A stretch of DNA of 62,762 nucleotides, taken from assembly GCA_021794475.1 (NCBI GenBank), contig JAJYQS010000012.1:1-62762 (forward strand), read 5' to 3'. Below are positions 1 through 62,762 of this stretch, in pieces. Numbering within the stretch: position 1 is the first letter of the stretch; each line of letters begins with the position of its first letter. Source of the stretch: a bacterium. GTDB taxonomy: Bacteria; SZUA-79; Acidulodesulfobacterales; Acidulodesulfobacteraceae. The translations under genes were made by a program, and so were the position numbers. The notes below the pieces were generated by a model. It was not told the origin of the DNA, ran no database searches, and saw nothing but the letters and a program-made list of their open reading frames with translations.

Positions 1-1214
1 GGGGTAGGCAGAGCAGGATTCATATCCGGAATCATAACCGTAGGAATTAAAACAGGATAGGCTTTTATTCCTATCGAACGCAGCATAGACATAAAGAGCG
101 TCGCGTGGTCTTTGCAGTCGCCAAGTCTATTTTTAAATATTTTATTAACATTGCTGGGCTTATATCCGTCGATTCCAAATTCGTAACCTACATATCTGAT
201 TTTCTTTGCTACAAAATTATAGATAGCTTTTATTTTATAAGATTCGCTTTTTTTTGAATATGTTATTTTTTTGATGAAATTTTTAAGATTTTTATCCGGC
301 ATTATCCGGTCTTTTGTGAGCGTTGAATACCATTTTGCAACATCGTTCCATGTTTTAACCGACGAAATCATGACATGCGGAACTATAAACGATTCTCCGG
401 GTCCAAAATTTTCAGGGGTTATCTTCTTTCTATTTATTAATATCCATTTTAAGATAATTTCTTTATTTGTTTTTTTTATTTGAGGTTTAGCATGCATTTT
501 GTATTCTGCATATTTATAGTACATATTGGCAGGGATTGAAAGCCTGTAAACAGATTTTTTTACAGGCGATAAACCGCCGAAATAGTCTTCTGTAAAAAAA
601 TTATCTTTCATGTAAGGCTTTACGGTAATTGTTTTATATTTGTAATCTATTATAGAATTTTTCACAAGCTCCGGAAGCTGAATAGTTTTTAGCAATTGGT
701 TTGAAAACATCGGGTCATTCATATTAAACGGAGCCGTCACTGTTTTTAAGTTTTTTAAATTAATATTTATTATTTTGCCGTTCGGTTTTATTATTTTAAT
801 AAAATAAATTTTTAATTTTTGATTTTTAAGAGAAAATGGAAAACTTAGTTCCGAATATTTTTCTATTCCTTTTTTTGTTATAACTTTAATTTTTTCATGC
901 TGGATAAGTATATCTCTAAATTTAGGAGTTATTCTTTCGTTTGTGTCATCTAACAAAGTTATTGAAGAGGAAGGAATCTTAATGTTCTTCGGTTTAATTT
1001 TAGCCGCTTGGTAAGAAAATGCTTTTTGAGGCAAGGACAAATTGAAAAATATTAATGAGGACGCGATAAAAACAAACAACAATGCAATAAAAATAAATAA
1101 GTTATCTGTGTTATTGTTTTTGTAATTGATATCATTCATCATTTTTTTCTTATTTATCAATTGTTTTTTATTTTTTTTGCGGTATTTTTTATAAAAAGCT
1201 ATATCGTATTTCAT
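1..1214 (-). CDS. DUF3857/transglutaminase-like protein, 5' part only
   Basis: Reading the minus strand from an ATG at 1214 gives an open frame of about 404 codons with no stop before the window edge, so the C-terminus lies outside. After a basic N-terminus there is one hydrophobic segment (about residues 41-65) that can act as signal anchor, then a beta-rich region like DUF3857. Near residue 365 sits GDCKDHATLF, the catalytic-Cys motif of transglutaminase-like cysteine proteases, preceded by the usual segment with IRYVG. The family is exported or membrane-anchored in diderm bacteria; its substrate is generally unknown. It lies just downstream of a tRNA-Leu on the same strand. The His and Asp of the triad would be beyond the window, so activity cannot be judged. 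Confidence 0.8.
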   Translation of the reverse strand, partial: MKYDIAFYKKYRKKNKKQLINKKKMMNDINYKNNNTDNLFIFIALLFVFIASSLIFFNLSLPQKAFSYQAAKIKPKNIKIPSSSITLLDDTNERITPKFRDILIQHEKIKVITKKGIEKYSELSFPFSLKNQKLKIYFIKIIKPNGKIININLKNLKTVTAPFNMNDPMFSNQLLKTIQLPELVKNSIIDYKYKTITVKPYMKDNFFTEDYFGGLSPVKKSVYRLSIPANMYYKYAEYKMHAKPQIKKTNKEIILKWILINRKKITPENFGPGESFIVPHVMISSVKTWNDVAKWYSTLTKDRIMPDKNLKNFIKKITYSKKSESYKIKAIYNFVAKKIRYVGYEFGIDGYKPSNVNKIFKNRLGDCKDHATLFMSMLRSIGIKAYPVLIPTVMIPDMNPALPT

Positions 1215-1291
1215 ATTGCTCCATTATTAATTATTAAATTATTATTGATTGATTAATATTTTTTAAATTGGTCGTAATTATTTTGTAATTA

Positions 1292-1378
1292 TGGTGCCGG
1301 AAGGGGGAATCGAACCCCCACAAGAGAAATCTTACACGGCCCTGAACCGTGCGCGTCTACCAGTTCCGCCATTCCGGC
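1292..1378 (-). tRNA. tRNA-Leu (anticodon CAG)
   Basis: The minus strand folds into a complete class II tRNA. The 7-bp acceptor stem pairs GCCGGAA with TTCCGGC, followed by discriminator A and an encoded CCA (1292-1294). The anticodon stem CACGG/CCGTG holds loop TTCAGGG, giving anticodon CAG. A long variable arm and the T-arm loop TTCGATT are present. The long variable arm and anticodon both indicate leucine. Confidence 0.95.
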
Positions 1379-1593
1379 AGTTTTTGCAATAATTTATAAT
1401 AAAATTGAAAGGTTATTTTATCACTTTATTCTTTTCATTGCAGCTAAATTTTATTATACTATGGTTATTATAACTAAATTAAACATAATTTGGAATAATT
1501 ATTTATAAATATTTTAATTATGGTAAAATAAATTGTATTCCGATATTTTTATTATAATCCAATAAATAAGTATAATAAATATAAAAAGTATTC

Positions 1594-3954
1594 ATGAAAA
1601 ATTTTATTAAAAAAAGTAAAGACGTATCTGAAGATATATCTAAAGAAGAAATTTATGCTATATTTACGGAAGAAGAGTCCATACCTTTGTCTCTTTTAGA
1701 TATTAAGCACAAATTTAATATCAGTTCACCCGGAAAACTTAAGAAAATTAAAGAAATTTTAGATTTAATGGTAAAAGACGGCGATATCCTATTTACTAAA
1801 GGGGAAAAATATGCATTATCTAAAAGGCTTCATCTGATTGAAGGTGAAGTAGTTTCAAAAAAAGATAATTTTTCATTTGTACGAAACAGCGCCGGCGGAC
1901 CTGATATTTATGTTAAAAATTCCGATTTATCCGGAGCATTGCCGAAAGATATCGTTTTATTGAGAATAATTCCTGATAGTCCGCATTATTTAAAGAATGT
2001 TTCAAAATCAAATAAGAAAATCAGAGGCAGTGTCGTCAGAATTATAAAAAGACAATTAGAAAGTTTTATGGCAACGGTAAAACTAGATAAAAATATAGCC
2101 GCTCTGACTCCGATTTCGTCTAATTTTACCGATATATTTTATTCAGATTTGCACGGATTTAAAGACAAAAAATTGCTCAAAGACGGAATTGTCGTTAAAG
2201 CTAAATTGCTTGCGCCCGAAGATTTTTTATCGAGAGCCGTATCAGTAGAAAAAATATTGGGAGACATTGACGGCAGCGGTATAGAAGAAGAAATTGTGAT
2301 TAATAAATATAATCTGTATAAAGATTTTGACGAGGAAACATTAAGAGAATCTGATGCAATTCCTGAAAATTTTGAAGAAAGCGGTTTTTACGATAAAGAA
2401 AACAAAGCTAAGCGGGTAGATTTGACAAACCTCCCTTTTATTACCATAGATGGGGAAGATGCCAAAGATTTTGACGATGCCGTCTATTCAGAATTAATTG
2501 ATAAAAAAGACAAAACAGCCGGCAGATACAAATTATATGTTGCGATAGCCGATGTTTCTTATTTTGTTAAATGCGGAAGCAAAATTGACGCTGAAGCTTA
2601 TAAAAGAGGTAATTCTACCTATTTTCCGGGAATAGTTTATCCGATGCTTCCGGAGAAACTGTCAAATAATTTATGCAGCCTTCTTCCTAAAACGAAGAGA
2701 TTCGTTATGGTTTGCGAAATGCTTATAGACAGGCATGGCAAACTGCTTGAAAAAAAAGTATACGAGGGCATTATAAAAACGTACGACAGATTAACTTACA
2801 ATGAAGTTTTTGAATTCATTTCAGGTTTAAACAATCAAACGGATATGCGGGCTCAAATTTATTTAAAACTTAATCCGATCAAAGATATGCTTAAACAGAT
2901 GATTGAATTGTCGGATATCTTAAGAATTAAAAGAATTAAAGAAGGAAGTCTTAATTTTGACCCTGTATCAAGCAAAATTATTATCGACGAATCAGGAAAT
3001 GTACAAAAAATAGTTCAGGAAGAAAGAAATTTTGCAAATGATTTAATTGAAGACTTTATGATAACTGCTAATTGCGCAGTATCCGAATTAATTGAAAGCA
3101 GGAATGTGCCGTCTCTGTACAGAGTTCATCAAAAACCTGACGAAGAAAAGATAAATGAATTTTTAAAAACTATAAAACCGTTCGGTTTTAATTTTTCTTT
3201 GAAATCCCTCGATTCCGGCAAGGATTATCAGGAAATGCTTGATTCCTTAAAAGGCAAACCCATATCTCCTTTTCTTGAACAGGCATTTTTAAAATCGATG
3301 AAAATAGCGGTATATTCCAATGTAAATATCCATCATTTTGGATTAGCTCTTGCATCATACACGCATTTCACATCGCCGATACGCAGATACGCCGATTTGG
3401 TTATTCATAGAATTTTAAAAATTGTTATATATTCTGAAGCGGACGGCAGTATCAAAAATGGTGCTCATCCATGGTGGAACAATGAATATCTTAAGTCTGC
3501 AGGGAGTTTTATATCGCAAAGAGAAAGATTTTCTGCCGAAGCCGAAAGAGAGTATGTAGAATTTAAAAAAATGCAATTCTTAAAAAAAAATATTGAAGAA
3601 ACATATAGCGGTTATATTACAAGTGTAACTAATTTTGGCTTTTTTGTACAGATTATAGGGTATTTTATCACAGGTTTTGTCCATGTATCTACAATAGGGG
3701 ATGATTATTATGAATATAATTATACTACTAAAATCTTGAGAGGAAAGCATTCAGGCAAAATATTTAAAATGGGCGATGCAGTTGAAGTCGGCATATATTC
3801 TATTGACCTTCTAAAAAGAGAAATAGATTTGAGGCTTACGGAAAACAACTCATTCAAAAAAGCCGTCAGAATAAAAAAAAATAACAGAACTAAACAGAAT
3901 AAAACAAAACAGAATAAAACAGCGCGCAGCAGAAAACAAAAACAAAAACAATAA
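1594..3954 (+). CDS. rnr: Ribonuclease R (RNase II/R family exoribonuclease)
   Basis: This 3'-to-5' exoribonuclease degrades structured RNA, mRNA and rRNA. The 786 residues match the usual RNase R size. N-terminal cold-shock-type domains lead into the RNB catalytic domain. The metal-binding signature IDGEDAKDFDDAV places the four conserved Asp at residues 286, 292, 294 and 295. HFTSPIRRYADL follows later in the domain, and an S1 RNA-binding domain begins near residue 670. The C-terminus is a short basic Lys/Asn/Gln tail built partly from a tandem 15-bp duplication (KQNKT twice). The ATG at 1594 opens the frame. The next gene starts 6 bp after the stop, so co-transcription with the UbiB-family gene is likely. 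The long gap upstream, back to the divergent tRNA, should hold the promoter. Confidence 0.95.
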   Translation: MKNFIKKSKDVSEDISKEEIYAIFTEEESIPLSLLDIKHKFNISSPGKLKKIKEILDLMVKDGDILFTKGEKYALSKRLHLIEGEVVSKKDNFSFVRNSAGGPDIYVKNSDLSGALPKDIVLLRIIPDSPHYLKNVSKSNKKIRGSVVRIIKRQLESFMATVKLDKNIAALTPISSNFTDIFYSDLHGFKDKKLLKDGIVVKAKLLAPEDFLSRAVSVEKILGDIDGSGIEEEIVINKYNLYKDFDEETLRESDAIPENFEESGFYDKENKAKRVDLTNLPFITIDGEDAKDFDDAVYSELIDKKDKTAGRYKLYVAIADVSYFVKCGSKIDAEAYKRGNSTYFPGIVYPMLPEKLSNNLCSLLPKTKRFVMVCEMLIDRHGKLLEKKVYEGIIKTYDRLTYNEVFEFISGLNNQTDMRAQIYLKLNPIKDMLKQMIELSDILRIKRIKEGSLNFDPVSSKIIIDESGNVQKIVQEERNFANDLIEDFMITANCAVSELIESRNVPSLYRVHQKPDEEKINEFLKTIKPFGFNFSLKSLDSGKDYQEMLDSLKGKPISPFLEQAFLKSMKIAVYSNVNIHHFGLALASYTHFTSPIRRYADLVIHRILKIVIYSEADGSIKNGAHPWWNNEYLKSAGSFISQRERFSAEAEREYVEFKKMQFLKKNIEETYSGYITSVTNFGFFVQIIGYFITGFVHVSTIGDDYYEYNYTTKILRGKHSGKIFKMGDAVEVGIYSIDLLKREIDLRLTENNSFKKAVRIKKNNRTKQNKTKQNKTARSRKQKQKQ
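3891..3920 (+). repeat. 15-bp tandem duplication in the rnr 3' end
   Basis: Two adjacent copies of AAACAGAATAAAACA-type sequence encode KQNKT twice in the basic tail of RNase R. The unit is a multiple of three, so the frame is kept. Confidence 0.75.
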
Positions 3955-3960
3955 AAAATA

Positions 3961-5649
3961 ATGAAAATCATAGAGTTTTTTAAGTTTTTTAAAGCTGTAA
4001 AAAGGATTAGAGAAGTTTCTTTCATTTTTATTAAACACGGATTTTATCAGTTTGTTATTTCTATCGGTCTTTCAAGATACTTCATTTTTAAAAAATATTT
4101 AAAAAAAACATATTATATTTCAGACGCAGAAGAAGCGCCTCCGGAAGTGAGACTGAGAGTTGCGCTGGAAGAATTGGGTCCGACTTTTATAAAATTGGGA
4201 CAGATGGCTTCTCAGGAAATTTCTATATTACCGGCTCAGTATATAAATGAACTTAAAAAACTGCAGGATAATGTCAGATTAACTTTCGCCAAAAATTTTC
4301 AGATTAAAGAAATTATAAAAAGCGGTCTAGGTAAAAATATTGAAGATATTTTTCTTGAATTTGACGAACTTCCTATAGCTTCTGCATCTATCGCTCAGGT
4401 ACATAAAGCAGTTCTTAGAGACGGAACTAAAGTAGCCGTTAAAATCAAAAAACCCAATGCCGCCAAAGTAATAAGAGAGGACTTAGATGTTCTTTATTTT
4501 ATGGTAAAAATAGTAAGAGAACCTGCCAGAGAACTTTTCCATATCGACAATATAGATGAATTGTATTATGAATTTTCTAAAAATATTAAAGCAGAATTAA
4601 ATTTTCTGCAGGAAGCAGGATATACCGATAAAATCAGAAAGGCAAATATTAATACGGAAACAGTCGTTATACCGAAAATATTCTGGGAATATTCGACCGA
4701 TTCCATTTTGGTAGAAGAATTTATAGAAGGTATTAAAATTTCAGACAAAAATGAACTGCTAAAGAAGGGCTACAATTTAAAAAAAATTCTTGATATTTTT
4801 TTGGAATATTTCTTTAATCAGATTTTTTTAATAGGTTTTTTTAATGCAGACCCGCATCCTGGCAATATTTTTGTACTAAATGAATCTGAAATAGGCGTAA
4901 TAGACCACGGATTAGTCGGAAATCTTACAAAAAATACAAGACAGAAAGCTCTTAAATATTTAATTGATTTTTTAAAGGAAGACTATGATGGAGCGGCTAA
5001 TGATTTCATAGAGATTTGTTTAGCCGAATTAAGCGAAAAAGAAGAACAGGATTTTAAGCATGATTTAATGGAATTTATAGACAGCGTGTCGGTTAAACCT
5101 TTTAGGGACATATACAGTTCAGAATTGTTATTAGAAACTTTAAAAATTGCAAAGAAACACAATATTACGGTTCCTTCCGAATTAAATCTGTTGTTTAAGG
5201 CGCTTTTATCTATAGAATCGATTGCTAAGATATTAGACCCTTCGTTTACATTTAATAACCTGAATTTTTATGATTTTGCGGAAAGCAAAATTTCCGGAAA
5301 AGAAAAAGTTAAATTTATTAGAGAATCGTTCTTCAGCAAGTTAAAAAGCTACGGAGATTTTATTGCAGATTTTCCTAAAAAAGCCGAAAAAATATTACGC
5401 AAAATGTCGGAAGATAATTTTTCGATAGAATTTATTCATAAAGGTCTTGACGGTCTTATCGACGGGATTGAAAAAGCCAGCAAACGGCTTATGATTGGAC
5501 TTTTGCTTTCCGCTTTAATAATTTCATCGGCAATATTAATGTTTTTAGGAAGCAGACCGGCAATGGGGTGGATGGAAACAATGGGCACTGCAGGCTGGAT
5601 TTTAGGAATGCTGTATCTGTTCGTATTACTGATAAAAGGATTAAAATGA
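3961..5649 (+). CDS. ABC1/UbiB/AarF-family atypical protein kinase-like protein
   Basis: This is a 562-residue member of the UbiB/ABC1/ADCK family, ATPases or atypical kinases that support ubiquinone or other isoprenoid quinone metabolism at the membrane. The family-specific KLGQ motif is at residues 78-81, the Ala-rich nucleotide loop ASASIAQVH near 140, and the catalytic/metal motif ADPHPGNIF near 295, followed by VIDHG. Two hydrophobic helices at the C-terminus (about 500-560) are the usual membrane anchor. No other quinone biosynthesis gene is visible here, so the substrate pathway cannot be named. It sits 6 bp after rnr and 43 bp before ribF, all on the same strand. Confidence 0.88.
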   Translation: MKIIEFFKFFKAVKRIREVSFIFIKHGFYQFVISIGLSRYFIFKKYLKKTYYISDAEEAPPEVRLRVALEELGPTFIKLGQMASQEISILPAQYINELKKLQDNVRLTFAKNFQIKEIIKSGLGKNIEDIFLEFDELPIASASIAQVHKAVLRDGTKVAVKIKKPNAAKVIREDLDVLYFMVKIVREPARELFHIDNIDELYYEFSKNIKAELNFLQEAGYTDKIRKANINTETVVIPKIFWEYSTDSILVEEFIEGIKISDKNELLKKGYNLKKILDIFLEYFFNQIFLIGFFNADPHPGNIFVLNESEIGVIDHGLVGNLTKNTRQKALKYLIDFLKEDYDGAANDFIEICLAELSEKEEQDFKHDLMEFIDSVSVKPFRDIYSSELLLETLKIAKKHNITVPSELNLLFKALLSIESIAKILDPSFTFNNLNFYDFAESKISGKEKVKFIRESFFSKLKSYGDFIADFPKKAEKILRKMSEDNFSIEFIHKGLDGLIDGIEKASKRLMIGLLLSALIISSAILMFLGSRPAMGWMETMGTAGWILGMLYLFVLLIKGLK

Positions 5650-5692
5650 ATAATATATAAATCAATATTATAGATAGGAATATTATTTTATT

Positions 5693-6634
5693 ATGAAGGT
5701 ATTTAATATTAATGAGTTAGATTACGATTTCGACAATTCTGTTTTGACTATCGGAAGTTTTGACGGAATACATTTGGGTCATGCCAAATTAATGGAACTT
5801 ACTAAAGAATCCGCTAAAAAATTAAACTCAAAATCCGTAGTGCTTACCTTTCATCCTCATCCGATGAAAGCATTAAAGCCTGAAAAAAAAATACATTTGA
5901 TTACTACTTTTGAAAAAAAAGTTGAATTAATAGCAAAATTAGGCATTGATTATTTAGTATATATCCCTTTTAGCAGAGAATTTGCAAAAATGCCGCCTGA
6001 AACTTTTATCAGAGAAATTATATATAAAAAGTTTAAACCTTTGAAAATAATTATAGGACACGATTTTGGTTTTGGAAATGCTAAGGCAGGAGACATTGCT
6101 CTGCTCGACAAATATTCTAAAGAATTTTGTTTTGAAGTTCATGTAGTAGACCCTGTAAAAATTGGAGACAGTATAGTTTCCAGTACTTTAATCAGACAGC
6201 TGATACTTCAAGGAGAAATTTCAAAAGTCAAAGCATATCTTGGAAGATATTATTCTGTACACGGAAAAGTTGTTAAAGGCAGCGGAAGGGGTAAATTTTT
6301 GGGTATTCCTACTGCAAATATTATCCCTGAAGAAGAGTTATTTCCGAAAGACGGAGTATATGCGTCATTTGTCAAAATTAACGGTTCGGATTATAAGGCT
6401 ATTACCAATATCGGTTCAAATCCTACCTTTAATGATGATTCGAGAAGAATAGAATCCCTTATATTTAATTTTGACAGCGATATTTATGATAACGATATTG
6501 AAGTTTATTTTATAGAGAGATTAAGAGATGAAATTAAATTTAATTCAGTCAGCGATTTGCAGGAAAAGATAAAAGAAGATATTAAATTTACGGAATATAT
6601 ATTTAAATCTCAGAAACAGGGGGTTATTATTTAA
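5693..6634 (+). CDS. ribF: Bifunctional riboflavin kinase / FAD synthetase
   Basis: RibF phosphorylates riboflavin to FMN and adenylylates FMN to FAD. The 313 residues match the bifunctional form. The N-terminal nucleotidyltransferase-like FAD synthetase half shows GSFDGIHLGH at 21-30 (the HxGH-type ATP site). The C-terminal riboflavin kinase half begins near 180 with GRGKFLGIPTANI, the conserved flavokinase motif. No FMN riboswitch-like structure is visible in the short upstream gap. An AT-rich inverted repeat immediately after the stop may end the transcript. Confidence 0.95.
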   Translation: MKVFNINELDYDFDNSVLTIGSFDGIHLGHAKLMELTKESAKKLNSKSVVLTFHPHPMKALKPEKKIHLITTFEKKVELIAKLGIDYLVYIPFSREFAKMPPETFIREIIYKKFKPLKIIIGHDFGFGNAKAGDIALLDKYSKEFCFEVHVVDPVKIGDSIVSSTLIRQLILQGEISKVKAYLGRYYSVHGKVVKGSGRGKFLGIPTANIIPEEELFPKDGVYASFVKINGSDYKAITNIGSNPTFNDDSRRIESLIFNFDSDIYDNDIEVYFIERLRDEIKFNSVSDLQEKIKEDIKFTEYIFKSQKQGVII

Positions 6635-6656
6635 AAATTGTTTAAAAACAATTTTT
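6633..6656 (+). terminator. AT-only hairpin after ribF
   Basis: AAAAATTGTT and AACAATTTTT form a perfect 10-bp inverted repeat with a 4-nt loop that overlaps the ribF stop codon. The stem contains a single G-C pair, so it would be a weak intrinsic terminator at best. Confidence 0.4.
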
Positions 6657-6762
6657 AGTCGGAAAACTTTATTTTTAATAAAAATTGTACTATAATTATA
6701 ACAGTAGCGTTTTAATAATTAAATAATTAAACGACACTGTAAATTATAATCGGGTTAGCGTT

Positions 6763-7962
6763 ATGTTTAATTTAAAATTAAAGCAGAATAAATTTTTTAT
6801 CAAAGAGAAACTGTTATTGGCGGGCAGCTATGTATATAGTTATATAGCCGGCGCTATAAATTTTTTCTCGAAGAAAAGAAATTTTAAATTATCGGTGCTT
6901 AGCGCCTTAACTTTTAGCCTCTTGCTAATTATCGGCTTTCTTTCATATTCGGCTTATTTAATTTTTAATTTTGCCGGTAATCAAAAAAATTCAGTATATT
7001 CGCTAAAGCAGTCGTCCGTTATATATTATAATAGCGGCGGTAAGTTCATCGGCGGATTTCATCCTTATATTTCAGGCGGTTTTCAGCATAACGTTTTTTT
7101 TACTTTTATTATGATTGCAGCTGGATTGTCTTTTATCATAATATCTTTAATGTTTTTATATTTTTACAAATTAATAATCAGACATGACGATTTGGAACTG
7201 AGTTTAAGTTCTATTGAAAAAAATGCGCTTGAAGTGCCGGCTCTTATTTTCCATGAAATTAAAAATAGCGTAAATGCGTTATCTATTAATTCTAAATTAT
7301 TAAATTATAAACTAAACAGTTTAGAACTTAATACAGGCAAACATATTGAAAACAATAATAGTGCAGCCGATAATTTTAAAAACAGCTTTAAAGAAAGTTC
7401 GGAAACGAAGTCTGCATTCATCAAAATTGGAAGTATGATTGAATCTGAAACCGATAAAATAAATTTAACGATGGATAATATAATAAAATTCTCTAAATCT
7501 TTTAAACCGGATTTTGACCATGATGTATCTTTAGATTCTCTAATTCTTGAATGCATTAGCGATATTGATTTAAATTATCTTAATGATATTGTCAAGATTA
7601 ACTTAAATATTGATAAGCATATTACTGTAAAGATGGACAGATATCTTATGAAGCAGGTTTTTTTGAATTTAATATTAAACGCGATTCATTCTTATAATGG
7701 TAAGCGGGGTTCCGTGAATATATATACATCATATTATTTTTCTAAAGCAATTATTACAATAGAAGATAATGGCGTAGGAATCAGTAAAAATAATTTAAAA
7801 AAAGTCTTTGAACCTTTTTTTACTACAAAAGGAGACGGTATAGGCTTAGGGCTCGCATTTGTCAAGAAAGTTCTTGATTCGCATGGATTTACCGTCAATA
7901 TTGATAGCGAACAGGGCAAGGGAACCAAAGTGTCTATTGTTTTAGGCTGCGTTATTAATTAA
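6763..7962 (+). CDS. Membrane-bound sensor histidine kinase
   Basis: This 399-residue sensor kinase has two transmembrane helices (about 44-70 and 110-137) flanking a short extracytoplasmic loop of some 40 residues. The dimerisation/phosphoacceptor motif FHEIKNSVNAL puts the phosphorylated His at 164. A HATPase_c domain follows with an N-box (LNLILNAIHSY), DNGVGI and the glycine-rich GDGIGLGLAF. The small sensory loop suggests membrane or direct sensing rather than binding of a large ligand. The next gene, 60 bp away on the same strand, is an NtrC-type response regulator and its probable partner. The stimulus is unknown. Confidence 0.9.
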   Translation: MFNLKLKQNKFFIKEKLLLAGSYVYSYIAGAINFFSKKRNFKLSVLSALTFSLLLIIGFLSYSAYLIFNFAGNQKNSVYSLKQSSVIYYNSGGKFIGGFHPYISGGFQHNVFFTFIMIAAGLSFIIISLMFLYFYKLIIRHDDLELSLSSIEKNALEVPALIFHEIKNSVNALSINSKLLNYKLNSLELNTGKHIENNNSAADNFKNSFKESSETKSAFIKIGSMIESETDKINLTMDNIIKFSKSFKPDFDHDVSLDSLILECISDIDLNYLNDIVKINLNIDKHITVKMDRYLMKQVFLNLILNAIHSYNGKRGSVNIYTSYYFSKAIITIEDNGVGISKNNLKKVFEPFFTTKGDGIGLGLAFVKKVLDSHGFTVNIDSEQGKGTKVSIVLGCVIN

Positions 7963-8022
7963 TCTAATTTCACCGTTTCTTATTATTTTAATATTAATAA
8001 ATGAAGTTTTTTTTATATAAAA

Positions 8023-9444
8023 TTGAATATATTTATAGTTGAAGACAACGAAGCATCACTTTTTGCGCTTTCGAATTATCTTAGGGAAGAAGGACATGAA
8101 GTTATTGAAGCCAAAGATTTTAAATCCGCATCTAAGGTTTTAAATGATGCTAAAAAAATTAATTTTATAGACGTAATAATAACCGACCTTAAACTGCCCG
8201 ACGGTTCCGGCATTGAAATCCTCAGAACAGTAAAATCAAAAAATTATGATATAGATGTATTGATTACAACAGGTTTCAGTTCTGTCAAAACTGCCGTAGA
8301 GGCAATTAAATCAGGAGCTTATGATTACATAACAAAGCCTATTAATCTAGAAGAATTAGATATTATATTAAAAAGAATTGTTTCTAAACGCAACCTGTTA
8401 AGCGAAATAAATGAACTCAAAATAAGGCTTGAAGACAAATTTAGTTTCGGCAATTTAATTACAAAGTCAAAAAAAATGATAGAAATTATAAATACCGCTA
8501 TTGCCGTATCTAATACGCATTCTACCGTATTAATAGAAGGCGAATCAGGAACAGGGAAGGAACTGCTTGCAAACATTATAGTTAATAATAGCGACAGAAA
8601 AAACAAACCGTTTATTAAATTAAACTGTGCAGCTCTTTCTGAAACTATTCTGGAAAGCGAGCTTTTTGGACACGAAAAAGGGTCGTTTACAGGTGCAGAT
8701 TCTCTTCATAAAGGCAGGTTTGAAATTTCAGACGGGGGAACAATTTTTTTAGATGAAATAGGAGAAATTCCTCTCAAGACGCAGGCCAAAATTTTAAGAG
8801 TTCTCCAGGAGAAAGAATTTGAGCGTGTCGGCGGGAATAAAACAATTAAAGTAGATGTAAGAATAATAGCGGCATCTCAGGATATAGCCGATAAGGTAAA
8901 GAAAGGCGAGTTCAGGCAGGATTTGTATTATAGATTAAATGTAATAAATTTAAAAATTATTCCTCTTCGCGAAAGGAAAGAAGATATACCTTTGCTTGTC
9001 AATAAATTTGTAGAAGATTTTTCGAAAGAAATGGGTAAAAATATTAAAGGCGTAGACGAAAAAGTTTTAAATATTTTATTAGATTATAATTATCCAGGGA
9101 ATATAAGAGAACTTAAAAATATTATTGAATTTATGGTTGCAGTTTCTGCTGCAGATGCGGAAACTGTTGCCAGCGGCACTATTTTGCCGGCTTATTTAAA
9201 AGATTTAAACTATAGTAACAATTTATCTAAAGATGAAAAAGATGTCTATAATAATATAAACGACGGAGAAGAAAATTATATAAAAATTCCGTTAAATACT
9301 CGTCTTGAAGACGCAGAAAATTTAATTATATCCAAAACTCTAATGCAAAATTCAAATGATAAGGTAAAAACGGCAAAAGCCTTAAATATAGGGCTTAAGA
9401 CATTATATAGAAAGCTGGAAACTATTAAAAACTTAAATATTTAA
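8023..9444 (+). CDS. NtrC-type sigma-54-dependent response regulator
   Basis: The domains are a receiver (phospho-acceptor Asp55 in DLKLPDGSG), an AAA+ sigma-54 activator domain with Walker A GESGTGKE and Walker B LDEIGEI, and a C-terminal Fis-type helix-turn-helix (AKALNIGLKTLYRKL). The sigma-54 contact loop reads GSFTGA rather than the commoner GAFTGA, a variant found in other members. The start is TTG at 8023: an in-frame stop lies at 8002 and any later start would cut into the receiver. It should be phosphorylated by the kinase encoded just upstream and activate sigma-54 promoters. No target promoter could be identified in this window. Confidence 0.92.
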   Translation: MNIFIVEDNEASLFALSNYLREEGHEVIEAKDFKSASKVLNDAKKINFIDVIITDLKLPDGSGIEILRTVKSKNYDIDVLITTGFSSVKTAVEAIKSGAYDYITKPINLEELDIILKRIVSKRNLLSEINELKIRLEDKFSFGNLITKSKKMIEIINTAIAVSNTHSTVLIEGESGTGKELLANIIVNNSDRKNKPFIKLNCAALSETILESELFGHEKGSFTGADSLHKGRFEISDGGTIFLDEIGEIPLKTQAKILRVLQEKEFERVGGNKTIKVDVRIIAASQDIADKVKKGEFRQDLYYRLNVINLKIIPLRERKEDIPLLVNKFVEDFSKEMGKNIKGVDEKVLNILLDYNYPGNIRELKNIIEFMVAVSAADAETVASGTILPAYLKDLNYSNNLSKDEKDVYNNINDGEENYIKIPLNTRLEDAENLIISKTLMQNSNDKVKTAKALNIGLKTLYRKLETIKNLNI

Positions 9445-9525
9445 ATTATTAAATTATAGGTAGAATTGCAAGGTCAATGCATGCTCTGCAATGTGCCGCA
9501 GCAGTATGTATACATTTTACATAAT

Positions 9526-11214
9526 TTATTTCTTTGTTTGATTTCTGAATTTGACAGTCTCTTTTAAGTATTTTAATGTCAGCGGTGATTTTTTTGTCTT
9601 TTCCGATAATTCTAAGTACTTTTCAGCTTTATTGTAATTCTTCAGCATTAAATAGTCTAATCCCGTGTGTCTCAATACCGTGCTTGAATTTTTTAATTTT
9701 TTTAAAGCGCGTTTAAAATAAAGCAGCGCTTTATTATATTTTTTCAATCTTAAATAAACGAACCCCAGACTATCAGAGATATAAGGAGAATCCGGTTCTA
9801 TCGACAGCGCCTTTTTAATTAATTTTTCTGCTTCAGTTATATTTTTTTTATGCACCGCGAGATAGTATCCTTTAAAATTTAGCGCATCGGCATCAGTCGG
9901 GTCTGCTGCCAGCACTTTATCTATTATTTTTATTGATTTTTTATTATTATGTAAAAAATGATAGTCGGAGCTTAATTGATAAAGCAACGATGTATTTTCA
10001 GGAAAATATTTTAATCCTTTATATAAAATATTTTCAGCTTTTTTATATTGTTTGATTTCTTCTAAGGAAATTGCTGAAAAATAATATACTTTTAAATTTT
10101 TTTCTAATTTTTTATTATGTATTAGTATATTGATTATATTATTTATTTTTGCATTATTTTTAGAACTTTTGTTTTTTTTATTAAGCGTTAAATATATTTC
10201 AATTTCCTGAAGCCTTGAGTCAACATAATGATGACCATATTTTACCAATTCAAGGTATTTTATGCTTTTTGGAAAATTATTTTGAAAATAATAAGAAGCG
10301 CCTATAAAAAAATATGCATTATTTTTTATATTAATCTCTTTATTGGCTTCCAATCTTGAAGTTGACATTGAATACAGCAGCCTAAAAAAATATTTTCTGC
10401 CTGATGCATAATTTTTAACGGCGTAATTTATAAGACCTGATTGATATAATGCAAAATTACTCAATGGATTATATTTTAAATATTTTTTAAGGATGTTTAG
10501 CGCTGAGCGTTCTTTGCCGGTTATCGTATAAATTGCGGTTAATTGAAAATAGCCTTCCTTAAAATAAGGGTTCAATTTAATAACTTCTTTCAGATTTTTT
10601 ATTGCTTTTGCAGATTTATTTTCTAATATATAAATTTTTGACAATTCATAATAAGAATCTATATCCGTAGGATAGTATAATTTGAGCAGATTTAAATATG
10701 CCGCGGCTGTCGTAAAATTTTTTTCAAATTTATAAATGTCGGCAATCAGCAATAATGCCTGTTTATCAGATGGATACTTTTTTAAAATGAAATTCAGAAT
10801 GTCTAAAGATTTTTTAATTTTGTTTTCGCTTAAATATATTTTGGTTTTTAAGATGTAGCAGTTAGTTTTATATTTTCCGGAAGCTGTTTTAATTGATTTA
10901 TTTATGTAATAGATAGCTTTTGTAAAATTTTTATTTTTTAAATATAACATGGAAAGTTCATAATATCCGGCAGCGCTGCGGGATTTTTTAAGCGCGCTTT
11001 TCAGGTTATATAGAGATTCGCCGTAGTTTCCGTAATTTTCGTAAACGAAACCTTTTATAACTTTTTGTATGTCTGATGAACTATAAGCATTTGAAGGCGA
11101 TGCAAAGGCTGCTAAAATAAAAAATATCAATAATGCATTAACAAGCGGTATTAACGCTAAAAATAGCCGCGTACGATTCATCGTTGTAAATTTTTTTGTT
11201 ATATTTTTTGTCAT
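9526..11214 (-). CDS. Exported TPR-repeat protein
   Basis: This protein of about 562 residues is made almost wholly of tetratricopeptide repeats (many copies of the pattern with Tyr/Leu at helix starts and Pro at repeat ends). TPR arrays are protein-interaction scaffolds. An N-terminal hydrophobic segment ending in SNAYS (about residues 18-45) looks like a signal peptide or anchor, so it is probably periplasmic or outer-membrane associated. I chose the ATG at 11214 because it overlaps the tlyA stop in an ATGA arrangement; a longer frame from 11283 would lie inside tlyA. It is the last gene of the xseB-ispA-dxs-tlyA operon. Specific function unknown. Confidence 0.85.
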   Translation of the reverse strand: MTKNITKKFTTMNRTRLFLALIPLVNALLIFFILAAFASPSNAYSSSDIQKVIKGFVYENYGNYGESLYNLKSALKKSRSAAGYYELSMLYLKNKNFTKAIYYINKSIKTASGKYKTNCYILKTKIYLSENKIKKSLDILNFILKKYPSDKQALLLIADIYKFEKNFTTAAAYLNLLKLYYPTDIDSYYELSKIYILENKSAKAIKNLKEVIKLNPYFKEGYFQLTAIYTITGKERSALNILKKYLKYNPLSNFALYQSGLINYAVKNYASGRKYFFRLLYSMSTSRLEANKEINIKNNAYFFIGASYYFQNNFPKSIKYLELVKYGHHYVDSRLQEIEIYLTLNKKNKSSKNNAKINNIINILIHNKKLEKNLKVYYFSAISLEEIKQYKKAENILYKGLKYFPENTSLLYQLSSDYHFLHNNKKSIKIIDKVLAADPTDADALNFKGYYLAVHKKNITEAEKLIKKALSIEPDSPYISDSLGFVYLRLKKYNKALLYFKRALKKLKNSSTVLRHTGLDYLMLKNYNKAEKYLELSEKTKKSPLTLKYLKETVKFRNQTKK

Positions 11215-11969
11215 AATAGGTCGTTTGCCGTTTTTACAAGATGGATGAAAAATTCCGTATTCCCTTTTTTCCCCTTTATGCATGATTTTTTTACCCCTAA
11301 ACTTTTAAGTCCGATTTTTTTTGAAAATTCTATAACGCCGGATATTATGCCTTCATATATTGTTTCATCTTTGATAATGCCTTTTTTAAGAAATTTTTTA
11401 TTTCCGGTTTCAAATTGAGGCTTTATTAATGCTAAAATTAGACCTTCGTCTTTTAAAAATTTTACGGTATGCGGCAGTACTTTTTCTAATGATATGAAAG
11501 ATGCATCTATTACGCAAATATCTACTTTTTCTTTTATTTTGTCAAACCCTACATCTTTAATGTTTGTTTTTTCATAGTTTATTATATTTTCATTATTTCT
11601 TAGATTATAATCCAATTGTCCGTATCCGACATCTACGCAATAAACCAATTTACAGCCGTTTTTCAGCAGACAGTCGGTGAATCCGCCGGTAGAAGCTCCA
11701 ATATCTAGAGCGCAATAGCCGCCGACGTTTATATTAAAGTCGGTTAAAGCCCCTTTTAGTTTGACTCCTCCTCTTGATACATATGGATTAGCCGGCTCAA
11801 GAACTTTAATATCGCTTGTAATATTTGTCGGTGTGCCGGGTTTAACGCATACTTTGCCGTTTACTAAGACTTTACCTTCGATTATTAAAGAAGAGGCTTT
11901 GCTTCTGGATAATGTTTGTCCCGCAATATTTTTTTCAGCCAACAGAATGTCTAATCTTGCTTTTTCCAC
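11211..11969 (-). CDS. tlyA: TlyA-family rRNA 2'-O-methyltransferase (hemolysin A homologue)
   Basis: The 252 residues fit the family. An N-terminal S4 RNA-binding domain (RLDILLAEKNIAGQTLSRSKA, about residues 4-60) is followed by an FtsJ-like Rossmann methyltransferase with SAM loop GASTGGFTDCLL. Characterised TlyA proteins methylate ribose in 16S and/or 23S rRNA; the older name hemolysin comes from indirect phenotypes. The gene lies 8 bp after dxs and overlaps the TPR gene by 4 bp. The dxs-tlyA linkage is common in bacteria. Confidence 0.93.
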   Translation of the reverse strand: MEKARLDILLAEKNIAGQTLSRSKASSLIIEGKVLVNGKVCVKPGTPTNITSDIKVLEPANPYVSRGGVKLKGALTDFNINVGGYCALDIGASTGGFTDCLLKNGCKLVYCVDVGYGQLDYNLRNNENIINYEKTNIKDVGFDKIKEKVDICVIDASFISLEKVLPHTVKFLKDEGLILALIKPQFETGNKKFLKKGIIKDETIYEGIISGVIEFSKKIGLKSLGVKKSCIKGKKGNTEFFIHLVKTANDLL

Positions 11970-11977
11970 TTTATTTA

Positions 11978-13900
11978 TTATTTATTTTCAGAAAAGAAAA
12001 AACTATTTATAATTACTTTAAAACCGTCTTCTGAAAATCCGGACAGGGAAAGCAATTCTTTTCTCGAGCCGTGTTCAATAAAATTATTGCCCAAAGAAAC
12101 GATTTTATATTTAAAATTCAATACATCATTTGATAAATTATCAGATTCAGATAACAATGTAATAATTTTTGAGCCGAACCCTGAGAATTCAACATTTTCT
12201 TCAACTGTCATTATTTTTTTTGCGTATTTTATTTTATTTATCAGGTTATCTGATATAGGTGAAGCGAATCTGGCATTAATAAGACCTACTTGTTTTATAT
12301 GTTCGCTATTTTTATTATTGTTATTAATTTCATCTAATATTTTCTCAAGCATAGCGGTTTGTAATCCTATACTTACAATAATGTATTCAAAATGAGCAAT
12401 TAAAGTTTCAAATTCACCTTCTTTAATTACGGCTATGCCATCAGTTTCCGGCATTTCAAAAAAAGGCATTTCGCTTTTAGGATATCTTATTGCAACAGGT
12501 TTATTGTAAGAAAGGGAGCTTTTAAGCATTTTTATAAGTTCATCGGAGTCCTTAGGGCACATTATCACTAAATTAGGGATGTAGCCTAAGTACGATAAAT
12601 CAAATATACCCTGATGGGTAGCACCGTCTTCTCCGGCGATGCCGGCTCTGTCTATGCAAAAAACAACAGGCAGATTTTGCAGGCATACATCGTGGATTAT
12701 CTGGTCGAGAGACCTCTGGAGAAATGTGGAATAAATAAAGAAAAAAGGTCTGAGCCCGTTTGCAGCGGCTCCGGCGGAAAATGTAACCGCATGTTCTTCC
12801 TGTATCCCGACATCAAAAAATCTGTCGGGATATATTTTTGCAAAATTAGAAAGACCTGTTCCTTCGGTCATAGCAGCGGTTATAGCGATGATATTTTCAT
12901 TATTTTTAGCTAATTTAACCAAAAAATTGCTTGCAACCTCTCCAAGCGTTATATTTCCAGTTTTTTTTAGCATTATCCCCGTACTTTTATCAAATGCTGA
13001 AATACCGTGAAATAATGACGGGTTTTTTTCGGAAGGTCCATAACCTTTGCCTTTTTTGGTAATTATATGAAGCAGAATAGGTTTTTTTATTTTTTTAATA
13101 TTTTCAAATGCACTAAGCAAATATTCTATATTATGTCCATCTATAGGTCCTATATATGTAAAACCGAGTTCTTCAAATATAATACCCGGACCAATCATGT
13201 TTTTAAACAATTCTTCAGTTTTAGAAGCCAGTTTTGCAAATTGCAAACCTAATAGAGGTATAGACTTTAAAAATTTTTCCGTTTCGTTTCTAAATTTTAT
13301 ATAAATCTCGCCGGTTAAAATTTTGTTAAGATAATTTGAAAAAGCCCCTACGCTTTTTGATATTGACATTTCATTGTCGTTAAGTATTACTATGATGTCT
13401 TTTTTCATTGCGCCGGCGTGATTAAGACCCTCTAGTGCCAGCCCGTTAGAAATGGAGGCATCGCCTATTACGGCAATAATTCGTCCGCCGCCGTTTTTTT
13501 TTATTATATCATCGGCGACAGCCATTCCTAAGGCTGCAGATATAGAAGTGCCGGCATGACCCGTTCCAAAAAAATCATATTTGCTTTCGTTTATGGACGG
13601 AAAACCTGATAAACCGCCCAACTTTCTAATAGAATGGAATTTATCGCGTCTTCCCGTAAGCAGCTTGTATGCATAAGATTGATGCCCTACATCCCAGATA
13701 ACTTTATCATTTTTTTCTATGTCAAATGATTTTAATATAGCAATAGTCAGTTCAACGACGCCCAAACTTGAAGCAAGATGTCCGCCGTTTGTCGAGCATA
13801 CCGAAATAATTTCTTTGCGTAGTTCTTTTGCTAATAAGTTGAGGTCTTCCGAATTTATTTTTTTAATATCGTTAATGTCGTTTATATTGTCTAGTATCAT
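11978..13900 (-). CDS. dxs: 1-deoxy-D-xylulose-5-phosphate synthase
   Basis: Dxs condenses pyruvate and glyceraldehyde 3-phosphate in a thiamine-diphosphate-dependent reaction, the entry step of the MEP isoprenoid pathway. The 640 residues are full length. Diagnostic motifs are the substrate loop VGHQSYAYKLLTGR, the ThDP/Mg site VIGDASISNG with NDNEMSIS, and IQEEHAVTFSAG with the catalytic Glu, followed by the transketolase C-terminal domain. It lies between ispA and tlyA, giving a coherent isoprenoid operon. Confidence 0.97.
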   Translation of the reverse strand: MILDNINDINDIKKINSEDLNLLAKELRKEIISVCSTNGGHLASSLGVVELTIAILKSFDIEKNDKVIWDVGHQSYAYKLLTGRRDKFHSIRKLGGLSGFPSINESKYDFFGTGHAGTSISAALGMAVADDIIKKNGGGRIIAVIGDASISNGLALEGLNHAGAMKKDIIVILNDNEMSISKSVGAFSNYLNKILTGEIYIKFRNETEKFLKSIPLLGLQFAKLASKTEELFKNMIGPGIIFEELGFTYIGPIDGHNIEYLLSAFENIKKIKKPILLHIITKKGKGYGPSEKNPSLFHGISAFDKSTGIMLKKTGNITLGEVASNFLVKLAKNNENIIAITAAMTEGTGLSNFAKIYPDRFFDVGIQEEHAVTFSAGAAANGLRPFFFIYSTFLQRSLDQIIHDVCLQNLPVVFCIDRAGIAGEDGATHQGIFDLSYLGYIPNLVIMCPKDSDELIKMLKSSLSYNKPVAIRYPKSEMPFFEMPETDGIAVIKEGEFETLIAHFEYIIVSIGLQTAMLEKILDEINNNNKNSEHIKQVGLINARFASPISDNLINKIKYAKKIMTVEENVEFSGFGSKIITLLSESDNLSNDVLNFKYKIVSLGNNFIEHGSRKELLSLSGFSEDGFKVIINSFFFSENK

Positions 13901-13952
13901 TGTTTTTATTTTCTTATCAGGTATTATTATATATTATACATATTATTAATTT

Positions 13953-14918
13953 TTAGTTTGTCCGTTTTGTCAAATAATACGAAAAATCTTTCAGCATATT
14001 AAAATTTATACTTGTTTTATCAAGATAGGATATCCCCTTTTCCGTATATTCTTCTATTAATTTTTTGGTTTCTTCAATGCCGAGAATTGATGCGATATTT
14101 GATTTATTATTATTTTTATCAATCCCTACGGTCTTTCCTGTAGTTTGACTGCTGCCTATTACATCCAGTAAGTCGTCTAATGCTTGAAAGGCGAGTCCTA
14201 AATAAGTTCCGTAATTTTTCAAATCTGCTACAATATCGTCATCCGCTCCTCCAAGGATTCCGCCCATAGCGCAGGCGGCTTTTATAAGAGCGGCAGTTTT
14301 TTTATCGTGTATTTCCGTCAGTACGCTGTTATCAATTGGAATACCGGAATTTATTATATCTAGAAACTGCCCTCCTACTAAACCTCCTGCGCCTGACAAA
14401 AAAGACAGTTCCTGAATTATCTTCAATATAGTATCGCATTTAAAATATTTTACATATTCGTTGTCGGAAATAATTATAAAAGCTTCCGAAAGCAATGCGT
14501 CTCCTGCAAGAATTGCGGCAGCTTCGCCAAAAACTATATGGTTTGTGGGTTTTCCCCTTCTTATATTATCGTTGTCCATTGCAGGCAAATCGTCGTGTAT
14601 AAGAGAATACGAATGTATAAGTTCTATTGAGCATGCAAACGGAAGCAATTGCGCTTTATTTTTAAAACCTAAGCATTCTGCGGTTATAAGCAAAAAAATA
14701 GGACGAATTCTCTTGCCTCCCAGAGAGACGGTGTAATACATCGCATCGTTTATTGAAAAATCGGTAGAGATTTTTTTATTATTTTCAGAAATTTTTGCTA
14801 AGCTATTTTTTTTTGATAGATAGCCGCAGTTATTATTATAATTTTTTTGGAAATACGCATATAAGAAATTATTAATAATTTCTTTGTTTTGTTCTATGTA
14901 ATCTTCTATTGAATGCAT
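13953..14918 (-). CDS. ispA: Polyprenyl (farnesyl/geranylgeranyl) diphosphate synthase
   Basis: This trans-prenyltransferase makes short-chain prenyl diphosphates from IPP and DMAPP. The first Asp-rich motif DDLPAMDND and second motif QALDDLLDV are intact, with GGKRIRPIF and the conserved Lys/His region. Length 321 is typical. Product chain length (C15 or C20) cannot be decided by eye. The order xseB-ispA-dxs is widespread. Downstream use may be quinones and undecaprenyl phosphate. Confidence 0.93.
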   Translation of the reverse strand: MHSIEDYIEQNKEIINNFLYAYFQKNYNNNCGYLSKKNSLAKISENNKKISTDFSINDAMYYTVSLGGKRIRPIFLLITAECLGFKNKAQLLPFACSIELIHSYSLIHDDLPAMDNDNIRRGKPTNHIVFGEAAAILAGDALLSEAFIIISDNEYVKYFKCDTILKIIQELSFLSGAGGLVGGQFLDIINSGIPIDNSVLTEIHDKKTAALIKAACAMGGILGGADDDIVADLKNYGTYLGLAFQALDDLLDVIGSSQTTGKTVGIDKNNNKSNIASILGIEETKKLIEEYTEKGISYLDKTSINFNMLKDFSYYLTKRTN

Positions 14919-15016
14919 ATAAAATTAGAATTTAATTTTAAGATTGGTTAGTAAAACATATTATTTATTATTAACTGCAGCGCTGCCTGTAATAGTTTTT
15001 GCATTTTTAGACCTTT

Positions 15017-15048
15017 ATCAGACTTCTTTAGTATCAGACTTCTTTAGT
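15017..15048. repeat. Perfect 16-bp tandem duplication at the xseB 3' end
   Basis: ATCAGACTTCTTTAGT occurs twice back to back (15017-15032 and 15033-15048). The second copy encodes the last xseB codons and its stop. Because 16 is not a multiple of three, a gain or loss would change where the frame ends. Confidence 0.9.
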
Positions 15049-15327
15049 GTTGTCGTCATTATCAGCTATATTTTCGAGCGTATCTATATTGTCTAAAGGT
15101 TTTGTTTTTATACCGCCGTTTTTATCGGACATTAATTCTTCAACTTTTTTTTCGGCAGCATCTAATTTATTAATGCAATATTTAGAATATATAACCCCTT
15201 CCTCGTAAATTTTAAGCGATTTCTCAAGACCCAAATCGCCTTTTTCAAGATTAGCAACATTTTCTTCGAGTTTTTTTAAAGCTTCTTCAAAGCTTAATTT
15301 GTTTAAATCTTTAATGTTTATATTCAT
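15034..15327 (-). CDS. xseB: Exodeoxyribonuclease VII small subunit
   Basis: Ninety-seven residues with the XseB signature LSFEEALKKLEENVANLEKGDLGLEKSLKIYEEG (residues about 12-45), forming the helical hairpin that binds XseA. The acidic, Asn/Asp-rich C-terminal tail is poorly conserved. Its 3' end lies in a tandem 16-bp duplication. The large subunit gene xseA is nearly 30 kb away, at 44.7 kb. Confidence 0.93.
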   Translation of the reverse strand: MNINIKDLNKLSFEEALKKLEENVANLEKGDLGLEKSLKIYEEGVIYSKYCINKLDAAEKKVEELMSDKNGGIKTKPLDNIDTLENIADNDDNTKEV

Positions 15328-15663
15328 AATTCTTTAATTATAATCTATTATTTATTAAATTAAAAGCGGGAAATTGTAATTTTAAATTTTCATATAAACG
15401 GCATTGCTGCAATTGAAAGCAATAAATTGCAATTTTATATTTATCGGACAATGTAAATTTATAAACAGACTGTAAATAAAAAAAGACAAAAATTAAATAA
15501 TAATTTATTGCATAAAATTTTAGATGTAATATAATATATATAAAAATATAATAAATAATAATTAACTATATAATAAATATACAATTTATATATTGACTAT
15601 TTGTGTATTTATGTATAAATTATAATAAATAATTTAACGTTATGTCATTGGAGGATTTAAGAG
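15328..15663. other. 336-bp divergent intergenic region, very AT-rich
   Basis: This gap separates xseB (-) from the membrane-protein gene at 15664 (+) and should hold promoters for both operons. It is nearly pure A/T with many TATAAT-like strings. The one convincing element is the TTGACT hexamer near its right end. No gene-like frame or structured RNA was seen. Confidence 0.6.
15593..15621 (+). promoter_or_regulatory. Candidate sigma-70 promoter for the 15664 operon
   Basis: TTGACT at 15593-15598 is followed after 17 bp by TAAATT (15616-15621), with an overlapping TATAAA at 15614. The surrounding DNA is so AT-rich that the -10 element is weak evidence; the -35 match carries the call. Confidence 0.4.
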
Positions 15664-15996
15664 GTGGGATCATTAACTTTATTAAATTTTAAAAATCTGT
15701 TTTACATTTTTATATTATTTGGGGCTCTAATAATGCTTATCAATATGGTTATAGCTTCTTCTCTTAAAAAAAGAATTCCCGGAGGTTTTGTAGGAAAATG
15801 GCTTGCTATTATGTTCGTCTTTATGCTGTTTTTTTTCATAGCCGAAGCAGGAAGTTTCTTTTTTATTTCATATTTGACCAATATGGATCTGGCATATTTC
15901 CTCATTTCTTTAGTTCTATTTTTCGGTTCTATATTTGTAGCTATAGTTAACAGATTTATTTTTCACTTAATTAAAGAATTAGAGGTTCGAAAATAA
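15664..15996 (+). CDS. Small integral membrane protein of unknown function
   Basis: A 110-residue protein with three hydrophobic segments (about 10-30, 42-68 and 78-103). I do not recognise a family. The GTG start at 15664 is supported by GGAGGA at 15650-15655, 8 nt upstream. It ends 4 bp before a DUF4388 gene and belongs to the run leading into aroE and pilB. A role linked to the DUF4388 protein or the pilus machine is possible, but this rests on position only. Confidence 0.65.
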   Translation: MGSLTLLNFKNLFYIFILFGALIMLINMVIASSLKKRIPGGFVGKWLAIMFVFMLFFFIAEAGSFFFISYLTNMDLAYFLISLVLFFGSIFVAIVNRFIFHLIKELEVRK

Positions 15997-16000
15997 TATT

Positions 16001-16945
16001 ATGGATGTTAAAGGAAATATAACAAATCTAGAACTCTTTGATGTATTAAAATTTTTAGATATATCAAAAAAGACCGGTGTTTTAAATCTTCGTTTTGATA
16101 ATTTTGCGGCTAAACTTTTCCTGAAAGACGGTTTATTAAATTTTCTGTCTATTTCGGAAAATTCTATTCTTGAAAAATTTATAATGAAATATTTGGATAT
16201 CAGTAAAGAAGATTATTTTCAAATGCTTGAAAAGTACAGAACTTATTATAAAACTACGGCAGGATTTGATATATACTTTTTTAAACTTGGCGTTGTTCCG
16301 AAAGATAAAGAAAATGATTTTATTTCTAACTATATACTTGAAACTATTAACTATATTCTGTTTTTATCTAACGGCGAATTTTCTTTTGACGAGAAGCCTC
16401 TTCCGGAGGTTATAAATTTCGCATCTCCTATAAATCTTCTTCCGGTTCTAATAGAAACAAAAAAAAGAAGGGACGAACTTGCCGTAATTTCTAAAGTTAT
16501 ACCTTCAAAGCAATATGTTCCTTCCGTTGTTACAAACAGGACCGGAAATTCAAGACCGTTAAGTCTTTCGCCTGCAATATGGAATGTTTTATCCCTTATT
16601 GACGGAAAAAGAACGGTTAATCAGATTATTGCTCTTTCCATTGAGAATGATTTTTTTATTATAAAAACATTATATAATCTTCTGCAAAGCGGATATATTC
16701 ACCTTGAGCCGCCTCAGAGCGCTAAGGCTGCCAATGTTGACATTGTAGATTCTATTAAAAAAATATTAAATGAACAATTAGGAAAAAAAGCAGATAAAAT
16801 TCCTGTAGATTTCAGTCATGTCAGCACCGACAAGCAGTCCCTTACTAAACTTGTCAATGAAATAGAAAGATATGTGTATATGTTCATTGATGATAAAAAA
16901 GCGGCTAAAATAGATTATCTTCTCAAACAGCTGCTGACGGTCTAA
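16001..16945 (+). CDS. DUF4388-domain protein
   Basis: A 314-residue cytoplasmic protein. The N-terminus (GNITNLELFDVLKFLDISK, then a segment ending in LFLKDGLLNFL) is the DUF4388/PATAN pattern seen in deltaproteobacterial signalling and motility proteins. The middle part around PAIWNVLSLIDGKRTVNQI resembles a winged-helix-like segment common in such proteins. It sits 4 bp after the small membrane protein and 5 bp before aroE, upstream of the pil genes. A regulatory or scaffold role is inferred; the molecular activity is unknown. Confidence 0.75.
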   Translation: MDVKGNITNLELFDVLKFLDISKKTGVLNLRFDNFAAKLFLKDGLLNFLSISENSILEKFIMKYLDISKEDYFQMLEKYRTYYKTTAGFDIYFFKLGVVPKDKENDFISNYILETINYILFLSNGEFSFDEKPLPEVINFASPINLLPVLIETKKRRDELAVISKVIPSKQYVPSVVTNRTGNSRPLSLSPAIWNVLSLIDGKRTVNQIIALSIENDFFIIKTLYNLLQSGYIHLEPPQSAKAANVDIVDSIKKILNEQLGKKADKIPVDFSHVSTDKQSLTKLVNEIERYVYMFIDDKKAAKIDYLLKQLLTV

Positions 16946-16950
16946 ATTTC

Positions 16951-17844
16951 ATGGATGTTATTATTTCCGAAAATCTTAAAAATAAATATGTCTGTCCTTT
17001 AGTTCTAGGCATATTCGGACATAATATATCTTATTCCGTTTCTCCTCTCATTCATAATAAACTGGGGAATATTTTAAAATTAAATCTTTGCTATAAAAAA
17101 TTTGATATCGGTCCGGATTGCTTTACAGAGGCATTTAACGGCTTTAAGGCTCTTAAATTGGACGGCGCCAATATTACAAAACCTTATAAAATAGAGGTTG
17201 TAAAATATTTAGATAAATTGAGTCAGGAAGCAGAAATGATAGGAGCCGTAAACACCGTAAAATTGGAAAATAATATTTACAAGGGTTATAATACCGATAG
17301 CTGCGGTTTTATAAAAAGCGTTAAATATGAATTCGATTTTAATATAAATAATGCAAAAATTGTAATTATCGGAGCAGGCGGCGCTGCGAAAGCTGTTTTA
17401 TATTCCGTGCTGAAAGAAGGCGCTTCAAGCATATACGTAATAAACAGAAACTTAGAAAAAGCAGCTCAATTAATTAAAACGGCGGCTGAATGGAGTAAAT
17501 ATAATAATTGGCTAAATATTCAATCGTTATCTTTTTCCGATTTTCTTTCCGGCAAAATTAAAGATGCATTTGATGATTGCAATTTAATTATAAATACCGC
17601 GACCCCGTCTGAAGAATCAGCCGGAACAATATTGTCGCTGCCTTTCAGCAAATTAAACAAAAATGCCTATGCGATAGATATTTCATACAATCCCCCCGAA
17701 ACCCCGTTTATGTCAATTATGAAAGAAAATAAAATTAAAACCGCAAATGGATTTTCAATGCTCATTTTTCAAGCCATCGAAAGTTTTTATATATGGACGG
17801 GCAAAAAACCTGCTTTTGATTTTACTATTAATGCTGTAAAATAA
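16951..17844 (+). CDS. aroE: Shikimate dehydrogenase
   Basis: AroE reduces 3-dehydroshikimate to shikimate with NADPH in the chorismate pathway. Substrate-binding SVSPLIHNK is near residue 30, the catalytic-Lys motif ANITKPYKIEV near 73, and NADP-binding GAGGAAKAV near 144. Length 297 is slightly longer than the E. coli enzyme. It is encoded 5 bp after the DUF4388 gene and 137 bp before pilB. Confidence 0.94.
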   Translation: MDVIISENLKNKYVCPLVLGIFGHNISYSVSPLIHNKLGNILKLNLCYKKFDIGPDCFTEAFNGFKALKLDGANITKPYKIEVVKYLDKLSQEAEMIGAVNTVKLENNIYKGYNTDSCGFIKSVKYEFDFNINNAKIVIIGAGGAAKAVLYSVLKEGASSIYVINRNLEKAAQLIKTAAEWSKYNNWLNIQSLSFSDFLSGKIKDAFDDCNLIINTATPSEESAGTILSLPFSKLNKNAYAIDISYNPPETPFMSIMKENKIKTANGFSMLIFQAIESFYIWTGKKPAFDFTINAVK

Positions 17845-17981
17845 AATTAAATAGAATTGCCGGCTAAATGAACTTTTTTCTATGCCGATAAAATTTTTAT
17901 ACAACAGACTGCATAATATATGGTAATATTATAAAATTAGCTTATAACTTAATAATATATTAATATTTTATTGTTATCATT

Positions 17982-19808
17982 ATGGAATCTCAAAAACTCG
18001 GCGAAATTTTAGTAAAACACGGCAGTGTAAAAAAAGACGATATAAATAATGCTTTATTAATACAGGAAAAGATAAGAAACGGAATCAAAAAAGGTCAAGA
18101 ATTACAGGATGCTAAACTTGGAGAAATACTTGTTAAGAATAATATTATTACCGCAAATCAGTTAGGACTGGCTCTTGAAGAACAGGAAAAAACAGGAGGC
18201 AGTATCGGTAAGCAGCTTTCAAAGCTAGGTTTTGTCAAAGACTCCGAACTCGTTTCGTTTTTATCAAAAGAGTTCGGTGCGGCTACAGTTAATCTTCTTT
18301 CCTCCGCAATACCGCCTGATGTTATCAAATTAATTCCGCCGGATACTGCGTTAAAATATCATGTGGTTCCGTATAAAAGACAGGGCAATACTTTATATCT
18401 GGCAGTTTCCGACCCCACAAAGGTCACTGTGCTTGAGGATATTAAATTTTATACCGGTCTAAATGTTGAAGTGGTACTTGCGGCGGAATCAGAAATCAAT
18501 CAGGCGCTATCGACCTATTATAATGCTTCCAGTATTTTGACGGAGCATAAAGACTATATTGATTCTATTTCTATTGAGGACACTAACGAAGAAATCGATA
18601 TTTCAGAATTACAAAGGTCTTCTTCCGAAAAACCTATAATCCAATTTGTTAATAAAGTTATATCAGACGGAATTAGAAGAGGCGCAAGCGATTTGCATTT
18701 TGAACCATATGAAAATAATATACGCGTGAGATTCAGAATAGACGGAAAACTTAATGAAATCATGACAGTTCCGGGACAGCTAAAAAATGCTATAAGCTCA
18801 AGAATTAAAATTATGTCTCAAATGGACATAGCCGAAAGAAGAATGCCTCAGGACGGCAGAATAAAAGTCAGGGTAGAAAGTAAAGAAGTTGATATAAGGG
18901 TATCGTGTCTTCCCATATTGTACGGAGAGAAAATAGTTATGAGAATATTAGATAAGTCTTCTCTTCAGCTTGATATGAAAAAATTAGGATTCTCCGATAA
19001 TCAGCTTAACGATTTTCAAGATGCTATCCATAAACCATACGGGATGATTTTAGTTACGGGACCGACCGGTTCCGGAAAAACAACTACTCTTTATAGCGCC
19101 CTGAGCGATTTAAACAAAAAAACCGTTAATATTTCTACGGCGGAAGACCCTGTAGAATATAATATTTACGGTATTAATCAGGTGCAGATTAATGAAGATA
19201 TAGGTTTGACGTTTGCTCAGGCGCTGCGCTCTTTTTTAAGACAGGACCCCGATATAATAATGGTGGGTGAGATAAGAGATTTAGAAACTGCGGAAATTGC
19301 TATAAAGGCTGCTTTAACAGGTCATTTAGTTCTTTCAACCATTCATACCAATAATGCTGCGTCTACGATTTCCCGCTTGATTAATGTCGGCGTTGAACCG
19401 TTTCTTGTGGCATCAAGCCTTAATCTCGTAATAGCGCAAAGACTCGTAAGAAAATTATGCACAGAATGTAAAGAACCATATATACCCGACGGCAGGATGC
19501 TTAAAGGTTTCGGCTTTGAAGAGGGCATAATAAAACGCAATGTATTGTATAAAGCTAAAGGATGTTCTGCCTGTATGAACACGGGATATAAAGGCAGAAT
19601 TGCAATATATGAAGTGCTTACGTTAACCGATGACATTAAAGATTTAATTTATAAGAATGCAAATGAATTTGAAATTGAAAGTATAGCCGTTAAAAACCAT
19701 GGAATGATTACTTTAAGCGAATCGGCAAAAGAAAAATTTATCTCAGGTATAACATCTATGGAAGAAATATTGCAATATCTTAAAACAACTAATAATATAA
19801 TTATATGA
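17982..19808 (+). CDS. pilB: Type IV pilus assembly (extension) ATPase PilB
   Basis: A 608-residue GspE/PilB-type secretion ATPase. Two N-terminal MshEN-like modules precede SDLHFEPYENNIRVRFRIDG, Walker A GPTGSGKTTTLYS near residue 360, the Asp/Glu box with AEDPVEYN, and Walker B DPDIIMVGEIRDLETAE. The zinc-binding cysteines CTEC (492, 495) and CSAC (528, 531) are intact, as in pilus extension motors. It powers pilin polymerisation at the inner membrane. The following pilT-pilC-pilS-pilR order supports pilB rather than a type II secretion gspE. Confidence 0.93.
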   Translation: MESQKLGEILVKHGSVKKDDINNALLIQEKIRNGIKKGQELQDAKLGEILVKNNIITANQLGLALEEQEKTGGSIGKQLSKLGFVKDSELVSFLSKEFGAATVNLLSSAIPPDVIKLIPPDTALKYHVVPYKRQGNTLYLAVSDPTKVTVLEDIKFYTGLNVEVVLAAESEINQALSTYYNASSILTEHKDYIDSISIEDTNEEIDISELQRSSSEKPIIQFVNKVISDGIRRGASDLHFEPYENNIRVRFRIDGKLNEIMTVPGQLKNAISSRIKIMSQMDIAERRMPQDGRIKVRVESKEVDIRVSCLPILYGEKIVMRILDKSSLQLDMKKLGFSDNQLNDFQDAIHKPYGMILVTGPTGSGKTTTLYSALSDLNKKTVNISTAEDPVEYNIYGINQVQINEDIGLTFAQALRSFLRQDPDIIMVGEIRDLETAEIAIKAALTGHLVLSTIHTNNAASTISRLINVGVEPFLVASSLNLVIAQRLVRKLCTECKEPYIPDGRMLKGFGFEEGIIKRNVLYKAKGCSACMNTGYKGRIAIYEVLTLTDDIKDLIYKNANEFEIESIAVKNHGMITLSESAKEKFISGITSMEEILQYLKTTNNIII

Positions 19809-19906
19809 CATAATAATATAATATGATAACATAATCGTATAATTGTATGATATAATACTATTTATTTTATTTTAAATTTTTTATTAATTTATTAAAGGAT
19901 AAGAAA

Positions 19907-21124
19907 ATGTCATCAATAGCAGATTTATTAAAAACTACCGTGGATATGGGTGCTTCAGATTTGCATATAGCGGCGGGTTCGCCTCCTGTAATAAGACTTA
20001 GAGGTTCTCTTGCCCCTCTTAATTTTCCGTCTTTGTCTCCTTCTGATACTCAAGGTCTTTGCTATAGTGTCATAACAGACGCGCAGAAGAAAAAATTTGA
20101 AGAGACCCACGAACTTGATTTTTCATTTTCACAGAAGGGAGTATCGCGTTTCAGAGGCAATCTATATTTTGACAGAGGGTCGGTTGCAGGCGCATTCAGG
20201 GTTATTCCGCATGCTATACCTTCAATAGACGCTTTAGGTTTGCCTCCTATAATAAAAGAAATCATAAAATCTCCGAGAGGTTTAATATTAGTAACCGGTC
20301 CGACCGGTTCCGGCAAAACTACTTCTCTGGCAGCTATGATAGATTCTATAAATGCAACGAGGCATGAACATATCATTACTATTGAAGACCCCATAGAATA
20401 TATTTTTCAGCATAAATCATGTTTGGTTAATCAGAGAGAAGTAGGTCAGGATTCGTATAGCTTTGTAGAAAGTTTAAGACATATTTTAAGGGAAGACCCT
20501 GATGTAGTTCTGATAGGCGAAATACGAGATATGGAAACAATGGAAGCGGCATTAACTATAGCTGAAACTGGACATTTGACTTTCGGAACCCTGCATACTA
20601 ATTCTGCTGTGCAGACTATTTCCAGAATTATAGATATATTTCCATCAGACCAGCAGTCGCAGGTCAGGTCGTCATTATCGCTATCCTTAGTAGGCGTTAT
20701 GTCTCAAACTCTTATTCCTAAAATAGATAATCTTGGCAGGATTATGGCGGCTGAAGTTATGATACCTAATGCCGCTATAAGAAATTTAATCAGAGAAAAT
20801 AAAATTCATCAAATATATTCTCAACTTCAGTTAGGACAAGAAAAATACGGTATGCAAACTTTGAATCAGGCACTTGCTTCGTTGGTTAATAACAGAATAA
20901 TAAGCGAAACGGAAGCATATTCACGTTCTTCTGATGTTGATGAATTAAGACAGAATATTAATTCCGGTTTAATATCTAAGGGCGGTTCTTTAAATAATAA
21001 TATTTCTTCAAATACTAATAATAACGCAGGAACAAAAGGAACACAGCAGCAAAATCAAAACGGCAGTTCTTTTAATAAAACAAACGACGGATTATTTTCG
21101 GGAATTGATTTTGATAAATTATAA
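19907..21124 (+). CDS. pilT: Type IV pilus retraction ATPase PilT
   Basis: Walker A GPTGSGKTTSLAA lies near residue 131, Walker B region EDPDVVLIGEIRDMET follows, and the PilT-typical AIRNLIRE motif is present. There is no zinc-binding tetracysteine, as expected for PilT. The 405 residues exceed the usual 345-370 because of a C-terminal Asn/Gln/Ser-rich low-complexity tail (about 355-405) that looks disordered. It disassembles pilin filaments for twitching. Confidence 0.94.
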   Translation: MSSIADLLKTTVDMGASDLHIAAGSPPVIRLRGSLAPLNFPSLSPSDTQGLCYSVITDAQKKKFEETHELDFSFSQKGVSRFRGNLYFDRGSVAGAFRVIPHAIPSIDALGLPPIIKEIIKSPRGLILVTGPTGSGKTTSLAAMIDSINATRHEHIITIEDPIEYIFQHKSCLVNQREVGQDSYSFVESLRHILREDPDVVLIGEIRDMETMEAALTIAETGHLTFGTLHTNSAVQTISRIIDIFPSDQQSQVRSSLSLSLVGVMSQTLIPKIDNLGRIMAAEVMIPNAAIRNLIRENKIHQIYSQLQLGQEKYGMQTLNQALASLVNNRIISETEAYSRSSDVDELRQNINSGLISKGGSLNNNISSNTNNNAGTKGTQQQNQNGSSFNKTNDGLFSGIDFDKL

Positions 21125-21226
21125 CGGCGAACAGGTACTGATATTAATATTTGATTGATTATATAATTATAATATGTTATTATATAATATAAATATATTA
21201 TAAAATTATAAAGGGGTGGTTGTTAT

Positions 21227-22453
21227 ATGTCTATTTATCAATGGAAAGGCAGAAAGAAAACAGGGGAATATATAACTGGTCAGATTGATGCCGCAAGTCC
21301 GGAAATTGTCATTGATGAGCTTCACAAAAACAATATTTATCCTATCAATGTTGATAAAAAAAGTGAATTCCTAAGTATGCAGCTTACTGCTTCAAAGGAA
21401 ATAAGTTCTAAAACAAAAATCAACGATGATGACCTGATAGTATTTACAAGGCAGTTTTCTTCATTAGTGGATTCGGGAGTTCCTATTTTGCAGGGTCTTT
21501 CTATAATGATAGAGCAGCAAAAAAATAAAAATTTAAAAGGCATTTTATCTAAAATTAAAGAAAATATAGAAAGCGGAGGAAGTTTATCAGACAGTTTCAG
21601 AAAATTTCCTCGTGTATTTAACGATTTATATATCAATCTTGTCGATGCAGGAGAAAAAGGAGGCGTTTTAGATAAAGTTTTCAGACGATTATCCGTATAT
21701 TTCGAAAAAACTCTTAAACTTAAAAGAAAAGTGAAGGGTGCAATGATATATCCTATAATAGTTCTGTCAGTTGCATTCGCAGTTATAGTTATATTATTAA
21801 CGTTTGTCATACCTGTATTCGCAAACCTTTTTGCAAGCGTAGGCGCAAAATTGCCGGCCCTTACTCAGGAGGTAATTAATTTCAGCGATTTCGTTAAATC
21901 GTATATATTATATATAATTATCGCCATTGGTGTAATAATTTTTTTAGTTAAATCATATTATAAAAAAGAAAACGGAAGACGAAATATAGACCGTTTGATA
22001 CTTAAGATACCTCTTATGGGACTCTTATTAAAAAAAGTTTCTATCGCAAGGTTTTCCAGAACCCTTTCGACAATGATTGAAAGCGGCGTTCCAATTTTAT
22101 CGGCATTAGGTATAGTGTCTAAAATAAGCGGAAATAAAATTATAGAAGAATCTTTAATTAAAGCAAAAGAAGATGTGGCATCCGGAGCCCCGCTTTCTGC
22201 CGCAATTAATAAAACAGGATTATTTCCTCCTCTTGTAATTCAGATGATAATGGTTGGAGAAAAAACAGGAAACCTCGATGCAATGTTGGCTAAAGTTGCC
22301 GACTACTACGACGAAGAGGTAGACAATGCGGTAACTAACCTGACTTCAATGATGGAGCCCGCTCTTATAGTGTTTCTCGGGATTGTAGTAGGCGTTTTGG
22401 TTGTGGCTATGTATTTGCCTATATTTAATCTCGGCAATGCAATTAAAGGATGA
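21227..22453 (+). CDS. pilC: Type IV pilus inner-membrane platform protein PilC
   Basis: A 408-residue GspF/PilC-family protein with two T2SSF domains. Each carries the FxRQFSSLVDSGVP-type or FSRTLSTMIESGVP-type motif. Membrane segments lie near 170-200, 220-240 and at the C-terminus (LIVFLGIVVGVLVVAMYLP). It couples PilB/PilT to the pilus base. The start at 21227 is preceded by a GGGGTGG ribosome-binding-like stretch. Confidence 0.94.
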   Translation: MSIYQWKGRKKTGEYITGQIDAASPEIVIDELHKNNIYPINVDKKSEFLSMQLTASKEISSKTKINDDDLIVFTRQFSSLVDSGVPILQGLSIMIEQQKNKNLKGILSKIKENIESGGSLSDSFRKFPRVFNDLYINLVDAGEKGGVLDKVFRRLSVYFEKTLKLKRKVKGAMIYPIIVLSVAFAVIVILLTFVIPVFANLFASVGAKLPALTQEVINFSDFVKSYILYIIIAIGVIIFLVKSYYKKENGRRNIDRLILKIPLMGLLLKKVSIARFSRTLSTMIESGVPILSALGIVSKISGNKIIEESLIKAKEDVASGAPLSAAINKTGLFPPLVIQMIMVGEKTGNLDAMLAKVADYYDEEVDNAVTNLTSMMEPALIVFLGIVVGVLVVAMYLPIFNLGNAIKG

Positions 22454-22463
22454 TTTTTTAAGT

Positions 22464-24308
22464 ATGGCAAATAAAAGCCTGAAACGAAATTTTTATATTG
22501 AAGGCAGTAATATTTATGAAAAGCTGAAATTTGTTATAGTATTCAGATTTACCGCAATTTCCTTGGCGATTTTAACCTACCTGCTCATATTAATTAATCA
22601 CGGCTCAGATTTATTTTTTTATACAGAGTATGAAATTTTTATTTTTTTAGTTATTATTGTAGTTTTACTTACCGTTATATATTCATTTATAAATTATTAT
22701 ATTAAAAAAAAGAATAAAGAAAGATATTTTGCTTTATTTGGACTTATACAGATTATTTTTGATTTTATTTTGATATCCGTTTTTGTAATTTTAAACGGAG
22801 GATTAGAAAGCAATCTTATTTTCTTATATTATCTATTAGTCTTAATGGCCGGATTTATTTTTTTAGGTGCCGGTATTATTTTTTTTACGGTGGCTTCTTC
22901 TTTAGTTATCGGTTTTATTGCCGACTTGCAGTTTTATTTCAATGTACCCGGTCATTACTATTATTTGTATGAGCCTGACAAATTGCTATTTGCGCTCAGT
23001 TTAAATATTTTCGGTTTATTAATATTCGGCTGGATTTTATATAAATTTTCTAATAATATAAAATACTTAAGTAATAAAGTGATAGAAATAGACGAGGTAA
23101 TGAAAAATGCGGCAATATTTAACAAAGAACTTATCAATAGTTTTACGCAGGGCGTTATTGTTTTAAATGTTCAAAATAATATCGTATTTATAAATAAATC
23201 AGGAATGGATTTAATAGGTCCGGATGTATTTGATGACTCTATTGTCGGCAAAGCAGGCAGTTTTTATCATTTTAATTTAAAAATAGATGATATATTCAAA
23301 GACTTTCCGTTAAATATTTTTGATGAAGAAAAAGCTGGCTCTATCCGTTTCGAAGTTAAGCACAATGGGAAAATTATAGGTTTTGCCTATTCTGAATTTA
23401 AAGACAATAAAAGTCCGGGAAGGCGTATTCTGCTTTTTAAAGATATATCATATGTAAAAGAATTAGAACTTGACTCAAAAATAAATGAAGGATTAATTGC
23501 TACCGGAAAATTAGCAGGCTGGCTTGCGCATGAAATAAGAAATCCATTGTCTGCAATTAATACTTCTATTGATATTCTAAATTCTGATAATATAAGATGC
23601 AGTACAATAGATGCCGGAGACAATAATACCGATTTCAGCAAATTGACAGGAATAATAAAAACAGAAACTATAAGATTGGAGTCTTTAGTCAAAGACTTTC
23701 TCGGCTTTGTCAATAGTAAAACCGCTGCGTTTAATACAAACGAAATAGGCAATTCAGTTAATTTTGAACACTTTAATCTTCATGATTTTTCCGAATATAT
23801 AATTTCTCAATTTAAGTCATCGAAAGATTATAATATAATAAACAGAATAGACAATAAAATTGATATGTATTTTGAAAAATACCGCCTGCATCAAATATTT
23901 GTGAATATAATTGAAAATGCTGCCGCTTCGGTTAAGTTAAGATATAAAAATAATTTAAGTAATAATACAAAAGGTAAAATAAGGATAAGCGCCATGAAAA
24001 TTTCAGGAAAGTTTTTGGCGGGACAGGACGAATATAGTGAAAGCGAATACGAGAATAGCAAACAGAAAGCAGTCAGCGATTTCTTAATCATGAAATTTTA
24101 CGATAACGGAGAAGGCATAGGTGAAGATGTTATTAAAAATATATTTAAACCGCTGTTTACCACAAAAAAAAACGGCACGGGTCTTGGACTTTCAATAGTC
24201 AAATCAATAATCGATAATTTTAACGGAAATATCAGTATAAAAAGCAAAAAAAATAAAGGCACATTAATTAATATTACATTACCATTATATGAACATAAAA
24301 AACGGTAA
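22464..24308 (+). CDS. pilS: Sensor histidine kinase PilS
   Basis: About 614 residues from the ATG at 22464, which lies 11 bp after the pilC stop; a longer frame from 22401 would run inside pilC and lacks support. Six or so N-terminal transmembrane helices, a PAS-like region, then LAHEIRNPLSAI with the phospho-acceptor His, and a HATPase domain with DNGEGIGED and GTGLGLSIVKS. PilS senses inner-membrane pilin in other species and controls PilR. It overlaps pilR by 20 bp. Confidence 0.9.
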   Translation: MANKSLKRNFYIEGSNIYEKLKFVIVFRFTAISLAILTYLLILINHGSDLFFYTEYEIFIFLVIIVVLLTVIYSFINYYIKKKNKERYFALFGLIQIIFDFILISVFVILNGGLESNLIFLYYLLVLMAGFIFLGAGIIFFTVASSLVIGFIADLQFYFNVPGHYYYLYEPDKLLFALSLNIFGLLIFGWILYKFSNNIKYLSNKVIEIDEVMKNAAIFNKELINSFTQGVIVLNVQNNIVFINKSGMDLIGPDVFDDSIVGKAGSFYHFNLKIDDIFKDFPLNIFDEEKAGSIRFEVKHNGKIIGFAYSEFKDNKSPGRRILLFKDISYVKELELDSKINEGLIATGKLAGWLAHEIRNPLSAINTSIDILNSDNIRCSTIDAGDNNTDFSKLTGIIKTETIRLESLVKDFLGFVNSKTAAFNTNEIGNSVNFEHFNLHDFSEYIISQFKSSKDYNIINRIDNKIDMYFEKYRLHQIFVNIIENAAASVKLRYKNNLSNNTKGKIRISAMKISGKFLAGQDEYSESEYENSKQKAVSDFLIMKFYDNGEGIGEDVIKNIFKPLFTTKKNGTGLGLSIVKSIIDNFNGNISIKSKKNKGTLINITLPLYEHKKR

Positions 24309-25785
24309 AAAAATTCTCATAATAGACGACGAAAAATCTGTTTTAGATTCTTTGGAAATACTTTTAAAATATGAGGGCTATGAAATAACGACTTTATTAT
24401 CGGCAAGGGAAGCGTTAAAACTTATTACCGATAATACCGATAGCATATTCAATTTAATTATATCGGATATTTCTATGCCTGATATAAACGGCATAGATTT
24501 TCTTGAACAATTTAAGCTCTTACGCCTTAAAAATATAAATTATTCTTATGCTGCTCATCTATTGCCTGTCATACTTATGACGGCATATTCCGATGTGAAA
24601 ACAGCCGTAAATGCTTTAAAAGAAGGGGCATTCGATTATCTTATAAAGCCTTTTGATACCGAAGAATTTAAGATAACCGTTAAAAAAGCGTTAGAATATT
24701 TTTCCGTATATGACGAACTTAATAATTTAAAAAATAAATTAGTCGATAATGACAGATTAAGAGGAAATATAGTTGGGGATTCAGCGGCAATATCCAAGAT
24801 TATAACCGAAGTAAATATTTTTGCAAAAAGTTTTACCACAATGCTTATTACAGGCGAATCGGGAACCGGAAAAGAACTTGCGGCAAAACTTGCTCACGAT
24901 ATATATTTCAATAAGCGCTCCGACGGCAAACATGTGGGCGAATTTGTTCCGGTCAATCTATCCGCAATTCCTGAAAATCTTATTGAAAGCGAACTTTTTG
25001 GTTATACTAAAGGAGCGTTTACCGGTGCAAATTATGATAAAAAAGGCATTTTGGAATATGCAGATAAAGGTACGCTGTTTCTTGATGAGATAGGCGATCT
25101 GCCGATGTCTGTTCAGGTAAAACTGCTAAGGGTTCTGCAGGAAAAAACCTTTAGAAAAATAGGCTCCAATAAAGAATATTCTTTAGATATAAGATTTATT
25201 GCCGCAACTAATAAAGATTTAAACGAATTAATAAGACGAGGTGAATTCAGAGAAGATTTATTCTTCAGGCTTAATGCTATTCATATTGAAATGCCTCCTT
25301 TAAGAAAGCATAAAGAGGATATTCCTTTACTAGTTTCATATTTTATCGGCAATTATTCAAAAAAACTTAATAAAAATATTGCATTTATTGACCAGAATGC
25401 AGTTTCTATTTTAGCAGATTATGATTATCCGGGAAACATTCGCGAATTGGAAAATTTAATAGAAAGAGCATGTATATATTGCAGAACGGAAGAAATAACG
25501 GAAAATTGCCTTCCGGACAGTATAAAAAAAAAATCAAATAATATTATTTCAAATATTAATGAAACAACCTATGAAGATATTTTAAAAAAAATTATTTTTG
25601 TATTCAATGAAATTAATGCTAAAAATAAAATAAGTTTAGAAAAATTTATAGATGATATTGAAAAAAATATAATAATTGATAGAATGGAAAATAAAAAACA
25701 ATCTAAGAAATTGCTGGCAAAAGAACTTGGATTGTCTGCAAGGTCTTTAAGGTATATAGTTTCTAAAATTGCAGACAGAGGATGA
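24289..25785 (+). CDS. pilR: Sigma-54-dependent response regulator PilR
   Basis: A receiver domain with Asp60 (ISDISMPDINGID), an AAA+ domain with Walker A GESGTGKELAAK, the canonical GAFTGA loop, Walker B LDEIGDL and R-finger region, and a C-terminal helix-turn-helix (LLAKELGLSARSLRYIV). In other bacteria PilR with sigma-54 drives pilA transcription. Here the pilin gene is not adjacent, so its target is elsewhere. The stop overlaps truA by 4 bp (ATGA). Confidence 0.92.
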   Translation: MNIKNGKKILIIDDEKSVLDSLEILLKYEGYEITTLLSAREALKLITDNTDSIFNLIISDISMPDINGIDFLEQFKLLRLKNINYSYAAHLLPVILMTAYSDVKTAVNALKEGAFDYLIKPFDTEEFKITVKKALEYFSVYDELNNLKNKLVDNDRLRGNIVGDSAAISKIITEVNIFAKSFTTMLITGESGTGKELAAKLAHDIYFNKRSDGKHVGEFVPVNLSAIPENLIESELFGYTKGAFTGANYDKKGILEYADKGTLFLDEIGDLPMSVQVKLLRVLQEKTFRKIGSNKEYSLDIRFIAATNKDLNELIRRGEFREDLFFRLNAIHIEMPPLRKHKEDIPLLVSYFIGNYSKKLNKNIAFIDQNAVSILADYDYPGNIRELENLIERACIYCRTEEITENCLPDSIKKKSNNIISNINETTYEDILKKIIFVFNEINAKNKISLEKFIDDIEKNIIIDRMENKKQSKKLLAKELGLSARSLRYIVSKIADRG

Positions 25786-26567
25786 TTAATTATCTTATAA
25801 CATTAGAGTATGACGGGTCAAATTATCACGGCTGGCAAATCCAGAATAATTCTTCTGCAGAAAATAATAATATAGAATTAAAAACAATATCCGGAGAAGT
25901 TTTAAAAGCAATTAAAAAAATAACCGGAACAGACACTGAACTGTTTGTTTCAGGCAGGACAGACGCAGGGGTTCATGCATTAAATCAGGTGGCTAATTTC
26001 AAATTGCCTTTTTTACTTAATTTGGATAAATTAAAATCAAGTTTAAACGGGGTGCTGCCATATAATGATATCTCTGTTAAAAGCGTTGAGCTTGTTCATA
26101 ATTCCTTTCACGCAACTTTTGATACCGTATCTAAAACATATCTTTACAAATTAAATAATGGATTTAAAAGCGCGCTCTTGTCAAAATATTCATGGTATAT
26201 CAAAGATAATCTTAATTTTAGTTTAATGAATCAGGCTTCTAATATGTTTGTCGGAAACTATAACTTTATAAATTTTGCAAAATCGGATAAAAGAAAGTGC
26301 ATCGAAGATTATTTCAGAAGAATAACTGAGATTAGTATTCAGAAAAAAAATTACGGATTTGACATTTATATAACCGGCGACGGTTTTTTAAGACATATGG
26401 TAAGAAGAATTGTCGGGGCTATAGTTCTTTGCGGGTTAGGCAAAATTAATATCAAACGTATAAATTATCTGCTTAATGCGGGTAAAACGGCTGCTAATAT
26501 TACTAAGGCTCCTTCGGAAGGTCTTTTTTTATATTCAATTAAATATAAACATAAATTTTTTTGTTGA
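25782..26567 (+). CDS. truA: tRNA pseudouridine(38-40) synthase
   Basis: TruA converts U38-U40 of tRNA anticodon arms to pseudouridine. The catalytic Asp is residue 61 in SGRTDAGVHALNQVANF. Other conserved blocks (YLITLEYDGSNYHGWQ at the N-terminus; FLRHMVRRIVG near 205) are present. The 261 residues are full length. It is translationally coupled to pilR and followed by a terminator before rimP. Confidence 0.95.
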   Translation: MINYLITLEYDGSNYHGWQIQNNSSAENNNIELKTISGEVLKAIKKITGTDTELFVSGRTDAGVHALNQVANFKLPFLLNLDKLKSSLNGVLPYNDISVKSVELVHNSFHATFDTVSKTYLYKLNNGFKSALLSKYSWYIKDNLNFSLMNQASNMFVGNYNFINFAKSDKRKCIEDYFRRITEISIQKKNYGFDIYITGDGFLRHMVRRIVGAIVLCGLGKINIKRINYLLNAGKTAANITKAPSEGLFLYSIKYKHKFFC

Positions 26568-26630
26568 TATTTATCATTTATTTATTTATAATTAGTAAAT
26601 AAAGTTAACCATTACTAAAGTTTTATCTAA

Positions 26631-26656
26631 AAGTGGGTTTATCCCGCTTTTTTTAT
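26631..26656 (+). terminator. Intrinsic terminator or attenuator just before rimP
   Basis: AAGTGGG and CCCGCTT pair (one U-G wobble) around a 5-nt loop and run into a T-rich tract. The tract ends about 2 nt before the rimP start codon. It can terminate the pil-truA transcript, or attenuate the nusA operon if the promoter is further upstream. Confidence 0.75.
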
Positions 26657-26658
26657 TT

Positions 26659-27207
26659 ATGCATGATGATTTATTGAAAAAAATTGACGAACTTGCGGAA
26701 GATATTGCGAAATATTATGGCTGCTATATTGTCGGATCTTTATTTGTTTCTTCTCTAAAAAATAGAGGGGTTGCTTTGAGAATCTATGCCGACGCGGAAG
26801 GCGGAATCAGCATATCTCAGCTTACCGATATATCCAAAGAATTAAGCATGGTTTTAGATATTAAAGAATTAATTGATTTTAAATATAATCTGGAAGTGTC
26901 TTCTCCGGGTATAGACAGAGTAATTTTTAAAATAAAAGATTATATAAGATTTAAAAATAAACGCGCTAAAATATCTTTGAACGAAAAAATTAACGGAAGA
27001 TTAAATTTTATAGGAAAAATTATTGATGTTTCAGATTTAATAAACCAAACCGGTGAAAAAGTATCATTAGATTCACTTGATGCAGACTTAAACAACGCCG
27101 GCCAGAATATTATAAATGCTAATATAAAAATATACGATGAAATAGACGATGAAAATTACGTTATATCTTTTACAAAAATAAAAAAAGCAAATTTAATAGC
27201 AGAATAA
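26659..27207 (+). CDS. rimP: Ribosome maturation factor RimP
   Basis: RimP assists 30S subunit assembly. The 182 residues show the two-domain RimP layout: an alpha/beta N-terminal domain with LDIKELIDFKYNLEVSSPGIDR (the SPGxxR signature near 88-95) and a C-terminal SH3-like domain. It is the first gene of the rimP-nusA-infB operon. No Shine-Dalgarno is visible because the terminator tract fills that space, so the start codon is uncertain by a few residues. Confidence 0.88.
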   Translation: MHDDLLKKIDELAEDIAKYYGCYIVGSLFVSSLKNRGVALRIYADAEGGISISQLTDISKELSMVLDIKELIDFKYNLEVSSPGIDRVIFKIKDYIRFKNKRAKISLNEKINGRLNFIGKIIDVSDLINQTGEKVSLDSLDADLNNAGQNIINANIKIYDEIDDENYVISFTKIKKANLIAE

Positions 27208-27249
27208 AAATTTTAATTTTATATTTTATATAAGTTAAGGAGTTTAATT

Positions 27250-28545
27250 GTGGCGCAACTTAATACAGAGCATCTTTCTTTAGTTATAGATCAGGTCTCT
27301 AAAGATAAAAATATTGACAGGTCTTTAGTTATAGAAGCTGTTGAGCAGGCTATACTTGCGATTGCACGCAGAAACATCGGAAGCGGCTATGATTTAGAAG
27401 CTCATTATACTGAAGAAACAGGAGAAATTGAAGTTTTTATGTTTAAAGAGGTGGCCGAAGAAGTTAAAAATGACAAAACGGAAATTACACTTGATGATGC
27501 TATTAAATACGATGCCGACAGTCATATCGGAGACAGTCTCGGTCTTAAAGTAGAAAAAAATATTTACGGAAGAATTGAAGCTCAGGTTGCCAAACAAATT
27601 ATATTTCAAAAGATAAAAGAAGTTGAACATAAAAATATATTTGATGAATTTAATCTCAGAAAAGGCGAAATTGTAAACGGTCTTGTAAGAAAAGTCGAAA
27701 AATCAATGATAATTGTAGATCTCGGCAAAACAGAAGCTGTTTTACCGAAGCAGGATCAAATATTTAGCGAGGTATATAAATCTCATGACAGAATAAGAGC
27801 GGTATTATCGGATATCAAAATGGAAAAAGGAGGTCCGAAGCTTATTCTTTCCAGAGCGTCGGATGAATTTTTAATAAAACTTTTTGAATCTGAAATTCCT
27901 GAAATTTATGATGGAATAGTGAAGATAGTCAAGGTTGCAAGAGCTCCCGGCTTCAGATCTAAAGTTGCAGTTTACAGCAGCAGCAGAGATGTTGACCCTA
28001 TAGGTGCGTGCGTTGGAATCAAAGGTTTCAGAATACAAAACATTATCAATGAGTTAAGAGGAGAAAAAATAGATATAATTGAATATTCCGATAATCCTGC
28101 CAAGCTGGCTTCAAATGCTTTAAGCCCTGCCGAACCGTCAAAGGTTTCGCTAAATAGCCAGGCTAAGGTTATCACAGTAATCGTCCCCGACGATCAGTTA
28201 TCGCTTGCGATAGGAAGGCAAGGACAAAATGTGAGGCTTACGTCAAAATTAACGGACTATAAAATAGATGTTGTTTCCGAATCCAAGTCTGCTAAGAAAG
28301 ATACGGAAGGGTATAAAATGCTCATGGATATTCCGGGCATGGGGGATATGATAGCAAGGTCGCTTTATCAGAGCGGTTATTCTACCGCTGAAATTATAGC
28401 AGGCGCAGATTCTGAAAAGTTGGCGAATGATTTATCCGTTGATATTAAAAAAGCGGATAAAATTATTCAATCGGCTCAGGATTTACTTAATCGTCTGCAA
28501 TCAGATTTAGAACTTAAAGAACGGATAAACAGGGAAATTAACTAA
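27250..28545 (+). CDS. nusA: Transcription termination/antitermination factor NusA
   Basis: The domains are an N-terminal RNA polymerase-binding domain, S1 (KGEIVNGLVRKVEKSMIIVDLG, about 137-160), two KH domains (including GIKGFRIQNIINELRGEKID) and a C-terminal helix-hairpin-helix (LMDIPGMGDMIARSLYQSG). Length 431. The GTG start at 27250 is supported by AAGGAG at 27237-27242. NusA controls pausing, termination and antitermination; in E. coli it also autoregulates this operon. Confidence 0.96.
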   Translation: MAQLNTEHLSLVIDQVSKDKNIDRSLVIEAVEQAILAIARRNIGSGYDLEAHYTEETGEIEVFMFKEVAEEVKNDKTEITLDDAIKYDADSHIGDSLGLKVEKNIYGRIEAQVAKQIIFQKIKEVEHKNIFDEFNLRKGEIVNGLVRKVEKSMIIVDLGKTEAVLPKQDQIFSEVYKSHDRIRAVLSDIKMEKGGPKLILSRASDEFLIKLFESEIPEIYDGIVKIVKVARAPGFRSKVAVYSSSRDVDPIGACVGIKGFRIQNIINELRGEKIDIIEYSDNPAKLASNALSPAEPSKVSLNSQAKVITVIVPDDQLSLAIGRQGQNVRLTSKLTDYKIDVVSESKSAKKDTEGYKMLMDIPGMGDMIARSLYQSGYSTAEIIAGADSEKLANDLSVDIKKADKIIQSAQDLLNRLQSDLELKERINREIN

Positions 28546-28548
28546 ACT

Positions 28549-31038
28549 ATGGCAGATAATAACGAAGTAATAAATGAAAGCAATGTTCAAGATTCCTTAA
28601 AAACTGAGGAAAGAAGAGTTTCTAAGGGGGTCATCAGGAGAAGACTGAGCAAGGTTGAATTAGCCGGCGATGATAATTCTAAAAATGATAACGTGAAAAG
28701 CGCAAGCGAAGAACACCTGATATCTGATGTGTCGGCAGGATCGTTATCTTCCCAATCTCAGGCAGGAGTTTCTCCTGATAATATGCAAAGCAAAGAAAGC
28801 CCCGTTCATGATTTAAATAATCATGAATTTGTTCAAAACAAATTAAATAAAAATGAAGGAATAGGTGCGTTAAATATAAAGGCAGAAGGAGACCAAAGCG
28901 GATTAGCAGAACTGAATGCCAAAAATAACAAATTCGGAAATGCGGTAAGCACTGAAAATTTGCAAAAGGAAAATAAAGATAATTCAGTTCCAAATGCGAA
29001 CTTAAAAATAGAAAAGCCTGCCGTTTTACCGTTGAATGCAGTTAAGGGTCCGCTCAATGGTTTAAAAGAAGCTGCGGAATTAAATACGCCGGAAAATAAA
29101 TCATTAAAGAAAAATACCGTAAAAAAACAGAATGTAGTTAAACCTAAAAAAAATGAAAAAATAATAGATCTAATTGAAGAAAAAGAATATGTAGCCCCAA
29201 GAAAACCCAGAAAAAGATTTAAGGCGTATAAAGATTTTAATAAACATAGCGAATATAATTCAACGTTAATAACAGAAAAAAAACAATCAAAAAAAGTAAT
29301 TAAAATAAGCAATGGAATAACCGTCAACGAACTTTCTCAGGCAATAGGCGTTAAAGCTTCCGAAGTTATCAAAAAGCTTTTGGATGTCGATATTATAGCT
29401 ACAATTAATCAGATCATAGATATAGATGCAGCTTCGCTTATAACTTCCGAATATGGATATACGGTTGAAAATGTCAGTTTTGATGAAGTCGTAGCGCTTG
29501 AGGAAGCTCCTGATGCTGAAGAGTCCTTGCTTCCGAGAGCTCCGGTAGTAACAGTTATGGGTCATGTTGACCATGGCAAGACTTCTTTGTTGGATGCCAT
29601 AAGAAAAACAAATGTCACGACCAATGAGGCAGGCGGTATTACTCAGCATATCGGCGCGTATAACGTGAAAGTGGACGATTCAATGGTTGTTTTCCTTGAT
29701 ACTCCCGGACATGAAGCTTTTACAGAAATGCGGGCTAGAGGAGCAGGTATTACGGATATAGTAATTCTTGTAGTAGCCGCTGATGACGGTGTTATGCCTC
29801 AGACTATTGAAGCTATTAATCATGCTAAAGCAGCTAATGTTCCTATAATAGTTGCAATAAATAAAATAGATAAACCGGGAGCTAATCCGGAAAAAATTAA
29901 AAACAGTTTAATGGAATACGGTTTAGTATCTGAAGAATTAGGCGGTTCTACTTTGTTTTCGTTAGTATCGGCAAAAACAGGACAGGGATTAAAAGAACTT
30001 CTTGAACTTATTATACTTCAGGCGGAAATATTAGAGTTAAAAGCTAATCCTAATAAACCGGCAAGAGGAACGGTAATAGAAGCTTCTCTCGATAAAGGAA
30101 GAGGTCCTGTTGCAACCGTGCTTGTTCAGAGCGGCACATTGCATATTAACGATAGCGCAGTATGCGGTTTATATTTTGTCAAAGTAAGAGCTATGATGGA
30201 CTATAACGGCAACAAATTAGAAAAAGCAGGTCCTTCTACCCCGGTGGAAATATTCGGATTAGAAGGCGTTCCCTCAGCCGGCGACAGTTTTATAGTTTTA
30301 AAAGACGAGAAAGAAGCTAAAAAAATAAGCATAGAAAGACAGTTGAAACGAAGAGAAAGTGAGTATAGGTCGTCAAGCAAAATGACCCTTGAGAATTTAT
30401 ATTCTCAAATAAAAGCAGGCGATGTGAAAGAACTTAAATTAATTGTTAAGAGTGATGTGTTTGGTTCTATGGAAGCTCTCATCCAATCTTTTAATAAGCT
30501 TTCTACAGATAAAGTTAAGGTTGTAATAATCCATAGCGGCGCTTCCGCTATTACGGAATCAGATATTATGCTTGCAAAAGCAACGGGTTCTATTGTTATA
30601 GCTTTTAATGTGCGTCCTGAGCCTAAAGCTCTTACTTTAAGCGAAACTGAAAATATAGAGATAAGATATTACAATATCATTTATGATGCGGTAAAAGATA
30701 TTAAAGATGCAATGGAAGGTCTTCTCGCACCTATAGAAAAAGAGATTGTGGTCGGAAAAGCGGAAGTAAGAAGCGTATTTAATGTTCCAAAGATAGGTGC
30801 TGTTGCCGGATGTATGGTAACGTCGGGGGTTGTCAAAAGAGCGGCAGGAGCGAGGCTCTTGAGAGATAATGTTATAATATATAGCGGACATATAGATTCT
30901 TTAAAGAGATTTAAAGATGATGTTAAAGAGGTGCAGTCAAATTTTGAATGCGGTATATCCCTTGAAAATTTTAATGATATTAAAATTAATGATGTTATAG
31001 AAATTTATGAAATTGAATATATAAAACAAACATTATGA
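28549..31038 (+). CDS. infB: Translation initiation factor IF-2
   Basis: An 829-residue GTPase that places initiator tRNA on the 30S subunit. The long N-terminal region (to about 245) is charged and low-complexity, as usual for IF-2. An IF2_N domain follows ([23 protein letters not shown] cut to its core near 250-275), then the G domain with [16 protein letters not shown] and NKID. Domains II-IV complete it. It starts 3 bp after nusA and overlaps rbfA by 4 bp. Confidence 0.97.
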
Positions 31039-31442
31039 TAGAAAGAAATAAAAGGGTTGCAGAATTGATTGCCCGCGAAGTTTCATTAGTATTAGAATTT
31101 AAAATTAACGATGACAGGCTTAAAAATGTTACAATTTTAAGGGCTGAGATATCGAAAGATCTGAGGTATTGTAAAATTTTTTTTAGTGTTATTGCTATAA
31201 AGAACGGAAATATTTATAATACTCAAGATAATACATATTCTGACTATATAGAAAAGGAAGTTAAAAAGGCAATGAACGGATTTAAAAGTTCAAAACATTT
31301 TATTAAAAAAGAAGTTTTTTCTAAAGTTTTGCTAAGATTAATACCGGATTTAAGTTTTGAATATGATCCGGGTATTGAACAATCATCTAGGATTCTTAAA
31401 ATAATAAACGATAATAAGAAAACAACGGACGATAATTTGTAA
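31035..31442 (+). CDS. rbfA: Ribosome-binding factor A
   Basis: RbfA is a KH-fold protein needed for late 16S rRNA maturation. The N-terminus (RVAELIAREVSLVLEFKIND) and RLIPDLSFEYDPGIEQSSRI near the end are diagnostic. The 135 residues are normal. It overlaps infB by 4 bp (ATGA). Confidence 0.94.
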   Translation: MIERNKRVAELIAREVSLVLEFKINDDRLKNVTILRAEISKDLRYCKIFFSVIAIKNGNIYNTQDNTYSDYIEKEVKKAMNGFKSSKHFIKKEVFSKVLLRLIPDLSFEYDPGIEQSSRILKIINDNKKTTDDNL

Positions 31443-31499
31443 TATAATTTTCTCTATAATAATTACCATAATAATATAATAAAAGGACAAAAAATATAA

Positions 31500-32582
31500 A
31501 TGCACATGTTAAACAATGCAGAAAGTTTTTCAGGCAGCGCAGATGAAATATTTCATCTAATAGAGACATCTAAAAAAATACTTGTTGCAACGCATGAAAA
31601 TCCTGAAGGCGATGCGATAAGCTCTGCTATAGCTATAGGAATGTTTTTAAAATCTTTAGATAAAGAAATATATCTTTACGATAAAGACCCGATACCCTTA
31701 AATCTAAGATTTTTGCCGTGGGCAAAGGAATTTTCCCAGAAACTTCCTGCGGAACCTATAGATTTACTTATTGTAGCAGATTGCGGAGAGATTCAAAGAG
31801 TCGGCGACGGTTATGAAAATATGTTGACGATTAACAGAATAATTAACATTGACCACCATTTTACGAATAATAATTTTGGGCATGCTAATTTTGTCATTCC
31901 CGATGCAAGTTCTACAGGAGAGGTGTTATTCTACCTTTTTGCGGCATACGGCGCTAAAGAAAACAAAATAGAATATAAAATCGGCGAAGAATTACCGTGC
32001 AAAGCCGAAGAAAGACAAAGAGTGCTGTCTAAAATAAATAAAGATATGGCAATATGCCTTTATGCTTCAATATTAACGGATACCGGTTCATTCAGATACG
32101 CTTCTGCTACAAAAAACGCTTTTTATATTGCTTCTATCCTAAATCAATATGATATAGCTCCGGCTAAAATCGCCGAAGAAATATATGAAACAAAACCGCT
32201 GGAACAGTATAAGCTGTTATCAAAAAGTTTAGCTACGCTTGAATTGGTTCAAGACGGAAAAATTGCATCTATGATTGGTTCTAAACAAATGCTTAATGAA
32301 ATATTTCAAGATAATGAAAATCAGCAGAAAGGGATGGCTTTATTTGAAAACTTTGTTAATTATCCAAGGTCTATTAACGGCGTTGAAATTGCTATTTTCT
32401 TTAAAGAAGTTTCTTTTAATGAATATAGACTGAGTTTTAGAGCAAAAAGCTATGCGGATGTTTCTAAAGTTGCAGAAAAATATGGCGGCGGAGGTCATAA
32501 ATTTGCGGCAGGATGCAAGGCAAGCGGAGATTTAAATAACCTTAAAAAGGATATATATGAATACTGCAGAAAAGTTCTCTAG
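31500..32582 (+). CDS. nrnA: DHH-family bifunctional oligoribonuclease / PAP phosphatase
   Basis: A 360-residue NrnA-type phosphoesterase that degrades nano-RNA and 3'-phosphoadenosine 5'-phosphate. Visible motifs are THENPEGDAISSAIA (metal-binding Asp), LLIVADCG, INIDHHFTN (the DHH motif) and the DHHA1 substrate loop GGGGHKFAAG at the C-terminus. It overlaps truB by 26 bp. The linkage rbfA-nrnA-truB is common. Confidence 0.92.
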   Translation: MHMLNNAESFSGSADEIFHLIETSKKILVATHENPEGDAISSAIAIGMFLKSLDKEIYLYDKDPIPLNLRFLPWAKEFSQKLPAEPIDLLIVADCGEIQRVGDGYENMLTINRIINIDHHFTNNNFGHANFVIPDASSTGEVLFYLFAAYGAKENKIEYKIGEELPCKAEERQRVLSKINKDMAICLYASILTDTGSFRYASATKNAFYIASILNQYDIAPAKIAEEIYETKPLEQYKLLSKSLATLELVQDGKIASMIGSKQMLNEIFQDNENQQKGMALFENFVNYPRSINGVEIAIFFKEVSFNEYRLSFRAKSYADVSKVAEKYGGGGHKFAAGCKASGDLNNLKKDIYEYCRKVL

Positions 32583-33285
32583 ATCAGGGCTTTTAATAAT
32601 AGATAAACCGGCAGATATTACATCTTTCGGGGTAGATAATTTTATAAAAAAAACATTGAATTGCAAAAAAGTAGGTCATGCAGGCACTATTGATCCGTTT
32701 GCCACAGGAGTTTTGCCGATTTTAATAAATAATGCGACAAAATTGCAAGACAAGTTTCTTGATATGCCAAAATCATACGAAGGAACGTTTGAATGCGGAA
32801 AGTTTACCGATACGCTTGATGCGTCCGGTAAGATAATTATAGAAAAAGAAATTTCCGGTGACGATGTTGTTGAAATTTCAAACTATCTGCGGAATTTAAA
32901 AGGAGATATTATTCAAAAAGCTCCTTTATACAGTGCTAAAAAATATAAAGGTATAGCCTTTTATAAATATGCAAGAAAGAATAAAAGCGATGAATTGCCG
33001 GATGAAATTATTAATAAAACATCAACGGTTCATATATATGAATTTGAAATTAAATCTATAGAAGGATTGTTTATTAATTTTAGCTGCAGGGTTTCTAAAG
33101 GTACATACATAAGAGCTTTTGCGCAAGATATTCTGGATAACTTTAATTTACCGATTAGCCTTATTTCTCTTAGAAGGACAAATGCGGGCGGATACGACAT
33201 TTCAGATGCAATATCTTTTAAAGACCTTGAAAAAGGCAAAGATTTTATTGTAAGTAATCTGATTAATATAGATTTAATTCATTAA
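32557..33285 (+). CDS. truB: tRNA pseudouridine(55) synthase
   Basis: The catalytic Asp46 lies in GHAGTIDPFATGVLP, with GLLIIDKPADITSF at the N-terminus and KGTYIRAFAQDI later. TruB makes the universal pseudouridine 55 of the tRNA T-loop. At 242 residues it is shorter than E. coli TruB (314). The catalytic domain is complete, but the C-terminal PUA-like extension appears absent. The start overlaps the nrnA 3' end. Confidence 0.94.
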   Translation: MNTAEKFSRSGLLIIDKPADITSFGVDNFIKKTLNCKKVGHAGTIDPFATGVLPILINNATKLQDKFLDMPKSYEGTFECGKFTDTLDASGKIIIEKEISGDDVVEISNYLRNLKGDIIQKAPLYSAKKYKGIAFYKYARKNKSDELPDEIINKTSTVHIYEFEIKSIEGLFINFSCRVSKGTYIRAFAQDILDNFNLPISLISLRRTNAGGYDISDAISFKDLEKGKDFIVSNLINIDLIH

Positions 33286-33402
33286 TTCTTATTTTTGCGA
33301 TTTTATATTTACTGCTTTGTTTAATGCAGTTACATATTAGATTTTATTTATTAAAAAAAATTAACATATAATATTAAACTATTTTTTGGAGGAATTTATT
33401 AA

Positions 33403-33672
33403 ATGGCTATATCAAAAGAAGAAAAACAGTCAATAATCGGAAAATTTAAACAGCATGATTCCGATTCAGGTTCTGTGGAGGTACAGGTTGCGTTATTAAC
33501 TTACCGCATAAATTTATTATCCGAACATTTTAAGAAGTTTGCCAAAGACCATCACTCAAGAAGAGGACTTTTGAAAATGGTTTCGAGAAGAAGGCATCTT
33601 CTTGATTATATTAAAGGAAAGGATGAAGCTAGATATAAATCTTTAATAGAATCTCTTGAGCTTAGAAAATGA
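33403..33672 (+). CDS. rpsO: 30S ribosomal protein S15
   Basis: Eighty-nine residues, the standard size. [20 protein letters not shown] and [21 protein letters not shown] are S15 signatures for 16S rRNA helix 22 binding. The ribosome binding site TTGGAGGA precedes the start. It is paired with pnp as in most bacteria. Confidence 0.98.
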
Positions 33673-33691
33673 TTTTAAATTAATTTAACTA

Positions 33692-33724
33692 TATTGCTGT
33701 TAAGTTTTTTTATATTCGGCAATA
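33692..33724 (+). other. Hairpin in the rpsO-pnp gap
   Basis: TATTGCTG (33692-33699) pairs with CGGCAATA (33717-33724), with one wobble and a 17-nt loop. There is no T-tract after it, so it is not a terminator. In E. coli a hairpin in the same gap is cut by RNase III and lets PNPase autoregulate; a similar role here is inference. Confidence 0.45.
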
Positions 33725-33749
33725 AAAGAGATGAGGATTAAATATTACG

Positions 33750-35831
33750 ATGATAAATAATTATATTGTTGAAAGCTTCGATTTAGACGGGAAAAAAATT
33801 ACTATTGAAGCAGGAAGATTAGCTAAGCAGGCTAGCGGCAGCGCATTAGTCACTATCGGAAAGACCAAAGTGCTTGTTACTACCTGTGTAAATAAAAATA
33901 TTAAAGAAGGTATAGATTTTATGCCTCTTACAGTAAATTATGTCGAGAAATTTTATTCGGCAGGCAGAATACCGGGAGGTTTTTTTAAAAGAGAAGGAAG
34001 GGCTACAGAAAAAGAAGTTCTTACCTCAAGATTTTTAGACCGTCCTATAAGACCGCTTTTTCCTGAAAATTATTTTTTGGATACGCAGGTTATTGCAACC
34101 GTTGTATCGATGGATGAGGAAAATGACCCGGATATGGCAGCTATGCTCGGTGTTTCATTTTCGCTTATATCCTCAGAGATTCCTTTCAATGGTCCTACCG
34201 CAGGTGTAAGAGTAGGAAGGATAAACGGAGAATTTATTGTTAACCCGACATATCAGGAAATTGAAAAAAGCGATACGCATCTGGTAATAGCAGGTTCAAG
34301 CGATGCAATAACGATGGTGGAAGGAAGTTTTGACGAATTAGACGAAGAAGTGCTTCTTTCTGCAATAAATTTTGGACATAATAAAATTAAAGAATTGGCA
34401 GCATTTCAAAAATCTATTATTGATAAATTGGATATAAAGAAAATAGAAATTCCTTTACAGGATAAACCTGAAGAAATTATAGAAAAAATCAGGGAAAATG
34501 TATATGATGAATTAAAAAAATGTATATTGATAACTTCTAAACAGGAAAGGAACGAAGCCGTATCATCGCTTAGAGAAAGAACTAAAACATTATTCAGCGA
34601 AATTTATCCTGATAATGAAAATGTAATATATGCCGTATTTGAAGATATTCAGAAAGATATATTAAGAAATTTAATTTTAGACGAAGGCAAAAGAATAGAC
34701 GGCAGGGGTTTAAAAGATATCAGACCGATAACCTGTTCCATAGATGAAATTCCAATGGCTCACGGTTCTGCGGTTTTCACTCGAGGAGAGACTCAAGCTT
34801 TAGTAGTAACAACATTAGGGACAAAATTTGACGAACAAATTGTGGATGCCCCTGAAAAAGAATCGTCTAAAAGATTTATGATACATTATAATTTTCCTCC
34901 ATTTTCCGTCGGAGAAGTCGCTCCGTTAAGAGGCCCCGGCAGACGTGAAATAGGGCACGGTTCTCTCGGCGAAAAAGCGTTAAGATATGTTATCCCTTCT
35001 AAGGACGAATTTCCTTATACGATAAGGATTGTTTCCGAAATTCTTGAATCAAACGGTTCTTCATCTCAGGCAACAATTTGCGGGGCTACTTTGTCTCTGA
35101 TGGACGCAGGAGTGCCTATTAAATCACCTATAGCCGGTATTGCAATGGGACTTATAAAAGAAAATGAAAAGGTTGCAATATTAACCGATATTTTAGGCGA
35201 CGAAGACCATCTCGGGGATATGGATTTTAAAGTTGCGGGAACAAGAAACGGCGTTACGGCTCTTCAAATGGATATAAAGATTGCCGGCGTAACCGACGAT
35301 ATATTGCGTAAGGCTTTGGCTCAAGCGAAAGAAGGACGTATTACTATTCTTGATATTATGCTTAAAACAATTAACGAACCTAAAAAAGAACTTGCTGCTA
35401 ACGCGCCTCAAATTATAACAATTAGGGTTAAACCTGACAAAGTCAGAGAAATTATCGGACAGGGCGGCAAGGTTATTAAAGGAATAATTGAAAAAAGCGG
35501 AGCGAAGATAGATATAGATGATACCGGAAAAGTCAATATATATTCATCCGATAAAAATTCTTTAGATATTGCCGTTGCGATGATAAACGACATTACTCAG
35601 GAAGCTGAGATAGGAAAAATCTATTACGGAAAGGTTAGAAAAATAATGGATTTTGGCGCTTTTGTCGAAATATTTCCGGGAACGGACGGTCTTGTCCATA
35701 TATCTCAACTTGACGAAAAAAGAGTTGAAAACGTATCCGATTTTCTAAAAGAAGGGGATGAAGTGAAGGTTAAGGTTTTAGATATTGATAAAGCAGGTAA
35801 AATTAAACTTTCCATAAAAGCGGCTTTATAA
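33750..35831 (+). CDS. pnp: Polyribonucleotide nucleotidyltransferase (PNPase)
   Basis: This phosphorolytic 3'-to-5' exoribonuclease of the degradosome has 693 residues. Two RNase PH-like domains, with RPLFPENYF in the first and the conserved GxGxREIGHGSLGEKAL-type active-site segment in the second, lead to a KH domain (VREIIGQGGKVIKGI) and an S1 domain (VRKIMDFGAFVEIFPGTDGL). It follows rpsO. Confidence 0.98.
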   Translation: MINNYIVESFDLDGKKITIEAGRLAKQASGSALVTIGKTKVLVTTCVNKNIKEGIDFMPLTVNYVEKFYSAGRIPGGFFKREGRATEKEVLTSRFLDRPIRPLFPENYFLDTQVIATVVSMDEENDPDMAAMLGVSFSLISSEIPFNGPTAGVRVGRINGEFIVNPTYQEIEKSDTHLVIAGSSDAITMVEGSFDELDEEVLLSAINFGHNKIKELAAFQKSIIDKLDIKKIEIPLQDKPEEIIEKIRENVYDELKKCILITSKQERNEAVSSLRERTKTLFSEIYPDNENVIYAVFEDIQKDILRNLILDEGKRIDGRGLKDIRPITCSIDEIPMAHGSAVFTRGETQALVVTTLGTKFDEQIVDAPEKESSKRFMIHYNFPPFSVGEVAPLRGPGRREIGHGSLGEKALRYVIPSKDEFPYTIRIVSEILESNGSSSQATICGATLSLMDAGVPIKSPIAGIAMGLIKENEKVAILTDILGDEDHLGDMDFKVAGTRNGVTALQMDIKIAGVTDDILRKALAQAKEGRITILDIMLKTINEPKKELAANAPQIITIRVKPDKVREIIGQGGKVIKGIIEKSGAKIDIDDTGKVNIYSSDKNSLDIAVAMINDITQEAEIGKIYYGKVRKIMDFGAFVEIFPGTDGLVHISQLDEKRVENVSDFLKEGDEVKVKVLDIDKAGKIKLSIKAAL

Positions 35832-35845
35832 CAGGTGCAAAAAAT

Positions 35846-37144
35846 ATGAGACAGGTTTATAAAGATATTTTAGAATCGGGTGCAACTGTTATAACTGAGA
35901 GAAAATCTTATTTTGATTCTATTTCTATCGGTTTCTGGGTAAAAACAGGCAGTTCTAATGAACCTTCCGATATCAACGGCATATCGCATTTTATAGAGCA
36001 TATGCTTTTCAAAGGAACAAAAAAACGTTCATATTTAGATATTGATAAAGAAATCGATATTATGGGAGGAGCATTAAATGCCTTTACCGGAAACGAATTA
36101 ACCTGTTTTTATACAAAAGTCTTAGCAAAAAACTATGAAAGAGCTATTGATTTGCTGACGGATATAATGTTTAATTCATTGTTTTCCGCAAGTGAAATTG
36201 AAAAAGAAAAATCTGTCGTGCTGCAAGAAATCATGGGCGCGCAGGATGATCCGTACGATTATGTTCATGACCTTTTTCATGAAGATTTTTACGGTAGTTC
36301 TCTTTACGGAAATCCTATACTGGGAAACGCAGAAACCGTACAGAGTTTTGACAGGGATAAGATTATTAAATATTTTAATGAATATTATGTTCCTCAAAAC
36401 ATTATAGTATCTGTTGCCGGAAATATAGACCATAATAAAGTGGTAGCCTCTATAGATTCGTTTATAAAAAAGTTTTATAAAGAAAATAATCAAAATGGAT
36501 TCAATAATAGCGGATTGAAAAGCGGTAAAAACTATGATGGTTCAGATACTTTAAATAGCGGAAATAAAAAAATACCTAAAAATTACGGTGAATTTTTTCA
36601 TAGCAAAGATTTAGAGCAGATCCATTTTATACTTGGATTCGACGGTATTAAGAAAACTGACAAAGAATATTATGTCATGGAAATTTTAAATACAATTCTC
36701 GGCGGTTCCGTCAGCTCTCGTTTATTTCAAGAGGTGAGAGAGAAAAAAGGTCTGGCGTATTCTATTTATTCCAGCAGCGTTTTTCACAGGACAGACGGCT
36801 ATATATTAATATATGCAGGGGTTGCAAAAGACAAATTTAAGACGGCAAAAGACGTTATTTTAAATATAGTCAATGAGTTGTCCGTAAACAAGATTAGCGC
36901 AGATGATATATTAAATGCAAAAAAACATGTAGCTGACAGTTTTTTGCTTGGGTTAGAGTCATCCAGCAATTTAATGACCAGAAATGCTTTAAATGAAATC
37001 TACTACAAAAAATATATTTCAAAAAATCAGGTATTAAAAAAAATAGAAGCCGTAAATGATGGCTTAATATTTGATTTGACCAATAAAATATTTTCTGATA
37101 GAAACAAAGTGTTAATAACTGTTCTCGGTAAAGAGCATAGCTGA
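35846..37144 (+). CDS. M16-family zinc metallopeptidase (processing-peptidase-like)
   Basis: A 432-residue M16B-type peptidase. The inverted zinc motif HFIEH (HxxEH) is near residue 49, and the distal Glu ligand lies in EKSVVLQEIMGAQDDPYDYV. The C-terminal inactive-like domain includes GGSVSSRLFQEVREKKGLAYSI cut to its core (SSRLFQEVREKKGLAYS). Members in this genomic position (after pnp) are conserved in many bacteria; the substrate is unknown. It starts 14 bp after pnp. Confidence 0.9.
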   Translation: MRQVYKDILESGATVITERKSYFDSISIGFWVKTGSSNEPSDINGISHFIEHMLFKGTKKRSYLDIDKEIDIMGGALNAFTGNELTCFYTKVLAKNYERAIDLLTDIMFNSLFSASEIEKEKSVVLQEIMGAQDDPYDYVHDLFHEDFYGSSLYGNPILGNAETVQSFDRDKIIKYFNEYYVPQNIIVSVAGNIDHNKVVASIDSFIKKFYKENNQNGFNNSGLKSGKNYDGSDTLNSGNKKIPKNYGEFFHSKDLEQIHFILGFDGIKKTDKEYYVMEILNTILGGSVSSRLFQEVREKKGLAYSIYSSSVFHRTDGYILIYAGVAKDKFKTAKDVILNIVNELSVNKISADDILNAKKHVADSFLLGLESSSNLMTRNALNEIYYKKYISKNQVLKKIEAVNDGLIFDLTNKIFSDRNKVLITVLGKEHS

Positions 37145-37203
37145 TTTTATCATTATAAAACATTATAAAAACAAAGAAATTATTTTATATATATTATACT
37201 ATT

Positions 37204-37770
37204 ATGAGCCAGGAAGACGTTCATTATCCAAAATCTTATGATATAACTTATAGAATCGGCTACGGGGTAGGATTTGCAGGAATTTTAATATTTGTTGCTG
37301 CCTATTTTTTTAGCAGTTCTGATTATATATTGCTGGGTCTTTCAATATTTGAAGCCGGGACGCTGCTTTCAGGAATATTTCTTCTTGTATGGAAAAAAGA
37401 AGTTAAGATTTTTATTCTTTCATGTATTGTAGCAGGAATACTCCTTGGCGTTGTTTCTTTTTATTTTATTAATTTTAATGATTTATTTAAAGATATCTTA
37501 ATCATAATTTCAATCGGATTTGTACTTGCGGGCTTAGGCGGTTTATACGGTAAGGAAGCGCATTGTTTCCATTTTTATGAAGGATGGATTTTATTGTGGT
37601 CATTTCCAATATTAATTCTGTTAAATATTATTACTTATGTCGCAAATATTCAATCTTCTCCCATCGTTCATACAATTTTTAGTATATTATATTTGATTAT
37701 TGCGGTACTTGCTTTTTCATTTTTAATTAAAAAAATAAAACAGCCGCTCATGCAGTATTGCAAAAATTAA
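37204..37770 (+). CDS. Polytopic membrane protein of unknown function
   Basis: A 188-residue protein with about six hydrophobic helices (near 18-36, 40-61, 66-87, 95-113, 122-143 and 153-176). No motif ties it to a family I know. It follows the M16 protease after 59 bp on the same strand and precedes the TetR regulatory region. The conserved-looking loop GKEAHCFHFYEGW between helices 4 and 5 contains a Cys and two His and could bind a metal, but that is speculative. Confidence 0.6.
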   Translation: MSQEDVHYPKSYDITYRIGYGVGFAGILIFVAAYFFSSSDYILLGLSIFEAGTLLSGIFLLVWKKEVKIFILSCIVAGILLGVVSFYFINFNDLFKDILIIISIGFVLAGLGGLYGKEAHCFHFYEGWILLWSFPILILLNIITYVANIQSSPIVHTIFSILYLIIAVLAFSFLIKKIKQPLMQYCKN

Positions 37771-38076
37771 TATAAAATATTATTGTCCATATAAAAATTT
37801 ATATATAAATCTATATATAAATATAAAATCTATATATAAAATATTATAAATTATACATATAGCTTATACATATGTTTGTATAGAATTAATTGTCAGATTA
37901 AAATTTATTGACTTATGACTATAAAGTCATTATAATATTATATTATTAGGCTATTTTTACAAATATGCTTTAATGTACGTAAGAAGCTGTAAAGTTATGT
38001 TAAAAAAAGGCATAATCTTTAACAAATTATTTATAAAAGCATTAAAAATAATAAAAATTAAGGAATGGTAGTATAA
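37771..38076. other. 306-bp intergenic region with AT direct repeats and the TetR promoter
   Basis: The left part is nearly pure A/T with a 15-bp direct repeat, AAATCTATATATAAA, at 37807-37821 and 37826-37840. The centre holds the promoter-operator described separately. The right part (37937-38076) is a leader of about 140 nt without an open frame or clear terminator. AAGGAA at 38060-38065 is the likely ribosome binding site of the TetR gene. Confidence 0.7.
37908..37936 (+). promoter_or_regulatory. Sigma-70 promoter with an embedded palindromic operator (TetR)
   Basis: TTGACT (37908-37913) and TATAAT (37931-37936) are separated by exactly 17 bp. Between them lies ATGACT-ATAA-AGTCAT (37915-37930), a perfect 6-bp inverted repeat with a 4-bp spacer. 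A repressor bound there would block RNA polymerase. The first gene downstream is a TetR-family regulator, so autoregulation of the efflux operon is the natural reading. Confidence 0.72.
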
Positions 38077-38691
38077 ATGACTGAAGAAGAAACAGGAAAA
38101 ATAAATAAATTCGATTGTATTTTAGCGTCCGCAAGAAAACTTATTGAACAAGAAGGTTTTTCTAGTTTTACTATGGATAAGCTGGCCAATAATGCAGGAG
38201 TTGCGAAAGGCACTATTTATCTTTATTTTAAAGACAAAAACGATGTGCTTGAAAATGTTTTAAAAAGCGGTTTTCAAACTATGTTTAGCAGGATGACGGA
38301 TAAAGTAGAAAAAAAAGAAACCCCTGAAGAAAAAATTAAAACTTTAATATATGAAAACCTTTTATATATTGGCGAAAATAAATACTTTTTCAAAACAGTT
38401 TTTTTAGATGAGATGCACGTTGTATTTTTAAAAAAAACTTCTCAGGAATCTTATAATTTGAGAAGAAGAAAATATGCGGTATTTATTTCTGAGATAATTA
38501 TTAAAGGCATAGACGAAGGGATTTTTAAAAATCTGTTAGACCCTTTAAAGGCTGGTTTTTACCTCATTTCACTTATTAAAACCAATGCTATCTATAATTT
38601 TAGAAATAATAAGGTTGAATTTAACGAAGATTTAATTAAATCTGAAGCAGCTGAAATATTTGATATTTTTATTGACGGAATCAAAAATTAA
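38077..38691 (+). CDS. TetR/AcrR-family transcriptional regulator
   Basis: A 204-residue protein. The N-terminal helix-turn-helix is canonical (FTMDKLANNAGVAKGTIYLY, about 36-55), followed by the FKDKNDVLENVL linker. The ligand-binding C-terminal domain is divergent, as usual. It is the first gene of a locus with an adaptor, an RND pump and an MFS pump, so it probably represses efflux until a toxic ligand binds. The palindrome inside its own promoter is the predicted operator. Confidence 0.92.
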   Translation: MTEEETGKINKFDCILASARKLIEQEGFSSFTMDKLANNAGVAKGTIYLYFKDKNDVLENVLKSGFQTMFSRMTDKVEKKETPEEKIKTLIYENLLYIGENKYFFKTVFLDEMHVVFLKKTSQESYNLRRRKYAVFISEIIIKGIDEGIFKNLLDPLKAGFYLISLIKTNAIYNFRNNKVEFNEDLIKSEAAEIFDIFIDGIKN

Positions 38692-38701
38692 TTAAAGGAT
38701 T

Positions 38702-39922
38702 ATGAAAATGAAAAATAAAATTATAAATTTTTTAGAATATAAAAATATTATCAGTACTGATGAGAAATGTAATCGCAGTTCCAAATTAAATAGAAACAAT
38801 GACCCAAATTTGACTTCGGTGCATAAAATATATAAAAAAAAAATTAAGTATATTGCAGCAGCTTCTTTGCTTTTATTGTTTATTCTAATTTCTGTTTTTA
38901 CTTTAAGCGCATGTTCAAGTAAAAAAATAGCGGTTAAGCATAATATGCTTGTGACCGTAAAACAAGTTAAGACCATGAATGCGCACGTATATATTACTTC
39001 ACCGGGATATTTCATACCTTATAAAACAGCAGATGTTTCTTCCAGAACTGCAGGTCAGATAGTTAAAATTTATGCGCATGACGGCAATTCAGTTCACGCT
39101 GGAGAAGTTCTGGCTGTTATAGACAGAACAAAAGCCCATTATACGCTGAAGGCTCAGGAGGCTTTAATAAATAAAGACAAGGCAAATCTTTCGCTTGCAC
39201 TGACCACTTTAAAACGGGATAAAATGCTATACCGAAAGGAACTTTTAACACCTTTAGAATATGATGCCGCAGTTTCAAGCTATAAAATTGCGCTGTCGAT
39301 ACTTAATTCCGATAAATCAGTTCTTGGATTTGACGCGAAAAATTATAGGGATACTCTAATAAAATCATTAATTAGCGGCGTAGTTTATAAAAGGGATATT
39401 AACATCGGAGATTATGTTGCCGTAAATAAAGTTGCTTATGAAATTGTTTCTCTTAAACCGCTTGAATTAGAATTTCATATTCCCCAGAGCCAGATTCCTC
39501 AAATTAAAATTGGACAGACTGTATCTGCAGAGGTAAAGGGTTTTCAGAATAAAATATTTAAGGGCAAAATATATTTTATAAGCCCTCAGCTTAATCCTCA
39601 GACTAGAATGATAAGAGTAAAGGCATTATTTAAAAACAATAAATTAATCCTCAGACCGCAATTGTTTGCTAATGTCTATGTTGAGGTTAAAACAATTCGG
39701 GACGGTTTTTTTATACCTGAAGCATCTCTGAGAACAGGTTTAACCGGAAATTTTGTTTTTATATATAAAAATGATAAAGCTTATCTGAAAAAGGTAAAAA
39801 CCGGTATAACAAAGAACGGATATATACAAATTATTAAAGGTATAACTAAAAATGATTTTTTAGTAGTTAAAGGCGCAAATCTTGTACGGAACGGACAGAC
39901 TGTCTCTGTTGCCGCTAAATAA
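38702..39922 (+). CDS. RND efflux periplasmic adaptor (membrane fusion protein), lipoprotein
   Basis: A 406-residue AcrA/MexA-type adaptor. After a hydrophobic signal segment there is a lipobox LSAC, predicting lipid attachment. The barrel-sandwich hybrid domain shows GQIVKIYAHDGNSVHAGEVLAVID, followed by a short alpha-hairpin and beta-barrel with PQLNPQTRMIRVKALF (each cut to its core). The hairpin is short compared with AcrA. AAAGGA at 38694-38699 suits an ATG at 38708 (8-nt spacing) better than 38702. The unusually long N-terminal extension before the signal segment suggests an even later start could also be used. Confidence 0.88.
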   Translation: MKMKNKIINFLEYKNIISTDEKCNRSSKLNRNNDPNLTSVHKIYKKKIKYIAAASLLLLFILISVFTLSACSSKKIAVKHNMLVTVKQVKTMNAHVYITSPGYFIPYKTADVSSRTAGQIVKIYAHDGNSVHAGEVLAVIDRTKAHYTLKAQEALINKDKANLSLALTTLKRDKMLYRKELLTPLEYDAAVSSYKIALSILNSDKSVLGFDAKNYRDTLIKSLISGVVYKRDINIGDYVAVNKVAYEIVSLKPLELEFHIPQSQIPQIKIGQTVSAEVKGFQNKIFKGKIYFISPQLNPQTRMIRVKALFKNNKLILRPQLFANVYVEVKTIRDGFFIPEASLRTGLTGNFVFIYKNDKAYLKKVKTGITKNGYIQIIKGITKNDFLVVKGANLVRNGQTVSVAAK

Positions 39923-39959
39923 TGATTCAGATAAATAAAATTTAAATAAATTCATTATT

Positions 39960-42900
39960 ATGAAAATTTCTGATATATCTATTAAAAGACCTGTATTTGC
40001 CGTAATGATGGTAAGTATTTTTGTTGTTCTCGGTATTTTCGGATACTTTACCCTTGCAGTAGATTTATATCCTAATATTCAATTTCCTATCGTAAACATA
40101 ACGACAACCTTGCCAGGGGCAAGTCCCAAAGAAATGGAGCTTGATGTTACTAAGAAAATTGAAGATGCCGTAAATTCCGTTTCAGGCATAAAACATATCA
40201 TGTCCACCAGCAGCGTAGGACAGTCTACCGTGACAGTAGAATTTCATTTAAACAGAAATATAGACCACAGATACGAAGTGGTGACGGCCGACGTGGATGC
40301 TATTCTGGATACGCTGCCTAAAAATATTAATACACCTGTAATTAAAAAATTAAATGTAAATTCTTCACCTATTTTATGGATTACCCTCAGCGGAAACCGC
40401 TCAAAAAGATTTTTGACATTTTATGCTGAAAAGGTTCTGGAGCGCAAATTTGAAAGATTATCCGGTGTAGGACAGGTTATAGTCAGCGGCGCAAGAAACA
40501 GAAGAATGGAATTTTACATAAATAATAATAAACTTATAAGTCATAACCTTGGCGTAAATCAAATAATAAGCGCTATAGAATCTCAAAGCGTTGCAATGCC
40601 GACCGGTAATTTAAAAACTAATACTAAAACATATTTTACATATTTAAAAGGCAGACTTCACAGTTCAAAAGCTTTTAACAATATGGTCATAAACAGCGTG
40701 GGCGGTGTTCCGGTAAAATTTTCTCAGATAGGACTTGCAAAAAATTATGAAGCTCCGGCTACTTCTATAACTACTTTTGACGGAAAACCGGCAGTAGGGT
40801 TAGGTATAACCATTAAAACACATGCGAATGCCGTAAAAGTAGCAGATGAATCGATTAATTATTTGAATGAAATAAAATATTCGTTCCCTCCCGGCGTTCA
40901 TGCTTCTATTGCATATAACAGCGCAACGTATATTAAAAGATCTATATCTTCTGTAGAATTTGATATTGTATGGGGCGCTATTCTTACGGTTTTAATCGTA
41001 TTTTTTTTCTTGAAAGATATAAGGACTACATTGATTGCAGCTACTTCGCTTCCTGCCGCCGTCATTTCTACTTTTGGATTTATGCATTTGATGGGTTTTG
41101 CTTTAAACAATATGACTATGTTGGGTTTGTCTCTTTCCGTAGGACTTTTAATAGACGATGCTATAGTTGTCATTGAAAATATATTCAGGCATGTGGAAAA
41201 CGGCGAAGAACGGGTTGCTGCTTCCATGAATTCGATGAGTGAAATAGGTGTCGCTATTTTAGCAACTACGCTGTCTATCGTTGCCGTATTTGTCCCGGTT
41301 GCTTTTATGCCGGGTATGATCGGTAAATTCTTCTATGAATTTGGTTTAACGGTTGCTTTTGCCGTTCTTGTCTCATTATTCGTGTCTTTTACCCTTACGC
41401 CTATGCTCGCGTCAAAATTTGTGGTTCACAAAAAGAAACACGGAGCGCTTTTTACAGTTCTTGAGAACATGATGCACAGGGTTACCGCTATATACAAAAA
41501 CATGATAGGATGGAGTTTGAATCACCGGTTAGTTGTAGTATTAGCCGCAATTTTAATATTTGTAGGTTCTCTGTATATGACTAAATATATAGGCAAAGAG
41601 ATGATGCCGCCGTCTAATTCAGGGAATTTTCTTGTATATTTTCAAGCGCCTGAAGGAACGAGCGTCAGGGTTATGAAAAAATATTCTGCAAAACTTTACA
41701 AGGTTGTCAAAAAGACTCCTTTCCTTAAAAGTATTTTTATGGCAACAGGTTTTGGCGCAAACGGTTCAAGATATAAAGGAATGTTCTTTGTTGCTATTAA
41801 AAGTAATAGAAATCTAAATCAACAGCAAGTAATGGGGATATTAAGAAAAAAAATAGCCGTAGTGCCCGGCGTTATTACTCAAGTGATGGATATGCCGACG
41901 GTAGGCGGCGCTTCTCAGAATGTTGCGCCTCTGCAAGTTATAATTATGGGTCCAAGTTTGAGCAGGATAACTGCTTATTCTGAACAATTAATGCATAAAT
42001 TAAGAAAAACTCCCGGACTTATAGATGTAACTTCAAATATGCAATTTCATCAGCCCGAGCTTTTAATACATGTCAAAAGAAATATAGCCGGTTCTCTGGG
42101 TGTGAGTGTTTCATCTATAGGAGAAACTATAGATGCTTTAGTAGGCGGTGATATAAATATTTTTAAAAATTACAACTTTGTTTACGAAAATCACATATAT
42201 AATCAGCAGATAAGATTATTCAGAAATGAAAGAAATAAACCCGGAGATATTAAAAATATATATGTTTCTAATAATGCCGGCAAACTTATACCGTTAAGAG
42301 ATCTTGTAACCATAAAAAAAACGATAGGTCCTCAGGTAATAAACAGAAGGGATTTAGAAAATGCCGTCACTGTTTATGCTAATATGGCAAACCATGTACC
42401 GTTGGGGTTCGGGATAAAGAAAGCGACTGAATATCTTAGTAGAATAATTCCTAAAAAATCTTTATATACCTACGAATTTTCAGGCATGGCTTCTAAGATG
42501 AAACAATCTTTCGCTTCTATGGGCGGAGCGCTGCTGCTTGCTTTAATAATTGTTTATATGATACTGGCATCTTTATTTGACAGTTTTGTCGATCCTTTGG
42601 TTATTATGCTTTCCGTTCCATTAGCATTAGTCGGCGCGATAGGAGCTTTGTTTTTAGCGCATAGAAATTTAAGCGTTATTGCGCTTATAGGAATAATACT
42701 GCTGCTCGGTCTTGTCGTAAAAAATGCTATATTATTAGTAGATTATACAATTATTTTAATTAAAGAACGTAATTACAAAAGAAATGATGCAATAATTGAA
42801 GCAGGAAGCGTCAGACTGCGTCCTATTTTAATGACCACAATGGCTATGGTTTTCGGTATGCTGCCTATAGCGCTCGGCACAGGAGTAGGCGCTTCTTCAC

Positions 42901-43022
42901 GAGCTCCTATGGGTATAGATGTTATAGGCGGACTTTTGACTTCTATGTTTCTGACATTGATAGTCGTACCTGTTGTTTACTCTCTTGTTGATGATTTAAA
43001 GAAAAAAGCAAGACGAAAATAA
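39960..43022 (+). CDS. RND-family multidrug efflux permease (HAE1 type)
   Basis: A 1020-residue proton-driven inner-membrane pump with the AcrB layout: TM1, a large periplasmic loop, TM2-6, a second loop, then TM7-12. The proton-relay aspartates are in SVGLLIDDAIVVIENIFRH, and the GPQVINRRD/GFGI segments fit the porter domain. The second half retains KNAILLVDYTI. The adaptor lies 37 bp upstream. No outer-membrane TolC-like channel is encoded in this window, so a distant one must be shared. Confidence 0.95.
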   Translation: MKISDISIKRPVFAVMMVSIFVVLGIFGYFTLAVDLYPNIQFPIVNITTTLPGASPKEMELDVTKKIEDAVNSVSGIKHIMSTSSVGQSTVTVEFHLNRNIDHRYEVVTADVDAILDTLPKNINTPVIKKLNVNSSPILWITLSGNRSKRFLTFYAEKVLERKFERLSGVGQVIVSGARNRRMEFYINNNKLISHNLGVNQIISAIESQSVAMPTGNLKTNTKTYFTYLKGRLHSSKAFNNMVINSVGGVPVKFSQIGLAKNYEAPATSITTFDGKPAVGLGITIKTHANAVKVADESINYLNEIKYSFPPGVHASIAYNSATYIKRSISSVEFDIVWGAILTVLIVFFFLKDIRTTLIAATSLPAAVISTFGFMHLMGFALNNMTMLGLSLSVGLLIDDAIVVIENIFRHVENGEERVAASMNSMSEIGVAILATTLSIVAVFVPVAFMPGMIGKFFYEFGLTVAFAVLVSLFVSFTLTPMLASKFVVHKKKHGALFTVLENMMHRVTAIYKNMIGWSLNHRLVVVLAAILIFVGSLYMTKYIGKEMMPPSNSGNFLVYFQAPEGTSVRVMKKYSAKLYKVVKKTPFLKSIFMATGFGANGSRYKGMFFVAIKSNRNLNQQQVMGILRKKIAVVPGVITQVMDMPTVGGASQNVAPLQVIIMGPSLSRITAYSEQLMHKLRKTPGLIDVTSNMQFHQPELLIHVKRNIAGSLGVSVSSIGETIDALVGGDINIFKNYNFVYENHIYNQQIRLFRNERNKPGDIKNIYVSNNAGKLIPLRDLVTIKKTIGPQVINRRDLENAVTVYANMANHVPLGFGIKKATEYLSRIIPKKSLYTYEFSGMASKMKQSFASMGGALLLALIIVYMILASLFDSFVDPLVIMLSVPLALVGAIGALFLAHRNLSVIALIGIILLLGLVVKNAILLVDYTIILIKERNYKRNDAIIEAGSVRLRPILMTTMAMVFGMLPIALGTGVGASSRAPMGIDVIGGLLTSMFLTLIVVPVVYSLVDDLKKKARRK

Positions 43023-43052
43023 ATAATTTTCTTTCCCCGCCTTCTTTATTTA

Positions 43053-43120
43053 AGGGGCAGATTTAAATCTTCTTTAGGAGACAGATTTTTTAGGGGGACA
43101 GATTTAAATCTGTCCCCCTA
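43053..43120. repeat. REP-like palindrome with two degenerate half copies
   Basis: A perfect 30-bp palindrome (43091-43120) has arms TAGGGGGACAGATTT and its exact complement, with no loop bases. Immediately upstream are two imperfect copies of the arm: AGGGGCAGATTTAAATCT (43053-43070) and AGGAGACAGATTT (43076-43088). The G/C-rich arms stand out from the AT-rich background. There is no T-tract after it. It ends 11 bp before the MFS start codon. Confidence 0.85.
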
Positions 43121-43131
43121 TTTAAATTAAA

Positions 43132-44667
43132 ATGGTTGACGCATCTCATAAAAATTATAAATGGATAATTCTTGCCTTAGTTGTAGTATCCTCGTTCATG
43201 GCTATTCTTGACGTGAATATTGTTACAGTGGGAATGCCTAAAATTATGTCTCATTTCGGCGTTGATATAACCGATGTTGAATGGGTTATGATTGCCTATA
43301 CGATAACCTATTCTATCGTTATTTTGCCTATGAGTTTTATTAGGAGAAAATATGGAATAAAATATCCTTTTATGTTTTCAATATTGCTTTTTACGATAGG
43401 TTCCGCGTTATGCGGAATTTCTCCCTCGTTTACAGATTTGATTATTTTTCGTATAATTCAGGCAATTGGCGGTGCAGGGCTTACTCCTACAGGGTTAAAT
43501 CTTATAGCTGAAGTTTTCCCGCCTTCGGAAAGAGGGGAGGCAATGGGCATATGGTCAATAGGCGCAATGGTTGCACCTGCAATAGGTCCTTTTCTTGGAG
43601 GTTATATTGTAGATTATGTAAATTGGAGATGGATTTTTTATGTTAATGTGCCTATCGGCATTATTGCATTGTTAGGCACAGCCATTATTTTAGCATATGA
43701 TAAACCTGCGATAGCATATAATAAAAAATTTGATTATGTCGGTTTTGCTTTTATTTCTTTATGTATGGGGTTATTGCTTTATTCTTTAAACGAAGGTCAG
43801 ACATTCGGCTGGCATTCTCCTGTAATAATACAGTCTGAACTTATAAGCGGAATTACCTTTGTCTGTTTTCTTATAAATGAAATTTTTGTAACGACTCCGT
43901 TAATAAATTTAGAAATTTTTTCAAATTATAATTTTATTATATCTACTTTAGTAAATATGGTTAGAGCTATAGGTATTTTTGGGGCGATGTTTATTCTTCC
44001 GCTTTTTCTTGAAAATATTCTCGGCTATAATGCGATGCGTGCAGGTATATTAATGGCTCCTACCGCGATTTCTGTTGCTTTTGTTTCTTTTTTTTCAGGG
44101 AGGATAACGGACAGGATAGGCCCAAGATATCCTTTGGTAATTGGATTGCTGATTGTGGCGTATTCTATGTTTTTATTTAATAATCTGTCGCTGAATACAA
44201 GTATGTATGCTATAATTATTAATCAAGTTATTAGAGGTATAGGAATAGGTCTGCTCAACGCGCCGGTTATGAGTGCTGCATTAAATTCCGTTAAAAAAGA
44301 ACTTATTCCTGAAGCTTCAAGCCTTATCCCTGCAACATTACAGATAGGAGCTTCTTTCGGGATTGCCTTCATAGGGAATGAATTGGTAGTGAGACAGGTT
44401 TATCACTTAAATCAATATGCAAGAGATGTCGATTACAATTCCCCGATTTATCATAATACGATGAATCTTTTGCAGAGTGATATTATAAACAAGGCTTCGT
44501 CTTATTTAAGATTTGGAATAGCATTTCCGTCAAACAAATTAGCTTTTTTTGATTATTTGATTCAAATGTTTGCTTCCATTGCTTCTTACGGCGATGCGTT
44601 CGCAATTTTAGGATATATCACATTAGGCGGAGCTTTAATAGCTGTTTTCATCAAAAATAAGGTATAA
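43132..44667 (+). CDS. DHA2-family MFS drug transporter (EmrB/QacA type)
   Basis: A 511-residue, 14-helix major facilitator. Motif D1-like LDVNIVTVGMP in TM1, the antiporter motif C region GGAGLTPTGLNLIAEVFPP followed by GPFLGGYIVDYVNWRWIF, and the extra central helices mark the DHA2 family. It exports hydrophobic compounds using proton motive force. No EmrA adaptor of its own is present; the upstream RND adaptor might serve, or it may act alone. No ribosome binding site is visible between the REP-like palindrome and the ATG. Confidence 0.9.
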   Translation: MVDASHKNYKWIILALVVVSSFMAILDVNIVTVGMPKIMSHFGVDITDVEWVMIAYTITYSIVILPMSFIRRKYGIKYPFMFSILLFTIGSALCGISPSFTDLIIFRIIQAIGGAGLTPTGLNLIAEVFPPSERGEAMGIWSIGAMVAPAIGPFLGGYIVDYVNWRWIFYVNVPIGIIALLGTAIILAYDKPAIAYNKKFDYVGFAFISLCMGLLLYSLNEGQTFGWHSPVIIQSELISGITFVCFLINEIFVTTPLINLEIFSNYNFIISTLVNMVRAIGIFGAMFILPLFLENILGYNAMRAGILMAPTAISVAFVSFFSGRITDRIGPRYPLVIGLLIVAYSMFLFNNLSLNTSMYAIIINQVIRGIGIGLLNAPVMSAALNSVKKELIPEASSLIPATLQIGASFGIAFIGNELVVRQVYHLNQYARDVDYNSPIYHNTMNLLQSDIINKASSYLRFGIAFPSNKLAFFDYLIQMFASIASYGDAFAILGYITLGGALIAVFIKNKV

Positions 44668-44728
44668 TTATAATTTATAATATGTATAAATATATAATTA
44701 AAATGGGCGTAATACACTACTAAAATGA

Positions 44729-46264
44729 ATGCAATATACTAATACCATGATTGAAAACATTGATAGCGGTAAAATAATTTATTCCGTTTCTGAATTAACA
44801 CTTTTAATTAAAGAAACAGTAGAAACTAAATTTTATTCAATATGGATTAAAGGTGAAATTTCAGGGTTTAAGAGCACTTATGCCTCCGGATATTATTTCG
44901 ATTTAAAGGATAGCAAAGCAAAAATATCGTCTATAATTTTTAAATATGATATTCAAAGATTAAACTTTAAAATTAAAGAAGGGATGTCCGTTATTGCGTT
45001 CGGGAGAATTAATCTGTACGAACCGAGGGGAACTTACAGTTTTATTATATCCGACATTGAACCGGAAGGGTACGGCAAACTCGCATTAGCTTTTGAGCAA
45101 TTAAAAGAAAAACTGCAGAATGAGGGTCTTTTTGACAAAGAACATAAGAGAAATATTCCTTTTCTCCCCCATACCGTAGGAATAGTCACCTCTAAAAGCG
45201 GTGCCGTCCTGCACGATATCGTCAAAATTATACGAAGAAGATTTGATAATATTAATCTGATATTTGCAAACGCATCCGTTCAGGGAATCAATAGCTCAGC
45301 TGAAATAGCAAATGCTATAAAATTACTGAACTATTACAGTAAAAATGAACATAAAATAGATATTTTAATAGTAGGCAGAGGCGGCGGTTCATTGGAAGAT
45401 TTGTGGTCTTTTAATGAAGAAAAAACTGCATATGCTATTTATAATTCAGATATTCCGGTCATCAGTGCAGTCGGGCATGAGACTGATTTTACTATTGCAG
45501 ATTTTGTAGCAGACGTGAGAGCTTCTACGCCTTCTAATGCGGCTGAGATTGCAGTCCCTGTAAAACTAGATTTGCTAAGCATAATAAAAAAATATAACGA
45601 AAGGTTAAAATCTGCAGTTTTAAATACAATCAAAAATAAAAATAATACTGTAAAATATTTGCATAGCAGGCAATACAGCAAAAATCCGAAAAAACTGATT
45701 GAAGAGAGGTTTATCTTAATAGACGATGTTATAAATGACCTATTTAATGCAGAAAAAATAATCATAAATAATTATAAACTTAGGGTAAATTCGCTAAATA
45801 AAAGGCTCGAACTCAGGCATCCGGCTCATATTTTAAAAGATAAATATTTAAGATTTAAAGAAATACAAACTCGGTTTAAATTGCGTCATCCTGGTAAGAT
45901 TATTAAAGATTATAAAATTATAATTGAAAAAAATAATAAAATATTAAATGACGCTATGTCTAAAAAAATATTAGATTTCAGGTCAATTGCAGACGGTACG
46001 GATTTAAATAATAACAAAGCGATAAAAAATAAAATATTTACCGATAGAAACAGTTTGCAATTGTCGTATAATACATTGCAGTCAATAAGCCCTTATTCAG
46101 TTTTAAAGAGAGGCTACAGCATAGCTCTCAGTGAAACTGATAAAATTATTTCTTCAATTACGGATGTAAATATAAATGATAAGATTAAAATAATAATGAA
46201 CGATGGTTTAATTAATTCAACCGTTATAAGTAAAGATAGTAAAATAAATAAAATTAGCCAATAG
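44729..46264 (+). CDS. xseA: Exodeoxyribonuclease VII large subunit
   Basis: A 511-residue catalytic subunit. The N-terminal OB fold contains KGEISGFKSTYASGYYFDLKD cut to its core; the nuclease core has GRGGGSLEDLWSFNEE and SAVGHETDFTIADFVADVRA; a coiled-coil region (about 290-440) binds XseB. It degrades single-stranded DNA to oligonucleotides. The frame opens at 44729, but ATG 44747 (MIENIDSG) is an equally plausible start, as neither has a good ribosome binding site. Confidence 0.94.
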   Translation: MQYTNTMIENIDSGKIIYSVSELTLLIKETVETKFYSIWIKGEISGFKSTYASGYYFDLKDSKAKISSIIFKYDIQRLNFKIKEGMSVIAFGRINLYEPRGTYSFIISDIEPEGYGKLALAFEQLKEKLQNEGLFDKEHKRNIPFLPHTVGIVTSKSGAVLHDIVKIIRRRFDNINLIFANASVQGINSSAEIANAIKLLNYYSKNEHKIDILIVGRGGGSLEDLWSFNEEKTAYAIYNSDIPVISAVGHETDFTIADFVADVRASTPSNAAEIAVPVKLDLLSIIKKYNERLKSAVLNTIKNKNNTVKYLHSRQYSKNPKKLIEERFILIDDVINDLFNAEKIIINNYKLRVNSLNKRLELRHPAHILKDKYLRFKEIQTRFKLRHPGKIIKDYKIIIEKNNKILNDAMSKKILDFRSIADGTDLNNNKAIKNKIFTDRNSLQLSYNTLQSISPYSVLKRGYSIALSETDKIISSITDVNINDKIKIIMNDGLINSTVISKDSKINKISQ

Positions 46265-46292
46265 TTAACAATAATAAATCACAATAAATATC

Positions 46293-47462
46293 TTATTTCA
46301 ATCTTGCATGTTTCTTTTTTATTATGTGTATTGCAGATTTTTTAAGAGAAAGCGATACGGATTTGCCTACTGATAAATTCATTATTTCATAGGCATGAAA
46401 CGGCAGTAAAACTTTAAATTGAATATTATCTGCCAGATTTTCGGAAGTATCTATTAAAATATCCATCATACGCGAGGTAAAAACCGCAGACGTTATTTTT
46501 CCTCTAAAATGATTTTCTTTTACCGCTTTCGAAGGAGTTCTGTCTTCTCTTAGGATTATTATATCTTCAGGTCTTATGACGAAATATACATTTTCATTTT
46601 CTTCAAATTCCTGCTGATAGTAGCTTTCAATATATTGCTCATTATTTAAGCCGTTATTTTTAAAATAAATCATTATATTATTATTTTCTTTATCTATCGC
46701 GGCGATTTTTCCTTCGAATATATTTTCCGTGCCGAGCAGATAAGCAGTGTCCATTGTTGACGGTTTTTTTAGAATATCTTTTGGATTTCCGGAATCCTGA
46801 ATATGTCCGTTATTTAAAATAAACATAGTATCTGAAAGATTCATTACGTCTTCAATGTCATGTGTTACTAAAAGTATTGTTATTTTAAGTTCTTTTTGAA
46901 TATTTTTAATTAAACTTCTTACTTTTGTTTTAGAAATAATATCTAAATTGGAAAATGGTTCATCCATAAGAATAATTTCAGGGTTTGTAACAATAGCACG
47001 GGCTAAACTGATTCTCTGTGATTGTCCCATACTTATTTCATTGGGATACCTTTTTTCTAACCCTGATATGCCTAAAATATCCATAATATTTAAAACTGTT
47101 TTTTTAATTGATTTTTCGTTATGTTTGCCTAAAGATAATTTCGCAATGTTTTTATTTAACTTTAGCCCGAAAGCAATATTGTTCATTATATTCATATTTG
47201 GAAATAAAAGCGGTTCGTCCATTACAAGAGAAATAGAACGTTCGTAGGGTTCCATTTTATTAATATTATTTCCTTTTAAAAGAATATCACCGGAATCTTG
47301 CTTTATTAAACCGCAAATTATAGACAGAAGGGTACTTTTTCCCTCCCCGGAATAGCCGAATATTGAAGATATTTCGCCTTTTTTAATAGTCAAGGTTATA
47401 TCTTTGAGTATTTTTTTATTCTTAAATGATTTGTTTATATTTTTAATTTCTAAAAAATTCAT
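46293..47462 (-). CDS. modC: Molybdate-type ABC transporter ATP-binding protein
   Basis: A 389-residue ABC ATPase with a C-terminal TOBE-like regulatory domain (about 250-389). Walker A is GYSGEGKST, Walker B IILMDEPFSNLD, and the H-loop is in LLVTHDIEDVM. The signature motif reads ISMGQSQRISLARA in place of the usual LSGGQ: the second Gly is Met. Neighbours modB (1 bp upstream) and modA define the system. The transported oxyanion, molybdate or tungstate, cannot be settled by eye. Confidence 0.85.
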   Translation of the reverse strand: MNFLEIKNINKSFKNKKILKDITLTIKKGEISSIFGYSGEGKSTLLSIICGLIKQDSGDILLKGNNINKMEPYERSISLVMDEPLLFPNMNIMNNIAFGLKLNKNIAKLSLGKHNEKSIKKTVLNIMDILGISGLEKRYPNEISMGQSQRISLARAIVTNPEIILMDEPFSNLDIISKTKVRSLIKNIQKELKITILLVTHDIEDVMNLSDTMFILNNGHIQDSGNPKDILKKPSTMDTAYLLGTENIFEGKIAAIDKENNNIMIYFKNNGLNNEQYIESYYQQEFEENENVYFVIRPEDIIILREDRTPSKAVKENHFRGKITSAVFTSRMMDILIDTSENLADNIQFKVLLPFHAYEIMNLSVGKSVSLSLKKSAIHIIKKKHARLK

Positions 47463-47463
47463 T

Positions 47464-48285
47464 TTATTTTGTACGCTTTGCTCTATAATAAAAAAACTTA
47501 AAAATACCGAGAGATATAAAAGATATGAGCATTAATACGGCAGAAATCGCAATTGCCGCAGGATAATTTCCATAGCTGGTTTTAACAAAAACTTCTATAG
47601 GCGCTGTTTCAGTCAGGTTTGGAATAACTCCGGAGACCATCTGCGTGGCGGCATATTCGCCCATAGAGCGCGACCAGCTCATCGCCGCCCCTGCCAATAA
47701 ACCGTTTAATGAAAGAGGAAGTATTATTTTATATAATATTTCAAAAGACGAAGCCCCTAATGTTTTGCTTAAATTAATCATTTTTCTGTTTATCGAATCA
47801 AATGATTCCTTTAAAATATTAACGAAAAAAGGAAATGAAATTATAAGCTGAACAAGGATTATGCCTTGCGGAGTAAAAACAAATTTTATTCCGTGAGATA
47901 TAAAAAATTTACCTATCGGATTCAGCGGACCCATTGTAATTAATACTGCAAAGCCAATCACGAGAGGGGATGTCGTGAGAGGAAGAGTGCTTATTAAATC
48001 CAGCAAAAATGAAATCTTATTTTTTTTAAAAGATAATATATAGCTTAACGGTATCCCTATTATTAGATTTATTAAGACTACCGCCGAGGATATTTTAAAA
48101 CTTAAAAAAATAGCATTCCAAAGATGAGCGTCTGAAATTTCAGACAAAAATAATTTCAACGATGTTTGAAAAAATATTCCTGCTAAAAGCAAAGATAAGC
48201 TTATAAAAAAAGCAAAACCTATAAAAAAAACTATAATGTCAAATGTTTTATTATTTCTTATAAATAATTTTTTGAAATTTTGCAT
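47464..48285 (-). CDS. modB: Molybdate-type ABC transporter permease
   Basis: A 273-residue BPD_transp_1 permease with about six helices. The ATPase-coupling EAA loop is visible as LSKTLGASSFEILYKIILPLS (about 165-185) with SMGEYAA nearby, typical of CysT/ModB permeases. It lies 1 bp before modC and about 240 bp after modA, separated from it by a large hairpin. Confidence 0.88.
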   Translation of the reverse strand: MQNFKKLFIRNNKTFDIIVFFIGFAFFISLSLLLAGIFFQTSLKLFLSEISDAHLWNAIFLSFKISSAVVLINLIIGIPLSYILSFKKNKISFLLDLISTLPLTTSPLVIGFAVLITMGPLNPIGKFFISHGIKFVFTPQGIILVQLIISFPFFVNILKESFDSINRKMINLSKTLGASSFEILYKIILPLSLNGLLAGAAMSWSRSMGEYAATQMVSGVIPNLTETAPIEVFVKTSYGNYPAAIAISAVLMLISFISLGIFKFFYYRAKRTK

Positions 48286-48401
48286 TTAATAATTTAAATA
48301 TAACTCAACGAAATTGTTTTTCATTTAAATTTGTGTTTTTTTAAAGAAGATTTTATATTCTAAAAATCAACGATATAAAAGAAACAGTATAAAATAAAAA
48401 A

Positions 48402-48481
48402 AATAGCTATCGCATTATAATTATATGCAGGTATATGTTTGGATAAAATATTGCCTGCTCATCAATAATGCGATAGTTATT
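48402..48481 (-). terminator. Large stem-loop with T-tract between modA and modB
   Basis: On the minus strand, AATAACTATCGCATTA (48481-48466) pairs with TAATGCGATAGCTATT (48417-48402) over 16 bp with one wobble, then runs into T8ATTTTAT. The 48-nt loop contains an inner GCAGG/CCTGC helix. This looks like an intrinsic terminator or attenuator that would lower modBC expression relative to modA. Confidence 0.75.
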
Positions 48482-48524
48482 ATATAATATGAATTTTTAA
48501 ATATCTAATATTTTTTTTATTATC

Positions 48525-49331
48525 TTATTGTACCGGTGTAAAACCCCAATGTTTCAGTATTTTTTTTCCTCTATGCGAAAATAAAAGTTTCTCAAACTCT
48601 GCATCTAATATTTTATGTTTTGATTGATTAAGTATTGAGACAGTAAATTTTGCACGCGTATTGTATTTGGGTTTAATTTTTATGATATTTATTTTAGCAC
48701 CCGTTTTTTTAAGTTCCAGCAGCTGAGAAGTATATAATATTCCTAAATCTGTATTTCCGGAGGCTAAAATAGGCATAACAAGAGCAGCGTCCAATAGATG
48801 GTCTGCATGTCCGGTTATTATTCTAAAAGCGCCGGGATATTTTTTATTAATTTTTCTGAACATCGCCCATGTATAATCCCCTGCAGGGTCGCTGTGAGGA
48901 CTAGATGTTGTCAGCGATACATTTTTATTCATTAATTTCTGAATCAGGTTGGATGCTGTAACATGAGCAGGATTGCTTATAGGTGTCGCAGCAGCGAGAT
49001 AGTCGTAAGCAAATACCTTATATGAGTTTAAAAAACCTTTTTTTTCGAGCTGCCTCTGGAATTTTCCGTTGGCAGATAAGAACATATCGGCAGGAGCGCC
49101 TTCTTCAATATCCCCCTTTAATACACCTGCCCCAAGGAAGTTATAATATATAATAACGCCGGGATGTTCTTTTTTAAAAATTTTTCCTATTTCCATTATA
49201 GGTTTGGGAAGAGCATCCGCCGCAAGTATTCTTAAAGTTGCTGCTTCAGCTTTGGCGTTGTTTAAATTAAATGAAATAAATGCAAATAAAAATAAAAGTA
49301 ACGCAAATGTAAAAAGCTTTTTTTTGTTCAT
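48525..49331 (-). CDS. modA: Molybdate-type ABC transporter substrate-binding protein
   Basis: A 268-residue periplasmic protein with a signal peptide (cleavage near AKAEA). ModA-like elements are LRILAADALPKPI, GAGVLKGDIEEGAPADMFLSA and HSDPAGDY. It should bind molybdate (or tungstate) and deliver it to ModBC. An outer-membrane porin gene lies 222 bp upstream on the same strand and may be co-regulated. Confidence 0.87.
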   Translation of the reverse strand: MNKKKLFTFALLLFLFAFISFNLNNAKAEAATLRILAADALPKPIMEIGKIFKKEHPGVIIYYNFLGAGVLKGDIEEGAPADMFLSANGKFQRQLEKKGFLNSYKVFAYDYLAAATPISNPAHVTASNLIQKLMNKNVSLTTSSPHSDPAGDYTWAMFRKINKKYPGAFRIITGHADHLLDAALVMPILASGNTDLGILYTSQLLELKKTGAKINIIKIKPKYNTRAKFTVSILNQSKHKILDAEFEKLLFSHRGKKILKHWGFTPVQ

Positions 49332-49553
49332 TTTTTTTACCCTCTTTTTTTATTAATGTTTGTTTGTTTAATTAATGTTTTATTTATTTATTGATGTATA
49401 TACTTATATTTATTTTTTTGCTGCATTATATATTTATTAATTATTTGATTGTAGTTTATATAATTATATACAGTTTTATACATAATTATAATAATAAATT
49501 ATATGCTGACAACATGCAGTTATTTAAATATAATTCAAAATATTGATTTTTTA

Positions 49554-50876
49554 TTAAAAAGTTCTTATGAGCATAAAATTAATAGTGTTTTGTACCTTTT
49601 TACCGTCTCCGAAAACTCTGTGATTTGTAATTTGATTCTCAAGTTCAACCCTGAATTGAGCATGCTTAAAAATATTCATAGCGGGTCTGAAACCAAGCGT
49701 AAGCGTAGAATCAAAATAATTAAATGCTTCTCCAGGCGTGCTTACGGACTCCCACATGCCGTTTGGATCCCATACCCTTACTTCTCTTACGGTTTGTGAA
49801 AATCTGCCTATTTTTAATAAATCATAATGATGTATGTAAAAGGCAAGCCCTGAAAAGTGCGATCTGCCGTATGTTGAATTTGATGTTGAAATTAATGCCG
49901 TATTAGGAGATACGGCTTCATTGATATTTAAATTGTTATTTTGAATAATAGATTTATTGATTCCTCCGTTAATTCCCATTTCATAATCTAGAACAAAATC
50001 TAAACGATGTAACGTTTTATATTCCGCATCCATATAATTATAAAAATATTTATTTAAATTATCAGGTATTATATTATTATTATATATAAGAAAATTTTCC
50101 GCTCCGTAAACCATGCCCTCATGAAAATTTATTATCTTTAACGGTTTATATGAAATATAAAATTCGTAAGTGGGATAGCTGTTTATCGGCAGCATTGACT
50201 GATAAACATAAGAAACCTGAAAAAATGTTTTTAATTTTTTAGGAATGATCGGATAACTGAGTGCTATTCCGGTTAGCGAGCCCGGTTCCACAGAGTCGAT
50301 AATAGAATATGTATTTTCCCAGTTTTTTGACAAATTGTGCGATTCAAAGCCTATAGGCGAATTATGCATGCCTACATCGACTTTCAGACCGTTTCCGACG
50401 GGTATGCCGAATGATACATACAAATTTCTGAAACCGTAAAGAGGTCTTTTATATGCCGGTTCCATATAATACGAAAGATTACCCATATACGATTCGGGAT
50501 GCTGAATACTTTCGCCTGTATCTAATGTAGCCGTAAAACCTAATCCAAAATTATTTCTACCGTCCGAAAACGGATTTTTAGATAATGTTATATCTAATTC
50601 GTTTATTGTGAAACCGTTAGCTTTAAAATCATCGTTATAATTTCCGTTATAATTTCCATGAGGATATTCTGAAGTAGCAATGGGGTCTGCAAAATTATAT
50701 GTATAAGATGTCGCAAATACGCCGGAGAGTTTAATTTGTGATAAAAAATTATTTTTTTTGCTGCATGAAGATGCATAAGTTATGTGAGGTATATTAAATA
50801 ATACAACAGACATAATTTGCATAACTGCAAAGAAAACAATTAAAAATTTTAAAGGGTTTGGTCGTTTCTTTTTCAT
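49554..50876 (-). CDS. Outer-membrane beta-barrel protein (BBP2-like putative porin)
   Basis: A 440-residue exported protein with an N-terminal signal segment (about 10-35). The remainder alternates polar and aromatic residues, as in a beta barrel, and it ends in MLIRTF, the C-terminal Phe recognised by the BAM machinery. FTINELDITLSKNP and PVGNGLKVDVGMHNSPIG resemble the putative beta-barrel porin-2 family. It precedes modABC on the same strand, so it may supply anions, but this is inferred from position only. Confidence 0.75.
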   Translation of the reverse strand: MKKKRPNPLKFLIVFFAVMQIMSVVLFNIPHITYASSCSKKNNFLSQIKLSGVFATSYTYNFADPIATSEYPHGNYNGNYNDDFKANGFTINELDITLSKNPFSDGRNNFGLGFTATLDTGESIQHPESYMGNLSYYMEPAYKRPLYGFRNLYVSFGIPVGNGLKVDVGMHNSPIGFESHNLSKNWENTYSIIDSVEPGSLTGIALSYPIIPKKLKTFFQVSYVYQSMLPINSYPTYEFYISYKPLKIINFHEGMVYGAENFLIYNNNIIPDNLNKYFYNYMDAEYKTLHRLDFVLDYEMGINGGINKSIIQNNNLNINEAVSPNTALISTSNSTYGRSHFSGLAFYIHHYDLLKIGRFSQTVREVRVWDPNGMWESVSTPGEAFNYFDSTLTLGFRPAMNIFKHAQFRVELENQITNHRVFGDGKKVQNTINFMLIRTF

Positions 50877-51098
50877 TTTGATTTCACCGTTAATTTTGTT
50901 TATTAATTTTGAATTTTAGAAACTATAAATAAAATTTCTTAATAATATTTTTTATCGATATATCTTTAATGACATAACGATAGAATAAAAAAAAATACAA
51001 ATTTACCATCAGGGATGTTGAGATGTATTATTATAAAAAAACCGCAATAATTATTGTTAGGACTATTATGATATAACGGAAAATAAAAGTCAATAAAA

Positions 51099-52205
51099 TT
51101 ATTTTAAATATCTGTTGATGTTATTATTTTGAATACTTAGCGATTTTGCAAATATCGTTTTACCTTTTTTTGTTGCGATGAAATATAAATAATTTGTCTT
51201 TAACGGATGCATTGCAGCCATTATTGCCGCAATATTCGGATTCGCAATTGGCGCCGGAGGAAGTCCGTAATTTAAATAAGTGTTATACGGAGATTTTGTT
51301 TTTATGTATTTCACGTTCATGCGATAGCAAAATTTGATAAATCCGGCCGGTTTCTTTTTTGTCCCCTTGGAATATTTATTGTTTTTATTATTAAGCTCTG
51401 TCCTGTTTAGATATTTATTAAAATTTTTTTCATAATTTTTAAATATATTTAAATCTTCCGCATATATATTCGTAGGATCGCTTTCTAAAGGCATATTCAT
51501 ATCCAATCTATTATGAAATACTGAAGATACCGTTTTCATGTCTTTACCGCCGTTTGTTTCTTTGATAATCAGCGAAGCTATAATTAAATCTTTATAGGAT
51601 ATTTTTAAATTTTTAGTTTTTAATTTAAATTCATTAAACATTTTTTTTAAAATATTTTTAGGCGTCGAGTTGATTTTAAAAATATAGGTATCCGGATATA
51701 AATATCCTTCCGCGCTTTTTTTATCTATGCCAATGCTCAATAAGACATTTTCATTAAAACTTGCTTTGATGAATTTGAATTCTTTTACTATATGTTTTCT
51801 ATTCAGAAGCATTGCAATTTGAAAAATATTCATGCCCGGTACAACTGTTATTTTTGCGGTAGCAATTTTGCCGTTGACAAATTTATAATAAATGGAAGCG
51901 GGGGATTCATTTAGAGAAACATAGTATGTACCGGATTCTATATATCTTGAATAACCGGTTATAAAACCTATAAAATAGAACAGATATGGATTAGACACGA
52001 TATGTCTGCTATATAATTTAAAAGAGACCATTTTTAATGAGTAACCTTTTTTTATTCGAAATAACGCAGTTTGGTTTTTAATATAGGATTGCGGGGTGAA
52101 GGCGTAAAATAAAAGATACAAAATCAAAAAAAGCGGGACAAAATAAATAAAATTTTTTTTTATTTTATTTATTTTCTTGGATGTTTGATAATTAAAATAG
52201 CACAT
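51099..52205 (-). CDS. mltG: Endolytic murein transglycosylase MltG (YceG-like)
   Basis: A 368-residue inner-membrane protein with one N-terminal transmembrane helix (about 20-38). The YceG catalytic region is clear: IIASLIIKETNGGKDMKTV, with the active-site Glu, then FHNRLDMNMPLESDPTNIYA, and NYGLPPAPIANPN near the end. MltG cuts nascent glycan strands and helps set glycan chain length. It lies 121 bp downstream of ruvX on the same strand. Confidence 0.92.
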   Translation of the reverse strand: MCYFNYQTSKKINKIKKNFIYFVPLFLILYLLFYAFTPQSYIKNQTALFRIKKGYSLKMVSFKLYSRHIVSNPYLFYFIGFITGYSRYIESGTYYVSLNESPASIYYKFVNGKIATAKITVVPGMNIFQIAMLLNRKHIVKEFKFIKASFNENVLLSIGIDKKSAEGYLYPDTYIFKINSTPKNILKKMFNEFKLKTKNLKISYKDLIIASLIIKETNGGKDMKTVSSVFHNRLDMNMPLESDPTNIYAEDLNIFKNYEKNFNKYLNRTELNNKNNKYSKGTKKKPAGFIKFCYRMNVKYIKTKSPYNTYLNYGLPPAPIANPNIAAIMAAMHPLKTNYLYFIATKKGKTIFAKSLSIQNNNINRYLK

Positions 52206-52326
52206 GTCGGATATTGAAGCAAACCATTTAGTTTCGTTTTATTTTTTCGATGGATATTGTGCAATAAATTTCTAAATTTATATTCCGTATGTTATATAGC
52301 TATTTGTTCAGATATACCTCTATTAT

Positions 52327-52773
52327 TCAAATATCTATATTATTTATACCGTCTAAATATGCTTGCAGGACAAATGAAGCGGCTATGGAATCAATAGCCT
52401 GTTTTCTTTTTTTTCTATTCACGTCTTTGTCTATTAAACTTCTTCTTGCTTGAGCCGTTGAAAATCTTTCATCGTAAGCAATTATAGGGATGTCTTTGAT
52501 TGGCAGGTTTTCAATAGTTTTTTTAAATTCACTTATGAATTTTTCAGTTTCAATAGAAAGCGATGACTGCTGTCCGCTGAGACCAATGGGCATTCCGACA
52601 ACCACTGCGGATACATTTTCAGCAATAATAATATCTTTTAGTTCAGCGGCGGAGTTATTGAGGTTTTCATTTATTATAAACTTACGCGGAAATGCGACAG
52701 TGCCTCTATCATCGCTTAAAGCTACGCCAATTCGTTTAAGTCCGTAATCAATGCATATAGCTTTTTTATTCAT
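52327..52773 (-). CDS. ruvX: YqgF/RuvX family putative Holliday-junction resolvase / pre-16S rRNA nuclease
   Basis: A 148-residue RNase H-fold protein. CIDYGLKRIGVALSD at the N-terminus carries the first catalytic Asp, VVGMPIGLSG follows, then DERFSTAQARRSL, and IDSIAASFVLQAYLD closes the active site. In E. coli YqgF is needed for 16S rRNA 5'-end processing. Its start overlaps the bioB stop by 1 nt, so they are co-translated, followed by mltG. Confidence 0.94.
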   Translation of the reverse strand: MNKKAICIDYGLKRIGVALSDDRGTVAFPRKFIINENLNNSAAELKDIIIAENVSAVVVGMPIGLSGQQSSLSIETEKFISEFKKTIENLPIKDIPIIAYDERFSTAQARRSLIDKDVNRKKRKQAIDSIAASFVLQAYLDGINNIDI

Positions 52774-53813
52774 TATGATGCTTCAAATCCAAGGTCGTTT
52801 ATTAACTCAACATCTAATTCAGTATTCCTTCCGGAAGTTACTAAGTAATTTCCCAGAAGAAATCCGTTAGCCCCAGCCATTAAGGCGAATGGCTGTAATT
52901 GTCGTAAATTCAATTCCCTGCCTCCTTGCGCAAGTATGTTTTTTGATGGATTAATCAGGCGAAAAATAGAAATAGTTTTGAGACATTCCATAGGGGTTAA
53001 TTCACGATTATTTTCCAGCGATGTTCCTTTAATTGGATTTAAAAAATTAATAGGAATATTGTCAACATCAAGCTCTTTTAACTGTCTCGCCATTTTAATT
53101 CTGTCAAGGCGGGATTCGCCCATACCTATTATGACGCCGGAGCATACTTTAAGTTTGGCATCTTTTGCTTTGTTTATTGTTTCAATATTATTTTCGTAAG
53201 AGTGTGTCGTACAGATATTGCCGAAGAAATCTTTACTTGTTTCAATGTTGTGATGAAAAATTTCCAACCCATGAAATTTTAAATATTCCAAGTCGCCTTT
53301 TTCCATTAACCCTAAAGATGCGCATGCGGTGATTCCTATATCATTTTTAATAGTCTTAATAGCTTCGGCTATAACGGAAAGTTCTTTTTTGTCGCTTACC
53401 GACGTTCCGCTTGTAACTATGGAAAATTCATTTGCTCCGTTTTCTTTAGCGGTTCTGGCTGCATTAACTAATTCTTTCACCGGAAGAAGTTTATTTATTT
53501 TTTTATTAATTTTTGGTATTTTTGAAGATTGTCCGCAGAAAGCACAATCTTCTGAACATAAACCCGTTTTTGCACTGACGATTGAACAAAAATTAATTTT
53601 GTTGCCTGTCCATTTTTCTTTAAGTTCCAGTGCAATAGAGAAAACAGCCAGCATTTCTGATTTGCTGCAATCATAAATAGATAAAAGAACATCGTCTGGA
53701 ATTTCTTTATTTTCGGAGATATAATTTCTTAATATATCAGCTAAACCTTTATTGGCGGAAGATTGCCCTGAAACTTTAAAAATGTCATCGGTTTTCAAAT
53801 TCATGATTTTCAC
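52773..53813 (-). CDS. bioB: Biotin synthase
   Basis: A radical SAM enzyme that inserts sulfur into dethiobiotin. The 346 residues include the cluster motif CSEDCAFCGQS (CxxxCxxC), FHHNIETSKDFF and GGRELNLRQLQPFALMAGAN with the second Fe-S cluster residues upstream (CSGVIIGMGE). The start is ATG 53813, or 53804 three codons later. It stands apart from bioF-bioC, which are on the opposite strand 2.5 kb away. A 318-bp repeat-rich region lies upstream. Confidence 0.95.
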   Translation of the reverse strand: MKIMNLKTDDIFKVSGQSSANKGLADILRNYISENKEIPDDVLLSIYDCSKSEMLAVFSIALELKEKWTGNKINFCSIVSAKTGLCSEDCAFCGQSSKIPKINKKINKLLPVKELVNAARTAKENGANEFSIVTSGTSVSDKKELSVIAEAIKTIKNDIGITACASLGLMEKGDLEYLKFHGLEIFHHNIETSKDFFGNICTTHSYENNIETINKAKDAKLKVCSGVIIGMGESRLDRIKMARQLKELDVDNIPINFLNPIKGTSLENNRELTPMECLKTISIFRLINPSKNILAQGGRELNLRQLQPFALMAGANGFLLGNYLVTSGRNTELDVELINDLGFEAS

Positions 53814-54131
53814 CTAATTTACAGTAAGACAAGCTTCTCAATCTATTTATTAACTAATTAAATTAACAACTAACTTATTAACTAATTTATTAAAATTAAT
53901 TAATGAACTAAATAGCTAATTAAATAACTTGATTGATTAACTAACTTAATTAACTGATATTTATTAACTAACGTAACAAATAATAGCACTTGTAGTGTAA
54001 TCTTATTTTTTTATTTAAAGCTGTATACCTAACTAACATAACAAATAAGTTACTTGCGATCTTTTATGAAATTATTCGGATTAGTAAGAAATTACCGGTT
54101 TTTAATATTATATTAGTTTTTAATAAACAAA
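53814..54131. other. 318-bp intergenic region with reiterated TTATTAACTAA
   Basis: This gap separates bioB from the cbpM-like gene; both are on the minus strand. It holds three exact copies of TTATTAACTAA (53847-53857, 53875-53885, 53961-53971) plus several near copies, and a second pair of related strings, CTAACGTAACAAATAA (53967-53982) and CTAACATAACAAATAA (54033-54048). No coding frame is evident. The bioB promoter must lie here, so the repeats could be regulator sites or replication slippage products. Confidence 0.65.
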
Positions 54132-54563
54132 TTAAAAATCAAAAAAACCGCAATTTTTCAAATTGTCAAGCATTTCTTCAATATCATTTGATTTTTTCAG
54201 CGAATCTGCAATAATTTTAAGCTTATCCTGATAATTTATGACTTTCTCTCTCATAGTTAATATGACGGATATACCTTCGTTATTAATAGCAAGGTCGTTT
54301 TTTAGATGAGAAATGGTTTGAAGTTTATTGATACTTGATAAATCCATAGACAAATAATCGTTTTCTTTGTTTATAGAAATTAATCCCTCATCAATAAAAA
54401 AGCAAACGGCGCTCCTGCTCAAACAAAATGTAGTACAAATGTTAGACAAGCTTGTAAATTTATAAATATCATTTGAACAGCTGTCTAATGAATAATTTTT
54501 TTGTATTTTCATTTTAGAGTCAGACTTATTTGTCAAAATATACGTCCCTAATTTCCCTTGCAT
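54132..54563 (-). CDS. cbpM: CbpM-like MerR-type chaperone modulator
   Basis: A 143-residue protein. The region FTSLSNICTTFCLSRSAVCF (about 37-56) followed by FIDEGLI is a MerR/CbpM-type helix-turn-helix. The C-terminal part is helical with a coiled-coil look (MREKVINYQDKLKIIADSL). CbpM binds the J domain of CbpA and inhibits it; the gene directly follows a CbpA-type DnaJ here. The start may be ATG 54563 or 54512; neither has a good ribosome binding site. It could alternatively be an HspR-like repressor. Confidence 0.65.
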   Translation of the reverse strand: MQGKLGTYILTNKSDSKMKIQKNYSLDSCSNDIYKFTSLSNICTTFCLSRSAVCFFIDEGLISINKENDYLSMDLSSINKLQTISHLKNDLAINNEGISVILTMREKVINYQDKLKIIADSLKKSNDIEEMLDNLKNCGFFDF

Positions 54564-54635
54564 TCTATAAAAAAATATAGAGAAAATATAATTATTGTTC
54601 TGAATAATTTAACTAATTTTGTTTAATAACTTAAT

Positions 54636-54669
54636 AACTATAACTATAACTATAACTATAACTATAACT
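54636..54669. repeat. Hexanucleotide microsatellite (AACTAT)5 between cbpA and cbpM
   Basis: Five perfect AACTAT units (54636-54665) and a partial sixth reach the first base of the cbpA stop codon complement. The tract lies in the roughly 105-bp gap between the two genes. A change in copy number would alter spacing, not a reading frame. Confidence 0.9.
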
Positions 54670-55574
54670 CAATAACCTTCTTTGGCTAATTCATTAAAAT
54701 ATTTTTTGGCGTTATCAGATATATTAGACGGCAATTCCACCTGAATATTTACTATTTCATCTCCGTAAATTTTTCCTTTAATATCAGGAGCGCCTTTTTT
54801 AGGAATCCTGAACTTAGCGCCATTTTGCGTTCCGGGAGGCACAGTAAGCATTATCTTGCCGTCAATAGTCGGAACTTCGACTTTTGCTCCAAGAACGGCT
54901 TCTGTCAATTTTATTTTTTTAGTTACATAAATATCGTTACCCTTTCTTTCAAAAATGTTATCGCTCATAACGCCGATTTCAATATATAAATCACCGTTTT
55001 TTCCCCCGTTTATTCCTGCAGAACCTTTGCCCTGGATTCTGATTTTTCCGCCGTTAGCTATACCGGCGGGTATTTTTACTTTTATTTTTTCGTTATTAAA
55101 ATCAATTATTTTTTCGATTCCGCTAACGCTTTCTTGAACGGAAATATTAAGTTTAGCCTGAATATCCTGACCGGTTTGAGGACCTCTTTGTTTAGATGAC
55201 CTATTGAATAAATCTGAGAAAACATCTTCGAAATTAAATTCTCCTCCTCCGGCATTAAAATTATAGTTTTGCTGTCCTCCGCCCATATTGCCGCTGTAAT
55301 AATATTGATTTTGTCCTTGAGACGCAGACCCGCCGCCTCCATTTTTATAATTGAAGTAATTGCTGCCAAGGTCATCGTATTCCTTCCGCTTTTTTTCGTC
55401 TTTAAGAATATCGTATGCTTCTTGAAGTTCTTTAAATTTATTCTCAGCTGTTTTATCGTTAGGATTGACGTCGGGATGATATTTTCTGGCTAATTTCCTA
55501 TATGCCTTTTTTATATCATCCGCAGAAGCTTTTTTGTCTATGCCTAAAATTTTATAATAATCTTTTGTTTCCAT
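54669..55574 (-). CDS. cbpA: DnaJ-class co-chaperone of the CbpA type (no zinc finger)
   Basis: A 301-residue type II J-protein. The J domain (residues 1-70) has the HPD motif in [11 protein letters not shown] Gly/Gln/Asn-rich linker (about 75-110) with [16 protein letters not shown]-type sequence is followed by two C-terminal substrate-binding domains. The zinc-binding CxxCxGxG repeats of true DnaJ are absent. It stimulates DnaK ATPase and holds unfolded proteins. A CbpM-like gene follows on the same strand. Confidence 0.92.
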
Positions 55575-55767
55575 ATATTATATTTATACCAAAATTTTAA
55601 AATCTATTCAATATTTTATTTAAAAAATATAACTTTAATATTCTTTTTTTTAATCGTTTATATTATAATTTACTATACAAATAATTAAATTAAATTTTTA
55701 TTTTATTTTTTTGGTATAATTTAATATTATTATAAAGTTAATATATTATAAAATATGGGGTTTAAAA

Positions 55768-56253
55768 TTGGAAAATTTAAATTTTAAAATTGGAAAGATT
55801 GACGGTGCGACTGTGATGTCTGTTGCAAAAAATATAGATGAAAGAGGTTGGCTTGCCGAACTTTATAGAACAGATGAACTTGACGAGAGCATATTTCCTA
55901 AGATGGCTTACGTTTCATTAACAAATCCCGGGGTTAAAAGAGGTCCTCACGAACATAAAACGCAGACAGATTATTTTTGTTTTATCGGACCGTCAAATTT
56001 TAAAATAATTTTATGGGATAACAGGAAAAGTTCAAAAACATATATGAATAAAACAGTGCTATTTTTTGGAGAAGATAAACCGGCCTCCGTTATTGTTCCG
56101 CCGGGAATAGTCCATGCTTACAAGAATATAGGCTTAACAGCCGGAATAGTCATTAACGCCGCCAATGTGCTGTATGCCGGATATAAAAAACAGGAACCTG
56201 TTGATGAGATAAGATATGAGAATGACTCTGAAACAATTTTTAAATTTGATTGA
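55768..56253 (+). CDS. RmlC-like cupin (dTDP-4-dehydrorhamnose 3,5-epimerase family)
   Basis: A 161-residue single-domain cupin. GWLAELYRTDE and GVKRGPHEHKTQTDYFCFIG resemble the RmlC/WbbL-type sugar epimerase fold, and the His-rich strand gives a plausible active site. VPPGIVHAYKNIG is the second cupin motif. The first motif differs from the usual RGLHYQ, so epimerase activity is unproven. The start is TTG at 55768, supported by a GGGG 8 nt upstream and by homology-like sequence from the first residues. It precedes bioF by 31 bp. Confidence 0.75.
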   Translation: MENLNFKIGKIDGATVMSVAKNIDERGWLAELYRTDELDESIFPKMAYVSLTNPGVKRGPHEHKTQTDYFCFIGPSNFKIILWDNRKSSKTYMNKTVLFFGEDKPASVIVPPGIVHAYKNIGLTAGIVINAANVLYAGYKKQEPVDEIRYENDSETIFKFD

Positions 56254-56284
56254 TAATAAATATTTTTTAATATATGCCTAATAT

Positions 56285-57439
56285 ATGCCTATTAGAGAAC
56301 TTATTTCAAATGAAATAGAAAACATTAAGCTAAAAGGTTTTTACAGGCAGCTCAATGAAAATAAAAACAATAATGCGATTATTAACTTATCGTCTAACGA
56401 TTATCTCGGATTGGCTTATAATGCAGAAATAAAAAGAGCTGCAAAACAAATAATTTCTGCATATCCTCTGTCGAGCGCATCGTCTCCTTTAATGTATGGC
56501 TATTTTAAGCCGCATATTGATTTGGAAAATAAACTATGCAGCTTTAAAGGGGGATACGAAAGATGTATTCTTTACCCGTCAGGCTATCAGGCAAATCTTG
56601 GAGTTATTTCAGCTTTATCAGGGATATCGCTCAATAAAACTTTTATAGCGTTCGATGAATTGTCTCATGCGTCTATTGTTGACGGGGTATTGTGCTCAAA
56701 GGCAAAATTCAGAAGATTTGAGCATAATGATCCTGAGCATCTTGACAAAATATTGCAAAAATATAGTTCCTATGAAATAAAAATCGTTATAACCGAAGGC
56801 GTATTCAGCATGGATGGCGATATTGCCAGTTTGCCGGATATTTTAGCCGTGTCAAAAGTTCATAACGCAATTACAATTCTTGACGATGCCCATGCTACCG
56901 GAACTATAGGCTCGTTTGGCGGAGGCAGCTGTAATTTTTATAACGATAACGGCGTAAAACTGAAACCGGATGTTATGGTCGGTACGCTTGGTAAAGCTCT
57001 TGCCTCTGAGGGAGCTTTTGTCCTTTCTGATAATTTAATTATTGACTATTTAATAAATAAAAGCAGACCATATATTTTTTCTACGGCAATATCCCCTGTT
57101 GCTGCGGGTATCGCACTGCAGGCATTAAATATTATTGAAAATAAACCGGAATTAGTTATTAAATTACAGATGATGTCTCAAAATATCAGGAGTGTTTTAA
57201 AAAATAGCGGATTAAATATTCTGAATTCAAATACACATATTATACCGATATTAATAGGCGATGAAACAAAGGCTGCAGAAATAGAAAAAACATTCATTAA
57301 TGAAGGTATACTTCTAAAAGCGGTTAAGTATCCTACTGTTGCCAAAGGCAGTGCAAGATTGCGTTTAAGCGTAAATGCAGGACTTAGCGATGTTGATGTC
57401 AAATATGTTTTAGATAATCTAATAAGATTGATTAAATAA
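56285..57439 (+). CDS. bioF: 8-amino-7-oxononanoate synthase
   Basis: A PLP-dependent alpha-oxoamine synthase that condenses pimeloyl-ACP/CoA with L-alanine in biotin synthesis. The 384 residues include NLSSNDYLGLA, the PLP pocket DDAHATGTIG, the Schiff-base Lys in GTLGKALASEGAF, and SRPYIFSTAISP. These features also fit 2-amino-3-ketobutyrate CoA ligase (Kbl), but the neighbouring bioC favours BioF. Confidence 0.9.
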   Translation: MPIRELISNEIENIKLKGFYRQLNENKNNNAIINLSSNDYLGLAYNAEIKRAAKQIISAYPLSSASSPLMYGYFKPHIDLENKLCSFKGGYERCILYPSGYQANLGVISALSGISLNKTFIAFDELSHASIVDGVLCSKAKFRRFEHNDPEHLDKILQKYSSYEIKIVITEGVFSMDGDIASLPDILAVSKVHNAITILDDAHATGTIGSFGGGSCNFYNDNGVKLKPDVMVGTLGKALASEGAFVLSDNLIIDYLINKSRPYIFSTAISPVAAGIALQALNIIENKPELVIKLQMMSQNIRSVLKNSGLNILNSNTHIIPILIGDETKAAEIEKTFINEGILLKAVKYPTVAKGSARLRLSVNAGLSDVDVKYVLDNLIRLIK

Positions 57440-57486
57440 ATAGGTCGTTAAATAATTAGTTAATTAATGCAGCAACTGCTGCATAT

Positions 57487-58413
57487 ATGGCATATATGAT
57501 AGATAAAAATAAAAATAATAAAATAGATAAAAACAAAATTAAAAAAAATTTTTCAAATTCTCACCAATATGATAATGCAATATCATATCATAAAATCACC
57601 CTTGAAATGATTGCAGATGATATATTATCTTTTTTTATATTGCAACATAGTACAGCATTTATTAATAATAACAGTTTGTTAAATAGATTGAATATTCTTG
57701 ATGCCGGCTGCGGAACATGCAACGGGTTTTTATATATTAAAAATAAGATAAATAATAATATAAAGAATTTTGATTTTATTTATTTAGGGGTTGATATAGC
57801 ATTAGGAGCATTAAAGAGAGGGCAGTCAAAAGTTAAAACCGATGAAACAGGCGGTGCTTATCTGTGTTGCGCTGATTGTGAAGAAATGCCGGTAAAGAAC
57901 AAAATAATGAATGTTGTTTTTTCTAATATGGTTTTGCACTGGCTAAATAAACCGCTGCATTTTATTAAATCCGTTAAAAACAGTTTAAACTCAGATAGTG
58001 AAAATTTATTTATCTGCTCATTTCTTTCTGAAGGTACGTTAAAAGAACTTAATCGGTGCTATGATAAATATTTGGACGGCAATGCTGCGGAAAAGATAGC
58101 TCTCCATAAATTTCCTGATGCCTGTTATATTAAAGAACTATTAATTTCCGAAGGTTTTGTTGTAGAAGAATTTAAAATTGTAGAACATAAGGAATATGCA
58201 AAAACAGCTTTTGAATTATTTAAAAGGATAAATATTATAGGAGCTAAAAATTCTACAAATAATCTCGATAATATTAGAAATGAGCCTATTTTTTCACGAT
58301 ATTCAATTCTTAAAAAAGTTCTGAGAGATTACGAAAACACATATACTGCAGATAGGGGCAATGTTTACGCTTCTTACTATTTAACATATATAAGAGCAAA
58401 ACTTGCAGATTAA
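57487..58413 (+). CDS. bioC: Malonyl-ACP O-methyltransferase BioC
   Basis: A 308-residue class I SAM methyltransferase. KKNFSNSHQYDNAISYHKI is the typical BioC opening (after an AT-biased Lys/Asn-rich leader), the SAM loop is LDAGCGTCNGF, and FSNMVLHWLNKP is the BioC-like motif IV. BioC methylates malonyl-ACP so that fatty-acid synthesis can build pimeloyl-ACP. It follows bioF; no bioH-type esterase, bioA or bioD is visible in the window. A strong terminator follows. Confidence 0.87.
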   Translation: MAYMIDKNKNNKIDKNKIKKNFSNSHQYDNAISYHKITLEMIADDILSFFILQHSTAFINNNSLLNRLNILDAGCGTCNGFLYIKNKINNNIKNFDFIYLGVDIALGALKRGQSKVKTDETGGAYLCCADCEEMPVKNKIMNVVFSNMVLHWLNKPLHFIKSVKNSLNSDSENLFICSFLSEGTLKELNRCYDKYLDGNAAEKIALHKFPDACYIKELLISEGFVVEEFKIVEHKEYAKTAFELFKRINIIGAKNSTNNLDNIRNEPIFSRYSILKKVLRDYENTYTADRGNVYASYYLTYIRAKLAD

Positions 58414-58441
58414 ACTTTTACTGCAATAGATATATTAAACA

Positions 58442-58496
58442 AAAACCCCAGATAACTTACCTGCGTTATAAATGCATATAAGTTGTCTGGGGTTTT
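58442..58496. terminator. Bidirectional terminator between bioC and pal
   Basis: AAAACCCCAGATAACTTA (58442-58459) pairs with TAAGTTGTCTGGGGTTTT (58479-58496) over 18 bp with one wobble. T-tracts follow on both strands. It lies between the convergent bioC (+) and pal (-). Confidence 0.93.
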
Positions 58497-58530
58497 ATCA
58501 TTATTTACTTCTTTTTTATTTTAAAAAAAT

Positions 58531-59091
58531 TTACTTTGAAGCAGGTACGAAATGGTCTCTTCTGTTTATAGCATAGCAAACTCTTGTATGAGCTCTGCAT
58601 ATTGGTTTTTCTTTACCAAAGCTTATTGTTTTAAGCCTATTTGCACTTATGCCAAGGTCTTCTAAATAAGCCTTAGCAGCATTTGCTCTTCTCCAGCCAA
58701 GTGCTAAGTTATAACTTTCCGAACCTCTTCTATCGCAGTTGCCCTGAACCTGAATGGCAGTGTCGCGATGATATTTTAAATATATCGCATCTTTTTTTAA
58801 AATCATTTTGTCTAACGGAGTAAGAATGGATTTGTTAAACGCAAAATGAATGTTATTGCCGTTAGAGGCAATATTGTAAGATGCAAGCCATGGATACTTT
58901 CTTAAATAAGGGCTGACTTTTTGGGTAATAACAGGCTGCGTCGGCTGCTGAATAGCCACTGCCGGTTTCTTTGCAGGCGGCAAAGCGCTTGAAGATGTTT
59001 TAGTAACTTTTGGAGCGCAGCCTGAAAGAACGGCAGATACCCCGAATACTAGTCCAAGAATAGACAATCCTATCTTTGTTTTTTTGTTCAT
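58531..59091 (-). CDS. pal: Peptidoglycan-associated lipoprotein (Pal/OmpA-like)
   Basis: A 186-residue lipoprotein with lipobox LSGC at the end of its signal peptide, a Pro/Ala-rich linker (about 32-60), and an OmpA-like domain with YFAFNKS-type start (HFAFNKSIL) and VQGNCDRRGSESYNLALGWRRA, the peptidoglycan-binding signature. It anchors the outer membrane to the wall as part of Tol-Pal. No tol genes are adjacent. AAGGAGAG provides a strong ribosome binding site. Confidence 0.92.
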   Translation of the reverse strand: MNKKTKIGLSILGLVFGVSAVLSGCAPKVTKTSSSALPPAKKPAVAIQQPTQPVITQKVSPYLRKYPWLASYNIASNGNNIHFAFNKSILTPLDKMILKKDAIYLKYHRDTAIQVQGNCDRRGSESYNLALGWRRANAAKAYLEDLGISANRLKTISFGKEKPICRAHTRVCYAINRRDHFVPASK

Positions 59092-59260
59092 GTTACTCTC
59101 TCCTTAAAAAATAAAATTAAATAAATTTTGTTTAAAATAAAAAAATATGAAATCATCTTTTCTCATTGTACAATTTATATATATATCATTATTTAAAAAA
59201 AAATCAATATATTTTTTTATAGACGGTTGAATTAATTTTTTTATGAGATAAACTTTAATT

Positions 59261-60310
59261 ATGGATAGTTATACCGACAATAAAAAAAATGAATTTTATA
59301 TTCAGTGGCATTTTATAGACAGCTGCAATTTAAGGTGTATTCATTGCTATCAGAATGACTATTTGTTTAAAGAACCCGACTTAAATAAATTAAGTCTTAT
59401 TTTTCACAAACTTGATGATGCTTTGGCAAAATGGAAAATGGGCGGTTTTGTTTCACTGACAGGAGGGGAACCCTTTCTGAGTCCTTCCTCTTTATTTTAT
59501 GTGGCTGAATTAATAGAAAATTCGCCAAATTTTCAAAATGTTGCCATATTATCAAACGGTACATTAATAGACGAAAATATTATTAAAGAAATTAAAAGAT
59601 TTAAAAAAATTACCGAGATTCAAATATCTATAGATGGACCTGATGCTCAAATACATGAATCCATAAGGGGAAAAGGTACTTTTTTGAAAACTGTTGAAAC
59701 TGTTAGAAAATTAGTTAGCGCAGGATTGAAAACTTCTATTATGTTTACGGTGCATAAAAAAAATATGGACTATGCCGAGGATATGCTGTATTTGGCTAAG
59801 GAACTTAAAGTAAATTCCTTAACCATTGAAAGAATGACAACAATGAATGAAAAAGAAAAAAACGAATTTTTTATCAATCCTTATGATTTGGAAAGAGTTT
59901 ATAAAAACTTGTATGAAAAATCTAAAGTAGTGTTTGCAGAATCTGTGACAAAACTTATAACTTCCAGACCGTTATGGAATCTGGTAGATGAAAGTGCAGG
60001 CGGGTTTTGCCCGGTAGGACTTTCTTCAGTCTGCATTCTTCATGACGGTACCGTGCTCCCATGTAGAAGGCTCTATTTGCCGCTGGGAAATATTATTGAA
60101 GAAGGTCTCTTTAAAATATGGTATGGTTCAAAAATTTTATGGGATATTAGAAATAAGAAAAATCCGCCGGATAATAGCGGGGTTCATCCGCAATCTGCAT
60201 GTTCGGATATTAATTGTTCCCATTTTAAAAGATGCGGAGGATGCAAAGCGGTGAGCTATTATTATCACGGCAATATACACGAAAAAGATCCTCAATGCTG
60301 GCTTAACTGA
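59261..60310 (+). CDS. Radical SAM/SPASM peptide-modifying enzyme
   Basis: A 349-residue radical SAM enzyme. The cluster motif is CNLRCIHC (Cys22, 26, 29), with TGGEPFLSP at 67-75. The C-terminal SPASM domain has Cys258, GTVLPC (Cys268), Cys314, Cys319, Cys325, Cys328 and Cys346, enough to hold two auxiliary Fe-S clusters; Cys250 lies just before them. SPASM enzymes near a PqqD-like protein and a small peptide modify that peptide. Here the PqqD-like gene starts 57 bp downstream and a 34-codon peptide gene follows. Candidate reactions are tyramine excision (splicease), thioether formation or Tyr cross-linking. No strong ribosome binding site was found upstream. Confidence 0.9.
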   Translation: MDSYTDNKKNEFYIQWHFIDSCNLRCIHCYQNDYLFKEPDLNKLSLIFHKLDDALAKWKMGGFVSLTGGEPFLSPSSLFYVAELIENSPNFQNVAILSNGTLIDENIIKEIKRFKKITEIQISIDGPDAQIHESIRGKGTFLKTVETVRKLVSAGLKTSIMFTVHKKNMDYAEDMLYLAKELKVNSLTIERMTTMNEKEKNEFFINPYDLERVYKNLYEKSKVVFAESVTKLITSRPLWNLVDESAGGFCPVGLSSVCILHDGTVLPCRRLYLPLGNIIEEGLFKIWYGSKILWDIRNKKNPPDNSGVHPQSACSDINCSHFKRCGGCKAVSYYYHGNIHEKDPQCWLN

Positions 60311-60366
60311 TTTTATAAAAAAATACAGTTAGTCGGTACAATTAATTAAGGGATGGTTCGCTGATT

Positions 60367-60633
60367 ATGAATGTTATTAAATATAAACTTTTGCCGCAGT
60401 ATATTTTGCATGATGACGGCACGGAAAAATATATGCTTTTTGATACTAATACAGGCGACATATATAAATTGAATGCCGTGTCATATAATATCTTATCCTT
60501 TTGCAGCGGTGAATACACAAGCGATGAAATAAAAAATGAAATCTTAAAAATGTTTGATGTTCCTTTAGATATTTTAAGCAAAGATTTTAATGATATTATT
60601 ACAAAATTTCTAAATGAAAATATAATTTCTTAA
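60367..60633 (+). CDS. PqqD-like RiPP recognition element protein
   Basis: An 88-residue stand-alone PqqD-fold protein. The pattern MLFDTNTGDIYKLNAVSYNIL (beta-hairpin then helix, cut to its core) and a C-terminal amphipathic stretch with FLNENIIS match the winged-helix RiPP recognition element (RRE). Such proteins bind the leader of a precursor peptide and present it to the modifying enzyme, as PqqD does for PqqE. It sits between the radical SAM gene and the peptide gene. Confidence 0.85.
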   Translation: MNVIKYKLLPQYILHDDGTEKYMLFDTNTGDIYKLNAVSYNILSFCSGEYTSDEIKNEILKMFDVPLDILSKDFNDIITKFLNENIIS

Positions 60634-60743
60634 AATTCTTAAAATAAAATAAAAATATTTTTTAATAATCGCTAAAATTATTTTTAATTTTTCTTAAATT
60701 TTTCTAAAAATAACGTCAGTTAAAATTAAGGAGGTGAAAAAAC

Positions 60744-60848
60744 ATGAAGACCAATTACGAAAAGCCGCTGTTGGAGCAGTTGGATGCCGAAGAGTTTTAT
60801 TTAACTTTAATGGACAACTATGGAGTTAACGATTCGTGCTATTCTTGA
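60744..60848 (+). CDS. 34-residue putative RiPP precursor peptide
   Basis: The frame opens with ATG at 60744, preceded by AAGGAGGTG (60728-60736), the best Shine-Dalgarno sequence in this part of the window. The peptide starts MKTNYEKPLLEQL. Y5-P8-L10 fit the YxxPxL motif that RRE domains bind in lasso-peptide and related leaders. The C-terminal half is acidic with Tyr19, Tyr26, Tyr33 and a single Cys32; it contains N25-Y26-G27 followed by VNDSC. There is no GG or obvious protease site, no signal peptide and no similarity to a housekeeping protein. It is too short for standard gene callers. Role inferred from context. Confidence 0.78.
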   Translation: MKTNYEKPLLEQLDAEEFYLTLMDNYGVNDSCYS

Positions 60849-60887
60849 AAATCCTGCAAGTGAAATGTGCAGTTGGCACATAAGAAT

Positions 60888-60960
60888 TAAGCGTCTTATT
60901 CTTGAAATATTATAAAAAATATAAAAAGAAAAAGGCGCTTATTTTATTTATCTTATTTTT
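60888..60960 (+). terminator. Intrinsic terminator after the peptide gene
   Basis: TAAGCGTCTTATTCTT (60888-60903) pairs with AAGAAAAAGGCGCTTA (60926-60941), 16 positions with one wobble and one A-A mismatch, around a 22-nt loop. A long T-rich tract follows. It closes the radical SAM cassette. Confidence 0.8.
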
Positions 60961-61102
60961 TTTAATTTTAATTAATTATATAGTAGCCGTTTTCAATGTT
61001 GCATAATAATTGCGGCAATAGTTTGGTTTAAGTTTTGTATACATAAAAAAATAGTTATATTATCTTAATCTTATCTTATTTTTTTTATTCTCGTTCTCTT
61101 TT

Positions 61103-61885
61103 TTATATTGTTCTGTCTATTATTTTTTGTAAATCTTTTATATCTTTTCTTGCATTAATTTCAAAATTATTATCAATATTAATATTATTTTTTGCGGTTA
61201 TTTCATCAAGTCCGATTTTATATTTATTTTTAACGGCTGTGTCTATGAGCATATCGCAAAATATAAAATTTTTAGGCAAAATACTTCCATGTATATATGT
61301 GCCGTAGAAATTATTAGCGGTAGCTCCCTCGCTTTTATCTGCACCGTTATTGCCGTATCCTGCCAACACTTTTCCGAAACACCGCTGCGATTCCGATAAG
61401 TATGTTCTTCCTCCGTGATTTTCAAACCCTACAATTGTAATATCGCCGAAAATAGAGGCTATATTTCCTGTCAATCTGGATTTCTTCGGTTCAGCTATCG
61501 TATATCCGTTGAAAATAGAAATGCCTTCGATTATTTTATTATCCGCAGCTTTGTAGTAATCCAGCAGAAGCTGATAGCCTCCACAAATTGAAAGCATTAT
61601 TTTGCCCGCATCCTTAGCATCTTTAAGCTCATTTTTCTTGTTAATTGTTAAATCTTTATAAATCAAAGCCTGTTCTGAATCCTGTCCTCCGCCGATAAAC
61701 ATAATGTCGGTTTTGTTTATGTCTATTTTTTCGCCTATAGTTGCCGATTTAGTGTTAACGTTTATTCCATATAATGAAGCTCTGTATTTAAAATATAAAA
61801 TATTTCCTCTGTCCCCATATATATTCATAATTTCAGGATAGAGGTCAACGGCGTTTAAATTTAACTTTAGTGAATGGCTATTCAT
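61103..61885 (-). CDS. gatD: GatD-like glutamine amidotransferase (lipid II isoglutaminyl synthase subunit)
   Basis: A 260-residue class I glutamine amidotransferase. The nucleophile Cys is in LSICGGYQLL, and GFENHGGRTYL, GYGNNGADKSEG and GTYIHGSILPKN, with the catalytic His, match GatD of Gram-positive bacteria closely. GatD supplies ammonia to MurT for amidation of the D-Glu in peptidoglycan stems. No murT is found in this window, which is unusual since the two genes normally form an operon. Cobyric acid synthase-type amidotransferase is a less likely alternative. Confidence 0.87.
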   Translation of the reverse strand: MNSHSLKLNLNAVDLYPEIMNIYGDRGNILYFKYRASLYGINVNTKSATIGEKIDINKTDIMFIGGGQDSEQALIYKDLTINKKNELKDAKDAGKIMLSICGGYQLLLDYYKAADNKIIEGISIFNGYTIAEPKKSRLTGNIASIFGDITIVGFENHGGRTYLSESQRCFGKVLAGYGNNGADKSEGATANNFYGTYIHGSILPKNFIFCDMLIDTAVKNKYKIGLDEITAKNNINIDNNFEINARKDIKDLQKIIDRTI

Positions 61886-61932
61886 TGCTTTAAATTAAAT
61901 AAATTAAATTATTTATTGTATAATATAATTAA

Positions 61933-61953
61933 TTATAACTTATAACTTATAAC
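61933..61953. repeat. TTATAAC heptamer, three perfect tandem copies
   Basis: Three exact TTATAAC units, with a degenerate fourth (61954-61960), lie in the divergent gap between gatD and the glyoxalase-like gene, 98-118 bp before the latter. Confidence 0.88.
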
Positions 61954-62057
61954 TTATACGTTATAAATTATAAATGCAAATACAAATATTACACGCAGCT
62001 TTCAGATATAATTAAATAAAATAATAAAATAAAAATAATTAAAAAAGGAAAATAATT

Positions 62058-62444
62058 ATGAAGCTGATACACGCCGCTATAAAAACAGTAAATTTAGACA
62101 AATCTTTAGCCTTCTATACCGATATATTAAATATGCATATTAAAGAAAAAAAATATATTGAAGCGCATAAAACAACGCTGGTTTTTTTACAAGATGATGA
62201 ATCAAAATTTGAAATAGAACTTATCTATGATGCAACTCCCGTACATATAAACGGCGCCGATTGCAGTTTTGCTCATTTTGCTTTTATGACTGATAATATA
62301 GACAAAGATTTTATTGCCATAAAAGAAAAAGGAGCTGCAGTTACGCGCGAACCTTTTTATTCGCTTGATAAGAGTATGAAATTAGCATTCATTAAAGACC
62401 CTGACGATAATATGATAGAACTGATACAATACTTTAACTTATAA
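62058..62444 (+). CDS. Glyoxalase I-like (VOC-fold) protein
   Basis: A 128-residue vicinal oxygen chelate protein. Metal-ligand positions His5 (LIHAAIKTVNLDKSLAFYTD), Glu in FEIELIYD, His in FAHFAFMTDN and Glu in NMIELIQ give the H-E-H-E set of glyoxalase I. It would convert the methylglyoxal hemithioacetal to lactoylthiol, but VOC proteins vary widely in substrate. AAAGGAAA precedes the start. It stands alone on its strand between gatD and queF. Confidence 0.82.
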   Translation: MKLIHAAIKTVNLDKSLAFYTDILNMHIKEKKYIEAHKTTLVFLQDDESKFEIELIYDATPVHINGADCSFAHFAFMTDNIDKDFIAIKEKGAAVTREPFYSLDKSMKLAFIKDPDDNMIELIQYFNL

Positions 62445-62492
62445 AAATAAAAATACCTTATTTCATACTTCATTTTGCATTTTATTTTTTTA

Positions 62493-62762
62493 TTATGCTT
62501 TCTGCGCGTCATTATTGAAGATGTTATATTTAACTTTAACTATAGTATCCAGTCCGCCCCTTGATTCAAATTTTGCTTCGATTTCCATATATTGAGGTTT
62601 CAATAAGTTAGTCAAATCGTTTAATATTCTGTTTGCGGCATGTTCCTGAAGTATCCCTACGTTCCGAAAAGACAGCAGATAATATTTTAGCGACTTCATT
62701 TCAACAAGACTGCTGTTCGGGATATATTTTATATTAAGTTCTGCCGTATCCGGAAGCCCGCT
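62493..62762 (-). CDS. queF: NADPH-dependent 7-cyano-7-deazaguanine reductase, C-terminal part
   Basis: The minus-strand frame is open to the right edge of the window, so the N-terminus is outside. [21 protein letters not shown] leads into [20 protein letters not shown], the QueF hallmark, and RGGLDTIV near the end. QueF reduces preQ0 to preQ1 in queuosine synthesis. The catalytic Cys lies upstream of the visible part. The ATG at 62699 is internal and should not be taken as the start. Confidence 0.9.

What the first reader, a model, noticed from the sequence alone, without database searches (positions are those of the whole stretch)
59261..60941. Compact radical SAM/SPASM + PqqD-like + short peptide cassette: a candidate undescribed RiPP system
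Seen: a radical SAM enzyme with an N-terminal CxxxCxxC and seven to eight C-terminal SPASM cysteines, an 88-residue PqqD-like protein, a 34-codon gene with a near-perfect ribosome binding site, and a terminator. All are on one strand within 1.7 kb, with unrelated genes on both sides. Known: SPASM enzyme plus RRE plus small precursor is the core of PQQ, mycofactocin, sactipeptide and splicease systems. Inference: this is a peptide-modifying system in a lineage where none is assigned to it. The cassette carries no visible protease or exporter.
Basis: partly seen in the sequence, partly recalled or inferred. Interest (0 to 1): 0.88.

Follow-up and report, generated by a model that had tools for sequence, protein, structure and literature searches.

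The report
Selenocysteine peptide with radical-SAM maturase cassette
What looked like a 34-residue peptide gene next to a radical enzyme is really a 39-residue gene whose 'stop' codon is very probably read as the rare amino acid selenocysteine, making it a candidate new selenium-containing natural peptide, conserved across a whole bacterial phylum and apparently not yet described.

Summary
The cassette is real: a radical SAM/SPASM enzyme (59261-60310), a PqqD-like protein (60367-60633) and a small gene with a perfect Shine-Dalgarno. The ORF does not end at codon 34. Its TGA (60846-60848) is very probably selenocysteine, giving MKTNYEKPLLEQLDAEEFYLTLMDNYGVNDSCYS-U-KSCK (60744-60860).

Evidence: 23 distinct homologues keep TGA at this codon, while their true stop varies and every neighbouring codon changes at its third position. 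Nine homologues have Cys there. All 23 carry a covarying SECIS-type hairpin 18-25 nt downstream, which most Cys versions have lost. The genome encodes SelB, tRNA-Sec(UCA) and a UGA-containing SelD.

The peptide occurs in 27 of 30 genomes of the phylum, the enzyme in 23; usually the order is enzyme-PqqD-peptide. Roseburia and Actinomycetota have cassettes of the same order with Cys tails. No NCBIfam model covers the peptide, and the enzyme falls far below every curated cut-off.

Closest known: SbtA/SbtM selenobacteriocins (thio(seleno)oxazole RiPPs), with a different motif, a longer maturase and no separate PqqD. Best reading: a second, distinct family of selenocysteine-containing radical-SAM RiPPs. 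The modification and function are inferred. Five genomes keep the peptide without the enzyme.

The parts
59261..60310 (+). Radical SAM/SPASM enzyme, 349 aa; CxxxCxxC (C22/C26/C29) and 7-Cys SPASM domain; proposed maturase
   Evidence: Pfam PF04055 85.2 bits and PF13186 33.4 bits; best NCBIfam TIGR04340 118.6 bits vs cut-off 400; orthologues in 23 of 30 genomes of the phylum; model nearest SkfB/SuiB/CteB/anSME
60367..60633 (+). PqqD-like (RRE) protein, 88 aa; proposed leader-binding chaperone
   Evidence: Pfam PF05402 33.8 bits, cut-off 23.4; orthologue next to the enzyme or the peptide in 21 genomes
60728..60736 (+). Shine-Dalgarno AAGGAGGTG of the peptide gene
   Evidence: sequence; conserved upstream of almost all homologous peptides
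60744..60863 (+). Selenopeptide precursor gene, 39 codons + TGA stop: MKTNYEKPLLEQLDAEEFYLTLMDNYGVNDSCYSUKSCK; YxxPxL leader motif, CxxUxxC C-terminal core
   Evidence: in-frame TGA conserved in 23 distinct homologues, Cys in 9; profile hit in 27 of 30 genomes
60846..60848 (+). UGA codon read as selenocysteine (residue 35)
   Evidence: 23/23 distinct TGA sequences, never TAA/TAG; Cys codons in paralogues
60865..60881 (+). SECIS-type hairpin AUGUGC-AGUUG-GCACAU, apical loop starting 22 nt after the UGA
   Evidence: covariation: 4 of 6 pairs with double changes, 93% paired, 0/500 shuffles; present in all 23 Sec forms, lost or altered in most Cys forms; fold -7.1 kcal/mol

Best explanation
The locus encodes a selenocysteine-containing RiPP-type system. 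SelB, tRNA-Sec and a SECIS hairpin just downstream decode UGA 35 of a 39-residue precursor as Sec, giving a C-terminal core ...D-S-C-Y-S-U-K-S-C-K with a C-x2-U-x2-C array. The PqqD-like protein is the recognition element; it probably binds the YxxPxL leader as RREs do in lasso-peptide and PQQ systems, and hands the precursor to the radical SAM/SPASM enzyme. The enzyme's two auxiliary Fe-S clusters most likely ligate a Cys or Sec of the core while the 5'-deoxyadenosyl radical abstracts hydrogen from a nearby residue, installing a thio- or selenoether (or oxazole-like) modification. Supported by sequence: Sec decoding, the covarying SECIS, conservation of the peptide, gene linkage and enzyme class. 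Inferred: that this enzyme modifies this peptide, which residues are modified, whether the leader is removed, and the final role (most likely a redox or metal-handling selenopeptide that stays in the cell, since no exporter or protease is linked).
For: UGA = Sec: TGA in 23/23 distinct homologues while the terminal stop varies (10 TGA, 9 TAA, 4 TAG); codons 36-39 keep Lys-(Ser/Glu)-Cys-Lys with third-position changes. Nine homologues have TGC/TGT at the Sec codon. A sister pair differs Sec/Cys with nearly identical downstream DNA (L115 and L057:6618). SECIS hairpin with loop AGNU and covariation, absent or altered in most Cys forms. Own genome: SelB 315.7 bits, tRNA-Sec 69.5 bits with anticodon UCA, SelD with in-frame TGA as AHGUGCK. 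System: order enzyme-PqqD-peptide in most genomes; in G026 PqqD+peptide stay together after the enzyme has moved (L108); same order in Roseburia L035, Actinomycetota L036/L149 and a second cassette in G001 (L062), each with a leader-like N-terminus and CxxCxxC tail. Enzyme model nearest the peptide/protein maturases SkfB, SuiB, CteB and anSME.
Against: No product or protein data exist. Five genomes keep an intact peptide without the enzyme: G007 and G008 with Sec, G004, G021 and G022 with Cys; G007 is 97% complete in 7 contigs. In G001, G006, G009 and G028 the peptide gene lies apart from the enzyme. No linked protease or exporter. Short hairpins in AU-rich DNA fold only weakly better than shuffles in single sequences (z -0.8 for the window), so the SECIS claim rests on covariation and position. 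Co-occurrence alone is not decisive (22 both, 1 enzyme only at a contig end, 5 peptide only, 2 neither).
Confidence: 0.75

Rival explanations
1. The TGA is a true stop: a 34-aa peptide ending in DSCYS, with the downstream hairpin acting as a transcriptional or regulatory element. The cassette is then a non-selenium RiPP.
For: TGA is a stop in table 11; single-sequence folding of the hairpin is not significant in the window.
Against: Codons 36-39 evolve as coding sequence; Cys replaces TGA in nine homologues; TGA never becomes TAA/TAG in 23 sequences; the hairpin covaries, sits at the SECIS distance and is not followed by a T-run; the genome decodes UGA as Sec in SelD.
Confidence: 0.04
2. The peptide is a selenocysteine redox or metal-binding peptide that works unmodified; the radical SAM/PqqD pair modifies it only in some species or acts on another substrate.
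For: Five genomes keep the peptide without the enzyme, and the peptide gene is sometimes apart from it. CxxU/UxxC motifs are typical redox motifs in selenoproteins (PMC13188914). Some Cys peptides lie next to a secreted DsrE-like protein (PF02635) and a secreted protein of unknown family, and one locus lies next to a MerA-like gene.
Against: Usual order enzyme-PqqD-peptide; leader-like N-terminus; same architecture with Cys peptides in two other phyla; enzyme nearest RiPP maturases. Enzyme remnants in G008 suggest recent loss there.
Confidence: 0.17
3. It is an outlying member of the known SbtA/SbtM thio(seleno)oxazole family and makes the same oxazole.
For: SbtM (TIGR04082) is among the top NCBIfam hits (109.9 bits), and SbtA also carries Sec with a SECIS element (PMC11002830).
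Against: 109.9 vs cut-off 350, below ACGX and AhbD; profile match begins at position 198 of 516, so the N-terminal third is missing; no SbtA hit to the peptide or in the phylum; SbtA motif is SGUG with two Sec (PMC13188914), here SUK with one.
Confidence: 0.06

Closest known systems
SbtA/SbtM selenobacteriocin (thio(seleno)oxazole RiPP; TIGR04081/TIGR04082; Lewis et al. 2021, reviewed in PMC11002830)
   Same: Radical SAM/SPASM maturase with a small precursor that carries an in-frame UGA followed by a SECIS element.
   Different: Precursor core is SGUG with two Sec there, SCYSUKxCK with one Sec here; the SbtM model is 516 positions with an N-terminal region missing here; here PqqD is a separate gene; enzyme score far below cut-off (109.9 vs 350).
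ACGX system radical SAM/SPASM (TIGR04340)
   Same: Best NCBIfam hit of the enzyme (118.6 bits), full-length alignment.
   Different: Cut-off is 400; the ACGX-like Clostridia locus L039 has a long ACG-repeat peptide and no CxxU motif, and its enzyme is 25% identical.
SynChlorMet (ScmE/F/D), GeoRSP and lasso-peptide PqqD/RRE proteins
   Same: Separate PqqD-family protein beside a SPASM enzyme, as in SynChlorMet and GeoRSP; the YxxPxL leader resembles lasso leaders (from memory).
   Different: All scores far below cut-offs; no lasso cyclase or protease genes seen.
Sactipeptide/ranthipeptide maturases (SkfB, CteB, PapB)
   Same: Fold, 7-Cys SPASM and Cys-rich substrate peptides.
   Different: Sequence identity about 20%; here the Cys/Sec array is at the extreme C-terminus and includes Sec.

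Membership tests
Bacterial selenoprotein (Sec by UGA) | In-frame UGA conserved, with Cys in homologues | tested here: met
   23 distinct TGA, 9 Cys forms
Bacterial selenoprotein (Sec by UGA) | SECIS hairpin a short distance downstream, conserved by covariation | tested here: met
   loop 18-25 nt after UGA; 4/6 pairs doubly changed, 0/500 shuffles
Bacterial selenoprotein (Sec by UGA) | SelB, tRNA-Sec and SelD in the genome | tested here: met
   SelA not searched
Bacterial selenoprotein (Sec by UGA) | Selenium actually in the product | not testable with these tools
   needs 75Se or mass spectrometry
Radical-SAM RiPP cassette | SPASM enzyme with SAM-cluster and auxiliary-cluster cysteines | tested here: met
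   invariant cysteines, Pfam hits
Radical-SAM RiPP cassette | RRE/PqqD protein | tested here: met
   PF05402 above cut-off
Radical-SAM RiPP cassette | Conserved, linked precursor peptide with leader and core | tested here: met
   27/30 genomes; linked in most, unlinked in G001, G006, G009, G028
Radical-SAM RiPP cassette | Enzymatic modification of the peptide | not testable with these tools
   no experiment; five genomes have peptide without enzyme
SbtA/SbtM thio(seleno)oxazole | Maturase over TIGR04082 cut-off (350 bits) | tested here: not met
   109.9 bits, N-terminal 197 positions unmatched
SbtA/SbtM thio(seleno)oxazole | SbtA-type precursor (TIGR04081, SGUG, two Sec) | tested here: not met
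   no hit; motif per PMC13188914
ACGX system | Enzyme over TIGR04340 cut-off (400) and ACGX-repeat peptide | tested here: not met
   118.6 bits; no repeats
PQQ / mycofactocin / GeoRSP / SynChlorMet | Enzyme and PqqD over the equivalog cut-offs | tested here: not met
   mycofactocin, GeoRSP and SynChlorMet models far below cut-offs, PQQ_PqqD 15.7 vs 46 bits

The most novel reading that the evidence does not exclude
A phylum-wide family of selenocysteine RiPPs in which the radical SAM enzyme uses the Sec of a CxxUxxC core itself (as auxiliary-cluster ligand and/or crosslink donor) to make a selenoether-type peptide with a conserved intracellular redox or metal role. This would be a natural selenium crosslink chemistry distinct from thio(seleno)oxazole, with a Cys-based sister system in other phyla.
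Probability: 0.35. Interest if true: 0.9.

Novelty: new variant of a known kind. Interest (0 to 1): 0.78.

Why it matters
Only one selenocysteine-containing RiPP family (SbtA) appears in the 2026 inventory of 119 prokaryotic selenoprotein families (PMC13188914). A second family, with a different precursor and a split RRE, would show that radical-SAM enzymes have met genetically encoded selenium more than once. Natural Sec/Cys pairs inside one peptide family (same leader, Sec or Cys at one position, SECIS present or decaying) give a ready experiment on why selenium is used and what the enzyme does with it. It also shows that annotation truncates such peptides at UGA and hides the core: here the last five residues, with Sec and the third Cys position, were lost.

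Tried and rejected
(1) Membership of a curated enzyme family: 74 NCBIfam models hit at E <= 1, the best 25 all far below cut-off. (2) SbtA/SbtM in the phylum: none, but the control genomes rang nowhere, so that negative is weak. (3) Loss of linkage as refutation: peptides not next to the enzyme were found elsewhere in the genome, mostly between the same housekeeping neighbours. (4) 385-aa rSAM hits in G007 and others are AhbC/AhbD-like heme enzymes by length and pairing (inference), rejected as substitutes. (5) Rfam: no SECIS or terminator family in the region. (6) Plasmid and IMG/VR searches gave no close relative. (7) Literature search found no description of this peptide; the SbtM primary paper is not held, so only a review was read. 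(8) A + strand terminator was not supported.

Full report
Observation. The 349-aa enzyme has Pfam Radical_SAM (85.2 bits) and SPASM (33.4), and the 88-aa protein is PqqD-family (33.8 bits, cut-off 23.4). Alignment of 21 homologues shows invariant C22/C26/C29 and C250, C268, C314, C319, C325, C328, C346, that is, a 7-Cys SPASM domain. Flanking genes are Pal, BioC/BioF-like, GatD-like and a glyoxalase-family protein.

The peptide does not end at codon 34. Relatives showed two kinds of gene: 34-aa ORFs ending ...DSCYS, and 39-aa ORFs ending ...SCYSCKGCK. Reading TGA as Sec turns the former into ...DSCYSUK(S/E)CK, collinear with the latter. Across the loci there are 23 distinct TGA forms and 9 Cys forms. 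TGA is invariant in all 23, while the terminal stop is 10 TGA, 9 TAA and 4 TAG. All four codons after it vary at the third position yet encode Lys-(Ser/Glu)-Cys-Lys, apart from one Arg-Ala-Cys-Phe form. The one length change there is a whole Lys codon, which keeps the frame.

SECIS. Every TGA form has a hairpin with a five-base loop AGNUN starting 18-25 nt after the UGA. In 15 distinct hairpins 93% of cells pair, four of six pairs show double changes, and no shuffle of 500 reaches the covariation score; slid controls collapse. E. coli fdhF has a similar loop (AGGUCU) at a similar distance (from memory). Of the nine Cys forms only one keeps an intact AGUUU hairpin (L057:6618); its Sec sister is L115 with nearly the same downstream DNA. 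One has a changed loop (GGUCG); the rest lack it. Single-sequence folding of the window's hairpin is unremarkable, so the argument is comparative.

Decoding machinery. The genome has SelB (G000:C74:12551-14470, 315.7 bits, cut-off 242.25), tRNA-Sec with anticodon UCA and SelD with in-frame TGA as SAHGUGCK. UGA is therefore very probably read as Sec in this organism. SelA was not searched for.

Distribution. The 30 genomes held for this order are also all those held for the phylum. The enzyme orthologue is in 23, the peptide in 27. Most have enzyme-PqqD-peptide in that order. In G001, G006, G009 and G028 the peptide stands alone between its usual housekeeping neighbours while the enzyme is on another contig; in G026 PqqD and peptide travel together. 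G011 and G024 carry three or more paralogous peptides. Five genomes have the peptide but no enzyme, with remnants in G008.

Relatives outside. Roseburia (L035, 43% identity), Actinomycetota (L036, L149) and a second cassette in G001 (L062) keep the order enzyme-PqqD-peptide with a leader-like N-terminus and a Cys-only C-terminal array (CxxCxxCxC or CxxCxxCxxC). The Roseburia enzyme is sister to the phylum's clade (97/98). Such enzymes are rare: one other of 391 genomes in the Clostridia sample and one other of 397 in the Actinomycetota sample at E <= 1e-75. The Sec form was seen only in this phylum.

Mechanism. The AlphaFold model (pLDDT 75, pTM 0.80) is nearest SkfB, SuiB, CteB and anSME, enzymes that act on peptides or proteins. 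With a linked PqqD and a leader-like N-terminus (invariant Y5, P8, A15-E-E-F18 in the first 18 aligned peptides), the simplest mechanism is RRE-guided radical modification of the CxxUxxC core. Which bond is made is not known. The conserved cysteines and Sec fit a thio/selenoether or cluster-ligand role; the lack of SGUG argues against the SbtM oxazole. No exporter or protease is conserved nearby, which suggests an intracellular product. These steps are inference.

Known systems. SbtA/SbtM is the only Sec RiPP in the review literature read (PMC11002830; PMC13188914 lists it as selenobacteriocin, TIGR04081, SGUG, two Sec). This system fails both SbtM and SbtA tests. No entry of the 119-family table matches the peptide, and NCBIfam (June 2026) has no model for it. 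I therefore call it a new variant of a known kind, not a member of SbtA/SbtM.

Caveats. There are no experimental data; most genomes are draft assemblies; the literature held is open access only; co-occurrence alone is not decisive. My estimate is about 0.95 for Sec decoding and about 0.75 for modification of this peptide by this enzyme.

Noticed in passing
L049:1830-2040 and L056 (about 7700-7925): Short FmdB-like zinc-ribbon protein with a C-terminal in-frame UGA (EAIACGKT-G/D-GGFG-U-GT) followed by an AGGUU hairpin: another probable selenoprotein with the same SECIS loop. FmdB selenoproteins are known with UxxU (PMC13188914), but this C-terminal placement may be new.
   Followed up: partly
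L057:4878-5348, L103:3217-3696, L106:331-801, L053:9026-9502: A secreted DsrE-like protein next to Cys forms of the peptide (also L051 and L056 next to the enzyme); a possible functional partner.
   Followed up: partly
L057:5947-6582, L053:8149-8778, L115:2840-3430: Secreted protein of about 200 aa without Pfam hit beside a second peptide paralogue (NSCHTCRACF / DSCYVURACF).
   Followed up: partly
L056 (G026:C88): Degraded copy of PqqD and peptide (frame breaks, but CHSUKQ still readable) behind an intact radical SAM gene, downstream of a MerA-like gene; an intact PqqD+peptide lies elsewhere (L108).
   Followed up: partly
G007:C5:33449-33565 and G008:C22:192-308: Intact Sec peptide with SECIS kept although enzyme and PqqD are not beside it and no orthologue of the enzyme was found (enzyme remnants at contig ends in G008): the peptide seems to be under selection without the maturase.
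   Followed up: partly
L062:9000-10440 (G001:C33), L147, L149: Sister cassette with peptide tail CRQCSSCH[AG]CR in this phylum and Actinomycetota; in L062 a cyclase-like gene seems to follow the peptide.
   Followed up: partly

What the first reader, a model, noticed from the sequence alone, without database searches (positions are those of the whole stretch)
60744..60848. Precursor carries both an RRE-binding YxxPxL motif and an Asn-Tyr-Gly tripeptide: splicease hypothesis
Seen: Y5-x-x-P8-x-L10 near the N-terminus; N25-Y26-G27 then VNDSC near the C-terminus. Known: YxxPxL is the leader motif recognised by RREs in lasso-peptide systems; PlpX/PlpY-type spliceases (a radical SAM enzyme with an RRE partner) excise tyramine at X-Tyr-Gly, leaving an alpha-keto-beta-amino acid. 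Inference: Tyr26 is the excised residue and Asn25 becomes the beta-residue. Alternatives are a thioether at the single Cys32, Tyr/Glu chemistry as in PqqA, or epimerisation.
Basis: partly seen in the sequence, partly recalled or inferred. Interest (0 to 1): 0.87.

Follow-up and report, generated by a model that had tools for sequence, protein, structure and literature searches.

The report
Selenocysteine-containing RiPP precursor with its maturase
What looks like a 34-residue peptide ending at a stop codon is most likely a 39-residue peptide in which that UGA codon is read as selenocysteine, made next to a radical enzyme that probably modifies it, so it would be a second, unlisted kind of selenium-containing ribosomal natural product.

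Summary
The ORF is real but its end is misread. The 'stop' at 60846-60848 is UGA; the frame continues K-S-C-K-stop to 60863. In the window's phylum (30 genomes held) I counted 35 copies: position 35 is UGA in 25 and Cys in 10, never UAA or UAG. All 25 UGA copies carry a 4-7 bp stem with an AG[GU]U[GUA] loop 18-25 nt behind the UGA, against 2 of 10 Cys copies and 2 of 192 control gene ends. Codons after the UGA vary mostly silently. SelA, SelB, tRNA-Sec and a UGA-containing SelD are in the same genome. The precursor is therefore ...NYGVNDSCYS-Sec-KSCK, with a CxxUxxC core, beside a radical SAM/SPASM enzyme and a lasso-type RRE. Splicing at Asn-Tyr-Gly is not excluded: Tyr-Gly is in 25 of 25 Sec copies but 4 of 10 Cys copies. 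The enzyme misses the recalled PlpX-family model, and distant relatives pair it with CxxCxxC peptides lacking Tyr-Gly. Modification at Sec/Cys is the better guess; the chemistry is unproven. The one Sec RiPP in a 2026 inventory is the selenobacteriocin; this precursor matches no NCBIfam model.

The parts
59261..60310 (+). radical SAM/SPASM maturase (349 aa); CxxxCxxC at C22/C26/C29 and seven SPASM Cys C250, C268, C314, C319, C325, C328, C346
   Evidence: Pfam PF04055 7.4e-24 and PF13186 5.7e-8; the ten Cys are invariant in 5 aligned sequences down to 28% identity; best NCBIfam match TIGR04340 118.6 bits of 400, none of the 25 families shown reaches its cut-off
60367..60633 (+). PqqD-type RRE protein (88 aa), presumed leader-peptide binder
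   Evidence: PF05402 4.2e-8; model pLDDT 89.7; best PDB match lasso RRE TbiB1 with leader peptide, 5v1v_A, E 2.0e-5, TM 0.81
60730..60734 (+). ribosome-binding site GGAGG of the precursor gene
   Evidence: read directly; GGAGG or GGGGG in the 18 nt printed before 32 of 35 copies; two of the other three had been printed from a wrong start and have it before the true one
   Evidence: translation with TGA=U; 25 Sec and 10 Cys copies in the phylum
60846..60848 (+). UGA codon read as selenocysteine (Sec35)
   Evidence: 25 TGA, 10 TGC/TGT, 0 TAA, 0 TAG at this position; the downstream codons are conserved by mostly synonymous change
60865..60881 (+). bSECIS hairpin: stem ATGTGC/GCACAT, loop AGTTG, 22 nt between UGA and loop
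   Evidence: fits the stem, loop, G-position and spacing rules quoted in PMC13188914

Best explanation
A three-gene RiPP cassette whose precursor is a selenopeptide. UGA35 is decoded as selenocysteine through a bSECIS hairpin just behind the gene, giving a 39-residue peptide with leader Y-x-x-P-x-L and core Y-G-V-N-D-S-C-Y-S-U-K-S-C-K (CxxUxxC). Inferred steps: the RRE protein binds the leader at YxxP and presents the core to the radical SAM/SPASM enzyme, which oxidatively modifies the Cys/Sec core. I think a selenoether or thioether bond from Sec35 (or Cys32/Cys38) to a nearby carbon is most likely, possibly in the invariant Tyr26-Gly27, with a thio(seleno)oxazole next. Shown by sequence: Sec coding, hairpin, the machinery, the cassette and its conservation. 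Not shown: Sec insertion in cells, the modification itself and the function. No exporter or protease is among the neighbours tested, so a retained, redox-active or metal-binding peptide seems more likely than a bacteriocin (inference).
For: UGA or Cys at position 35 in all 35 intact copies, no UAA or UAG, while the true stop behind the UGA varies (TGA 11, TAA 9, TAG 5) and TGA ends only 25 of 124 ORFs of 200 aa or more in the window and ten loci. My pattern demanded a stop or Cys there, but it caught 35 of the 36 places found without it; the 36th, degenerate, has TGA too. 13 distinct tails after the UGA: single-base codon differences 123 silent to 10 replacing (pairs of copies, not independent), expected silent share 0.156. 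Hairpin in 25 of 25 UGA copies, 0 of 38 ordinary TGA gene ends, 2 of 192 gene ends of any kind, 2 of 10 Cys copies; stem 100% paired, three of five pairs changed on both sides. SelA 574.3 bits, SelB 315.7 bits, tRNA-Sec 69.5 bits and a SelD with in-frame UGA in the window's own genome; ARAGORN calls tRNA-SeC(tca). Cys homologues CYSCKSCK, CYSCKGCK and SCHTCRACF align residue for residue. rSAM in 23 of 30 genomes, Sec precursor in 23, both in 21.
Against: No experiment shows selenium in the peptide or any modification. The hairpin is small: over 34 nt it gives -7.1 kcal/mol in the window, just short of the -7.5 rule, and 15 of 25 copies pass. The number of pair types in the stem does not exceed the shuffles (4 against 4.8). 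The loop differs from that of SelD in the same genomes (GGA), and one Cys copy (G011) keeps a full hairpin. G007 (97% complete) has an intact Sec precursor but no enzyme match better than 1.3e-18 (26-33% identity); G017 has an rSAM fragment at a contig end and no precursor; G029 has the maturase with Cys precursors only. That the enzyme acts on Sec/Cys rests on relatives' Cys-rich peptides and weak profile likeness, not on a test.
Confidence: 0.85

Rival explanations
1. Splicease: the rSAM/RRE pair excises tyramine at Asn25-Tyr26-Gly27 leaving an alpha-keto-beta-amino residue, with Sec35 as an extra or as part of recognition.
For: XYG in 25 of 25 intact Sec copies; PlpXY acts naturally at MYG and LYG, also at an engineered GYG, with an RRE partner (PMC10533398 passages; PMC11002830 passages); here X is G, N, D or S.
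Against: YG absent in 6 of 10 Cys-type copies and from Bacillota and Actinomycetota relatives' precursors; rSAM 27.2 bits of 725 for TIGR04103 (link to PlpX recalled); no Nif11 or nitrile-hydratase-like leader model matched.
Confidence: 0.1
2. Thio(seleno)oxazole: the rSAM oxidises Sec35 (or a Cys) by four electrons as SbtM does.
For: SbtM profile TIGR04082 is the third-best NCBIfam match (109.9 bits); SbtM takes Cys or Sec substrates, which lose four hydrogens (PMC11002830 passage).
Against: Below the 350-bit cut-off, matching only positions 198-515 of 516; the selenobacteriocin motif is SGUG whereas this is CYSUKSC; precursor does not hit TIGR04081.
Confidence: 0.15
3. The UGA is an ordinary stop; the peptide ends SCYS and KSCK is left over from a Cys-type ancestor.
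For: Distant relatives have the longer CxxC tail, so truncation is conceivable.
Against: 25 UGA copies with no UAA/UAG, mostly silent tail evolution, a hairpin tied to UGA, full Sec machinery.
Confidence: 0.04
4. Tyr/Glu-type cofactor chemistry as in PQQ or mycofactocin: E16-E17-F18-Y19 or Y33 is the modified site and the peptide yields a redox cofactor.
For: Precursor conserved across a phylum, PqqD-like RRE, no transporter among tested neighbours; E16-E17-F18 invariant in 35 copies.
Against: Mycofactocin maturase model 83.6 of 265 bits; EEF lies in the leader half and position 19 varies (N, T).
Confidence: 0.12

Closest known systems
Selenobacteriocin SbtA/SbtM (TIGR04081/TIGR04082)
   Same: Ribosomal precursor with in-frame UGA and SECIS next to a SPASM radical SAM maturase (PMC11002830 passage; listed in PMC13188914)
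   Different: Motif SGUG with two Sec in the inventory versus one Sec in CYSUKSC; maturase 109.9 bits of a 350 cut-off; the SbtM profile has 197 further N-terminal positions not matched; here a separate lasso-type RRE and YxxP leader
ACGX-system rSAM (TIGR04340)
   Same: Best NCBIfam score of the maturase (118.6 bits); relative L008 (25% identical) lies beside an ACGx-repeat peptide
   Different: Cut-off 400 not met; window precursor has no ACGX repeats; no open paper holds both 'ACGX' and 'radical SAM'
Spliceotide PlpXY
   Same: rSAM/SPASM plus RRE, XYG in precursor
   Different: Recalled family model and leader type not met; Sec core
Sactipeptide maturase SkfB (6efn)
   Same: Closest solved structure by sequence (1.3e-14) and by fold
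   Different: 21% identity in the structural alignment, on a low-confidence model (pLDDT 62.6)
Mycofactocin MftABC
   Same: Tiny precursor, RRE and SPASM rSAM (recalled)
   Different: 83.6 of 265 bits; gene order and C-terminal VY differ (recalled)

Membership tests
Bacterial selenoprotein | in-frame UGA aligned to Cys in homologues | tested here: met
   25 UGA and 10 Cys copies, no other codon
Bacterial selenoprotein | bSECIS: 4-16 bp upper stem, 3-9 nt loop, G in first two loop positions, 16-37 nt from UGA to loop (rules from PMC13188914) | tested here: met
   25 of 25 copies: stem 4-7 bp, loop 5 nt with G second, 18-25 nt; window 6 bp, AGTTG, 22 nt
Bacterial selenoprotein | bSECIS free energy <= -7.5 kcal/mol | tested here: inconclusive
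   window -7.1 for 34 nt, -9.9 for 62 nt with a second hairpin; 15 of 25 pass on 34 nt
Bacterial selenoprotein | SelA, SelB, SelD, tRNA-Sec in the genome | tested here: met
   own genome all four; phylum SelA 28/30, SelB 27/30, tRNA-Sec 25/30 over cut-off, SelD 30/30 with one TGA
Bacterial selenoprotein | selenium present in the product | not testable with these tools
   needs 75Se or MS
RRE-dependent rSAM/SPASM RiPP | CxxxCxxC and SPASM cysteines in the enzyme | tested here: met
RRE-dependent rSAM/SPASM RiPP | RRE (PqqD) fold partner and adjacent short precursor | tested here: met
   precursor beside the pair in the window and in Bacillota and Actinomycetota relatives
RRE-dependent rSAM/SPASM RiPP | modified product | not testable with these tools
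   no product data
Spliceotide (PlpXY) | maturase in the PlpX family (TIGR04103; link to PlpX recalled) | tested here: not met
   27.2 bits, cut-off 725; three other loci of the same genome score higher
Spliceotide (PlpXY) | Nif11 or nitrile-hydratase-like leader | tested here: not met
   no such Pfam or NCBIfam match
Spliceotide (PlpXY) | conserved X-Tyr-Gly | tested here: inconclusive
   25/25 intact Sec copies, 4/10 Cys copies
Spliceotide (PlpXY) | loss of C8H9NO | not testable with these tools
   needs MS
Selenobacteriocin (SbtA/SbtM) | maturase over TIGR04082 cut-off | tested here: not met
   109.9 of 350 bits
Selenobacteriocin (SbtA/SbtM) | precursor of TIGR04081, SGUG motif | tested here: not met
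   no match at E<=10 with Cys for Sec; motif is CYSUKSC
ACGX system | maturase over TIGR04340 cut-off | tested here: not met
   118.6 of 400 bits
Mycofactocin | maturase over TIGR03962 cut-off | tested here: not met
   83.6 of 265 bits

The most novel reading that the evidence does not exclude
A new class of ribosomal selenopeptide: the radical SAM enzyme ties Sec35 to the invariant Tyr26-Gly27 (a Se-C cross-link that needs selenium), turning CxxUxxC into a retained redox or metal-binding, cofactor-like peptide that has been kept through most of a bacterial phylum. Tyr-Gly being invariant with Sec and free to vary with Cys is the trace of that bond.
Probability: 0.25. Interest if true: 0.93.

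Novelty: new variant of a known kind. Interest (0 to 1): 0.82.

Why it matters
The one Sec-containing RiPP in a 2026 inventory of 119 prokaryotic selenoprotein families and subfamilies is the selenobacteriocin (PMC13188914 table). This would be a second, with a different core, leader, RRE and maturase, found as a Sec form in five of the six genera of its phylum. It also shows how such peptides are missed: a gene caller stops at the UGA, four codons before the end. Natural Sec and Cys versions in neighbouring genomes and even in the same cluster (G011, G024) make the question 'what does selenium add to a radical SAM peptide reaction' directly testable.

Tried and rejected
Splicease membership: rejected on the recalled enzyme model and leader type, kept as a rival mechanism. 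Lone thioether at Cys32: rejected as stated because the core has Cys32, Sec35 and Cys38. Ordinary stop or truncation: rejected. Second TGA of the window (60861-60863) as another Sec: rejected, that position is TAA or TAG in 14 of 25 Sec copies and lies one base from the stem. Recoding of all TGA: rejected, TGA ends 25 of 124 long ORFs.

Rows dropped before counting: of 36 places at E <= 4.4e-4 one degenerate copy, G026:C88:12057 (in-frame TAA upstream, TGA at position 35, NYE instead of a YG triplet); five weaker matches inside long ORFs in G000, G001, G008, G017 and G025; the second-system precursor L034 in G001. The 35 copies are those that my pattern found in 29 chosen loci; the same places seen again in other loci were not counted twice. 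The first SelD pattern read wrong frames and was redone, which printed 30 SelD rows and one spurious row.

Led nowhere: plasmid search, no match; viral contigs gave 14 distant rSAM relatives (22-32%) not followed; the rSAM model is of low confidence (pLDDT 62.6), so its matches say little more than 'radical SAM/SPASM'; literature searches for ACGX, selenobacteriocin names and Sec RiPPs gave, of use, only the papers cited; the 2021 SbtM paper and the 2011 paper recalled as Haft and Basu are not held. A screen of the window for other UGA genes (60 or more codons before, 40 or more after, hairpin behind) found none with a hairpin.

Full report
WHAT IS THERE. The window holds, on the + strand, a radical SAM/SPASM gene (59261-60310), a PqqD-type RRE gene (60367-60633) and the short gene of the finding at 60744. 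Pfam gives Radical_SAM, SPASM and PqqD. None of the 25 NCBIfam families shown for the enzyme is met: the best are TIGR04340 ACGX (118.6 bits of a 400 cut-off), AhbD, TIGR04082 SbtM (109.9 of 350) and GeoRSP. The three rSAM cysteines and seven SPASM cysteines are invariant in five aligned sequences. The RRE model (pLDDT 89.7) is closest to lasso-peptide RREs solved with leader peptides (TbiB1, TM 0.81, E 2.0e-5), which fits the Y-x-x-P-x-L leader. Upstream lies a Pal-like lipoprotein on the other strand, downstream a GatD-like amidotransferase, a glyoxalase-like protein and QueF. No transporter or peptidase is among the seven neighbours tested.

THE STOP IS NOT A STOP. The frame goes on AAA TCC TGC AAG TGA, K-S-C-K-stop. 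In the window's phylum (30 genomes held, one family, six genera) the precursor search matched 28 of 30 genomes at E <= 1, weak chance matches included, with 36 places at E <= 4.4e-4. One of the 36 is a degenerate copy in G026; the other 35 are intact: 25 with TGA at position 35 and 10 with TGC or TGT, none with TAA or TAG. The pattern used for counting asked for a stop or Cys there, but it lost only the degenerate copy, which has TGA too. The Cys copies read straight through into the same tail: SCYSCKSCK, SCYSCKGCK, SCHTCRACF. Behind the UGA the true terminator is TGA in 11, TAA in 9 and TAG in 5 copies, whereas ORFs of 200 aa or more in the window and ten loci end in TGA in 25 of 124 cases. 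The 13 distinct tails after the UGA differ mostly silently: of codon pairs differing by one base 123 are silent and 10 not, where 16% silent is expected without selection (pairs are not independent).

A SECIS HAIRPIN GOES WITH THE UGA. Each of the 25 UGA copies has a stem of 4-7 pairs, 12-19 nt behind the UGA, with a loop AGUUG, AGUUU, AGUUA or AGGUU. In the window it is AUGUGC-AGUUG-GCACAU at 60865-60881, 22 nt between UGA and loop. Published rules, read as passages of PMC13188914, ask for a 3-9 nt loop, a 4-16 bp stem, a G in the first two loop positions and 16-37 nt spacing; all are met in 25 of 25. The energy rule (-7.5) is met by 15 of 25 when 34 nt are folded alone, the window just missing at -7.1. 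On 20 aligned tails all cells pair, three of five pairs change on both sides, and the covariation score is 0.246 against 0.142 in shuffles and at most 0.084 when slid; the count of pair types does not exceed the shuffles. The same test on 192 ends of ORFs of 150 aa or more finds 2, none of the 38 that end in TGA and none with this loop type. Of the 10 Cys copies 2 keep a hairpin: one with another loop (G004), one intact (a G011 copy). SelD in the same genomes has another loop (GGA) at similar spacing, so the loop is not a house style.

THE CELL CAN MAKE SELENOCYSTEINE. SelB is over its cut-off in 27 of 30 genomes (own: 315.7 bits), tRNA-Sec in 25 of 30 (own: 69.5 bits; ARAGORN agrees), SelA in 28 of 30 (own: 574.3 bits), and SelD in 30 of 30, each with one in-frame TGA, read as AHG-U-GCK.

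CONSERVATION OF THE CORE. Over 21 distinct Sec sequences E16, E17, F18, Y26, G27, S31, C32, Y33, U35 and C38 do not vary. Tyr26-Gly27 is in 25 of 25 intact Sec copies but 4 of 10 Cys copies, which otherwise have NFR, NFV, NNA (twice), CHE and SYR over positions 25-27 (Fisher p 1.3e-4 ignoring kinship). Farther relatives of the rSAM (35-50% identical) in Bacillota and Actinomycetota sit beside an RRE and a peptide with YxxPx[IFV] and a tail WCFGCTNCNCN or ACRQCSSCHGCR. Of 398 and 396 genomes sampled in those two phyla 3 and 2 had the enzyme at E <= 1e-45, the seed genome of each counted in. The shared element over the enzyme group, as far as seen, is CxxCxxC, with Sec at the middle Cys in the window's phylum.

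GENETICS OF THE CASSETTE. The enzyme is in 23 of 30 genomes, a Sec precursor in 23, both in 21. In G001, G006 and G009 the precursor stays at the Pal locus while rSAM and RRE lie elsewhere, so the enzyme may act in trans; G001 and G008 keep rSAM stubs beside the precursor. L007 lacks about window-equivalent 59340-61054, that is the cassette except the first codons of the rSAM. G011 and G024 carry two Cys precursors before and one Sec precursor behind the same rSAM-RRE pair. Against a strict pairing, G007 (97% complete) has an intact Sec precursor and no enzyme match better than 1.3e-18, and G004, G021 and G022 have Cys precursors without the enzyme.

MECHANISM. Shown by sequence: a Sec-coding precursor, its SECIS, the RRE and the SPASM enzyme. 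Inferred: leader binding through YxxP, then radical chemistry on the Cys/Sec core. A selenoether or thioether is favoured because related enzymes go with Cys-rich peptides, and the nearest solved relative is the sactipeptide maturase SkfB (phmmer 1.3e-14; fold, on a low-confidence model). Thio(seleno)oxazole formation, as for SbtM with Cys or Sec substrates (PMC11002830 passage), is next. Tyramine splicing at NYG is possible, but the enzyme misses the recalled PlpX model TIGR04103 (27.2 of 725 bits), no Nif11-like leader is found, and YG is dispensable in Cys copies. The link of YG to Sec suggests that Tyr26-Gly27 is the partner of Sec35; this is a guess to be tested.

KNOWN OR NEW. The inventory in PMC13188914 (section with table, parts 1 and 2) lists one RiPP, the selenobacteriocin TIGR04081 with SGUG. 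The precursor here, with Cys for Sec, hits no NCBIfam model at E <= 10, which covers those listed families that carry NCBIfam numbers. Searches of open papers for Sec RiPPs (listings seen) showed no description of a CxxUxxC precursor with a YxxP leader; most subscription papers are not held. deep-Sep (PMC12013277, term search of the main text only) mentions neither RiPPs nor radical SAM. I rate it a new variant of a known kind, Sec-containing RiPPs.

Noticed in passing
L074 3217-3696, L075 331-801, L084 6878-7348, L091 5869-6351: DsrE-like proteins with a signal-like N-terminus sit beside Cys-type precursors and beside the lone rSAM of G028, hinting at sulfur handling (PF02635 for L075 and L084, L091 just under cut-off; L074 by likeness, not scanned).
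   Followed up: partly
G001, G002, G003, G006, G007, G010, G028, G029: selA and selD lie about 10-18 kb from the precursor locus on the same contig, so the cassette is in the neighbourhood of the Sec genes.
   Followed up: partly
L100, L103, L104: Distant relatives' clusters hold a small toroid protein like squalene cyclase or prenyltransferase (PF13243 for L100 and L104; L103 by eye).
   Followed up: no
L074 (G004 C75) and L075 (G021 C93): Nearly identical Cys precursors in two genera, one on a 4.4 kb contig: transfer or bin contamination.
   Followed up: no
L085 (G011 C66) versus L084 8618-8716: Related copies SCYV-UGA-RACF and SCHTCRACF with the same intact hairpin in one genome, which looks like a recent Sec/Cys switch.
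   Followed up: partly
L104 (coordinates 315-5361 after reversal), G001: A second, Cys-type system (CRQCSSCHACR) in a genome that also has the Sec precursor, beside what look by eye like a glycosyltransferase and a second rSAM.
   Followed up: no
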